Positions 1 through 41,262 of a stretch of 41,262 nucleotides of DNA are shown here, in pieces; the stretch's first letter is position 1, and every line of letters starts with the position of its first letter. The notes under the pieces were generated by a model. The model made no database searches, had not been told where the DNA came from, and saw nothing but the letters and a program-made list of their open reading frames with translations. Made by a program: the position numbers and the translations under genes. The stretch lies in assembly GCA_015231775.1 (NCBI GenBank), contig JADGAY010000010.1:1-41262 (forward strand), read 5' to 3'. This DNA is from Magnetococcales bacterium (GTDB lineage Bacteria; Pseudomonadota; Magnetococcia; Magnetococcales; Magnetaquicoccaceae).

Positions 1-1
1 T

Positions 2-583
2 GTGCCGGGAAGTTCCGTGGGACAGATGCCGGTGGGATTCATCAACCGCTATCTCGGAGACTGGGCATTCAATTTCTTGCTGATCTCTCTCTCCCTGCGT
101 CCCATCAGCGAGTTGACCGGCATCAAGCAGTTCGGTCAGTACCGCAGAATGATTGGCTTGTATGCTTTTTTCTACGCCACCTTGCATGTCGTGACCTTTG
201 TGTGGCTGGAGTGGAATCTGAAATGGAACGACATCGTGGCGGATGTCTACAAAAGAGAGTTCACCCTGCTTGGCCTTGCAGCCTATACCATGTTGATTGT
301 TCTGGCGTTGACCTCCACCAATAACGCCGTGCGAAAATTGGGTATCCATCGATGGAAGCAACTCCATCAAATGACCTTCGCCATCAACGTTCTCGTTGCC
401 TTCCATTTCATCTTCGCCTCCACCCACGACAACGGCGAACCGTATGTCTATCTGATTCTGGTGGTTATGCTGATCTGGTATCGATTCCAGCAATACCTGA
501 AGGCATCCTCCCACAAAGTCAGCCGGAAAGACCGCGCCACTGCCCGGCCAAGATCACAAACGATCCAGAACCGAATCCCCTGA
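2..583 (+). CDS. msrQ: MsrQ-like heme-binding membrane subunit of the MsrPQ methionine sulfoxide reductase, 5' truncated by the window edge
   Basis: The visible 193 residues match the MsrQ/YedZ family: a Gly-Asp-Trp-Ala motif before a membrane helix that ends in LRP, then further hydrophobic helices. Histidines at about 62 (in ATLHVV), 122 (in KQLHQM) and 135 (in VAFHF) fit the family's heme ligands. MsrQ passes electrons from the quinone pool or a flavin reductase to the periplasmic molybdoenzyme MsrP, which repairs oxidised methionine in envelope proteins. The frame is open to the left edge and the usual first membrane helix is missing, so the true start, and probably msrP, lie upstream. 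The C-terminal tail after residue 165 is basic and cytoplasmic. Confidence 0.85.
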   Translation: MPGSSVGQMPVGFINRYLGDWAFNFLLISLSLRPISELTGIKQFGQYRRMIGLYAFFYATLHVVTFVWLEWNLKWNDIVADVYKREFTLLGLAAYTMLIVLALTSTNNAVRKLGIHRWKQLHQMTFAINVLVAFHFIFASTHDNGEPYVYLILVVMLIWYRFQQYLKASSHKVSRKDRATARPRSQTIQNRIP

Positions 584-903
584 TCCCAGGCGTCGAAAAA
601 TCGGGGGACAAAATCGGGAGCCCCATACCGATTATAGTGATCGCCATCCGGGAACCGGTGTGCTGACTCCATTGACGCCCCCCCCTTTTGGGCATGCCAA
701 AGCTTTGCCAGAACTAAAACCATGACCGGACACCAACGCCCAGACGCGCCACGTTCGCGCCAGGCTGGCCGGTCCCGCCCGCGTCACGGCACTTGAAATG
801 CGGCTGGATGCGAATCATCGCGCCCAGCCTGATCATGGCCGAGGTCACGGCCAGCGAAAACGTCGATTACGCGTTCGACTTCTTCGGCAAGGGCTTTTCC
901 GGT
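584..903. other. Gap of 320 bp, no convincing gene
   Basis: This stretch separates msrQ from the converging sigma-54 regulator. A short plus-strand frame near 800-900 reads like coding sequence (…IIAPSLIMAEVTASENV… then FDFFGKGF) but has no start or continuation. It may be the remnant of a lost gene; I cannot name it. No terminator with a T tract was found. Confidence 0.4.
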
Positions 904-2673
904 TCATTTGTCTGTTGTTTTTTCTTCTTTTCCACGATTACGCAACCCCATGGATTTCATGCGTCTCCATAAGGTGCTGCGACTGATTCCCAATTGGGTG
1001 GCCGCGACCTGTAACCGCCAACTCGAACCTTCCAACGCCTGTAAAATGGCTTTTCGATCCAGACCCTCGCCTGCCGTATGGCCGCTCATCAAGGGCCGTC
1101 CGCGCTGCTTGACCGGCAGTTGCAACTGTTTGAGCACGGGAAAATATTGGTTTCGAAAATCGTGAGGCAAATTGGACCATACCAGGATGGACTGCGGTGC
1201 GACAACCACGGCATGCTCCAACGTGTGTTCCAGTTCCCGTACATTGCCTGGCCAGTCGTGCTCCATCAGGGCTGCCAGCACTTCATCACTGATCCCTTTG
1301 ATTGAACGTTTCATCCGCGTGTTGAATTTTATCAAAAAGTGCTCAATCAGCATGGGCAGATCCACCTTGTGTTCCCGCAACGACGGGAGACGCATCTCCA
1401 CCACCTTGAGTCGATAATAGAGGTCTTCGCGGAACTTCCCTTCCTGGACCCGCTCGCGCAAATTGCGATGGGTGGCGGCTACCACACGCACGTTGACATG
1501 AATGGGCGCGCTATCCCCCACGGCCTCAAAAACCTGCTCCTGCAAAACACGCAGGAGTCTCACCTGCATATCCAGGGAGAGGTCACCAATCTCGTCCAAA
1601 AAGATGGTGCCACCGTCCGCCAGTTTGAACCGACCTGGTTTGTCACGCACGGCATTGGTGAAGGCCCCTCGCACATGACCAAACAACTCGCTCTCCATCA
1701 GTCCGACGGGAAGCGCGGCGCAATTGACCGCCACGAAACTGCGGTGCGACCTGGGACTGGTATTGTGCAGGGCACGGGCCACCAACTCCTTTCCCGTGCC
1801 CGTTTCTCCGGTGATGAGTACACTGGAGTCCACTTCCGCCAGTCGTTCAATCAATTCGTAGACCTCCTGCATGGCGGGACTGGAACCCACCAGTCCGTTC
1901 CAATTCTGTCGTGTTTGAGTCTCCCGTTCCAACATCACCAATCGGCTTTCGTCCCGCACCACCAGGATGACGCCTTGACTCTCTTGCAGCGGATCGTAAA
2001 ACAGGGAGGCCGTACAATTCAGAATACGTTCCATGCCGCTTTCATGCATGGAGATCATGCGTACCGCACGGTTGCTCTCGCCCTCTTCCCGCGCCTGGCG
2101 CAGCAAGGACTCCACTTTGGGAAAAAACCAGGCAATGGCGGTCTGCAGATATTGGTTCATGATGGATCGATTCAGTCCCAGGAGCCGGCTGGCGGCATCG
2201 TTGATCTGAATGATGCGCCACTCATGGTCCATGGCGATGATGGCATCATCCACACTCTGAAAAACGGCTTGCATGCGATTGATCAACAGTTCGCGCTCCT
2301 TTTGAACGCGTTTGTGTTCAATGGCAAGATTGGCCACATGCATGAGTTTGGAGGGGATGAGTGGTTTGGTGAGACAGTCGAAAGCCCCTTTTTGCAAAGC
2401 GGATTGCACCGATTCAGCATCAATGTCGTGGGCCACGATTACGGTACTGGTATTAGAATAGTTCTCACTGATCAGATTGACGACTTGAAGACCTGATGCG
2501 TCGGACAGGGAAATCTCAGAAATGACAAAGTGAAACTTAGCATTTTTCAATGCCTCCAGGGCTTCCTGAAAAGATCTGGCAATGGTGGTCGTGTATCCAG
2601 ACGCAGACATGACCTGTATCACCATGTTGCAAAACGATTCGTCGCTATCTATAACGAGAACACGGTTGTTCAT
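904..2673 (-). CDS. Sigma-54-dependent transcriptional activator: degenerate receiver, PAS, AAA+, Fis-type HTH
   Basis: The 589-aa protein has the NtrC-family layout: receiver-like domain (about 1-120), PAS-like domain (about 130-245), AAA+ domain (about 260-490) with Walker A GETGTGKE (289-296), a sigma-54 contact loop GAFTNA (336-341; the usual form is GAFTGA), Walker B FLDE (358-361) and WPGNVREL, then a Fis-type HTH at the C-terminus. It should remodel sigma-54 RNA polymerase using ATP. The receiver looks unable to be phosphorylated: the acceptor Asp is Glu53, the Thr/Ser switch position is Ala81, and one acidic-pocket residue is Ser10, although Lys103 remains. It is transcribed away from two sigma-54 promoters at 2859 and 4673, its likely targets. 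A palindrome 30 bp before its start suggests autoregulation. Confidence 0.93.
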   Translation of the reverse strand: MNNRVLVIDSDESFCNMVIQVMSASGYTTTIARSFQEALEALKNAKFHFVISEISLSDASGLQVVNLISENYSNTSTVIVAHDIDAESVQSALQKGAFDCLTKPLIPSKLMHVANLAIEHKRVQKERELLINRMQAVFQSVDDAIIAMDHEWRIIQINDAASRLLGLNRSIMNQYLQTAIAWFFPKVESLLRQAREEGESNRAVRMISMHESGMERILNCTASLFYDPLQESQGVILVVRDESRLVMLERETQTRQNWNGLVGSSPAMQEVYELIERLAEVDSSVLITGETGTGKELVARALHNTSPRSHRSFVAVNCAALPVGLMESELFGHVRGAFTNAVRDKPGRFKLADGGTIFLDEIGDLSLDMQVRLLRVLQEQVFEAVGDSAPIHVNVRVVAATHRNLRERVQEGKFREDLYYRLKVVEMRLPSLREHKVDLPMLIEHFLIKFNTRMKRSIKGISDEVLAALMEHDWPGNVRELEHTLEHAVVVAPQSILVWSNLPHDFRNQYFPVLKQLQLPVKQRGRPLMSGHTAGEGLDRKAILQALEGSSWRLQVAATQLGISRSTLWRRMKSMGLRNRGKEEKTTDK

Positions 2674-2693
2674 GAACGCCCCTTTGCATCAAA

Positions 2694-2730
2694 ATGAATT
2701 TGAAACAATATTGTTTTATGCTACATGAAA
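2694..2730. promoter_or_regulatory. Putative activator-binding site (UAS), unit 1
   Basis: The core is a perfect 14-bp palindrome AAACAATATTGTTT (2703-2716) inside a longer block shared with 4504-4540. A second shared block AAATGAATCA..CAACT follows at 2751-2767, and both copies keep the same 48-bp offset. The palindrome is centred about 150 bp before the sigma-54 promoter at 2859 and 30 bp before the divergent activator gene. That is a typical enhancer position for an NtrC-family protein. Binding by the neighbouring activator is inference. Confidence 0.65.
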
Positions 2731-2858
2731 CATAGAAAAATGAAACAAAAAAATGAATCAAACAACTCGTTTGGCAGAATTTCATCCGATTTTTTTCGGA
2801 TTCTGCAATACACACACCAGAATTAGCCTCTTAAGAATAAAATGAATTCTTTCCAAAA

Positions 2859-2874
2859 TGGCACACAGACTGCT
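2859..2874 (+). promoter_or_regulatory. Sigma-54 (-24/-12) promoter, unit 1
   Basis: TGGCACACAGACTGCT matches the consensus TGGCAC-N5-TTGCW, with GG and GC ten bases apart and one mismatch (C for T in the -12 block). It lies about 50 bp upstream of the small ORF at 2924. Confidence 0.8.
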
Positions 2875-2923
2875 TTGATTTCATTGTTAAGGTAAATTGG
2901 CATTTCAACATCTGGAGGCAATC

Positions 2924-3073
2924 ATGTCAAATTCTGAAATCAAAACAACGAACGAGTCTGGAAAGAAGTGTAAAGATAAAAAAGTAAAGAAAAACCGGTC
3001 ACACAAGAATGCAAACAGCATTGAGGTGGCTTCTCAGATTGCTTCGTTGGAAGTCGGGGCTGCAATGGCCTGA
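2924..3073 (+). CDS. Small Lys-rich protein of unknown function (49 aa), sigma-54 unit 1
   Basis: The ATG is preceded by a strong ribosome-binding site (CTGGAGGCAATC-ATG) that is identical to the one before the paralogous small gene at 4737. The product starts MSNSEIK, has a very basic middle (many Lys, some Ser/Asn, one Cys) and ends in a small hydrophobic, Ala-rich segment. No signal peptide or membrane helix is evident, so it is probably cytoplasmic or bound to nucleic acid or granules. It shares no clear sequence identity with the 54-aa protein beyond composition and the MS-S start, although their control regions are alike. The same transcript probably continues through a hairpin into the phasin gene. 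I do not recognise a family. Confidence 0.65.
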   Translation: MSNSEIKTTNESGKKCKDKKVKKNRSHKNANSIEVASQIASLEVGAAMA

Positions 3074-3105
3074 TGCGTGTGGTGTTTGTATCAGGCAAGA
3101 ACGTG

Positions 3106-3156
3106 ATGGCGACCCTACCATTCCGAAAGACGAAATGTGAATCCCAGGGTCGCCGT
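3106..3156 (+). other. Conserved hairpin between small ORF 1 and the phasin gene
   Basis: The arms ATGGCGACCC (3106-3115) and GGGTCGCCGT (3147-3156) pair around a loop of about 30 nt. The left arm with its flank, GAACGTGATGGCGACCC, recurs exactly in unit 2. No T tract follows, so it does not look like a plain intrinsic terminator. A processing, stability or attenuation element, or part of a small RNA, is possible. Confidence 0.55.
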
Positions 3157-3222
3157 TGCTATCTTGCTGGGCTTGTCAAGCAAGATACATGTCAACATAA
3201 AAATTATACAGGAGACACCATA

Positions 3223-3582
3223 ATGAAAGATAATGGTTTTTCTGAACATGTGAATGGCGTAGCCAAGAACTGCATGCACTCTGTTTGTGAATTGCAAAGA
3301 ATCAATGATCGCACGATACAGAACTTGATTTCACATCAATTGGAATCATCCGGCAAGTTTGCATTGGTTGGCGCACGACAGATGAATGATATTAATAATA
3401 ATTCAGACATGCTTGGTGTGAGTTTGTCTCAGGCAGCGATGGTCACGCACCTTGGCAAGATGATGATAAGCAATGCCAAACGGTCCATGAGCGTCCTGGA
3501 TCAGGCTCAAAGTGATCTTAAAGATTTGATCGAACACAAAAGTAAAGATTGGGAGCATGGGGTAAATTTTGGAGCAGAATAA
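3223..3582 (+). CDS. Phasin family protein
   Basis: The 119-aa product is almost wholly alpha-helical and amphipathic, with the pattern of small phasins: an N-terminal helix, a central region rich in Gln, Asn and Ser, and a C-terminal coiled-coil-like helix (about 70-108). No signal peptide is seen. Phasins coat polyhydroxyalkanoate granules and control their number and size. The start at ATG 3223 is set by the SD CAGGAG nine bases upstream; a longer reading frame back to 3073 lacks a comparable site. It is the second gene of the sigma-54 unit that begins at 2859. The family call rests on overall pattern because phasins have few fixed motifs. Confidence 0.6.
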   Translation: MKDNGFSEHVNGVAKNCMHSVCELQRINDRTIQNLISHQLESSGKFALVGARQMNDINNNSDMLGVSLSQAAMVTHLGKMMISNAKRSMSVLDQAQSDLKDLIEHKSKDWEHGVNFGAE

Positions 3583-3718
3583 CCTTGCAACCCGATTGAG
3601 AGCCAGGGCGATTCAGACAGGCATCATGCTGTTTGGCGTTCCATCAATGTCCGAGAGAAGGGGTTGATGGCAAGCCCACGACTCGGGTCGGGTCGTACTT
3701 CGAGAAGGGGAAATGACA

Positions 3719-4369
3719 ATGAGACACACAAACGGGTCCAGCAAGTTCGCCATCATCTGTGGGATGGTTTCTCTGTTGAGCTTGTCTGCCTGCATGACCA
3801 CGCCTGCGGAAAATGAGGGCTGGATGTCCACCAATGGGTACATCCAATGGCATCCCCAGTCCGGTATCCATACGCTCGCCGTAGCCGGCACCCAATGCTA
3901 TTTTTGCGAGAAGGTAAAAGCGCTTGTCCGCGTCAGCGTGCCGGTCGTCACTCCCAGGGAGCCTGCGCCCGACGTGAAAACAAGGTGTCCCAATCCTCCG
4001 GAAGGAGCCAAAGTCAATGCGGAGGGCTGCTGGATTTTGAATGATCTTCACTTCAAATTCGACCAGTCGGAAATCGAGCCCAATGCGTATCCGATTCTGG
4101 ATGAGGTGGTGGCGGTGTTGAACAACATCCGAAATGCCGACGTCCTCATTGAGATTCATGGCCATACCGACAGCACGGGCACGGTCGATTACAACGATGG
4201 CCTGGGAGAGCGGCGCGCCTACGCCGTGATGGACTATCTGGTCCAGCAAGGGGTGGATAGCACACGGTTCACCGCCATCAGCTTTGGCCTGCACAACCCC
4301 GTGGCCTCCAATACGACCAGAGAAGGCCGGGCGCTCAATCGGCGCGTGGAGTTGATACCCACCCCGTGA
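3719..4369 (+). CDS. OmpA-family peptidoglycan-binding lipoprotein
   Basis: The 216-aa protein has a lipoprotein signal peptide with lipobox LSAC about 27 residues in. A Pro-rich spacer with a CYFC motif follows, then a C-terminal OmpA domain (about 100-216). That domain has the LHFKFDQSEIEPNA strand, the HGHTDSTG peptidoglycan-binding motif and the closing NRRVEL. It should sit in the outer membrane and hold it to peptidoglycan. ATG 3719 is preferred to ATG 3713 because the GAAGGGG ribosome-binding site lies 8 nt before the former and only 2 nt before the latter. A small CACCCC/GGGGTG hairpin follows the stop codon (4360-4380). Confidence 0.88.
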   Translation: MRHTNGSSKFAIICGMVSLLSLSACMTTPAENEGWMSTNGYIQWHPQSGIHTLAVAGTQCYFCEKVKALVRVSVPVVTPREPAPDVKTRCPNPPEGAKVNAEGCWILNDLHFKFDQSEIEPNAYPILDEVVAVLNNIRNADVLIEIHGHTDSTGTVDYNDGLGERRAYAVMDYLVQQGVDSTRFTAISFGLHNPVASNTTREGRALNRRVELIPTP

Positions 4370-4503
4370 CACATGGGGTGAACCTGGATCCGGTGATGAC
4401 GGGCAATCACGGGCAAACGCCGGATTCAGGTTGGCGCTCTCTTGCATGATGGACCTTTCCACAACAAGAAGTGTGTCGTTCCCGTCCATCTCCCTGCGTC
4501 ACA

Positions 4504-4540
4504 ATGAATTTGAAACAAATTTGTTTTATGCAACATGAAA
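4504..4540. promoter_or_regulatory. Putative activator-binding site (UAS), unit 2
   Basis: A perfect palindrome AAACAAATTTGTTT (4513-4526) lies in a block matching 2694-2730 (shared ATGAATTTGAAACAA and TTGTTTTATGC.ACATGAAA). It is centred about 153 bp before the sigma-54 promoter at 4673. The spacing differs from unit 1 by only 4 bp. Confidence 0.65.
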
Positions 4541-4672
4541 GGGTGGACTTTGAGACAAACAAATGAATCAGTCAACTTTTTCAAAGATGAATTGGCTGTC
4601 TTTTTAGGAAAAATTGCAATATTTTGATAAAAATATGCCTTTTCTGGCAATAAAACACCATATTTTTGTGTA

Positions 4673-4688
4673 TGGCTCAAAGCTTGCA
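4673..4688 (+). promoter_or_regulatory. Sigma-54 (-24/-12) promoter, unit 2
   Basis: TGGCTCAAAGCTTGCA has GG and GC ten bases apart and a perfect TTGCA -12 element. It lies about 49 bp before the ATG at 4737, the same layout as in unit 1. Confidence 0.78.
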
Positions 4689-4736
4689 TTAATATTTTGT
4701 ATGGGGAAATCACATCATCCACCACTGGAGGCAATC

Positions 4737-4901
4737 ATGTCGCATTCAAATGCAAGATCATCAGGTAAAAGCAAGAGATCAGAGCGTTCCGATCAGAAAG
4801 ATAAGAAGAGCAGCAAAAAAAAAGGCAATCAAGATCTGAACACGGTCAGACCTTCTTCAGGCAATGATGCAGCGATTGTTGGGGTGCCCACCGCTGAATA
4901 G
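4737..4901 (+). CDS. Small Lys/Ser-rich protein of unknown function (54 aa), sigma-54 unit 2
   Basis: The start is set by the same CTGGAGGCAATC-ATG context as at 2924. The product begins MSHSNAR and is strongly basic and polar through residue 30 (SKRSERSDQKDKKSSKKK). It then has a short less charged tail ending in VGVPTAE. It looks disordered and cytoplasmic, with no signal peptide, membrane helix or known domain. Unlike unit 1, no second gene follows closely; the next coding region is the hybrid kinase at 5128. Conservation of promoter, ribosome-binding site and hairpin between the two units argues that this is a real gene, but I do not recognise the family. Confidence 0.65.
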   Translation: MSHSNARSSGKSKRSERSDQKDKKSSKKKGNQDLNTVRPSSGNDAAIVGVPTAE

Positions 4902-4979
4902 TTGATATTTTGGTCGTTGTTCTGAAGACCACGAACAGATGACTTGACTTTTCTCCGTTGAGCACATGTCTTGAACGTG

Positions 4980-5027
4980 ATGGCGACCCCTTTTGACGCG
5001 GTTATGTATTATAAAAAGGGTCGCCAT
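4980..5027 (+). other. Conserved hairpin downstream of small ORF 2
   Basis: ATGGCGACCC (4980-4989) pairs with GGGTCGCCAT (5018-5027). Adjacent CTTTT and AAAAA extend the stem. The 17-nt segment GAACGTGATGGCGACCC is identical to unit 1. No T run follows, so a plain terminator is unlikely. Confidence 0.55.
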
Positions 5028-5127
5028 TCGTATCATGTCATAATTAAAAACATTAGATCCATGCGCACTGAATGATCAATCATGTTGCGGCTGAATCCAA
5101 TGGGCGGTAACGGCGCCGGAGGCGTTC

Positions 5128-6846
5128 ATGCTTCAAAAATTCGATGATTCCATCTGCCTCAACTCGGAGCTTGACCTCTCGGAAGGGATTGCTGCACCGA
5201 AAGGCCACGCGCGTGCGCTAAAAAATGATGCCCTTCAAAACGCGATGTTCAACAGTATAAATTTTTCATTTATTGCAACGGATGCCAAGGGGGTCATTCA
5301 GATCTTCAACGTGGGTGCCGAGCATATGTTTGGCTACACGGCGGTCGAAGTGGTGAACAAGATTACACCTGCCGATCTTTCCGATCCGCGGGAGGTGATT
5401 GCCCGTGCCAAGGCGTTGAGCGCCGAGCTTGACACCCCGATCACTCCAGGTTTCGAGGCCTTGGTGTTCAAGGCTTCGCGCGGCATCGAGGACATCTATG
5501 AGTTGACCTACATCCGCAAGGACGGCAACTGTTTCCAGGCAGTCGTGTCGGTTACGGCCTTGAGGGATGATCAAGAGATCATTATCGGTTACCTGCTGAT
5601 TGGCACCGACAACACCGCACGCAAACAGGTGGAGGAGCTGTTGCGCCTGGAACGTCTGCGCCTGAATCAGGTGATGCAGGATAAGAATGCCGCATTGGAG
5701 CGCGCAAAATCGATGGCAGAAACAGCCAATGTCGCTAAATCGGAATTTCTGGCAAGCGTGAGCCATGAAATCCGGACGCCCATGAATGTGGTGTTGGGCA
5801 TGTCCGAATTGCTGCTGGAGACCAATCTTGACACGGATCAACGACATTTTGTTCAGACCATGTGCCATTCAGGGAAAGCCATGCTGGGCGTGATCAGCGA
5901 TGTCCTGGATTTCTCCCGTATTGAAGCAGGACACATCTCGTTGATGTCCTCTCCCTTCTCTCCCCGCCAATTGGTGCATGAGACTGTTCATCTGATGGAG
6001 GTGGTTGCCAAACAGAAGGGACTCACCATGACGGGTTGGGTGGATTCCGCAGTCCCGGAATTCGTTTTGGGTGATGACAGCAGAGTGCGTCAGGTACTCA
6101 TCAACCTGTTGGGGAATGCGATCAAATTCACCCAGCATGGGCAGGTGGAGATCCGTTTGAACCTCAATCCCTTGGAGTTGGAAACGTTCCTTTTCAAAGT
6201 GTTCGATACCGGCATCGGCATTGCCCAGGAACAACTGGTCAACATTTTTGAACGGTTTACCCAGATCGATGTGGGTATGAGCCGCTGTTATGGAGGCATT
6301 GGTCTGGGGTTATCCATCTCCCGACGTTTGGTGGAGTTGATGGGAGGGAAAATTGGGGTGGAGAGTCAATTGGGTCAAGGGAGTACCTTCTTCTTCACCT
6401 TGCCCGTGCGAATCGTGGCGCTCCCCGTATCCCACCCCATGCCGACAGCGTTGTCCGGAACACCCATTACGAAAATTCTGCACATCCTGTTGGTGGAAGA
6501 CGTTGAAGAAAATCAGGATTTGTTTGCCGCTTACATCATGAAGACACCTCACCATTTGGTAATGGTCAAAAATGGAATGGAAGCGGTGATCCGAGTGCGA
6601 AACGAAACATTCGACGTTGTGGTCATGGATATCCAGATGCCTGTCATGGACGGCTACACGGCCACGCGTCAGATTCGATTGTGGGAGAAGGAAACAGGAC
6701 AACCCCGATTGCCGATCATTGCGCTCTCTGCCCATACCATGGAGACCGAAATCAAACACAGTCAGGAAGCCGGGTGCGATTATTATCTGACCAAACCGAT
6801 CAGCAGAAGAAAAATTATAGAAACGTTTGAAATGTTATTTAAATAA
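5128..6846 (+). CDS. Hybrid sensor histidine kinase: PAS, HisKA, HATPase, receiver
   Basis: This 572-aa soluble kinase has one PAS domain (about 37-165), a short coiled coil, a HisKA dimerisation domain with phosphorylatable His213 (SHEIRTPMN), and a HATPase domain with N box Asn330, DTGIG (360-364) and [11 protein letters not shown]-terminal receiver follows with acceptor Asp501 (VVVMDIQMP) and the TKP lysine. No membrane helix is seen, so it senses a cytoplasmic signal through its PAS domain. That domain is a close relative of the triplicated PAS modules in the next gene, pointing to duplication and divergence. The SD GGAGG is 5 nt before the ATG. No Hpt domain is present, so transfer onward probably uses the Hpt domain of the next kinase. 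Confidence 0.93.
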
Positions 6847-6932
6847 TTTTTTATCTGAGATCAATTCGTTCATTCCATCCGAATCGTGGTTATAATTGTT
6901 TCGTATTTCCGGCTCGGTTACAGAGGTCAGTA

Positions 6933-9900
6933 ATGTCAAAAAAGAATTACATTCCAGACATGTCAGGCCCTGCTGCCGGCTCGACGAATGGTCTTGTCAA
7001 AATAAAACGCAAAGATGCGTTGTTTAAAACGGGCGCCTTGCAGAACGCGATTTTCAACAGCGCCAATTTTTCCAGTATCGCCACGGATGCGAAAGGGGTG
7101 ATTCAGATTTTCAATGTCGGGGCCGAGCGTATGCTGGGCTACACGGCAGTCGAAGTGATGAACAGGATCACCCCAGCCGACATTTCCGATCCGCAGGAGG
7201 TGATCGCCCGAGCCAAGGGTCTGAGCGTCGAGTTGGACACAACGATCACGCCGGGTTTCGAGGCGTTGGTGTTCAAGGCTTCCCGTGGCATCGAGGACAT
7301 CTACGAGTTGACCTACATCCGCAAGGATGGCAGCCGCTTTCCGGCGGTGGTGTCGGTCACCGCCTTGCGGGATGCCCAGGATGTGATCATTGGCTATCTG
7401 CTGATCGGCACCGACAATACCGCGCGCAAGCAGGCGGAAGCGGCACTTCTGAAGGCGGGCGCCTTGCAGAGCGCGATTTTCAACAGCGCCAATTTTTCCA
7501 GTATCGCCACGGATGCGAAAGGGGTGATTCAGATTTTCAATGTCGGGGCCGAGCGTATGCTGGGCTACACGGCAGTCGAAGTGATGAACAGGATCACCCC
7601 AGCCGACATTTCCGATCCGCAGGAGGTGATCGCCCGAGCCAAGGGTCTGAGCGTCGAGTTGGACACAACGATCACGCCGGGTTTCGAGGCGTTGGTGTTC
7701 AAGGCTTCCCGTGGCATCGAGGACATCTACGAGTTGACCTACATCCGCAAGGATGGCAGCCGCTTTCCGGCGGTGGTGTCGGTCACCGCCTTGCGGGATG
7801 CCCAGGATGTGATCATTGGCTATCTGCTGATCGGCACCGACAATACCGCGCGCAAGCAGGCGGAAGCGGCACTTCTGAAGGCGGGCGCCTTGCAGAGCGC
7901 GATTTTCAACAGCGCCAATTTTTCCAGTATCGCCACGGATGCGAAAGGGGTGATTCAGATTTTCAATGTCGGGGCCGAGCGTATGCTGGGCTACACGGCA
8001 GTCGAAGTGATGAACAGGATCACCCCAGCCGACATTTCCGATCCGCAGGAGGTGATCGCCCGAGCCAAGGGTCTGAGCGTCGAGTTGGACACAACGATCA
8101 CGCCGGGTTTCGAGGCGTTGGTGTTCAAGGCTTCCCGTGGCATCGAGGACATCTACGAGTTGACCTACATCCGCAAGGATGGCAGCCGCTTTCCGGCGGT
8201 GGTGTCGGTCACCGCCTTGCGGGATGCCCAGGATGTGATCATTGGCTATCTGCTGATCGGCACCGACAATACCGCGCGCAAACAGGTCGAAGAAGAGCAG
8301 AAGCAGCTCGATCAGCGTCTGCGTGATCAGCAGTTCCTGACACGATCTCTGATTGAATCCAACATTGATGCGTTGGTCACAACCGATCCATCGGGGATCA
8401 TCACGGAAGCCAACAAGCAGATGGAGGCGATCACGGGATGCACCCGTGACGAGTTGATTGGTGCGCCGATCAAGAATTACTTCACCGATCCGGAGCGGGC
8501 CGAAGCGGGCATCCATCTGGTACTCAACGAAAAGAAACTGATCGATTACGAACTCACCGTGCGTGCCTGGAATGGCCAGAAAATTCCGGTAACGCTGCAC
8601 GCGACCACCATCTACAACCGGAATCGTAATCTGCAGGGCGTGTTTGCCGCCGTGCGCGACATGACCGAACGCAAACGCCTGGATCAGGTGTTACAAGACA
8701 AGAATGCTGAACTGGAAAGTTCCAAATTCGTGGCGGAAAAAGCCAATCTGGCCAAATCGGAGTTTCTCGCCACGATGAGTCACGAGATCCGGACGCCGAT
8801 GAATGGCGTGATCGGTCTGACCCATCTGTGTCTGCAGACGGAATTGACCGGGCAGCAAAGGGACTATCTGGTCAAAGTCAGTGTCAGTGCCAATGTCTTG
8901 CTGCAATTGATCAACGACATCCTGGATTTTTCCAAGATCGAGGCAGGCAAGCTGACCATGGAAAACGTCGGATTCACCCTGAATGAAGTTCTGGGTGGCG
9001 TGGTGGCCATTTTGAGTGTCAAGAGCCAGGAAAAGGGTCTGGAGTTGTTGTTGGATACCAACAAAAATGTCCCCAATTATTTGCAAGGGGATTCACATCG
9101 CCTTGGGCAGATTTTGATCAATCTGGTCGGCAATGCCATCAAATTCACGGAAAAGGGCGAGGTTGCCATCACGACTACGGTGTTGGAAGAGACACAGGAG
9201 AATGTATTGCTCCAGTTCGTTGTGCGTGATACCGGGATCGGGATGACTTTTGAACAAATGAGCAAGCTGTTTCAGGAGTTTTCCCAGGGGGATACTTCCA
9301 TCACCCGGAAATATGGCGGAACCGGCTTGGGGTTGGCGATCAGCAAGCGCCTGGTCGAGATGATGGGTGGGCGGATCGGGGTAGAGAATGAACCCGGGCG
9401 TGGCAGTCGTTTCAGATTCACGGCCCGTTTCAACAAAACAGATGGCATGACGACCGAACTCCCGATACCGGCAAAAGATATCCGTGGATTGCACATCCTG
9501 GTCGTGGATGACAATGAAAGTGCACGACAGATCATCTCCGAGCATCTTGAGGCGTTGGGTTATCATCCGGTTTCAACCGAAAGCGGTGCACAGGCTCTGG
9601 AACGGCTTGTCGCGGCTGATCGGGAGCATGCGGCGTTCGATCTGGTTCTGATTGACTGGAAAATGCCTGGCATGAGTGGCATGGAAACCACGCGGCACAT
9701 TAAACAGGAGTTGGTGTTGCAAAAGGTTCCTGCCGTCATCATGGTGACCGCCTATGGTCAGGAATACATCGCATCTTCCACGGAAGATAAAAAGCTTCTG
9801 GATGGTTTCCTGATGAAGCCGGTCAGTATCACCGCGTTGTTGGACGTCATCATGATCGTCTTCGGTCATGCGCCGACAAGGCAGATGATCAGCCATGTCA

Positions 9901-10976
9901 ACAACCATCGCGCCTGTTTGGCGGGGGCCAGATTGCTCTTGGCGGAAGACAATGAAATCAACCAGCAGGTGGCCCGGGAGTTGTTGGAACAGGTTGGCAT
10001 CGAAGTGGTGATCGTCAACAACGGCCAAGAGGCGGTCGAAAGGATGGAGAGAGAGCACTTTGATGCCATTCTGATGGATCTCCAGATGCCGATCATGGAT
10101 GGTTTGACAGCGACGAAACGTATTCGGCGGGATAAATGTTCGGCAGAGGTGCCCATTATTGCCATGACGGCCAATGCCATGAATGGCGACCGTGAAAAAT
10201 GCCTGGATGCCGGCATGAATGACCATATTGCCAAACCTGTGGATCCAGACGAAATGTACACGACTTTGGCCAAATGGTTGCCGAGTCGATCCGGATCGAT
10301 CCCTCAACCCGCGGCTTTATCCTCTGCTGAAAAATATTTGCGACTTCTGCCGCCAGTTCCGCCCCTGCCAGGCATTGATCTGGCCAAGGGCGTGCGTAAT
10401 GCAGGTGGCAACACCACGTTGTATCAAAAAGTTTTGTTGAAGTTTGCCCGCAATCAAGGAGGGGCGTGCATGGAGATGGATCGCTGCCTGGCATCCGGCA
10501 ACTTCATGGCATTGGAACATGCCGCCCATGCCTTGAAGGGGGTATCCGCCACATTGGGAATCCTGAAACTGGCTGATCTGGCGGGCAGAATCGAAAAAAT
10601 GGCGCAGGTTGCGGAAAAATTGGAAAAGTTACCGGAATTGCTCGTCACCACAGCCAGTGAACTGGCACGCATCGTATCGACCATCGAAACCACGCTGGTG
10701 CAACTGGTTGTCATCAATATGGAGGAAGATCGACCGGAGATCATGATTGACCCGGAAATACTGGCGCCTTTGTTTCGGAAGGCGGTCGCGCGGCTTGTGG
10801 CATTTGACTCCACAGTGGAAAAAGTGGTGGAAGAGATCCAGCCTCTTGCGCGCGGCAGGGGCCGTCAAAAACGGCTGGAATCGATCAAGGTGGCCCTTGG
10901 AGCGTATGATTTTGAGATTTGTCTGTCGCTATTTCATGCCTGGGCGCAAGAGGAAGGGATTCACCTTGAGGAGTGA
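6933..10976 (+). CDS. Large hybrid histidine kinase: three near-identical PAS modules, a fourth PAS, HisKA, HATPase, two receivers, Hpt
   Basis: The 1347-aa cytoplasmic kinase begins with three tandem PAS modules of 142 residues each (about 34-455). A divergent PAS (about 461-585), HisKA with His617 (SHEIRTPMN) and HATPase ([19 protein letters not shown]) follow. Receiver 1 has Asp908 (VLIDWKMP) and receiver 2 has Asp1049 (ILMDLQMP). An Hpt domain has His1199 (AAHALKG), and a C-terminal helical region follows it. A complete His-Asp-His-Asp phosphorelay is thus possible within one protein. The C terminus after 1260 is helical without a known motif. The stop codon is 6 bp before the HD-GYP gene, so the two are likely cotranscribed and the HD-GYP receiver is a plausible final target. 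The ATG at 6933 has an AGAGGT SD. Confidence 0.95.
7031..8290 (+). repeat. Tandem array of three 426-bp PAS-coding repeats
   Basis: The units start at 7031, 7457 and 7883. By eye, copies 2 and 3 are identical and copy 1 differs from copy 2 by one base (AGAACG against AGAGCG), apart from the array edges. The period is a multiple of three, so gain or loss of a unit keeps the frame. Near-identity, including synonymous sites, indicates very recent duplication or ongoing gene conversion. Confidence 0.95.
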
Positions 10977-10982
10977 CCTACC

Positions 10983-12047
10983 ATGACCTGTCAGGAAGAT
11001 ACGCCCACCAAGACCGTTTTGATCGTGGATGACGTCTCGGAGAATCTCGATATCCTGAAGGAGATTCTTGCGCCCTGTTATCGGGTGCAGGTGGCCACCA
11101 AAGGACGATTGGCACTGAAGATTGCCGTCTCTCCAACCCCCCCGGATTTGATCTTGCTGGATGTGATGATGCCTGAGATGGACGGATACGAGGTCTGTCG
11201 CGTGCTCAAACAGGATGTTCGAACCTGGGATATCCCCATCCTGTTCGTCACCGCCAAATCCAAGGAGGAAAACGAGATCAAGGGGTTTGATCTGGGGGCG
11301 GCAGACTATCTGGTCAAGCCTGTCAGTCCATCCATCGTGCGGGCACGGGTCAAAACCCACCTGGCCCTGCACGACCAAAGAAAACTGCTCGCCGATCAGG
11401 TGGCCGTACGAACCGCCCAGTTGATGATCCAGAACATCGAGTTGGAAGAGATCCGCCAAGAGGTGATTCGCCAGTTGGGTCGAGCCGCAGAGTATCGGGA
11501 TAATGAAACCGGCATGCATGTGATGCGCATGAGTCGGTATGTCCAACTTCTGGCTTTGCACGCGGGTTTGAGCGAACCGGAAGCAAAACATCTGATGCTG
11601 GCGGCACCGATGCACGATCTAGGCAAGATTGGCATTCCAGATCACATCCTGCTCAAGCCAAGCAAACTGACAGGTGAGGAATGGTGCGTCATGCAGACCC
11701 ATTGCGAGATGGGTTATCAGATCATTGGATCACAAAAATCGGCAATATTGACCCTTGGCGGCTTGATCGCACAGACCCATCACGAGAAATGGAATGGCTG
11801 CGGTTATCCCAAAAGACTTGCCGGTGAGACCATTCCCATGCCAGGGCGCCTGACTGCCATTGGGGATGTGTTCGATGCCTTGACCTCTGTCCGGCCCTAC
11901 AAGAAAGCCTGGTCGGTCGATGAGGCCTTGAACATGATCGCCAAAGAAGCAGGAGAACACTTTGATCCCGGACTGGCAGAAATTTTTGTCGGTTTGAAAT
12001 CCGGGATTGTCGAGATCATGGAACGATATCAGGAGCAAACCGCATGA
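10983..12047 (+). CDS. Response regulator with HD-GYP output domain (cyclic-di-GMP phosphodiesterase)
   Basis: The 354-aa protein has an N-terminal receiver with acceptor Asp60 (LILLDVMMP) and the VKP lysine (112), a connecting coiled coil (about 130-165), and an HD-GYP domain. The metal-binding HDLGKIGIPD (HD at 211-212), the HHEKWNG motif and GYP (274-276) are all present, so it should be an active phosphodiesterase of cyclic-di-GMP. Its ATG follows the kinase stop by only 6 bp, and its SD (GAGGAG) lies inside the end of that gene. It is probably controlled by phosphotransfer from the kinase. In this neighbourhood a role in switching between motility and attachment is plausible but inferred. 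Confidence 0.93.
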   Translation: MTCQEDTPTKTVLIVDDVSENLDILKEILAPCYRVQVATKGRLALKIAVSPTPPDLILLDVMMPEMDGYEVCRVLKQDVRTWDIPILFVTAKSKEENEIKGFDLGAADYLVKPVSPSIVRARVKTHLALHDQRKLLADQVAVRTAQLMIQNIELEEIRQEVIRQLGRAAEYRDNETGMHVMRMSRYVQLLALHAGLSEPEAKHLMLAAPMHDLGKIGIPDHILLKPSKLTGEEWCVMQTHCEMGYQIIGSQKSAILTLGGLIAQTHHEKWNGCGYPKRLAGETIPMPGRLTAIGDVFDALTSVRPYKKAWSVDEALNMIAKEAGEHFDPGLAEIFVGLKSGIVEIMERYQEQTA

Positions 12048-12198
12048 TTGAGACGCCACCCAATTGCAAGGGTCGGGTCAACCAATGGACTGTGGACTCC
12101 GGGAACCATGCTGTGGATGATCCGTTCATCGTTCTGGCTTATCCTCTTGGGTTTTATGATATAAATAATTGTATAGCCAAAATAAAGGTCGTAATATC

Positions 12199-13344
12199 AT
12201 GATAAATCCATCTGAAATTCTTGAACCCACTGAAGGCTGTATATTGCTTGTGGACGATCAACCGGAACAGATTGATATCATCAAATCGGTGTTGGAACAA
12301 TATTTCATCGTCAAGGTCGCGATCCATGGGAAGTTGGTATCCCAGATATGCCGCGCGGGTGCGATCGATCTGATCCTGCTGGATGTGATGATGCCTGGGA
12401 TGGGCGGGTATGAGATCTGCAGGCAACTGAAAAGCAATCCGGAAACACGCGCGATCCCGGTGATTTTCCTGACCAGCAGGGAGAGTCAGGATGATGAGGC
12501 GGTTGGCTTGAACCTTGGCGCGGTGGATTTTATCCGCAAGCCCAGCAGTCCATCCGTGGTATTGTCCCGATGTCGCAATACAATTGCGCTTCAACGCGTG
12601 AAAGAGCAGTTGCGGCAAAAAATCGAGGAGTTGCAGCAAGCACTGCAGCACTCCCGACAAACCATGAAGATTCAAGAGGATATAGAGCGTATTACCCGGC
12701 ATGATCTCAAAGGTCCGCTTTCCACCATCATTGGCTATCCTGAGCTTCTTCTTGAAGATGACAATTTAACAGAGCAACAAAGAATCTATATAAAAAATAT
12801 TGAGAGAAGCGGTTACATTTTGCTGGAGATGATCAATAGATCTCTTGATCTTTTCAAAATGGAGAACGGGACTTACAATCTCAAAGCTGAGAAAATTGAC
12901 TTGTTGATCATTCTGGAACGAATCGTGAGTGATCTGGGTGTCCATTCAGGAGCGAAGAGAGTCGATATTTTTATCAAAGAGTTGGACTGTCTTGATACTT
13001 TTGCGCCATTCCATATTGTTGGCGAGAAGATGCTTTGCTATCCACTCTTTTACAATCTGCTTTTGAATGCGATTGAGGCGTCGTGTGATAATGGAAAAAT
13101 TGGCATTTATTTGACGACTCAAGATGGCTACGGCATCATCCGAATTACCAATTCAGGTGAAGTTCCGCACGCCATTAAGGAACATTTCTTTGACAAGTAT
13201 GTCACTTCTGGCAAAGAGGGGGGGACGGGGTTGGGTACCTATTCAGCCTGGCTGGCTGCAAGAACTCAAGGAGGCCGAATCGAGTTGGACGGAAACCAGC
13301 CCGGTGAAACATCTTTGATTGTTTATCTGCCCGCTCATGAATGA
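12199..13344 (+). CDS. Receiver-histidine kinase (N-terminal REC, HisKA, HATPase)
   Basis: The 381-aa soluble protein starts with a receiver (acceptor Asp62 in LILLDVMMP, Lys114 in RKP). A coiled coil (130-160), a HisKA domain with His168 (RITRHDLKGPL) and a HATPase domain with Asn290 (NLLLNAIEA) and a GGTGLGTYSA lid motif follow. The G1 box reads TNSGEVP, lacking the usual Asp-x-Gly-x-Gly, so ATP binding may be altered. This layout suits a kinase whose activity is set by upstream phosphorylation. ATG 12199 (SD AAAGG) is preferred to an in-frame TTG 30 bp upstream. From about 12770 the coding sequence becomes distinctly AT-rich. The stand-alone receiver just downstream is a likely partner. 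Confidence 0.9.
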   Translation: MINPSEILEPTEGCILLVDDQPEQIDIIKSVLEQYFIVKVAIHGKLVSQICRAGAIDLILLDVMMPGMGGYEICRQLKSNPETRAIPVIFLTSRESQDDEAVGLNLGAVDFIRKPSSPSVVLSRCRNTIALQRVKEQLRQKIEELQQALQHSRQTMKIQEDIERITRHDLKGPLSTIIGYPELLLEDDNLTEQQRIYIKNIERSGYILLEMINRSLDLFKMENGTYNLKAEKIDLLIILERIVSDLGVHSGAKRVDIFIKELDCLDTFAPFHIVGEKMLCYPLFYNLLLNAIEASCDNGKIGIYLTTQDGYGIIRITNSGEVPHAIKEHFFDKYVTSGKEGGTGLGTYSAWLAARTQGGRIELDGNQPGETSLIVYLPAHE

Positions 13345-13380
13345 TGAAATTAAAACCTTATAAAAATAAAGGTGAGACAA

Positions 13381-13782
13381 TTGAAAACATTAGTTGTTGA
13401 TGATTCTCCTATGTTCTGTCGGTTGATGTGCGACATTCTGTCATCTTTTGGTCCGTGTGACATGGCTGTCAATGGGATGGATGCACTGGGATTGGTTGAA
13501 AAGGCTCTGGTTGAGCAAGCACCGTATCAACTGATTTTGTTGGACATCATGATGCCCAAGATGGATGGACAGGTTGCCTTGCAGGCGATACGCGCCATGG
13601 AGCAAAAATACGGCGTGCCAGGTGCTGAAGAGGTGGTAATCCTGATGGTGACCGCGCTTGATTCACCCTTTGCCGTTACGGAGGCATTTTTCAAAGGGTA
13701 TTGTACGGATTACCTGGTCAAACCGATCACCCGCCAGGATCTTTTCGACAAGTTGCGAGAATACAAGTTGATACAGGCATGA
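13381..13782 (+). CDS. Stand-alone CheY-like response regulator
   Basis: The 133-aa single receiver has VVDDSP, acceptor Asp55 (LILLDIMMP), a Thr switch residue (MVTALD) and VKP, with no output domain. I chose TTG 13381 because AAGGTGAG lies 4-6 nt upstream. A GTG at 13372 would start within that ribosome-binding site. It follows the receiver-kinase by 36 bp and is probably in its operon. It may carry the phosphate to another protein by direct binding, like CheY, or act on the STAS protein at 14251; the latter is speculation. Confidence 0.88.
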   Translation: MKTLVVDDSPMFCRLMCDILSSFGPCDMAVNGMDALGLVEKALVEQAPYQLILLDIMMPKMDGQVALQAIRAMEQKYGVPGAEEVVILMVTALDSPFAVTEAFFKGYCTDYLVKPITRQDLFDKLREYKLIQA

Positions 13783-13785
13783 GCC

Positions 13786-13940
13786 AATTGCAAAACACTT
13801 TCCAGGTTTTGCAGGATCTTGTCTGCCTCCCCGTAATGCACCACTGCCGGCGTCCGCATGGCGATACGGGAATGCAAACGCCCGCTGTTATACCAACGGA
13901 AAATTGCTCGACAGAATCCTTGCGCATCTTTCAGCCAAAC
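13786..13940 (-). pseudogene. Remnant of an IS3-family transposase (integrase C-terminus)
   Basis: The minus-strand translation contains FRWYNSGRLHSRIAMRTPA followed by VVHYGEADKIL. This is the typical end of an IS3-type OrfB (rve_3 region: WYN….RHS….TPA.VH.G.A). Only about 50 residues remain. The DDE catalytic core, OrfA and the terminal repeats are absent. The remnant directly abuts the end of the receiver gene. Confidence 0.8.
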
Positions 13941-14250
13941 CTGTCCGGAAAGACCGGATGGTATTTGAGCGTCTTGAACTGAGCCTCCGAGACCCGACAC
14001 GGGCGATCCCACGAAATATTCCGCTTTGCCATAGACTTAACTTGCACTCACAGGTGAATCGTACAAAAGAGTGTGTTTCAGTGATTTTTTTTCTTGCAAA
14101 TTTTGAAAATACGGCAGAAAATTTATCAAATTTTCATGGACCATTTTTACCCGGTTCCGTGGTCTGCCATCTGCAAGCAGTTCAATGGGCAAACAATAAT
14201 CTCATTGGCTGCTTTTTGGATGGATTGATATTCTTTCTGAGGAGTTTGAA
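13941..14250. other. Gap between transposase remnant and STAS gene, no gene
   Basis: The right half is AT-rich. No complete reading frame with a ribosome-binding site is seen. The promoter of the STAS gene presumably lies here, but I could not assign -35/-10 boxes with confidence. Confidence 0.4.
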
Positions 14251-14562
14251 ATGACACACATGAAGGTGGAACTCATTGATAATTCTGCAACGATCTTATT
14301 GCCTGAGCTGTTTGATTATTATTTAATAAAGAACTTCATTAGCAATTCACAACAATTTTCAGAATGCGACTCTATAGTAATAGACTTTAAAGATACAAAA
14401 TATATCGATTCGCCAGCCATTGCAACCTTGTTTCGTTTAAGACAAATCGTCAAAGAAAGAGATTGTGTCAAGATTATCAATATTCGTCGCAACCTTTATG
14501 AACTTCTTGTGATGACGGGTTATGTTGGCCTGTTGGGAGAAAATAATTTCCTGGTAAAGTAA
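14251..14562 (+). CDS. STAS-domain protein (anti-sigma factor antagonist type)
   Basis: The 103-aa single-domain protein has the STAS core VIDFKDTKYIDSPAIATL. Ser54 stands at the position phosphorylated in SpoIIAA/RsbV proteins, where the usual motif is DSSGL; the second Ser is Pro here. Such proteins bind an anti-sigma kinase when unphosphorylated. SD GAGGAG is 7 nt before the ATG. The gene is AT-rich against its surroundings, sits between a transposase remnant and decayed sequence, and has no kinase or phosphatase partner next to it. Its partner may be the PP2C/ATPase protein at 34720, but that is only a guess. Confidence 0.82.
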   Translation: MTHMKVELIDNSATILLPELFDYYLIKNFISNSQQFSECDSIVIDFKDTKYIDSPAIATLFRLRQIVKERDCVKIINIRRNLYELLVMTGYVGLLGENNFLVK

Positions 14563-14869
14563 AAGCCTAAAATGAGTCTGTCTGAATAACTTAATGAATG
14601 TATAAAAAACAACAAAATTATCACGAACTGATCAAAGCGACCAAAACCGATATGGAAATCCAAAATCCGGACAAAATCCGGGGATACGGGCAAATTCCGC
14701 CAAATCCAGGGACACCATGCCTGTTTGACGCCAAATCCGGGGACAGCACAATCCGATGGGAGGCCATGGCCCGCAGCATTTCATCCATAGCCGAACGTGC
14801 TTATCTCCGGCAAAGCAGGCCATTCGGTCCGCAACAACATCCATCTGTTGAACAGCCCCGGTGAACCCA

Positions 14870-15025
14870 GATCCGGCAGTTGCGGGCAAGCACCTGTAGC
14901 AACCTTTTGAGCCGTCTGGCAAATCGAAAGAAAACCTCATGACCGGACCAGGTAACTTCGGTTTCTTGCAATGCACCCTATGAACCAACAGGTTCGCACA
15001 TGCAATCACCCGCAACTGCCGGATC
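14870..15025. mobile_element. MITE-like element with 17-bp perfect inverted repeats
   Basis: GATCCGGCAGTTGCGGG (14870-14886) recurs as its exact reverse complement at 15009-15025, bounding a 156-bp unit with no intact reading frame. Perfect terminal repeats around non-coding DNA fit a miniature transposable element or the collapsed remains of an insertion sequence. Target-site duplications are not obvious. Confidence 0.5.
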
Positions 15026-15124
15026 GTGATTGAAACGGATCCTGTTGGGCATGACGCCTGCCGGTCAGCGGCCTGAGCCATAACGGTCCGCATGCCATGG
15101 TACGTCAGCAGGTGGGCCATCGCC

Positions 15125-15267
15125 CATCCCGAACCGCCTATCCACGATGGCATCATCCTTGCTGTGACTCATCGTCAATTCAAGGAGATGGGTAGCACGA
15201 CGATTCGCGGTTTCGGCAAACCGGGACAGGTCATCGACGATCTGAAATACCTCTTTGGCGCGGAAGA
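15125..15267 (+). pseudogene. C-terminal fragment of a UDP-glucose/UDP-GlcNAc-type nucleotide-sugar dehydrogenase
   Basis: The translation HDGIILAVTHRQFKEMG… followed by GKPGQVIDDLKYLFGAEE matches the end of the UDP-binding domain of Ugd/TviB/WbpA-type enzymes (…DAIILAVAH..F…..I……VI.D.K..F). Only about 45 residues remain. The NAD-binding and catalytic-Cys domains are missing and nothing upstream continues the frame. The frame runs on to a stop at 15356-15358 without further similarity. It is the likely relic of a surface-polysaccharide gene that once preceded the glycosyltransferase. Confidence 0.65.
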
Positions 15268-15376
15268 GAAGCGATCCGCGCCCGCAGAAACCGTTCGGAT
15301 CCCTTGCTCCCGCGTGCCGCCCGATCTCCCAGCCGGATTCCGACTCTTCACCCGCTGATCGGAGTGGTACACCCTT

Positions 15377-16633
15377 ATGTCCAAACCCAAGGTTTTTTAT
15401 CCCTTTTTTCAGGTCGGACGGATCGGCGAGATCGCCATGCGCATCCCCAAGGCGCGCAATCTCCATCCGGAGAGCGCATGGGATCTGACCATCCTGTTGC
15501 CCAGCGCGCAGATTCCCACCGCCAATCAGGCGGTCATCGACATCCTCTGCCGGGGGGTGCGGGTGATGCATGTCGCCAGCGAACAGGAGGCGCACGCCAT
15601 TTACCAACAGGCCAAGGCCGAGGATCCCCGTGCCATCTGGATCGATCCGGATCCGGCGGCCAACTACATCGAATACCTCAACCGCTTTCACGACCAACCC
15701 CGCACCTATTTCGCCTCCTTGAGCCGGGAGGATGTGGAACGGGGGTGGCGGTTGCGCGAAAAACTCGGCATGCCGCGCAATGCCCGGATCGTCACCTGCC
15801 ATGTGCGCGAGGCCGGCTATCTCGATCACAAGAGCGACATGTCCTATCACGGCTACCGCAACGCCGACATCCAGAACTTTTTTTATGCCCTGATCTATCT
15901 GATCAAGCGCGGCTACTGGGTGGTTCGTCTCGGGGATACCTCCATGCGCCCCCTGAGCGACTTCCCGGACCATCTGATCGACGCCCCCTTCCATCCCGAC
16001 TACGAGCCGTTCTTCGACCCTTATTTCATTGCCAGCAGCGATTTCTACCTGGGCATGCTCTCGGGACCGAACACCCTGGCCGGCGCCTTCGGCGTACCGC
16101 AGTTGCTCACCAACGTGCCGCTCTCCTGCGCCTCGGAGGAGAATGAGGGGGACATGATGATCCCCAAGAAGTATTACTCGCATCAGTTGGGACGGATGTT
16201 GACCTACGAGGAGATCATGATGAGCCCGATCCTCGACTTCAACCGCCTCTATCTCTATCAGGAGTCGGAGATCGAGGTGATCGAGAACGGCTCCACCGAG
16301 ATCTTCGCGGCGGTCTGGGAGATGGAGTCGCGACTCAACAACCGCTATCCGTTCCGCGAGGAGGCGGAACTCTCCCACGCGCGGGTCAAGCAGATCCAAC
16401 AGAAGGCCCATCTGTGGCGTCAGCACACCCTGACCCCGGATCACTACCCCCACTACCCCTTCGTGACCAGTTATCTGCTCAAAGGTCGGATGAGCCACGA
16501 GTTCATCCGCATGCATCCGGGCTATCTGGGTCACGATTTCCCGCGCATCGCCTGGGGGTTCCATCCCCGCGTCGAGGGATTGCCGGCGCGTCTGGAGGCA
16601 TTTCATCGGGAGCGCATGCAGGCATCGCTGTAA
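15377..16633 (+). CDS. Putative glycosyltransferase, TIGR04372 type
   Basis: The 418-aa cytoplasmic protein resembles the TIGR04372 putative glycosyltransferase family. It has an N-terminal region ending in LREKLGMP, the VTCHVREAGYLDH motif, YRNADIQNF, GYWVVRLGDTSM, the FFDPYFIASSDFYLGMLSG segment typical of sugar-nucleotide-binding GT-B folds, and a long C-terminal helical tail. The donor and acceptor are unknown. Its position beside flagellar genes and a nucleotide-sugar dehydrogenase relic makes flagellin or surface-glycan glycosylation plausible. The SD (GGAG) is rather far from the ATG (12 nt). Codon use is GC-rich, like the flagellar genes and unlike the region to the left. Confidence 0.75.
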   Translation: MSKPKVFYPFFQVGRIGEIAMRIPKARNLHPESAWDLTILLPSAQIPTANQAVIDILCRGVRVMHVASEQEAHAIYQQAKAEDPRAIWIDPDPAANYIEYLNRFHDQPRTYFASLSREDVERGWRLREKLGMPRNARIVTCHVREAGYLDHKSDMSYHGYRNADIQNFFYALIYLIKRGYWVVRLGDTSMRPLSDFPDHLIDAPFHPDYEPFFDPYFIASSDFYLGMLSGPNTLAGAFGVPQLLTNVPLSCASEENEGDMMIPKKYYSHQLGRMLTYEEIMMSPILDFNRLYLYQESEIEVIENGSTEIFAAVWEMESRLNNRYPFREEAELSHARVKQIQQKAHLWRQHTLTPDHYPHYPFVTSYLLKGRMSHEFIRMHPGYLGHDFPRIAWGFHPRVEGLPARLEAFHRERMQASL

Positions 16634-16659
16634 TGCAACGTGCATGCTGCGGAGCCCCG

Positions 16660-16727
16660 ACCGTGGAACTCCTGCCGGGAGGTCCACGGTAACGCGCCTG
16701 ATGGGTGGGAGCCCCCTCACCCACCCA
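16660..16727. repeat. Dispersed GC-rich paired-hairpin repeat, copy A
   Basis: ACCGTGGAACTCC (16660-16672) pairs with GGAGGTCCACGGT (16679-16691). A second inverted repeat, ATGGGTGGGAG..CTCACCCACCC, follows. It lies between two converging genes and could terminate both, although no T tract follows. Confidence 0.75.
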
Positions 16728-16746
16728 CGTCTCGCCACCGGTGGTG

Positions 16747-18789
16747 TCAGGGAAGCAACCCGAGCACGACCAGATAGGTATCTCTGGCATGGAGATCCTC
16801 GTGATTGCTTGAGTTGCCCACCACGATGATCCGTCCACCCTTCTCCGCCATCACCTGGGCCACATGATCGGTCACCGCGCCAACGGAGACCACCCGCCGC
16901 CCCTCGGGACCAAAGCTGGTGTCAGGCCGGCCATCGGCGGAAAATCGCGCCATGCCGATGGTGTAGAAATTGGACGCGCCAGGCGTCTGCCCCTCCTTGC
17001 GTTCCCGGTCCACATCGCCGGCCACCAGCACCTTGCCATCCGGTAGAATCACCGGCGGTGTCTGGGGCCGCAGGGGGCCGGTAGCCAGAATCAGGGTGCC
17101 GTCCGTTCCAAAGGCGGCATCCGCCCCCCCATCCGGCAACAAACGGGAGAGGAGCAGTTGATTGGTGGTTGGACGGATCGCGGCACTGATCAACACCCCC
17201 CCCTTGGGCAGGATCGACACCGTTGGACGATCATAGACCCGCTTCTTCTCCATGAGCCGGATCACCAGACCCTTCTTGCCGAAACCCTGATCCAACGCTC
17301 CATCCGCGGCGTAACGCGCCACCACGATCCCGGAATGGCTCTCATCGAGTCGGGTACCGGTGGCCACGATCTTGCCATCGGCTTGCAACGCGAGTCCGGT
17401 GATCTCCGCACTTCCGCCCACGTCGGTCGCCACCATCCCCTGCTCGCCGAAGGTCGGGTCCGGCACCCCGGACGGGGTAAGGCGCAGCAAAAAGAAGTGC
17501 CCCTTGTTGGAGGAAAAGCCCGCTCCCAGATCCGGTCGTTGCACCTGGATCAAGTGGCTTCCACCGATGATGATCCTTCCATCCGACTGAATCGCCAAGG
17601 CGTGGGGAAAGGATGGATTCCCCGTGGACTGAATGAACACCCCCTGCTCCGCGAACCCTCTATCCAGGGAACCATCGGGTCGATGCCGCGCGAGGGCCAT
17701 GCCTTGTTTCTCATGGCTGAGGTATCCGGGACTGGCCACGACGATGGCGCCATCGTTCATCATCCCGATATCCTTCGGGCTCCCCGCGGGACCGATGCGG
17801 GTGGAGACGATTCCGCCGGTTCCGAACGTATCGTCCAGAGTGCCATCAGGCCGAATGCGGGCCAGGCCAATGGTGGACTGGAACTTCTTGTCCGTCAGAT
17901 GCATCGCCACCACGATCTTCCCATCCGGCTGGATCAGGCTGTCGATGGCGGTGATGTTTCTCGACTCGATGCCCATTTTGAGCAATCCGTCATCCGCGAA
18001 ACCCTTGTCCGGTTTGGCGGACGCGTCCACGCTCCCCTTGACGACCAGCGCGGTCAAGGCGTCCTGACTGACGGGCGGCGGTTCATCGGGGAGTTTCTCT
18101 TGCTCCTTCAAGTGTTTCTCAATCTTCTTGCTGACCCCCTCGCGCAACGGTGCCCACTCCGAGGCGGGGAGAACAGGCTCTCCTTCCGAGAGCCGTTTTT
18201 CATTCAGAGTCGCATCGATCAGATCGGCTCCTTGCTTGCAGATCCACATCGGAGAGATCTCATCCACATAGAGATCCGCTCTTTGCAAGGCGCGTCTACC
18301 CGCCTCGCTGAAGGCTTTGCGATTCTGCCGGGAACCGGATGCCACTTCATGGGCGAATGCCGGGAGCAGGCCAACCCCCTGACGCGCGCTTTTGTCGCGG
18401 CAGCGCAAGGCATCGTATTCGGCGCGCGCCATCCCCACCACGAACCACTCCATGGCCTTGGCCTTGTCGGTGGGCCAAAGGCGACGTGACAGCTCAACGA
18501 TGTAAAGCGGCGGGATTTTGTTCGCCTCCTCCTCGAGTCGGGGAATCAACACGTCATTTTCGGACATGGGCCGGTTGTGCAGGATGAAGAAGGGGTCGTT
18601 GTTGTTTTTCTCCGGCTGCCCGGATAAAGAAATATTTCCTTTGGGATTCGAATCAGGGAGGCTCGCCGTACTGACAAACGGCACGCCCGCAAAAAGCGCG
18701 AACAAGAAGATCGTCATCAAAACGACTACATATTCACGCAATGTTGTCCATTTCTTGTAATTCTTGCGAATACGGGTGAGAATGGCCAT
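16747..18789 (-). CDS. Membrane-anchored delta-60-repeat protein
   Basis: The 680-aa product has a basic N-terminus and one hydrophobic helix (about 20-38) serving as anchor or signal. A helical region follows (about 70-240), then about six repeats of the delta-60 type (TIGR02608; PDG…DTSFG..G motifs with IQSDGRIIIGG, LQADGKIVATG, LPDGKVLVAGD), which predict a beta-propeller-like periplasmic or surface domain. The start at 18789 is chosen for its GGAGAG SD 8 nt upstream; a longer frame to 18876 lacks one. Function is unknown; such repeats are thought to serve binding or adhesion. It lies downstream of the flagellar operon on the same strand but is separated from it by a strong terminator. Confidence 0.75.
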   Translation of the reverse strand: MAILTRIRKNYKKWTTLREYVVVLMTIFLFALFAGVPFVSTASLPDSNPKGNISLSGQPEKNNNDPFFILHNRPMSENDVLIPRLEEEANKIPPLYIVELSRRLWPTDKAKAMEWFVVGMARAEYDALRCRDKSARQGVGLLPAFAHEVASGSRQNRKAFSEAGRRALQRADLYVDEISPMWICKQGADLIDATLNEKRLSEGEPVLPASEWAPLREGVSKKIEKHLKEQEKLPDEPPPVSQDALTALVVKGSVDASAKPDKGFADDGLLKMGIESRNITAIDSLIQPDGKIVVAMHLTDKKFQSTIGLARIRPDGTLDDTFGTGGIVSTRIGPAGSPKDIGMMNDGAIVVASPGYLSHEKQGMALARHRPDGSLDRGFAEQGVFIQSTGNPSFPHALAIQSDGRIIIGGSHLIQVQRPDLGAGFSSNKGHFFLLRLTPSGVPDPTFGEQGMVATDVGGSAEITGLALQADGKIVATGTRLDESHSGIVVARYAADGALDQGFGKKGLVIRLMEKKRVYDRPTVSILPKGGVLISAAIRPTTNQLLLSRLLPDGGADAAFGTDGTLILATGPLRPQTPPVILPDGKVLVAGDVDRERKEGQTPGASNFYTIGMARFSADGRPDTSFGPEGRRVVSVGAVTDHVAQVMAEKGGRIIVVGNSSNHEDLHARDTYLVVLGLLP

Positions 18790-18915
18790 GATGCATGCTC
18801 TCCAAAGTTTTCCAAACAATGGGGCGCATGCTACCACTACCCAAGTATACACGCAAACATTTGTTTGTATGCGCACCTATTATCACGGCCACGAATGGCA
18901 TGGTGGTTGGACAAT

Positions 18916-18945
18916 AAAAAAAACCGCCTCGCGGCGGTTTTTTTG
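18916..18945 (-). terminator. Intrinsic terminator of the flagellar operon
   Basis: A run of A, then ACCGCC-TCGC-GGCGGT, then seven T. It works in both directions by sequence. It lies about 90 bp beyond the fliP stop codon and separates the operon from the delta-60 gene. Confidence 0.92.
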
Positions 18946-19032
18946 TTGTTCGCAACCCATCTCACCCTCACACCCCGATTCGTCGTCCCATCCTCCCGGC
19001 ACCAAACCACTTGAACGGTTGCCGACGCACCC

Positions 19033-19812
19033 TCACTTGAACGATTGCACCAGCGAACCGACCACCAGCGCCCACCCATCCACCAGGACGAAGAGAATGA
19101 GTTTCACCGGCATGGAAATCACCAGCGGCGGGAGCATCATCATGCCCATGGACATGACCACGCTGGCCACCACCATGTCGATGATCAGGAAGGGGAGATA
19201 GATCATGAAGCCGATCTGGAACGCGGTTTTCAACTCCGAGATCATGAAGGCCGGAACGATCAGACGCAACGGGGTATCCGCCGGGCTCGGGGCCTGCTTG
19301 ATCCCGGACAGGCGCATGAACAACTCCAGATCCTTGGAGCGGGTCTGACGCAGCATGAAGGAGCGCACCGGCGCGATGGCCCGCTCCAACGCCTGTTCCT
19401 CGCCGATGGATTTGGCCATGTAGGGCTGGATGGCGTCCTGATTCACCTTGTCGAAGACCGGCCCCATCACGAAAAAGGTGATGAAGAGGGCCAGGGAGAT
19501 CAGCACCTGATTGGGGGGTTGTCCTTGCAGACCCATGGCCTGGCGGACGAAGGACATGACCACGATCACACGGGTGAAGGAGGTCACCATGATCAACAGC
19601 GCCGGGGCAAGCGAAAAGAGGGTCATGAACCCCAGAATCTGGAGTCCCACCCCGACCTGATCCGGATCGGCCCGTCCAGCGGCATCCCCGGTGGAGAGCT
19701 TCACCCCCGGCAAGGCGATGGAGGCCGCCTCGACCAGACCCGGCCAGGCCAACCAGCCCACCGCCGCGACCAGCAGCGTCCCCAACGCCAGAATGCGCAC
19801 CCTGGATTTCAC
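19033..19812 (-). CDS. fliP: Flagellar export gate protein FliP
   Basis: The 259-aa protein has an N-terminal signal sequence (to about residue 30) followed by the FliP signature: [46 protein letters not shown], and the C-terminal helix pair around [23 protein letters not shown]. FliP forms the core of the type III export gate in the inner membrane with FliQ and FliR. I start it at GTG 19812, which overlaps the fliO stop by 4 bp (GTGA) and gives the usual length. A longer open frame upstream runs through fliO in another frame and is not coding. It is the last gene of this operon; fliQ/fliR are not here. Confidence 0.95.
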
Positions 19813-20192
19813 GGTTGCGACCCCTTCAGATTGACAAGCTCCTCGGGGGTCATCTCGGCCAACAGCGTCACCCGATCGCGGGAGACGCCGAGCAGCCAGG
19901 CGCGCGATCCGACGCGCACCAGACGCACCCCGACACCAGGAGAGAAATTGCGACCATCCTCGACGCGGATCGGACCCGTGCCACCCATCTGCGGGGCATA
20001 CTTGCGACCCACCCGCACGGCCAAGGCCCCCAGGGCGATCAGCAGCAGCAGATAGCCGGCGACGCGGGTGGCCTCGCCGAGCAGATCCACCGGTTCCGCG
20101 CCCTCTCCGGCCCAGACCGTCGAAATTCCGACACCGATCCAGACCAGCGCGGCCCCCGCGCCGGTCCACATGGCACCGAAGGCCGGTCTCAT
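19809..20192 (-). CDS. fliO: Flagellar biosynthesis protein FliO
   Basis: The 127-aa protein has an N-terminal hydrophobic segment, a membrane helix (about 45-60, [18 protein letters not shown]) and a small cytoplasmic domain. That domain has the FliO pattern (…[39 protein letters not shown]). FliO is an assembly factor for the FliP ring. It overlaps fliN (ATGA) and fliP (GTGA) by 4 bp each, so translation is probably coupled. Confidence 0.9.
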
Positions 20193-20575
20193 CGACGCAG
20201 ATTCTCCAGCCGTTCGCTCAACGACACGATGTCGGTGATGCGAATGCCGAGTTTATCCTTGATCATCACCACTTCGCCGTAGGCAAGCAGGCGATTGTTG
20301 ACATGGATCTCCAACGGATCGTCGGCCTCGCGGCCCAGCTCGATCAGGGAGCCCTTGTTCAATTTCAGAAGATCGCGGATCTGCATCTTGACCTGGCCAA
20401 GACGCACGGAGATCTCCAAGGAGACGTCCATGAGAAGTTCCATGTTCTTCTCATTGACCACCGTGCTGCTCAAGCCGCCCGACGAGGCTCGCTCACCTCC
20501 GCCGCCTCCCCCGCCGCCTCCGAACTCCAGCTCCTTGAGGATGTTGGGATCCAACAACGCACCCGTATCGTCCAT
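20189..20575 (-). CDS. fliN: Flagellar motor switch protein FliN
   Basis: The 128-aa protein has an acidic N-terminus, a run of nine glycines, then the SpoA domain (about 50-125) with [20 protein letters not shown] and the [11 protein letters not shown]… [14 protein letters not shown]… pattern of FliN. It forms the lower C ring of the motor and binds CheY-P together with FliM. ATG 20575 is preferred because a GAGGTGG SD lies 5 nt before it; upstream in-frame starts at 20596 and 20641 have weaker sites. The poly-Gly linker is unusual. Confidence 0.93.
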
Positions 20576-20682
20576 AGCCACCTCGTCTGCAATCATGATC
20601 CGTTTCTTGCCAGACAACTCCCCTCGAGAGTGCCTTGGCAAAGAGGGCGAGGGAGTCTCCTCCCATCGTGTAAATTAACGCG

Positions 20683-21675
20683 TCACTTGTCGAGCGGCAG
20701 GATCTGGGTGATGCGGATGGCCCGCTTCCCGTCCACGATCCCGGCCAGGCATCGATATTTGGCCTCGCCTTCCACCTCCACGTCCATCTCCTCGGAGAGT
20801 TCGTGGGAGAGCGGCAACACGTCGCCGACCTGAAGATCCAGCATCTCCCGCACCGACATCTGCTCGCGGGAAACCACCGGCGAAATCGCCAGGGGCACCA
20901 GTCCGAGTTGGTGATTCAGGGCGTCGATCCAGGCGGTCGAACCCTCGACCATATCCTTCTGCTGGAAGCCGACCTTCAACTGCTGCTTGAACAGCTCCAG
21001 AATCACCGCCGGGTAGCAGATGGTCAACGTCCCTTCCGCATCGCCCACCTCCACCGCGAACGAGATCAGGAACACCGTCTCGTCAAGCGGCATCACCGCG
21101 GCGAACTGCGGTTGATTCTCCCAGCGGGTCAACACCAGCTTGAAGGAGTTGTCGAGCTTCTTCCACGACAGTTCGATCTGCTCCCGGGTCACGTCCATGA
21201 TGCGGTCGATGACCTTCATCTCGAAGGGCGAGAAGTTGCGGAATGGACGTTCCGAATCCCCCGAACCGCCGAAGAAACCCTCGAGAATGTGGTACATAAC
21301 CTCGCCATCGATGGCCAACAGGCTCATCGACTGGGACGGCTCCACCCGCAGGATGTTGATGAAGATCGGCGGATCCAGACCATGCAGAAAGCGACCGAAA
21401 ATCTGGTTGGTGGTCGATTTCGGCTGAACATGCACCTCCCGTCCCACCTTCTGGGTCAGCTTGAAGGAGAGTTGCGAGGCCAGATGCTCGTTGATCAGGT
21501 CCAGACCGGGCAGCGCACCCACCCGGATGGCGGTCTTCTGGCCAAAGAAGAAGGAGGTGACCTTTTTCTCCTCCTTCTCCTCCTTGGCATCCTCGGGTTC
21601 TTCGAAATTGAGAGATCCGTCGTCCAGACCCGCCATCAAGGCGTCGATCTCTTCTGAGGAAAGGATCTGAGTCAT
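20683..21675 (-). CDS. fliM: Flagellar motor switch protein FliM
   Basis: The 330-aa protein has the N-terminal CheY-P-binding peptide (ILSSEEIDALM), an acidic linker, the middle CheC-like domain with the GGSG loop (FFGGSGDS) and a C-terminal SpoA domain (VGDVLPLSHELSEEMDVEVEG region). It links the CheY signal to rotor switching. ATG 21675 gives the canonical N-terminus; the frame extends 17 codons upstream only because it reads into the intergenic repeat at 21705. It is followed by fliN after about 110 bp. Confidence 0.95.
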   Translation of the reverse strand: MTQILSSEEIDALMAGLDDGSLNFEEPEDAKEEKEEKKVTSFFFGQKTAIRVGALPGLDLINEHLASQLSFKLTQKVGREVHVQPKSTTNQIFGRFLHGLDPPIFINILRVEPSQSMSLLAIDGEVMYHILEGFFGGSGDSERPFRNFSPFEMKVIDRIMDVTREQIELSWKKLDNSFKLVLTRWENQPQFAAVMPLDETVFLISFAVEVGDAEGTLTICYPAVILELFKQQLKVGFQQKDMVEGSTAWIDALNHQLGLVPLAISPVVSREQMSVREMLDLQVGDVLPLSHELSEEMDVEVEGEAKYRCLAGIVDGKRAIRITQILPLDK

Positions 21676-21704
21676 CGTGTTTCCAATCCGAAGCAAACTT
21701 GCAT

Positions 21705-21763
21705 GATGGGGGGAGCCCCCCCTCACCCCCCGACCGCATACCTCCCTGACGGGAGTTCCACGG
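21705..21763. repeat. Dispersed paired-hairpin repeat, copy B (fliL-fliM gap)
   Basis: In reverse orientation the sequence reads CCGTGGAACTCCCGTCAGGG…, then GGGGGGTGAGGGGGGCTCCC…CATC. These are the same two modules as the tandem array at 39630. The gap lies inside an operon, so it must be transcribed. Confidence 0.78.
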
Positions 21764-21777
21764 AAAAAACCCGGCGG

Positions 21778-22371
21778 TTATTGAATGACGAACTCGGTGA
21801 AGTAGACCCGTGTGATGGATCCGTTCACCAAAAGCGCGTTGATCCGGGCCAGCAACTCCTCGCGCAGACGGAACTTCCCTTCCAGGGCCTGGAGTTCACG
21901 GGAGGACTTGGAGGTCAGAAGCGCCAGGATCACGTCCTGGAGTTGGGGCTTGCGCCGTTCCAACTCCATCTCCAACGGCGACTTGGCGGCCTCCTTGGCC
22001 TCCCCGCCACCACCGTGACCACCGCCACCACCGCCACCGGCATCCTTCTTCTCGCCCTTGTCGCCCTTCTTGCCGCCATCATCCATCTCCAACTGGATGG
22101 TGGTCTTGAGATAGCGATTGCCCTTGGGCTCGTTCAGGTTGACCACGAACGGGTCAAGCTTGAACATGGCACCGACCATCTCTTCGGGCTTCTTGGATTT
22201 CTGCTCGGGCGTGGGCTCCAGCTTCTCGGTCTCGGCGACCTGCTTGCTGCCCATGGACGAGCCGAGAAAATAGCCGCCACCACCTCCCAACAACAAGGCC
22301 ACAACCGGGAGAATGATTTTAAGCAGCCCCCCCTTGCCTCCCCCCGATTCTTGCTCCGATTCGTCCGCCAT
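21778..22371 (-). CDS. fliL: Flagellar basal body-associated protein FliL
   Basis: The 197-aa single-pass protein has a cytoplasmic N-terminus, a membrane helix (about 15-38), and a periplasmic domain with MFKLDPFVVNLNEPKGNRYLKTTIQLE near its start and LLTSKSSREL…LREELLARINALL…V…VYFTEFVIQ at its end. FliL surrounds the stator and supports torque. A Lys/Gly-rich insertion (about 98-122, including GGGGGGG and GGGG) interrupts the domain between its two conserved halves. That insertion is unusual. The start has a GGAAGGG SD. Confidence 0.94.
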   Translation of the reverse strand: MADESEQESGGGKGGLLKIILPVVALLLGGGGGYFLGSSMGSKQVAETEKLEPTPEQKSKKPEEMVGAMFKLDPFVVNLNEPKGNRYLKTTIQLEMDDGGKKGDKGEKKDAGGGGGGGHGGGGEAKEAAKSPLEMELERRKPQLQDVILALLTSKSSRELQALEGKFRLREELLARINALLVNGSITRVYFTEFVIQ

Positions 22372-22483
22372 GAGACCCTTCCTTTGTTTTCATACCGAGT
22401 GTGTTGGGATCGGTTTTACGTTAACAAACATACCACGTCATGCACAAAGCCTTTTGACCCGGATGACGTTTGCATGAACATCA

Positions 22484-23755
22484 TCACCGCTTGAGCGAAA
22501 TCAACTCCTCGAGCATGCCATCCGAAACCGACACGATGCGCGAGTTGGCCTGGAAGCCGCGTTGCGTGGTGATCATGCGGATGAACTCGGTGGAGATGTC
22601 CACGTTGGACTGCTCCAGCGAGTTGGAGGCGATGCTGCCCAACCGGGCCGACTGAGGCGTGCCGATCATCGGCTGTCCAGATTGGGTGGTCGGTTTGTAG
22701 AGATTGGCCCCGATCTGCTCCAGGGCATTCTCGTTGGAGAAGTCCACCAGGGCGATCTGATACATCTTGCGGGTCTGGCCGTTGGTGTAGTGACCGGAAA
22801 CGTAGCCATCGCGATCCACGGCCAGGGTATCGAGGTTGCCCGGCGGATAGCCGTCCGCGGTCCAGTTGCCGGTGGAAGACTCGCTGGCCACCTGGGTGCT
22901 GGCCGACAGGTCGAAGGCAAGCTTCAACGGGGTGGTCGCGCCATTGGTCAAGGGAAACTCCAGGTTCACCGGGCTGCCGGAAAGATAGTGACCGCTCGTA
23001 TCGAACTTCATGATGTTGGGCGTGGTGGCCGTGCCGATCAGGGCGCCGGTGGACATATCCTGCTCCTGGGCGCTCCAGGACCACTCGTTGGCATTGGTGG
23101 TGCGGTTGAACTCCATGCGCAGGCTGTGGGGGTTCCCCTTGGAGTCGTAAACCCGCACCGAGGTGTTGAACGGCAGGGCCGCGGTGGGACGATCATCCAG
23201 ATTCACCGGCAGGGTGACGCTGGTGCTGGCCGAAGCCAGATTCTCGTCGCTGGTCGGAAGCAGGATGTCCTGCACGCCGGCCTCGCCGGAGACCATATGG
23301 TTGCCATCCGCGTCGAGCTTCCACCCCTGCAGGCGCAGACCACCGCCCGAAGTGACCAGAAAGCCGTCCAGATTCTTCTCGAAAGCGCCGGCGCGGGTGT
23401 AGAAGGTATCCATCGGCAGGGCCAGGGTATTCAACCGGCTCGACAGGGCATTGTCACGCACCTTGAAGAAGCCACGACCGTCGATGCTCATATCCGTGAC
23501 ATTGGCGGTGGAGACCGAACTCCCCTGCTTCATGTTCTGTTGAATGTCGGCCAGACCCACGCCGGTACCCACCTGGTTCATGCTGCCGAGGCCGTTGGTA
23601 CCCACGGTCTGAATCAACACGTCCTGGAACGAGGAGTTACTCGACTTAAAGGCGGTGGTGTTGGCGTTGGCCAGGTTGTTGCCGATCACGGTCATGGCCT
23701 CGCCGAAGTTGATCAAGGCGCTCGAACCGGAATACATCGCTTGCAAGATGGACAT
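22484..23755 (-). CDS. flgE: Flagellar hook protein FlgE
   Basis: The 423-aa protein has the rod/hook N-terminal motif (SGSSALINFGEAMTVIGNNLANANTTAFKSS), the FlgE D1 loop region, the DGRGFFKVRD motif and the C-terminal helix (NVDISTEFIRMITTQRGFQANSRIVS). It builds the hook that joins rod to filament. SD GGAGAG precedes ATG 23755. It lies between flgD and fliL, the usual order in this operon type. Confidence 0.96.
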   Translation of the reverse strand: MSILQAMYSGSSALINFGEAMTVIGNNLANANTTAFKSSNSSFQDVLIQTVGTNGLGSMNQVGTGVGLADIQQNMKQGSSVSTANVTDMSIDGRGFFKVRDNALSSRLNTLALPMDTFYTRAGAFEKNLDGFLVTSGGGLRLQGWKLDADGNHMVSGEAGVQDILLPTSDENLASASTSVTLPVNLDDRPTAALPFNTSVRVYDSKGNPHSLRMEFNRTTNANEWSWSAQEQDMSTGALIGTATTPNIMKFDTSGHYLSGSPVNLEFPLTNGATTPLKLAFDLSASTQVASESSTGNWTADGYPPGNLDTLAVDRDGYVSGHYTNGQTRKMYQIALVDFSNENALEQIGANLYKPTTQSGQPMIGTPQSARLGSIASNSLEQSNVDISTEFIRMITTQRGFQANSRIVSVSDGMLEELISLKR

Positions 23756-23808
23756 GAATGGCTCTCCGTGAAAAATCGACCAGAGGTCTCAATAATTTGT
23801 TAGGATAA

Positions 23809-23861
23809 GGGGAGTCCCCCTCACCCCTGGATCGTGGAGCCCCACCTGGAAGCGCCACGGT
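23809..23861. repeat. Dispersed paired-hairpin repeat, copy C (flgD-flgE gap)
   Basis: This is a degenerate, reverse-orientation copy: GGGGAGTCCCCCTCACCCC followed by GTGGAGCCCCACCTGG..GCGCCACGG. The same two-module structure is retained. Confidence 0.65.
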
Positions 23862-23887
23862 CATGTGGGTCTCCTGGATGTTCGCGC

Positions 23888-24541
23888 TCAGCCCTGCTCG
23901 ACCTGGCGCACGTCGGCGATGTTGATCTTGCGACCGTTCATCTCCAAAACCACGCCGGTGGCGTCGTTGATCACCGCCTTCACCACCCCGGCCTCCAGGG
24001 TCGGAACCGCTTTCACATTGCCCGAAGCGTCAACCATGCTGACGGCGAACCGATAGGTTCCATCCGGCAGATCCGAACCCTGCAGGTCAACCTTCTGCGT
24101 GCCGGCGGTGAATTTCTGCTCCACGGACTCGACCACCCGGTTATTGGCGTCGTAGATGTTGATGGTGGCCGTGCCCGCGCTCGGCATGTCGAAACGGACC
24201 GAGCCGACGCCACCGGTCAGGGTGGTCTGATCGCCATCCACCACCGCCGTCTTGCCGATGTAGGAGACCGCCTGGTTCAATTGATTGACCCCCTGGGCCG
24301 CGATCAATTTTTCCAGCAATTCATTGCTCTTCTGCTGTTCGCCCAGACCGGTGAACTGGGCCATCTGGCTGGTGAACTCGGTGTTCTGCACCGGTTCCAG
24401 GGGATCCTGATACTGGAGCTGGGCGGTCAGGAGCTTCAAGAAATCGGTCCGCAACTCATCCGCGCTCTGCGCCGATGTCTTGTTGGATGTCGAGGTGGTG
24501 GTGCTTGCCGAGGAGACGCCATACGCCGCGGTGGTGTTCAT
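23888..24541 (-). CDS. flgD: Flagellar hook assembly scaffold FlgD
   Basis: The 217-aa protein has the conserved FlgD N-terminal motif (DFLKLLTAQLQYQDPLEPVQNTEFTSQMAQF), then the FLIN-like and Tudor-like domains (…VVESVEQKFTAGTQKVDLQGSDLPDGTYRFAV…). FlgD caps the growing hook. The start is one of two adjacent ATG codons (24544, 24541). GGGAG is 7 nt before the second. An earlier in-frame ATG at 24571 has no good site. Confidence 0.94.
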   Translation of the reverse strand: MNTTAAYGVSSASTTTSTSNKTSAQSADELRTDFLKLLTAQLQYQDPLEPVQNTEFTSQMAQFTGLGEQQKSNELLEKLIAAQGVNQLNQAVSYIGKTAVVDGDQTTLTGGVGSVRFDMPSAGTATINIYDANNRVVESVEQKFTAGTQKVDLQGSDLPDGTYRFAVSMVDASGNVKAVPTLEAGVVKAVINDATGVVLEMNGRKINIADVRQVEQG

Positions 24542-24646
24542 CATCGTACTCCCAAAAATCGTCCGAGCCATTCAGGCGTCATCGCACAGGCAGCGGATGG
24601 ACCCCTGAAACACTTTATTCAAAATTCACGCCAAACTTGCGCGCCA

Positions 24647-24700
24647 GGAGGAGAACCCCCTTTTCACCCGACCATGCCACGCCCTTCGGCAGTGCCACGG
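24647..24700. repeat. Dispersed paired-hairpin repeat, copy D (fliK-flgD gap)
   Basis: A reverse-orientation, diverged copy (GGAGGAGAACCCCCTTTTCACCC, then GCCACGCC..GGCAGTGCCACGG). It lies just past the fliK stop codon. Confidence 0.6.
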
Positions 24701-24710
24701 TCATGGGCCA

Positions 24711-26048
24711 TCAGGCGAACAGACTCAATCCCGAAGCACCCCCGCTCGTCACCGGCGCCGGCACTACCCCCTCCACGGGGGGAGCCGGATTTTCGGCCTG
24801 GCCACGTCCCGACGCACGCCAGGCGAGCCCCTCGCGCCGCTCCTCGGTGGCGCCATGGCCACCCTGGAAGCCCCATTGCGCCGCCGCATCCCCGCCGCGT
24901 CCATCATCCACATGCACCATCACCTCGCCCATACCGAGATTCTGACGGGCCAGGGCCTCGCGCAACTGCGGAATCTGCTTGTTCAACAGATCGCGCGTCG
25001 CGTCCGATTCGGCGGTGATCATCACATGCACCCGCTGATCGCCGTCCACGGCCACGCGCAAATCGAGATTGCCCAACTCCCGTGGATTCAAGGAGATGCG
25101 CATCTGCTCCGCGCCGCCGGCCCTGGAAATGAAACGCATCCGGCCCACTTCTTCGGCCAGTTCGTCGCCAAAGGCGGGGGACTGGGGGGAGAGGGTGTTG
25201 CCGGAGGTGACCCCCGGCTTCTCCCCCACGCCCCGCGCGCCGTCGGAAACCAGACGCATGGCCATGGCAAAGTCGTTTTTTTCGTCCGCGGGGGTCAGGG
25301 AAGCGGGAAGATTGAGATCAGCCCGCGCCTGGGTTCGGGAACCCAACGTCTCGGCCAGTCCACGGGCCGGATTGCCGGAGAGGAGCGACTCAAGGGCGGG
25401 CTGTCCCGGTTGCGCGGGATTGGTCACGGCCTCGCCCACCGGCGGCATCGACATGCCGGGCTGCCCCCCCTGCGACGGGATATTGGCGGAAAGGGCGGCC
25501 TGGGGTTGCGACTGAGCCTCCCCTGCCGTCATCACCGGCGCATTCATGGTGGCGTTGGCGGCCAGAAGCGCAGCGTGGGGCATGGCGAGCCAGGCCAACT
25601 CCTCCCCCTTCTTGCGGGTCGGTCGCCCCTTGCCGTTGGCATTGGCCAACTCCTGAAGCCGCTTCTCACCCACCGTCACGGCGGGCTCCGTCGCTTCCGC
25701 GTCCGCGGCGCCGGGTGTCTCATCGCTCTTGACAGCTTCGGCGTCGCTCGTTTGGGACTCCTGGGATTTTCGCGCCTGACCCGCCTCTCGCGCATCGGCA
25801 GCTTCGGAGGTCTCCTCGGCATCACGCATCGCCTCGCGATCGGCATCCTCGGCACGGCTCCGGGATGCCTCGGCGCGCGACTCCTCGCGCTCGGCGTTCA
25901 AAGTGGATTTGCGCGTCTCAGCCCGTTGCAACGCCTCCTCGAAGAAACGATTGCTCCCCTCTTCGGCGCTCTTGGCGACCGAGGAGCGCTCGGCGGACGC
26001 GGGAGGACGCGACTCCACCCGGGGCATGAACAGTTGCGACAACGTCAT
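24711..26048 (-). CDS. fliK: Flagellar hook-length control protein FliK
   Basis: The 445-aa protein is rich in Ala, Glu, Arg and Pro through its first 300 residues, as expected for the disordered ruler part. It ends in the Flg_hook domain (about 310-410) with MRISLNPRELGNLDLRVAV and the helix LLNKQIPQLREALARQNL. It measures the hook and switches export specificity. ATG 26048 is preferred; a GTG 12 bp earlier overlaps the GGAGTG ribosome-binding site. It is the first gene of the operon, preceded by a sigma-54-like promoter. Confidence 0.92.
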   Translation of the reverse strand: MTLSQLFMPRVESRPPASAERSSVAKSAEEGSNRFFEEALQRAETRKSTLNAEREESRAEASRSRAEDADREAMRDAEETSEAADAREAGQARKSQESQTSDAEAVKSDETPGAADAEATEPAVTVGEKRLQELANANGKGRPTRKKGEELAWLAMPHAALLAANATMNAPVMTAGEAQSQPQAALSANIPSQGGQPGMSMPPVGEAVTNPAQPGQPALESLLSGNPARGLAETLGSRTQARADLNLPASLTPADEKNDFAMAMRLVSDGARGVGEKPGVTSGNTLSPQSPAFGDELAEEVGRMRFISRAGGAEQMRISLNPRELGNLDLRVAVDGDQRVHVMITAESDATRDLLNKQIPQLREALARQNLGMGEVMVHVDDGRGGDAAAQWGFQGGHGATEERREGLAWRASGRGQAENPAPPVEGVVPAPVTSGGASGLSLFA

Positions 26049-26109
26049 GGTCTGGTACACTCCGCATCCGGTTCGGATTCATGAAAGAAAAGTATCCGAA
26101 ACTACTACA

Positions 26110-26125
26110 TTCAAGCATCGTGCCA
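26110..26125 (-). promoter_or_regulatory. Probable sigma-54-type promoter of the fliK-fliP operon
   Basis: On the minus strand the sequence is TGGCACGATGCTTGAA. It has a perfect -24 element and a -12 element TTGAA where TTGCW is expected, with correct spacing. It lies about 60 bp upstream of fliK. Sigma-54 control of mid-class flagellar operons is common in proteobacteria. The missing C of the -12 GC is a reservation. Confidence 0.5.
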
Positions 26126-26257
26126 AACCGATATGTCACGCCAAGTGGCGTTCAGGGGGCAAAAGGTACCAGGAAGGGGGATTGACCGATTATTGCAGCG
26201 TGTAACGAACGATGCGACGCCAGGCAAGAAGCTCCCTGCCCGGCAGTTTCTGCCCGA

Positions 26258-26647
26258 TCAGGCCTCGGGCGTTTTTGCCGGAATTGTGCCGGGGGGCACC
26301 GATGGGGAGGCGATTTCCGACAACAGATCGCGCACTCGGGTCACGAGATCCGGAAGTCTCCGGGTAACGGTCAGCCACACGATCTCGTGATCGACATCAA
26401 AATACCCATGAATCAAACGATTGCGCATGGCAATCATGGCCCGCCATGGCACATGCGTCGCTTGATCACGACATGCGTCGGACAGATCTCCCGCCGCTTC
26501 ACCGATCACCTCCAGGCACCGGATCAAGGCATGCAGAAGCATCCGATCGGTATGCAGATCGGCCAAGACCCGCCCCTCGACAAAGCTCAAGGCATCCGTG
26601 GCCGCGTCCAACATGTGGCGCAGCGGTACGTGATCATCCCGAGACAT
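26258..26647 (-). CDS. hepT: HepT-like HEPN-domain toxin (DUF86)
   Basis: The 129-aa helical protein carries the HEPN RNase motif RNRLIH followed by GY (RNRLIHGYFDVD, about residues 76-87), as in HepT toxins. It pairs with the nucleotidyltransferase gene just upstream; the two overlap by 14 bp, a typical MNT-HEPN arrangement. The toxin would cleave RNA and be neutralised by adenylylation of a Tyr near the motif; Tyr of the HGY motif is present. I chose ATG 26647 over an in-frame TTG two codons earlier. It lies between the flagellar operon and a nitronate monooxygenase, on the same strand as both. Confidence 0.88.
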   Translation of the reverse strand: MSRDDHVPLRHMLDAATDALSFVEGRVLADLHTDRMLLHALIRCLEVIGEAAGDLSDACRDQATHVPWRAMIAMRNRLIHGYFDVDHEIVWLTVTRRLPDLVTRVRDLLSEIASPSVPPGTIPAKTPEA

Positions 26648-26939
26648 ATTCAACCCGCGCCGTATTCAACACCTGATCCCGGAAATAGCGGCTCAACTCC
26701 CCCAAGGTACGCAGATCAACCTTGCGACCATCGAGCAGATTGGACAGTTCTGTCTCCATTTCAACCAGAGAAAAATAGTCGGGTGCCTGACCCGGCACGA
26801 ACTCAACCAACAGATCCACATCGCTGTCCGGGCCATCCTGCCCGCGCGACATGGAACCAAACAACGCGAGACGCAGGATTGACCTCCTCCGACAGAATTC
26901 GCTCAAGATCGATTGCGGCAATAATGGCTCAGGAACCAT
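26634..26939 (-). CDS. mntA: MntA-like minimal nucleotidyltransferase antitoxin
   Basis: The 101-aa protein has the nucleotidyltransferase motif GSX10DXD in LFGSMSRGQDGPDSDVDLLVEF (about residues 27-48), with both metal-binding Asp residues, and a C-terminal helical part ending in YFRDQVL. It should transfer AMP to the adjacent HepT toxin and silence it. ATG 26939 is chosen for its GGAGGTG SD about 9 nt upstream; an open frame extends 39 codons further but has no such site. It is the first gene of the pair. Confidence 0.88.
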   Translation of the reverse strand: MVPEPLLPQSILSEFCRRRSILRLALFGSMSRGQDGPDSDVDLLVEFVPGQAPDYFSLVEMETELSNLLDGRKVDLRTLGELSRYFRDQVLNTARVEYVSG

Positions 26940-27138
26940 CTCGTGCTTCACCTCCAGGACGAATGGCACGCCAACATAACCCACCTCTGGCGGCCTGATT
27001 CCGGGCCATGTTCGCGGCATCGTTTCGGCAAAGGGGCAAAGCGATGCCGCAGCCAAGGCTGCGCGCAGCTTTTTTCGCAGCGCGGGTCATAAAAAAACTA
27101 AAGAAAAACCTGGGAAACTCTGTCTCCAAACCTCCGCC

Positions 27139-27163
27139 GGGGAGCTTCGGCCCCCGAAGCCCC
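27139..27163 (-). terminator. GC-rich hairpin downstream of the nitronate monooxygenase gene
   Basis: GGGG-A-GCTTCGG pairs with CCGAAGCCCC about 30 bp beyond the stop codon. No immediate T tract follows on the minus strand, so terminator function is tentative. Another hairpin (CGCAGCC-AA-GGCTGCG) is at 27048-27063. Confidence 0.35.
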
Positions 27164-27192
27164 GCAACCGCTACAAAACAACCCACCCCGCC

Positions 27193-28182
27193 TCACCCAT
27201 CCAGACGCGCGACCAGCTCCTCGATGATCGTGGCCGCCGGCTGAATGGCACGCACCATGCCGACGCTCTGGCCGGCCATCACCGAACCGAACTCCACATC
27301 CCCGTCGATGGCCGCGCGGCGCAAGGCCCCGGCCCAGAAGTGCTCCAGCTCCAACTGGGCCTCGGCGCGCGGCTTGCTCCCCTCGCGCACCTGGCGCACC
27401 AGTTCCAATTGCAACTGGTTGAACCGCTCGGTCCCCTTGTTGGCCAACGCCCGCACCGGAATCACCGGCAAGATGGGATCGAACTGCACGGTCACCACCG
27501 CATCGCGCGCCTGGGCCTGAATGAACTTCTGCTTGAAGTTGGCATGGGCCACACACTCCTCGGCGCAGACGAAACGGGTTCCCACCTGCACCCCGGCGGC
27601 GCCCAGGGCGGACATGGCCGCGGTCATCGCGCTGTCGGCGATCCCCCCTGCCACGAAAACCGGCACCTCCCGCACATGCGGCAGAATCTCCTGGGCCAGC
27701 ACCAGGGTCGAGACCGGCCCCACATGGCCGCCCGCCTCGTGCCCCTCGATGATCAACGCATCCACCCCGCGCTGGATAAACCGCTTGGCCAGGGCCAACG
27801 ACGGCGCGAACAGGATCACCTTCACCCCACCGGCCCGCAACGCCTCCACGGTCTCGCGACCCGGCATCCCCCCGGCCAGCACGCAGTGGGTCACCTTCTC
27901 CTCCACGACCATGGCCACATAATCGGCCAGGGCGGGATGCATGATGATGAGGTTGATGCCGAACGGCTTGTCGGTGAGGGCGCGGGTGGCGCGCACCTCG
28001 GCTCGGGCCAACTCCACCGGCATGCTCCCGGTGGCCAGCACGCCGAATCCGCCGGCATTGGAGATGGCCGCCACCAGATGACGCTCGGAGAGCCAGGACA
28101 TGGCACCCCCCAGAACAGCCTGCCGGACACCCAGAAAATCCCTCCCCCGCTTCCAGGAGTCGGAAACTGTCGCGTTGGTCAT
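27193..28182 (-). CDS. Nitronate monooxygenase / 2-nitropropane dioxygenase family flavoprotein
   Basis: The 329-aa TIM-barrel protein has the NMO/NPD pattern: an N-terminal PIxxGxMxW-like segment (RQAVLGGAMSWLSERHLVAAISNAGGFG), KPFGINLI, and the catalytic-His motif IIEGHEAGGHVG. VFVAGGI, the ALGAAGVQVGTRF flavin phosphate-binding loop and a C-terminal helix complete it. It would bind FMN and oxidise nitronates such as propionate-3-nitronate. Some members are enoyl-ACP reductase (FabK)-like or of unknown substrate. ATG 28182 has a GGGGAGA SD; the frame before it runs into the upstream terminator region. It appears to be transcribed on its own. Confidence 0.9.
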   Translation of the reverse strand: MTNATVSDSWKRGRDFLGVRQAVLGGAMSWLSERHLVAAISNAGGFGVLATGSMPVELARAEVRATRALTDKPFGINLIIMHPALADYVAMVVEEKVTHCVLAGGMPGRETVEALRAGGVKVILFAPSLALAKRFIQRGVDALIIEGHEAGGHVGPVSTLVLAQEILPHVREVPVFVAGGIADSAMTAAMSALGAAGVQVGTRFVCAEECVAHANFKQKFIQAQARDAVVTVQFDPILPVIPVRALANKGTERFNQLQLELVRQVREGSKPRAEAQLELEHFWAGALRRAAIDGDVEFGSVMAGQSVGMVRAIQPAATIIEELVARLDG

Positions 28183-28286
28183 GATTGCGTTCTCCCCACA
28201 AACTGAAACGATGGTCGAGCCACCGGCTTGATAAACACCGATCCATCGATCGGCTTCCTCTTGATATCGCCCTGATAACACGAAAA

Positions 28287-28314
28287 GACCGGGCACTCAG
28301 GCCCGGTCCCTTTT
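28287..28314 (-). terminator. Intrinsic terminator after the 133-aa gene
   Basis: GACCGGGC-6 nt-GCCCGGTC, an 8-bp perfect stem, has TTTT following on the minus strand (and CCTTTT on the plus strand). It lies about 90 bp past the stop of the gene at 28405. Confidence 0.8.
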
Positions 28315-28404
28315 CGATCACGCCTCCCGCTTGATACCACGCATCGCGAGCACAGCGTCAAAAATATCAAGGCACGTTTCTTGCGTTAACTTCTCGAACC
28401 ATTC

Positions 28405-28806
28405 TCAAGCGGCGGCGGCGATGGGATTCAGGTCGTCCTGAAGCTCATCTGCGTCGTCCGGCAGGGAAACGGCGCCACGGGCCGCGCTCTTTTTGCTGGA
28501 AGAGGGGCCGATGCAGACCTTCAGACGCTCCTCGAGACGATTGAGGGCCCACTTGGGGTCGATGTTGACCAGGGAACAGATCCAGTTGAACGAACCGGGC
28601 TCCATGGAGGAAGAGTGAAACCATTTCCGCAGGGTGCGATAGTCGTACCGGAAGACCGGATCCTCCATCACGGCGGGATCCTGACGATAGCGCTCCAAGG
28701 CAACCAGATCGCGGACCGCGCGATCCATGACCGCCATCCAGAGGTGGGTGTCGTTGTTGTCCACGGCAGGCTCATGCAAAAATTCGGAAACGACCGATTT
28801 ATTCAT
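28405..28806 (-). CDS. Hypothetical protein, 133 aa
   Basis: I do not recognise a named family. The central part, LWMAVMDRAVRDLVALERYRQ… RKWFHSSSMEPGSFNWICSLVNIDP, has the WF.S….SF.W.C..L.IDP pattern that I associate with small proteobacterial and phage proteins of unknown function. The C-terminal third is low complexity (SSSKKSAARG, acidic stretch, AAAA). No signal peptide or membrane helix is present. A good SD (AGGGAG) precedes the ATG, and a terminator follows, so it is a monocistronic unit divergent from cheA. Confidence 0.7.
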   Translation of the reverse strand: MNKSVVSEFLHEPAVDNNDTHLWMAVMDRAVRDLVALERYRQDPAVMEDPVFRYDYRTLRKWFHSSSMEPGSFNWICSLVNIDPKWALNRLEERLKVCIGPSSSKKSAARGAVSLPDDADELQDDLNPIAAAA

Positions 28807-29231
28807 CGTGCAACTCTCCCTGTTAGACCAGAAGGCCCGTTTATAGAAGTATTGAACAAGAAAACGCCCGATGGGAAGCGTGACACCTTAAAGCCCTTGG
28901 GCTTTCCGGTATCCTTCCGACGAACCCTGGGGAGGCGGTCATGACGAGGGAAAGATCCCGCTTTGGGGCCGCGTCCCATTTTGTAACATAGCGTCAATGG
29001 GAAAAAATGCAATCAAAGCGCGTTAATCATAGCCGAATCCAAGCAAAAATGATATAGAAATTTTCGTTCCGATCCATTTTCATGCGCCTTGTGCGCCGAC
29101 CGGAGGATTCCCCCTTCGTTCGTCTTGATTTATCGGGTTCATTCCCGATACACTGATATGTGCCGTCGCCAGTAGGCGTGGGCTGTAACCACTTCGCAAC
29201 ACCTGTCGCGCGTTCAGGGGAAATTGTCGTC
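28807..29231. other. Divergent intergenic region (425 bp) between the 133-aa gene and cheA
   Basis: It contains a 16-nt near-perfect palindrome AAAGCCCTTGGGCTTT (28890-28905) that could be an operator, and a moderately AT-rich part (28985-29060). No gene is seen. Both divergent promoters must lie here, but no sigma-54 or sigma-28 consensus was found. Confidence 0.45.
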
Positions 29232-32200
29232 ATGGCCGAGGAAGATGATGAACTTTTGGGCATGTTCGTGCAGGAAGCCACCGAGCATTTGGAAACCATC
29301 GAGCCGGATCTTCTGACCCTGGAAGAACAAGGCGACAACACGGATCCGGAGATCATCAACCGGCTCTTCCGCAGCGTCCATTCGATCAAGGGTTCCGCCG
29401 GATTCTTCGGACTATCCAGCATCACCAAGCTGAGCCACACCATGGAGAACCTCCTGGGCAAAGTCCGGGAAAAATCCATGTCGGTGTCGCCGGCGGTCAC
29501 GGACAGCCTGTTGTCGGGACTCGACAAGCTGCAAACCATGATCCACGACGTTTCCGCCAGCGAATCGGTGGATGCCACCGAACAGATCGCCACCATCCAG
29601 GCCATCCTGGAGGGGAGCGGCGTGGGTGGAGCGCCCAAGCCGGCCCCGGCAGCCGCCCCCGCCACCCCGCCACCCGCCGCGGCGGCGCCACCACCGCCCA
29701 AGCCCGAACCCGCGCCGGAACCCGCGCCGGTGGCCCACGTCACCCCCGCATCCGGTGGCGACTCCAGGAAGGTGGAGATCAAGACCTTCGATCTGGGCCG
29801 TTATCCCGACGCGGTCAACGAGGCGGTCACCCATGGCCGACGTTTTTTCTCCATCGCCATCGACCTGCCCCAGGGCAAGGACGAGCGGGTCGATCTGTTC
29901 AACACCACCAAGTCGCTGATGGAGTCGGTCGGTTCGATCGTCGCCACCGAACCGCCGTTCCAGAGCAACAAGGAGCTCGAATCCCTGAGCGCCTCCTCCC
30001 TGTCGGTGCTGCTCTCCACGGTGCTCGAGGATGACCTGTTGCTCTCGTTGTTGCAGGTTGACAACGACCATATCCTGAAACAGGCGATCTCCGCTACCGT
30101 GGCCCAGGCGGCCAAACAGGGCACCCCCGCCCCGGCGCCCGCCAAGGCGGCGACCTCCGCCAAACCCCGCGACGACGACGACGACGACGATGACGATTCC
30201 GGTCCACGCGCCAAGGAGGCCCACACCCCGCGTCTGAAGAAGCCCAGATACGCCCCTTCCGCCAAGCGCGGCGCCGCGGCCAAACCCGGCACCCAGGCCA
30301 ACAAAAGCTCCAGTCCGACGGTCGAGGAGACCCTGCGCGTCAGCGTCTCCCTGCTCGACGAACTGATCAACAACGCCGGCGAGCTGGTGCTGGCCAGAAA
30401 CCAGCTCTCCCGCGCCGCGGTGGAGGTCCAGGCCAAGTTCCCCCACTTCGGACCCCTGGTTCAGAACCTCGACTCCATCACCAGCCGCATCCAGGAACGG
30501 GTCATGCAGGCCCGCATGCAGCCGGTCTCGGTGGTGTTCAACAAGTTCCCGCGCATCGTGCGTGATCTGGCCCACAAGCTGGGCAAGAAGATCGATCTGG
30601 AACTGCGCGGCGGCGACGTGGACCTCGACAAGTCGGTGATCGAGCATCTCTCCGATCCCCTGACCCACATGATCCGCAACGTGGCCGATCATGCCATCGA
30701 ACTGCCCCAGGATCGTCTGGCCAGCAACAAGCCGGAGGCCGGTCAGGTGGAGTTGGCCGCCTATCACGAAAACGGCATGGTCAACATCTCGCTGGCCGAC
30801 GACGGCGCGGGCATCGACGCCGAGCGGGTCAAGGCCAAGGCCCTGGAGCGCGGTGTGATCACCGAACGCCAGGCCGACACCATGAGCGAGGAGGATGCCC
30901 TGGATCTGATCTTCGCCCCCGGCTTCTCCATGGCCAAGAAGGTCTCGGACGTCTCGGGCCGTGGCGTGGGCATGGACGTGGTGCGCACCAACATCGAAAA
31001 ACTCGGTGGCACGGTGCAGATCCTCTCCAAGGTCGGCAAGGGGACCAACATCATCCTCAAACTCCCCCTGACCCTGGCCATCATCCCGGCGATGATCGTC
31101 TCGGCGGGGAACCAGCGCTTCGCCATTCCCGAAATCGGCCTGGTCGAGATCGTGCGCGTGGCCGAATCGGAGCGCGCCCAGCAGATCGAGATCGTCGGCA
31201 GCGCCCCGGTGCTGCGGCTGCGCAACATGCTGCTCCCCCTGGTCGATCTCACCGATGTCCTCAACATCCCTCGGGTGCTCCAGGACGGCGCCTCCCCCGA
31301 CCGACGCGAACGGTTCTCCGATCGCCGCAACGGCCAACGCAAGGCCCAGGATGCCGCGGACGGCAAGAGTGATCGCCGCGACGGACTGCCGCCCCCCTCG
31401 GACCGTCGCGATCCGCACACCCTGGTGGCCTACGTGATGGTGCTCAACGTGGGTGGCAACGAGTTCGGCATGGTGGTGGACGAAGTGCTCGACAGCGAAG
31501 AGATCGTCGTGAAGCCGCTCCCCTCGTTCTTCAAGGACAACCCCTGCTTCTCGGCCACCACCATCCTCGGCGATGGCAGCGTCTCCCTGATCATCGACTA
31601 CGCCGGTTTGATGGAGCAGGCCAGGATCAACTTCAGCAACGTGGAACGGGCCACGCGCATGGACCTCGACGAGGAGCGCCGGGCCGCCCTGCGCGAACGT
31701 CAGAACATCATCCTGCTCGAAACCGGCACCGGACTCATCATGGGCATCGTCCACTCCATGGTGCGCCGCGTGGAGAAGATCTCCCCGAAACTGCTCGACA
31801 CCATCGGCGGTCTCCCCTATGTCCGTTACGACGGCAAGACCTTCCGCGCCATCTACCCGGATCATGTCCTGGGGCTCGAGGGAATGGGACTCTCCCGCAA
31901 CACCATGGATTCGGAGGAAGAGGAGGATCTCAACCTCTGCATGGTGGTGCCGAACATCCCGGACATCCAGGCCGGTCTGATCTTCTCGCGCATCATCGAC
32001 ACCCGCGAGACCAACATCGACCTGGATTGCCGCGCCATCCAGGCGCCGGGACTGTTCGGATCCGCGCAGATCGACGACCGGGTGGTACTCTTCCCGGATG
32101 TCAACGCGGTGTTCGAAATGGCCGGCATCCGTCCGCCGTGGATGCCGCCGCAGGTCGAAGGGTCCGGATTCCGTGCCCTGGTGGTGGACGACACCCCGTT

Positions 32201-32525
32201 CCTGCGGGTGTTGACCAGCAACTACCTGAGTTCCGTGGGCTTCGATGTGGATCAGGCCGAGGATGGTCAGGCGGCGATCAGCATGCTCAATCACGGCGAC
32301 TACGACCTGTTGGTCACCGATCTCAACATGCCGGTGATGGACGGCTTCGAGCTGGCCAACGAACTCAATGGCACGCCCCACGCCGAAATCCCGATGATCG
32401 CCACCACCTCCTCCATCTCCTCGGAGCTGGAGGATCGCTGTGCCCGTGCCGGATTCGTGAGCTGCGTGCCGGCCATCGACAAGAATCGCCTGCTCAAGGT
32501 GGTCTCCACCTTGCGGCCTCGTTGA
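29232..32525 (+). CDS. cheA: Chemotaxis histidine kinase CheA with C-terminal receiver
   Basis: The 1097-aa protein starts with an Hpt domain (His50 in FRSVHSIKGSAGFFG). A Pro/Ala-rich linker, a second conserved block (about 175-300) and a run of nine Asp followed by a basic stretch come next. The dimerisation domain (about 365-440), the CheA ATPase (HMIRNVADHAIE, DDGAGID, GRGVGMDVV; about 450-605), a CheW domain (about 611-800) and a second CheW-like block (about 816-960) follow. The receiver (976-1097) has acceptor Asp1030 but Val-Pro where Lys-Pro is normal. A charged Asp/Arg-rich insertion (about 683-730) sits inside the first CheW domain. ATG 29232 follows AGGGGA. It heads the chemosensory cluster. 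Confidence 0.95.
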   Translation: MAEEDDELLGMFVQEATEHLETIEPDLLTLEEQGDNTDPEIINRLFRSVHSIKGSAGFFGLSSITKLSHTMENLLGKVREKSMSVSPAVTDSLLSGLDKLQTMIHDVSASESVDATEQIATIQAILEGSGVGGAPKPAPAAAPATPPPAAAAPPPPKPEPAPEPAPVAHVTPASGGDSRKVEIKTFDLGRYPDAVNEAVTHGRRFFSIAIDLPQGKDERVDLFNTTKSLMESVGSIVATEPPFQSNKELESLSASSLSVLLSTVLEDDLLLSLLQVDNDHILKQAISATVAQAAKQGTPAPAPAKAATSAKPRDDDDDDDDDSGPRAKEAHTPRLKKPRYAPSAKRGAAAKPGTQANKSSSPTVEETLRVSVSLLDELINNAGELVLARNQLSRAAVEVQAKFPHFGPLVQNLDSITSRIQERVMQARMQPVSVVFNKFPRIVRDLAHKLGKKIDLELRGGDVDLDKSVIEHLSDPLTHMIRNVADHAIELPQDRLASNKPEAGQVELAAYHENGMVNISLADDGAGIDAERVKAKALERGVITERQADTMSEEDALDLIFAPGFSMAKKVSDVSGRGVGMDVVRTNIEKLGGTVQILSKVGKGTNIILKLPLTLAIIPAMIVSAGNQRFAIPEIGLVEIVRVAESERAQQIEIVGSAPVLRLRNMLLPLVDLTDVLNIPRVLQDGASPDRRERFSDRRNGQRKAQDAADGKSDRRDGLPPPSDRRDPHTLVAYVMVLNVGGNEFGMVVDEVLDSEEIVVKPLPSFFKDNPCFSATTILGDGSVSLIIDYAGLMEQARINFSNVERATRMDLDEERRAALRERQNIILLETGTGLIMGIVHSMVRRVEKISPKLLDTIGGLPYVRYDGKTFRAIYPDHVLGLEGMGLSRNTMDSEEEEDLNLCMVVPNIPDIQAGLIFSRIIDTRETNIDLDCRAIQAPGLFGSAQIDDRVVLFPDVNAVFEMAGIRPPWMPPQVEGSGFRALVVDDTPFLRVLTSNYLSSVGFDVDQAEDGQAAISMLNHGDYDLLVTDLNMPVMDGFELANELNGTPHAEIPMIATTSSISSELEDRCARAGFVSCVPAIDKNRLLKVVSTLRPR

Positions 32526-32716
32526 GGATAGGGCATGCGAAACAAAACCCGCGAGGATGTCGGGTGATTTCCCTTCGGAGTCACCCGTCGATCCTGGTAC
32601 GAAACGCCTTCGCACCCGGATCTCGCCCTGTTTTGCCAATTGGCGGGCCCGTCAAGGCCCGCGCCGGCGGTTCGGTTCCGACCGAACGCCTTTGAGCCAT
32701 CGGAGAATCTTGCGCC

Positions 32717-33208
32717 ATGCTCGTCAGCACCTTCACCCTGGGCGACCTCTATCTGGGGATCGACATTCTCCTGGTCCGGGAGATCAACCGGTCCATGGAG
32801 TGCACCCCGGTTCCCGGTTCGCCGGACTACATTCGCGGCATGCTCAACATCCGCGGTCGCGTGATCACCCTGTTCGATCTGCGCTCCCGACTCTGCTGGT
32901 CCAAACCCGATTCGGGCGAAGCGCGGGTCAAGCAGTACAACGTCATCATGAAGACCCGTGACGAGGTGATGAAGATCGATCACGAACTGGCCATGACCAA
33001 GTGTCCCTGGGAGGATCCGGTGGGTCTGGCGGTGGATCAACTGGGCGACGTGCGCGACATCGTGGACGACAACATCCTGCCGCCCCCCGCCAATCTGACC
33101 GGCATCGCCGCCGACTTCGTGCATGGCGTGGTGGAGTTCGAACGCAATCTTCTGATCATCCTCGACGTCACCACGGTGCTGGGGCTGAACAACCAGGCCT
33201 CCAGTTAA
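32717..33208 (+). CDS. cheW: Chemotaxis coupling protein CheW
   Basis: The 163-aa protein has the CheW fold: [18 protein letters not shown], then [31 protein letters not shown], a middle segment with [13 protein letters not shown], and a final strand [22 protein letters not shown]. It couples receptors to CheA. The loop between the two halves (about 60-95, [10 protein letters not shown]…) is longer than usual. It is 190 bp after cheA; that gap holds a GC-rich hairpin (GGCGGGCC/GGCCCGCGCC near 32642) and no gene. SD GGAGA precedes the start. Confidence 0.93.
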
Positions 33209-33213
33209 GTGTG

Positions 33214-34188
33214 ATGACCGGCGGGAATGAACAACTGATTCGGGAAATTCGTGCCGAAATCTCGCGCGAAACCGACAGCATGCGTCACGAGATGCATCAG
33301 ATCCGCTCCCTCGTTCAGGACGCGATCGTCAAGTTGACCGACAGCTTCAACGGTCTGCGCGACAAGTCCAACGAACAACACGATCTGGTCGCTTCACTCA
33401 CCCAGTCCATGGATGTCTCGAACAAGGAGTCGGATCAGTCGACCATCAGCGTGCGCAAATTCGTCGCCGAGACCGACAAGATCTTGCGTACCTTCGTGGA
33501 TCACATCATCCTGGTCAGCCGGCAGAGCATGGAGATGGTCCACCGGATCGATGCCCTCTCCACGCAGATGCAGGAGGTGGTGTTGCTGATCAAGGACATC
33601 AACGGCATCGCGGAGCAGACCCATGTGCTCTCCCTCAACGCCCGGATCGTGGCCGCGCGCGCCGGACAGGCGGGACGCTCGTTCGCGGTGGTGGCCGACG
33701 AGGTGCGCAAGCTGGCCGGGAACTCCCATGAGTTCTCCAGCAAGATCAGCGACGTGATCGATCACGCACGGGAGAACATCGTCAGCACCAAGGAGATCAT
33801 CGAACACATGGCCTCCAAGGACATGAGCTTCGCGATCGAATCCAAGGGGCGGGTCGATTTCATGATGGACGAGGTGAACGCCATCGACGAGATGACGAGC
33901 CGAACCATCACCCAGGTGGCGGCGATCACCGAGGACATCAACATGCGCGTGGGCATCGCGGTGATGTCGTTGCAGTTCGAGGACATGGTCACCCAATTGA
34001 CCCAGAGCATGGAGCGAAAGTTCGCGGTTCTCGAGCAGATGGTCTCCATCATACCGCCGGAGATGGACGCCAAGGCAGAGAGTCACGTCCGGGCGTCGCT
34101 TGCCGAACAGGTGGAGCGGTTCGACGTCGCCGACCGTCAGGCGGTGCAGCAGACCAACATGGACGAAGGGGATATCGAGCTGTTCTGA
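33214..34188 (+). CDS. Soluble methyl-accepting-chemotaxis-type signalling protein
   Basis: The 324-aa cytoplasmic protein is nearly all coiled coil. It contains the receptor hairpin motif ([37 protein letters not shown]) that contacts CheA and CheW. It has no membrane helix, no ligand-binding domain and no HAMP, and ends in an acidic tail (DEGDIELF). ATG 33214 begins 5 bp after the cheW stop, so the two are translationally linked. The signal may come from partner proteins, or it may act as a cluster-specific receptor or adaptor. The methylation helices are short; whether CheR and CheB act on it is unclear. Confidence 0.85.
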
Positions 34189-34275
34189 TGCCCACCCGTG
34201 TCGTGAGCCTCTGGCTGATGACAGGGAATTGATAGTTATTTTTCACCCATCCTTCTTTGAAGACAGGAGATCGAT

Positions 34276-34590
34276 ATGTCAGGTACGATTCACGTCACCC
34301 GCAACGACAAGGAGACCATCATCGGTGTCAAAGGTCGGTTCAACTTCGAGATGCACTCCCAGTTCCGCGCCGCCTATCAGAGCGATGCCGGTGACGACAA
34401 TCAGGGGCGGCGCTTCGTGATCGACCTGGCCGGCACCGAGTACATCGACTCCTCTGCCCTGGGCATGCTGCTGTTGCTGCGCGAGGAGGCCGGCGCCAAC
34501 GAGTCGGACATCGAGATCATCAACACCCGACCCGAAATCCGCAAGATCCTGGAGACGGCCAACTTCCAACGTCTCTTCAAGATCGCCTGA
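34276..34590 (+). CDS. STAS-domain anti-sigma factor antagonist-like protein
   Basis: The 104-aa STAS protein has the motif VIDLAGTEYIDSSALGML, with the phosphorylatable Ser in the classical DSSALG context (about residue 59). SD AGGAG is 6 nt before the ATG. It sits directly before the receiver-PP2C-ATPase protein, which has both a phosphatase and an ATPase domain able to act on it. Together they look like a partner-switching switch inside the chemosensory operon. The target may be a c-di-GMP enzyme, a sigma/anti-sigma pair or a motility protein; none is encoded next to it. Confidence 0.9.
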   Translation: MSGTIHVTRNDKETIIGVKGRFNFEMHSQFRAAYQSDAGDDNQGRRFVIDLAGTEYIDSSALGMLLLLREEAGANESDIEIINTRPEIRKILETANFQRLFKIA

Positions 34591-34601
34591 CACTGCGTTT
34601 G

Positions 34602-34663
34602 GACCGTGGAACGCTTGCACGCCAAGGACACACGGTCTGGAGTGAGGGGGGTCTCCCCCCATC
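34602..34663. repeat. Dispersed paired-hairpin repeat, copy E
   Basis: GACCGTGGAACGC.. and ..ACACACGGTC form the first, imperfect hairpin. GGAGTGAGGGGGGTCTCCCCCCATC is the second module in forward orientation. It lies between the STAS gene and the PP2C gene. Confidence 0.75.
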
Positions 34664-34719
34664 ATTCACGCTTATCAGGCAACACCATGCCCGCGGATTG
34701 AAGAGGCGACATCATTGGC

Positions 34720-36432
34720 ATGAAGATTCTGATCGTCGATGACGACCCGATCAACCGCACCATCCTGCAACGGTTGCTGGGCAAGGAAGGACACGAGGTC
34801 TTCACGGCGGTGAACGGTCGTGATGGCGTGGAGCAGTTTGGTCTGCATCAGCCGGATCTGGTGCTGCTGGATATCCGCATGCCGATGATGAACGGCTACG
34901 AGGCGGCCCAGGAGATCAAACGGATCCACGCCGGACGTTTCACGCCGATCATCTTCCTGACGGCGGTGACCGACGAGGAGGGACTGGTGCAGTGCATCGA
35001 CGCCGGTGGCGACGATTTTCTGACCAAGCCCTTCAACCGGACCATCCTCCAGGCCAAGATCAGCGCCATGGAGCGGATCCGCCGCCTGCACGCGCGCCTG
35101 AGCGCGCAAAAGGAGGAGCTGGAGCAGCATCAGGAGCGGTTGCATCAGGAGCTTGAGGTCGGACAGCACATCTTCGCCAACATCGTGCGCTCCGGCAATC
35201 TTCTGGATGCCCCCTGCCTGAACCACTGGACCGTGCCGATGACCCTGTTCAACGGGGATCTGCTGGTGGCCAGCTACAATCCGGCGGGTGGACTGCACAT
35301 CATGCTCGGCGATTTCACCGGGCACGGGTTGTCGGCGGCGGTGGCGGCCATGCCGGTGGCGGACATCTTCTACGAGATGACCGCGCAAGGGTTCTCCATC
35401 GGCGATCTGGCCGAGGCCATGAACGTCAAGCTGCTCTCGATCATGCCGCGGCGGATGTTCTGTGCCGGCTGTCTGATCGAGGTGGATCATCGTCAGAAAA
35501 GCCTGAACATCTGGAACGGCGGTCTGCCGGATGTCCTGGTGATCGATGGATCGGGACGTCTGGCCCATCGGGTTGTCTCGACCCGGATGCCGTTGGGCAT
35601 CGCGCCGATGACCCGCGAGGATCGCAAGGTGGAGATTCTGGAGATGCACCCGGACTACCGGGTGTTTCTGTTTTCCGACGGGGTGACCGAGGCGACCAAC
35701 GCCGAAGGTCAGATGTATGGTTGTGAGCGGCTGGAAGCCCATTTCGACGGTTCGCACGCTCCGGAAACCCTCTTCCAGGCCATTCTGGACGATCTGGAGG
35801 CGTTCCGGGGGGATGCGCGCCAATCGGATGACGTGAGTCTGTTGGAGATCGTGTGTGATCGGGCCAGTCAGGAGCCCCGGGAGAGCGGTCGTGGTCGTCA
35901 GCATGCCGCCATTGCCCCCACACCCTGGCAGGCATCGTTCTTCTTCAGCGCGCAGACCTTGAAATCCGTGGATCCCCTACCCACGATCATCAACGCGGTA
36001 ATGAATCTCCAGGCGCCCATCGGCCATCGGGAGCGGCTCTATACGATTCTGGCGGAACTTTTTTCCAATGCGCTGGATCATGGTCTTCTCAAGCTGGACA
36101 CGCGCACCAAGAAGACGCCGGCGGGGTTCATCCAGTATTACACCCAGCGCGAGGAGAGACTGGCGCGACTGGAGGCGGGAAGCATCCGCATCGATCTTGG
36201 CCATGTGCCGCGTCCGGAGGATCCGGAGACCGGCGCGCCAGGGGGTGGGGAGATTCACATCGCCATCGAAGATAGCGGCGCGGGTTTCGAGCTGGAACAG
36301 ATCCACTCGCAACTGTCGGGAAATCTGGGACATGGAGGCCGGGGAATCGCGCTCTTGCGTTCCTTGTGCCATTCGTTGGAATATCATGGCCGCGGCAACC
36401 GGGCCGAGGCGATCTACCGATGGTCACTTTAG
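34720..36432 (+). CDS. Response regulator with SpoIIE/RsbU-type PP2C phosphatase and HATPase (partner-switching) domains
   Basis: The 570-aa protein has a receiver (acceptor Asp51 in LVLLDIRMP, TKP lysine) and a coiled coil (about 115-150). A SpoIIE phosphatase domain (about 165-390; GDFTGHGLSAAV, LFSDGVTEA, QSDDVSLLEI) and a C-terminal anti-sigma-type ATPase domain (about 415-570; ILAELFSNALDHG, EDSGAGFEL, GHGGRGIALLRSL) follow. It can in principle both dephosphorylate and phosphorylate the STAS protein encoded just upstream, with the choice set by receiver phosphorylation from CheA. The start at 34720 follows a GAGGCGAC-like site. This gene links chemosensory signalling to partner switching. 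Confidence 0.92.
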   Translation: MKILIVDDDPINRTILQRLLGKEGHEVFTAVNGRDGVEQFGLHQPDLVLLDIRMPMMNGYEAAQEIKRIHAGRFTPIIFLTAVTDEEGLVQCIDAGGDDFLTKPFNRTILQAKISAMERIRRLHARLSAQKEELEQHQERLHQELEVGQHIFANIVRSGNLLDAPCLNHWTVPMTLFNGDLLVASYNPAGGLHIMLGDFTGHGLSAAVAAMPVADIFYEMTAQGFSIGDLAEAMNVKLLSIMPRRMFCAGCLIEVDHRQKSLNIWNGGLPDVLVIDGSGRLAHRVVSTRMPLGIAPMTREDRKVEILEMHPDYRVFLFSDGVTEATNAEGQMYGCERLEAHFDGSHAPETLFQAILDDLEAFRGDARQSDDVSLLEIVCDRASQEPRESGRGRQHAAIAPTPWQASFFFSAQTLKSVDPLPTIINAVMNLQAPIGHRERLYTILAELFSNALDHGLLKLDTRTKKTPAGFIQYYTQREERLARLEAGSIRIDLGHVPRPEDPETGAPGGGEIHIAIEDSGAGFELEQIHSQLSGNLGHGGRGIALLRSLCHSLEYHGRGNRAEAIYRWSL

Positions 36433-36461
36433 GAGAGGCGAAATCATGATGGAGCGCATGC

Positions 36462-37706
36462 ATGGCTGAGCCCATCAAGGCCATGGTGGTGGATGACACC
36501 ATCACCTATCGCATGATCATGAAGAATGTCGCGGAGAGCATTCCGGGCATTCGCGTGACGGCCACCTCCTCGAATGGCAAGCTGGCCCTCGACAAGATCG
36601 TGGCGCAGTTCACCGCCAACGATCCCGAGCGTCCGGATCTGGTGTTGCTCGATGTCGAAATGCCGGTGATGGATGGTTTGACCACCCTCAAGGAGCTGCG
36701 CAAGCGGTATCCGAAGCTGACCGTGGTGATGGTGAGTTCCACATCGCGGCAGAACGCCAACATCATCGTCGAGTGTCTGAATGCCGGAGCGTTGGATTTC
36801 ATCACCAAGCCTCTGGAGAACAACGTCGAGAAGGCCAAGACCACGCTGCGGCAGAGTCTGGAGCCGATCCTGACCGTCTTGCAACAAAATCTGGAGAGCG
36901 ACAAGGGCGGGGCCCCTGGAGCCGTGGCGGTCCACGCTCCTCCGCCCGCCTCCCACGCGCCGCAGACCTTCGCCATGCCCGCGCCTGGGGCGCGCATGCC
37001 GATGCCGTCCACGCCGCCCCGCACCTCCCCCATGCCCCCGCCAGCGGGACGCACATTCCCGCCCAGCACGCCCATCGTGGCCCCGACCCGCAGCGCCATC
37101 TCGATGAAGAGTCCGCCCCATCCGGACCTGCTTCTGATCGGCTCCTCGACCGGCGGACCGGCGGCTCTGACATCCATCTTCTCCATGCTGCGCGAAAAAC
37201 TGCCGATACCAACCTTGATCGTGCAACACATGCCGCCGGTCTTCACCACCTCGCTGGCCGCGCAACTGAGTCGCGCCTCCGGACTGGCGGTGAAAGAGGC
37301 GCGGGACGAACAACCCCTGACCCCCGGAAGCGTCACCATTGCCATGGGTGGACGACATATGACCTTGCAAAATCGCGATGGAGGCCTCAAACTGATCCTC
37401 AACGATGGTCCCAAGGTCAACGAGTGTCGCCCGGCGGTGGATGTTTTATTCATGTCTGTCGCGGCATCCTTTACTGGCAACATATTGAGTGTTATTCTCA
37501 CCGGAATGGGACGCGACGGCACCAATGGCGTGGATGCTCTCAAGCGGGGCGGTAAAACCTGGTGTATCACCCAAGATAAAAACTCCTGCGTGGTGTACGG
37601 CATGCCCAGATCCGTTGAAGAAAAAGGTCTTTCCGACGAATCGTTGTCTCTGGAAGCCATCGGGCCCAGGATCATTCAACTCTGCAACCCATCCGTGGCC
37701 CGCTGA
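36462..37706 (+). CDS. cheB: Chemotaxis methylesterase/glutamine deamidase CheB
   Basis: The 414-aa protein has a receiver (Asp64 in LVLLDVEMP, TKP), a long Pro/Ala/Met-rich linker (about 145-220) and the methylesterase domain with catalytic Ser229 (GSSTGGP), His256 (VQHMPP) and Asp352 (TGMGRDG). It removes methyl groups from receptors. The linker is two to three times the usual length. Its ATG is 29 bp after the previous stop with GGAG 7 nt upstream. The cheR start is 2 bp beyond its stop. Confidence 0.95.
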   Translation: MAEPIKAMVVDDTITYRMIMKNVAESIPGIRVTATSSNGKLALDKIVAQFTANDPERPDLVLLDVEMPVMDGLTTLKELRKRYPKLTVVMVSSTSRQNANIIVECLNAGALDFITKPLENNVEKAKTTLRQSLEPILTVLQQNLESDKGGAPGAVAVHAPPPASHAPQTFAMPAPGARMPMPSTPPRTSPMPPPAGRTFPPSTPIVAPTRSAISMKSPPHPDLLLIGSSTGGPAALTSIFSMLREKLPIPTLIVQHMPPVFTTSLAAQLSRASGLAVKEARDEQPLTPGSVTIAMGGRHMTLQNRDGGLKLILNDGPKVNECRPAVDVLFMSVAASFTGNILSVILTGMGRDGTNGVDALKRGGKTWCITQDKNSCVVYGMPRSVEEKGLSDESLSLEAIGPRIIQLCNPSVAR

Positions 37707-37708
37707 CC

Positions 37709-38536
37709 ATGGCCATTACACAAGAAGAATTCGACCTTATCCGCCACTTCATCAACGAACACAGCGGCATTCAGATCAATCCTGGCAAGGAGTATCTGAT
37801 CGAGAACCGGCTGACCGTTCTATTGGTGCAGAACGGCTGCGAGAACTTTCACCAGTTGCACGCCAAGCTCAAGGCCGATACCGGCCCCTTGCGCACCAAG
37901 GTGATCGACGCCATGACCACCAACGAAACGTTGTGGTTCCGCGACGACTCCTTTGCCTCCGCGTTGAGCGATCATGTCGTGCCCTTGCTGGTCAAAAAAG
38001 CGCGCACCGCCGCCCAGGTACGCATCTGGTCGGCGGCCTGCTCCACGGGGCAGGAGCCCTACTCCGTGGCCATGCTGATCCACGAGGAGTTGCGAAAGGT
38101 TGACGCACCTCCCCCGATCTCCAAGTTCTCGATCCTGGCCACCGATCTCTCTCCCTCGGCGATCGTGCTCGCCTCCTCGGGACGCTACAGTCAGTTGGCC
38201 ATCTCGCGCGGCATGCGTCCGGATTTCCTCGAGCGTTACTTCAAGAAGAACGGCATGGTCTTCGAAGTGGCTCCCGAGGTGCGCAATCTGGTGAAGTTCC
38301 AGCAGTTCAATTTGATGAGCTCCTTCAAGGAGCATGGCCTGTTCGATTTTCTGATGTGCCGCAACGTGCTGATTTACTTTTCGGATGAATTGAAGCGTCA
38401 AATCTATGGCAAGATGCACGACAGTCTGAACAAGGATGGTGTTTTGGCCATCGGGGCCTCGGAATCGCCGCGTGGCTACACCAATGCGTTCCAACAGGTC
38501 ATGATGGGCTCTGCCGCCATGTACAAACCCACCTGA
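37709..38536 (+). CDS. cheR: Chemotaxis protein methyltransferase CheR
   Basis: The 275-aa protein has the N-terminal CheR helical domain and the SAM-binding domain with TNETLWFRD, IWSAACSTGQEPYSVAML, ILATDLS, FDFLMCRNVLIYF and the C-terminal GASESP motif. It methylates receptor glutamates with S-adenosylmethionine. No C-terminal receptor-tethering or TPR extension is present. It is tightly coupled to cheB. Confidence 0.95.
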   Translation: MAITQEEFDLIRHFINEHSGIQINPGKEYLIENRLTVLLVQNGCENFHQLHAKLKADTGPLRTKVIDAMTTNETLWFRDDSFASALSDHVVPLLVKKARTAAQVRIWSAACSTGQEPYSVAMLIHEELRKVDAPPPISKFSILATDLSPSAIVLASSGRYSQLAISRGMRPDFLERYFKKNGMVFEVAPEVRNLVKFQQFNLMSSFKEHGLFDFLMCRNVLIYFSDELKRQIYGKMHDSLNKDGVLAIGASESPRGYTNAFQQVMMGSAAMYKPT

Positions 38537-38664
38537 TCTCCTCCTCATTTGTGGAACCCCAAAATGGCGGATTTCACGCGGAGGGAGTCGGTCGGGATAT
38601 CGGTCAGGCAGGCAAGACAGGCGAGTCGCAAATCGGATACACGTTTGAATTAAAGTGAAACCTC

Positions 38665-39042
38665 ATGAAACTACTCACCATTGACGACTCCAGAACCATC
38701 CGGCGTGTCATCAGCGGCGTCGGCGCCATGATCGGCTTCGAGGTCCTCGAGGCGGAAAACGGCGACATGGGCATCAAGGTCCTCGAAAATCAGGGCGAAG
38801 AGGTCGCGCTGATCCTGTTGGACTGGAACATGCCGGGCATGAACGGCCTGGAGGTGCTCAAGCTGATCAAGGCCGATCCGCGCTGGATGCACATCCCGGT
38901 CATGATGGTCACGACCGAGGGTGAAAAGGATTACATCATCAAGGCGATTCAGGCCGGAGCCATCCATTACCAGACCAAGCCCTTCACGCAGGAGGAGATG
39001 GCCAGTCGCATCATGGAAGCCCTGGGCATGGGTGGTCTGTGA
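38665..39042 (+). CDS. cheY: CheY-type response regulator, first copy
   Basis: The 125-aa single receiver has IDDS, acceptor Asp53 (LLDWNMPGMNG), switch Thr (MMVTTEG) and TKPF. The WNMP and VTTEG motifs are those of chemotaxis CheY proteins that bind FliM. It lies about 130 bp after cheR and just before the cheX-like gene. Confidence 0.92.
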   Translation: MKLLTIDDSRTIRRVISGVGAMIGFEVLEAENGDMGIKVLENQGEEVALILLDWNMPGMNGLEVLKLIKADPRWMHIPVMMVTTEGEKDYIIKAIQAGAIHYQTKPFTQEEMASRIMEALGMGGL

Positions 39043-39091
39043 GACGGTTCGATCCCACTTTTCCACCGACCACCACAACATGGAGCCGCGC

Positions 39092-39568
39092 ATGAGCGTA
39101 GCCAACTCCCCAGAATTGATGGATAAAATGTTGAATGGCCTACGCCTGGCCGTCACGGAGATGATGACCGCCATGGCCATGTCCGAGGTGGTCTTCGCGG
39201 GGCAAGAGAGCGTGGAGGCCTTCTCCCTCTGCAGCGAAGTGGTGGGGCTGGTGCGTCTGGATGGGAAGATGCATGGCATGGTCGGGGTATCGTGCAGCAA
39301 GGCGTTGTTGAGTGAGATCGTCTCGCGCATCGTGGGTCTGCCCCCGGAGGAGCTTCTCATGGAGGATCTGCTCGACGGCGCGGCGGAGTTGGCCAACATG
39401 GTGTGCGGTGGCATGAAGACCAAGGCTCAGATCGGGGATGTCAATCTGTCGCCACCCGTCGCCATCGTCGGTCAAGAATACACCGCCCAATGGAAGACCA
39501 ATCGACCGACCACACTGTTCACGTTCCAGATGGAAGAGGGCATTCTGAAGGTTTATGCCAGTCTGTGA
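39092..39568 (+). CDS. cheX: CheX-like CheY-P phosphatase
   Basis: The 158-aa protein has the CheC/CheX fold pattern, with the catalytic E-x2-N motif in AAELANMVCGGMK (Glu99, Asn102). The glycine-rich LVRLDGKMHGMVGVSCS strand pair precedes it and LSPPVAIVG is in the C-terminal half. CheX proteins dephosphorylate CheY-P as dimers, replacing CheZ, which is absent here. ATG 39092 is preferred for the GGAG 8 nt upstream; an in-frame ATG is at 39080. It lies between the two cheY genes. Confidence 0.88.
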   Translation: MSVANSPELMDKMLNGLRLAVTEMMTAMAMSEVVFAGQESVEAFSLCSEVVGLVRLDGKMHGMVGVSCSKALLSEIVSRIVGLPPEELLMEDLLDGAAELANMVCGGMKTKAQIGDVNLSPPVAIVGQEYTAQWKTNRPTTLFTFQMEEGILKVYASL

Positions 39569-39886
39569 TGGCTATTGCATGAAAAAATCCTTGAACCCAA
39601 GGACGAATTTTGCGATGGTTACGTTTTTACCGTGGAACTCCCGCAGGGAGGAACACGGGTGGGGGGTGAGGGGGTTCTCCCCCCATCTTGCACGTTTTCC
39701 GTGGAACTCCCGCAGGGAGGAACACGGGTGGGGGGTGAGGGGGTTCTCCCCCCATCTTGCACGTTTTCCGTGGAACTCCCGCAGGGAGGAACACGGGTGG
39801 GGGGTGAGGGGGTTCTCCCCCCATCAAGAGGGTTTACTCATGGTGAATTGTTTCAACCAGCCTGATCGATTTCAATAAGAGGAAAT
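39569..39886. other. Gap of 318 bp occupied mainly by the tandem repeat
   Basis: Outside the 69-bp repeat array (39630-39825) there is about 60 bp on each side. No protein gene is present: the open frames here only exist because 69 is a multiple of three. Confidence 0.8.
39630..39825. repeat. Tandem array of 69-bp paired-hairpin repeats (2.8 copies), copy F
   Basis: The units start at 39630, 39699 and 39768 and are identical by eye. Each has CCGTGGAACTCCCGCAGGGAG then GAACACGG (hairpin 1), GGGTGGGGGGTGAGGGGG then TTCTCCCCCCATC (hairpin 2) and a spacer TTGCACGTTTT. The array lies upstream of the second cheY. Confidence 0.95.
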
Positions 39887-40261
39887 ATGCGCGTACTGAT
39901 CGTTGACGACTCGAGCGTCATGCGGAAAATCGTGGCTCGCGGCCTGCGTCAGGCCGGTTTCACGATCACGGACATCCTGGAAGCGGGCAACGGACAGGAA
40001 GGGATGGATCTGCTCGCGACCGACACCAATTTCAAACTCATCCTTTCGGACTGGAACATGCCGATCATGGATGGTTTGAACTTCGTCAAGTCGGTGCGTG
40101 CCGGCTCCCCGGCGATCAAGAACATTCCGATCGTGATGGTGACCACCGAGGGCGGCGAGTCCAAGGTCGGGGCGGCCATGGAAGCGGGTGCCAACGGCCA
40201 CATCAAAAAGCCGTTCACGCCCGAGACCCTGCAAGCCGAACTCGAGCGTTTCCTGAAGTAA
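39887..40261 (+). CDS. cheY: CheY-type response regulator, second copy
   Basis: The 124-aa receiver has VDDSSVMRKI, acceptor Asp55 (LILSDWNMPIMDG), VMVTTEGGESKV and KKPF, which places it with chemotaxis CheY proteins and makes it closer to the canonical form than the copy at 38665. SD GAGGAAAT is immediately upstream. It is separated from cheX by the repeat array and followed by further repeats before the last gene. Confidence 0.93.
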   Translation: MRVLIVDDSSVMRKIVARGLRQAGFTITDILEAGNGQEGMDLLATDTNFKLILSDWNMPIMDGLNFVKSVRAGSPAIKNIPIVMVTTEGGESKVGAAMEAGANGHIKKPFTPETLQAELERFLK

Positions 40262-40275
40262 CGCTTCCACGCATC

Positions 40276-40330
40276 ACCGTGGCACTCCCGTAAGGTGTCC
40301 ACGGTTGCGGGGCGGGGGATCTACCCCCAG
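40276..40330. repeat. Dispersed paired-hairpin repeat, copy G
   Basis: ACCGTGGCACTCCCG pairs imperfectly with GGTGTCCACGGT, then GGGGCGGGGGATCTACCCCC is the second module. A further half-copy (TTCCGTGGAACTCC) is at 40340-40353. Confidence 0.7.
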
Positions 40331-40358
40331 GCAAACAAGTTCCGTGGAACTCCACATG

Positions 40359-40404
40359 ACGAACACCCTGGCGTGCTGATCACTTGGCATGCCGGGGTGT
40401 TCGT
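40359..40404 (+). terminator. Long 18-bp hairpin after the second cheY
   Basis: ACGAACACCCTGGCGTGC (40359-40376) pairs with GCATGCCGGGGTGTTCGT (40387-40404) over 18 bp, counting two G-U pairs, around a 10-nt loop. The wobbles pair only in plus-strand RNA. No T tract follows, so it may be a factor-assisted terminator, an attenuator or a processing site. Confidence 0.45.
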
Positions 40405-40548
40405 GTGTCGGATTCGATTCGGGTGCCCGCCTCCCCAGCGGGTGTCAAAAAGCGCCAATGCAACCGACATGGCGCAAAAATTGCTGAACTGAACTCGCCA
40501 GATCCTTGGTCAAAACCCATGCTGACAGATGCGAGCGAGCTTTAAGCA

Positions 40549-41262
40549 ATGGAAACCCCTCCGGATATCGCCAAACGGACACGACCCTTTTTCCTGAATT
40601 ATTTCACGAAACTGGGCAACGACCTGAACACGCTGACCGCGGCACCCGTGGTCTGCACGCTGCAGGAGATCGAACTCAATCGGGGTCGGGATGACCTCGA
40701 GTTGTTGTTCGAATCGGACCGGAGCGTGGCCTATGTCTTGGAGGATGGCCTGAAATCCGGGGACATCCACCTCATCTTCGACATCGCCACCTCGATTGCC
40801 TTGAGCGGCCTGATGATGATGATGGGGGCCTCGGTCATCCAGAGTCAGGTCAAGAACCGCGAATACAACGAGGAGATCCAGGAGGGGTTCCAGGAGGTCT
40901 CCAACCAGGTGGTGGGCGCGCTCAACGACCTGGTGGAGAAAAAACTCCCCGAGGGCGGACATCTGTTTCTCGAGAGCACCACCCACGTCACCTACGGCGA
41001 TTTTCCCAAGACTTTCAAGGATGGGACCACCTATCTTTCGGTGGCCGTTCAGATCCAGGTGTCGGATTTTCCGCCCCAGACCGCCTACTGGGTGTTGTCG
41101 CGGGGGTTTGCCGAAACGCTGTTGAAGGTCAAGATTCCGGGCAGCGACGCCGAGATCGCCGCGGACACGCAACGGGCCGGTGGCGCCGCCGAGCCCCCCA
41201 AGCCGGCGCCGGCGCCCGTGGAACCGCCCCCACCGCCGCCACCGCCCCCACCGCCGCCGCCG
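40549..41262 (+). CDS. CheX/CheC-like domain protein with poly-proline tail, 3' end beyond the window
   Basis: An open frame of 238 codons from ATG 40549 runs off the right edge. Residues about 25-190 resemble a CheC/CheX/CheY-phosphatase-type domain. FQEVSNQVVGALNDLVE carries the E-x2-N motif (Glu116, Asn119), preceded by a GLMMMMGA hydrophobic segment and followed by HLFLESTTHVTYGDF. After residue 205 the sequence becomes a Pro/Ala linker ending in at least 13 prolines from CCG/CCC repeats, probably leading to another domain such as a receiver. No clear SD is seen before the ATG. Its place after two cheY genes and a cheX supports a role in CheY-P turnover. Confidence 0.7.
   Translation, partial: METPPDIAKRTRPFFLNYFTKLGNDLNTLTAAPVVCTLQEIELNRGRDDLELLFESDRSVAYVLEDGLKSGDIHLIFDIATSIALSGLMMMMGASVIQSQVKNREYNEEIQEGFQEVSNQVVGALNDLVEKKLPEGGHLFLESTTHVTYGDFPKTFKDGTTYLSVAVQIQVSDFPPQTAYWVLSRGFAETLLKVKIPGSDAEIAADTQRAGGAAEPPKPAPAPVEPPPPPPPPPPPPP

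Follow-up and report, generated by a model that had tools for sequence, protein, structure and literature searches.

Organization of the locus

The window, i.e., the whole stretch of 41,262 nucleotides that was analyzed, comes from a draft genome (3.82 Mb, 89% complete) of a bacterium of the order Magnetococcales, which is known for its magnetotactic members; rpoN is encoded in the same genome. On the minus strand, positions 904-2673 encode an enhancer-binding protein of 589 amino acids, the likely activator of the neighboring genes, with the Pfam architecture REC-PAS-AAA+(sigma54)-Fis HTH (E 2.4e-71 for PF00158, the sigma-54-interacting AAA+ domain, and E 3.5e-9 for HTH_8). Two similar units, separated by 1.8 kb, are located on the plus strand. 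Unit 1 encodes a Lys-rich protein (2924-3073; 49 aa, pI 9.7) followed by a probable, diverged phasin (3223-3582; 119 aa), and unit 2 encodes another Lys-rich protein (4737-4901; 54 aa, pI 10.2), with a gene for a PAS-containing hybrid histidine kinase downstream (5128-6846, plus strand). Neither Lys-rich protein contains aromatic residues, and the second one is 67% identical to its ortholog in the genome denoted G009. The frames for the 49-, 54- and 119-aa proteins are open as the first-pass annotation had claimed; in the program-made list of open reading frames, all three begin at earlier codons.

All the elements that had been described as common to the two units, namely a palindrome, a second block, a -24/-12 promoter, a ribosome-binding site and a hairpin arm, were recovered in both. 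The palindromes AAACAAWWTTGTTT (2703-2716 and 4513-4526) are the sole exact copies in the draft genome, and none appeared in 100 shuffles. They are embedded in a common enhancer block of 83 nt with 80% identity (2685-2767 versus 4495-4577), which is longer than first reported. Within this block, a predicted bipartite enhancer that includes the palindrome consists of a dyad and a tail (unit 1, 2686-2725, with the dyad at 2686-2706 and the tail TGTTTTATGCTACA at 2712-2725; unit 2, 4496-4535, with the dyad at 4496-4516 and the tail at 4522-4535), followed at an identical offset by the second block with the consensus TGARACAAAnAAATGAATCA (TGAAACAAAAAAATGAATCA, 2741-2760; TGAGACAAACAAATGAATCA, 4551-4570). 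Further downstream on the plus strand, both units contain a GG-N10-GC element, the predicted -24/-12 promoter (TGGCACACAGACTGCT, 2859-2874, and TGGCTCAAAGCTTGCA, 4673-4688, scoring 19.7 and 19.4, respectively, of 21.3 on a hand-made scale). Its position relative to the palindrome is similar in the two units, as had been noticed, but the promoter starts 143 bp (unit 1) and 147 bp (unit 2) downstream of the end of the palindrome rather than 146-150 bp. An identical 17-nt sequence with the ribosome-binding site, CTGGAGGCAATCATGTC, is present at 2912-2928 and 4725-4741. Finally, both Lys-rich genes are followed by a predicted plus-strand hairpin (3099-3154, in front of the phasin gene, z -2.9; 4973-5025, z -3.2; best 70-nt stretch in each case) that shares the identical 17-nt arm GAACGTGATGGCGACCC (3099-3115 and 4973-4989). 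It is not a genome-wide repeat, as the arm pair GGCGACCC..GGGTCGCC occurs at these two places only in the host genome. The single match to a known RNA family within 2600-5200, to a nematode snoRNA model (5063-5118), is below the cut-off and was taken as chance.

The proximity of the units and the presence of one unit at the equivalent place in G009 are compatible with a recent local duplication, of which the likeness would be a functionally meaningless trace. This explanation is highly improbable because the likeness is patchy (matching stretches include 83, 30, 21 and 17 nt) while the reading frames are saturated at synonymous sites, the same patches are found in G009 and G000:C16, and the bipartite enhancer recurs in other families.

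Conservation of the promoters and enhancers

The two units had been interpreted as a self-contained regulon; the system is wider than that. A scan of 48 Magnetococcales genomes revealed further units in relatives, with 13 intact Lys-rich ORFs in total, spread over 10 of these genomes, and a third, decayed unit was detected in the host genome itself. The palindrome, although exact in both units of the window, is not the defining element: AAACAA-WW-TTGTTT is the form that a bipartite element takes in close relatives. The surrounding 20-mer, allowing up to three mismatches, occurs in 47 of 61 genomes, in the majority of cases with no sign of a unit, and a reversed control pattern matches too. Due to this lack of specificity, the conserved bipartite element was adopted instead, i.e., the dyad GTTTCAAAnTnnnTTTGAAAC and the tail TGTTTCATGCTACC, with a start-to-start spacing of 24-26 bp. 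A short version of the tail, GTTTCATGCTAC, is also unspecific, being present with one mismatch in all 48 genomes.

The upstream regions of 24 activator orthologs, chosen among the matches listed, were analyzed (G026:C135, in which the start of the activator is missing, was left out). Directly upstream of 15 of the 24 orthologs, the tail is present with at least 12 of its 14 positions matching; the dyad, with at least 14 of its 17 positions matching, is present upstream of 13. A strong sigma-54 site in the divergent orientation accompanies 14 of the 24 orthologs, compared with 1.1 expected from shuffles (3 of 24 in the inward orientation), and is absent, by the hand-made score, in the remaining 10. 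Enhancer and promoter co-occur: the site was found for 13 of the 15 orthologs with the tail versus one of the nine without it (Fisher p=0.0005). The shuffle p-values lean because the enhancer motif was derived from the same sequences on which it was scored; comparison with control activators, 6 from within the order and 33 from outside, is free of this bias, and the enhancer was detected at none of these 39. The former group, six distinct genes of another subfamily (eight rows, with duplicate loci counted once), includes two with sigma-54 sites, near-identical to each other, and the latter also includes two (2/33). A first out-of-order set of 20 activators, none with a site or an enhancer, was replaced by the 33, in which the match starts in the first five residues, because six of the 20 began inside the gene. 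These observations support the adjacent protein as the likely regulator, as had been proposed.

Nevertheless, the units could be controlled by sigma-54 together with another enhancer-binding protein, with the neighboring activator being incidental, and the host genome encodes at least 24 proteins that match the window activator at E 0.001 or better. We consider this unlikely in view of the contrast between the activator orthologs and the controls with respect to the tail, and because distal units with Lys-rich ORFs bear related enhancer elements, with the dyad reaching the threshold in four of the six and the tail in one; in two of the distal units (G008 and G006:C84), both parts are weak.

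The divergent promoters first face a Lys-rich ORF in 6 of the 14 cases, another gene in 7 and a contig end in 1, so that in this respect, too, the regulon is not confined to the two units. The other genes encode receiver proteins, HflK and a cytochrome c-like ORF, the last with a Lys-rich ORF behind it. Conversely, 11 of the 13 intact Lys-rich ORFs have a sigma-54 site and a cluster of enhancer half-sites upstream, with no intervening called gene; no site was found within the 400 bp upstream of the ORF in G011 or in G017, where the contig ends after 469 bp of upstream sequence.

The activator

The activator does not reach the cut-off of any of the 25 NCBIfam models listed, NtrC, NorR and ZraR among them. 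The acceptor position of its receiver domain is occupied by Glu instead of Asp. Among the 24 orthologs, the aspartate is kept in 10 and replaced or lost in 14 (E in four, A in three, V in three and no receiver in four). Furthermore, the GAFTGA loop reads GAFTNA, and Asn at position 5 is found in 19 of the 22 readable orthologs; a search of the open-access literature for GAFTNA retrieved no paper. In NorR, the equivalent G266N substitution is described as a constitutive bypass of the regulatory domain, and the variant still activates (PMC2941729). Considering the degenerate receiver and the GAFTNA form of the sigma-54 contact loop, phosphorylation switching is probably absent and, judging from its sequence, the activator looks signal-uncoupled.

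The Lys-rich proteins and the hairpins

The Lys-rich proteins are 48-108 residues long, start with MS, have a Lys-rich first half, and are aromatic-poor and rich in Lys and Ser; across the 13 members, glycine content is 4-13% and GRAVY ranges from -0.72 to -1.47. Homologs were detected in 7 of the 48 genomes in the first search and in 10 in a later one. The latter includes a weak hit in G003 (C22, E 7e-4) that is not counted among the 13 ORFs, and most of its remaining rows are sequences that were already part of the query alignment. In 398 genomes of the phylum, order members included, seven had hits, all of them Magnetococcales. Of six members scanned against Pfam, five yielded no match at a threshold as permissive as E 10, and one, of 108 aa, yielded only two below the cut-off; no PDB match was found for the Lys-rich protein. 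Searches of the open-access literature retrieved no paper joining three or more of the terms small basic protein, lysine-rich, sigma54 and rpoN-dependent, and none pairing Magnetococcales with sigma-54. The protein is probably disordered, as suggested by its composition and a low-confidence structural model. The proposal that selection acts on the control and RNA elements and leaves the peptides to diverge holds for the two paralogs only: purifying selection is evident in two pairs of orthologs (dN/dS 0.25 and 0.23), and the peptides are not freely drifting.

The hairpin, which had been considered conserved, is identical in one arm between the two units, but its sequence is lineage-specific, and a clear hairpin (z -2 or lower) is present in 6 of the 13 units, with z-scores flattered by the selection of the best stretch per unit. 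In G009, a matched change affects both arms (GACAC/GTGTC). The hairpin is a secondary feature. The usual position of the Lys-rich ORF as the first one behind the promoter, the clear hairpins that follow some of these ORFs and the differences between units in the next gene could fit leader peptides, inert in themselves, whose translation would tune the next gene, together with the hairpin, by attenuation. The purifying selection on the protein, along with the 100-108 aa length of some members, the intergenic space in G020 that leaves no room for a hairpin, and the lack of a T-run behind any of the three hairpins folded, make such a role quite unlikely.

Partner genes

The genes next to the Lys-rich ORFs encode the phasin in the window, Hsp20 in three loci, and kinases or receiver proteins, including, in G009, a kinase with the same domain make-up as the one behind unit 2. 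The assignment of the window phasin depends on its relatives and on structure: the protein itself has no match to Phasin_2 and matches phasin_3 only (E 0.02), whereas hits to Phasin_2 (best E 2.4e-16) and TIGR01841 were obtained for the 10 relatives in its alignment. Its structural model consists of two helices (pLDDT 81.7) and is most similar in the PDB to PhaP (5ip0; E 0.021, TM 0.63/0.69), so that the original phasin call appears sound. General sigma-54 control of phasins was rejected, the window gene being the only case among the 19 examined. The same holds for Hsp20. Out of 79 matches, 52 rows were examined that correspond to 47 distinct genes, with duplicates counted once (for four of them, the available upstream sequence is shorter than 320 bases); a sigma-54 site with upstream enhancer half-sites was found for three, exactly those behind a member of the Lys-rich family. 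Among the other Hsp20 genes, four have a sigma-54-like site without a unit and four a short Lys-containing ORF without a site. The mixture of partner genes weakens a granule or stress theme.

Proposed mechanism and implications

It appears from these comparisons that, in Magnetococcales, an unusual sigma-54 activator switches on operons many of which open with a gene for a small Lys-rich protein. From the elements, their conservation and co-occurrence, the selection on the peptides and the partner genes, all read directly from the sequences, we infer binding, activation, signal and peptide function as follows. The activator would bind the bipartite element immediately in front of its own start codon, as well as copies elsewhere, and from these sites turn on RNA polymerase containing sigma-54, with the -24/-12 promoter lying about 70-310 bp away. 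Its activity might be set by the activator level, through autoregulation via the same element, and perhaps by the PAS domain. Where an operon contains a Lys-rich gene, this gene usually comes first, and the clear hairpin in about half of the units could let the first cistron be overproduced; in other putative targets, the first gene encodes a receiver protein, HflK or a cytochrome. Most likely, the Lys-rich protein would be a polycation with a link to stress or storage that acts alongside the phasin or Hsp20, its binding partners being either polyanions (DNA, RNA or polyphosphate) or inclusion surfaces. Overall, an autoregulated sigma-54 regulon that includes a disordered polycation made together with inclusion-surface or stress proteins is the likely interpretation. 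Far more tentatively, the order could have a dedicated sigma-54 response that does not depend on phosphorylation: the naturally signal-uncoupled GAFTNA activator would drive production of the disordered polycation and of a protein with affinity for hydrophobic surfaces (the phasin or Hsp20) as a two-part inclusion coat or nucleoid tether. The inclusions meant here are PHA, polyphosphate or protein aggregates.

Such a regulon supplies a testable predicted binding site in Magnetococcales, and the activator orthologs represent a natural family that carries the bypass residue described for NorR. If the link with Hsp20 and the phasin is real, genes for inclusions and protein quality would be under the control of sigma-54; in E. 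coli, such a role was listed for ibpB and later doubted (PMC4591121). The aromatic-poor Lys-rich proteins themselves offer a clean system in which to study the roles of small polycations in bacteria.

Comparison with known systems

Hydrophilins are defined by glycine content above 6% and high hydrophilicity. The Lys-rich proteins resemble hydrophilins and small basic proteins of the stress response, e.g., YciG, in being short, very hydrophilic, basic and almost devoid of aromatic residues; they differ in having hits inside the order only, among the 398 genomes of the phylum, and in lacking Pfam (five of six) and PDB matches. Phasins of the PhaF/PhaM type have Lys-rich, histone-like tails. The protein encoded downstream in unit 1 groups with phasins (PhaP) through its relatives, and the pairing of a basic with a granule protein is reminiscent of how labor is divided in PhaF; here, however, the basic moiety forms a protein of its own, which is also found without any phasin. 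As in NtrC/NorR-type systems, e.g., norR-norVW, the activator is divergent from a -24/-12 promoter, with several enhancer sites in between, and contains AAA+ and Fis-type HTH domains; most of the orthologs also have the Asn that frees NorR from its regulatory domain (PMC2941729). The differences are the degenerate or lost receiver in 14 of the 24 orthologs, PAS in place of GAF, other target genes, scores below both equivalog cut-offs and, in comparison with phosphorylated response regulators of the NtrC type, Glu in place of the phospho-acceptor Asp in the window receiver. Finally, E. coli ibpAB is likewise a case of small heat shock proteins tied to sigma-54; ibpB was formerly listed as sigma-54 dependent, but its promoter gave only a background sigma-54 ChIP signal (PMC4591121), whereas the three Hsp20 genes described here have a predicted promoter together with enhancer half-sites.

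Two sigma-54 units and a decayed or misassembled relative

The draft genome, whose contig C39 is the window, comprises 3.82 Mb in 389 contigs, is 89% complete, encodes rpoN and has Magnetococcales MAGs as its closest named relatives. The units at 2694-3156 and 4504-5027 are organized as the first-pass annotation described, with common enhancer, ribosome-binding-site and hairpin patches and a -24/-12 site in both. The common enhancer block spans 83 nt at 80% identity, the ribosome-binding-site patch 30 nt at 83%, and the hairpin patches 21 nt at 81% plus an identical 17 nt; on a hand-made scale with a maximum of 21.3, the -24/-12 sites reach 19.7 and 19.4. These units hold the only exact copies in the draft genome of the palindrome AAACAA-WW-TTGTTT, which is contained in the enhancer, and likewise of the hairpin arm pair. 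A gene for an OmpA-domain protein (PF00691; 3713-4369) lies between them; another Magnetococcales genome, G009, has a single unit and no such gene there.

A third unit of the draft genome (locus L081, G000:C16:3000-11000, around 3267, minus strand) retains the enhancer and the sigma-54 site, in patches common to the window units and G009, and a near-identical ribosome-binding site; early stops interrupt its Lys-rich frame. Next come a phasin-like C-terminal remnant, recognized by eye, and then a receiver-like protein and another receiver-containing frame. This locus is a paralogue, either decayed or misassembled.

Enhancer, promoters and the genes they face

The activator (904-2673, minus strand) has the domain order REC-PAS-AAA+-Fis and falls below the cut-offs of 25 NCBIfam models among the matches listed (NtrC: 386.6 of 558.6 bits). 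The activator set, drawn from among the matches listed, consists of 24 genes, each with its start present, in 17 genomes. Outward from the activator start, the dyad GTTTCAAAnTnnnTTTGAAAC is followed by the tail TGTTTCATGCTACC, 24-26 bp from the dyad start. The tail matches at least 12 of 14 positions in 15 of the 24 genes and the dyad at least 14 of 17 in 13. Since the motif was derived from the scored sequences themselves, the fair test is provided by controls: none of six distinct activators of another subfamily within the order and none of 33 from outside it reaches these thresholds, the top tail score being 11/14. The dyad threshold is reached in four of six distal units and the tail threshold in one (G000:C16); G006:C84 and G008 score weakly for dyad and tail alike.

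A strong outward sigma-54 site is present within 520 bp of 14 of the 24 activator genes and an inward one in 3/24, with 1.1 expected from shuffles. Such sites accompany 13 of the 15 genes with a tail and one of the nine without (Fisher p=0.0005); sigma-54 sites and enhancers go together. Control activators have a sigma-54 site in 2/6 cases within the order (near-identical sites in two genomes) and in 2/33 outside it. The first genes faced by the 14 promoters are varied: a Lys-rich ORF directly in six (the window, G006:C61, G009, G020, G018:C153 and G015), a cytochrome c-like ORF and then a Lys-rich ORF in G011, HflK in G026:C177, and receiver-containing proteins in five (G036, G021, G018:C58, G030:C96 and G026:C183, by eye), with one promoter running to its contig end. 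Thus, Lys-rich proteins are not the only members of the proposed regulon.

Lys-rich proteins and the hairpin

Profile searches and promoter-guided scans identified 13 intact Lys-rich ORFs in 10 of 48 Magnetococcales genomes, in four families of the order (two each in G000, G006 and G026; one each in G008, G009, G011, G015, G017, G018 and G020). In 11 of the 13, a sigma-54 site and a half-site cluster lie upstream with no intervening called gene. The promoter of the G011 ORF is 0.87 kb upstream, with no site within the ORF's own 400 bp, and no sigma-54 site is found in the 469 bp between the G017 ORF and the contig end. The latter ORF (G017:C663, locus L204) precedes a CheB/CheR-like reading frame (by eye), a further signalling partner.

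The 13 proteins are 48-108 aa long, with a pI of 9.7-10.6 and no aromatic residues in 11 and one in two. The predicted model of the 54-aa window protein (mean pLDDT 61, no secondary structure) is consistent with disorder, although it does not prove it. This protein and its G009 orthologue differ with a dS of 0.75 and a dN of 0.19, and the G006:C84 and G008 orthologues with 0.82 and 0.19, so that both pairs show purifying selection; between the two window paralogues, synonymous sites are saturated and dN is 0.78. The orthologue comparisons thus speak against the notion that the peptides merely diverge and mark them as selected coding genes.

The hairpin reported as conserved carries a matching change in both arms in G009 (GACAC/GTGTC versus GACCC/GGGTC in the window), but the stems behind other Lys-rich ORFs are unrelated in sequence, and the best 70-nt stretch per unit gives z from +0.1 to -3.3, at or below -2 in only 6/13 units, values that are flattered by the choice of the best stretch. 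In G020, the Lys-rich ORF and the next gene nearly touch. We read the hairpin as an intercistronic stabilizer or partial terminator rather than a defining part.

Partner genes

In unit 1, the next gene encodes a phasin-like protein that itself is under the Pfam thresholds; Phasin_2 is matched by the 10 relatives aligned with it, and the first PDB match of its predicted model (pLDDT 81.7) is PhaP (5ip0; E 0.021, TM 0.63/0.69). Hsp20 follows the Lys-rich ORF in G006:C84, G008 and G020, in the first two with an RpoH-like sigma factor further downstream that scores above the sigma-32 subfamily cut-off and below that of the rpoH equivalog. This arrangement is limited to three of the 47 distinct Hsp20 genes examined, which were taken from 79 matches. 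In six genomes (G000:C125, G003:C30, G005:C468, G006:C74, G008:C90 and G010:C17), Hsp20 is preceded on the same strand, at a distance of a few hundred bases, by a phasin-like gene, and the scanned upstream stretch contains neither enhancer nor sigma-54 site; these pairs represent an independent phasin-Hsp20 link in the genus.

Receiver-like proteins are encoded downstream of Lys-rich ORFs in G018 and G026 and, by reading of the sequence, in G011 and G015, and a PAS hybrid kinase in G009 and window unit 2. Another hybrid kinase of the window (6933-10976) contains three near-identical PAS modules (by eye), encoded by three head-to-tail 426-bp repeats, 99% alike (7030-8286), that reflect either recent amplification or an assembly question. 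Elsewhere in the window (26258-27056, minus strand), two adjacent ORFs resemble, by eye, a HEPN/nucleotidyltransferase (MNT) toxin-antitoxin pair.

Comparison with known systems

Altogether, the regulon is well supported by the compared sequences, and the activator is predicted to bind and activate it. On moderate grounds, we would guess that the Lys-rich peptide is a disordered polycation made together with surface-binding or stress proteins. No account in the open-access literature searched was recognized as this system; this alone does not establish that it is new. The receiver acceptor position of the 24 activators is D in 10, E in four (including the window), A in three and V in three, the receiver being missing in four; the fifth position of the sigma-54 loop is Asn in 19 of 22 readable proteins and Gly, His or Ser in one each. 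In NorR, according to the published account (PMC2941729), the G266D and G266N variants escape control by the regulatory domain and retain open-complex formation. We infer poor coupling to phosphorylation for many activators of this subfamily.
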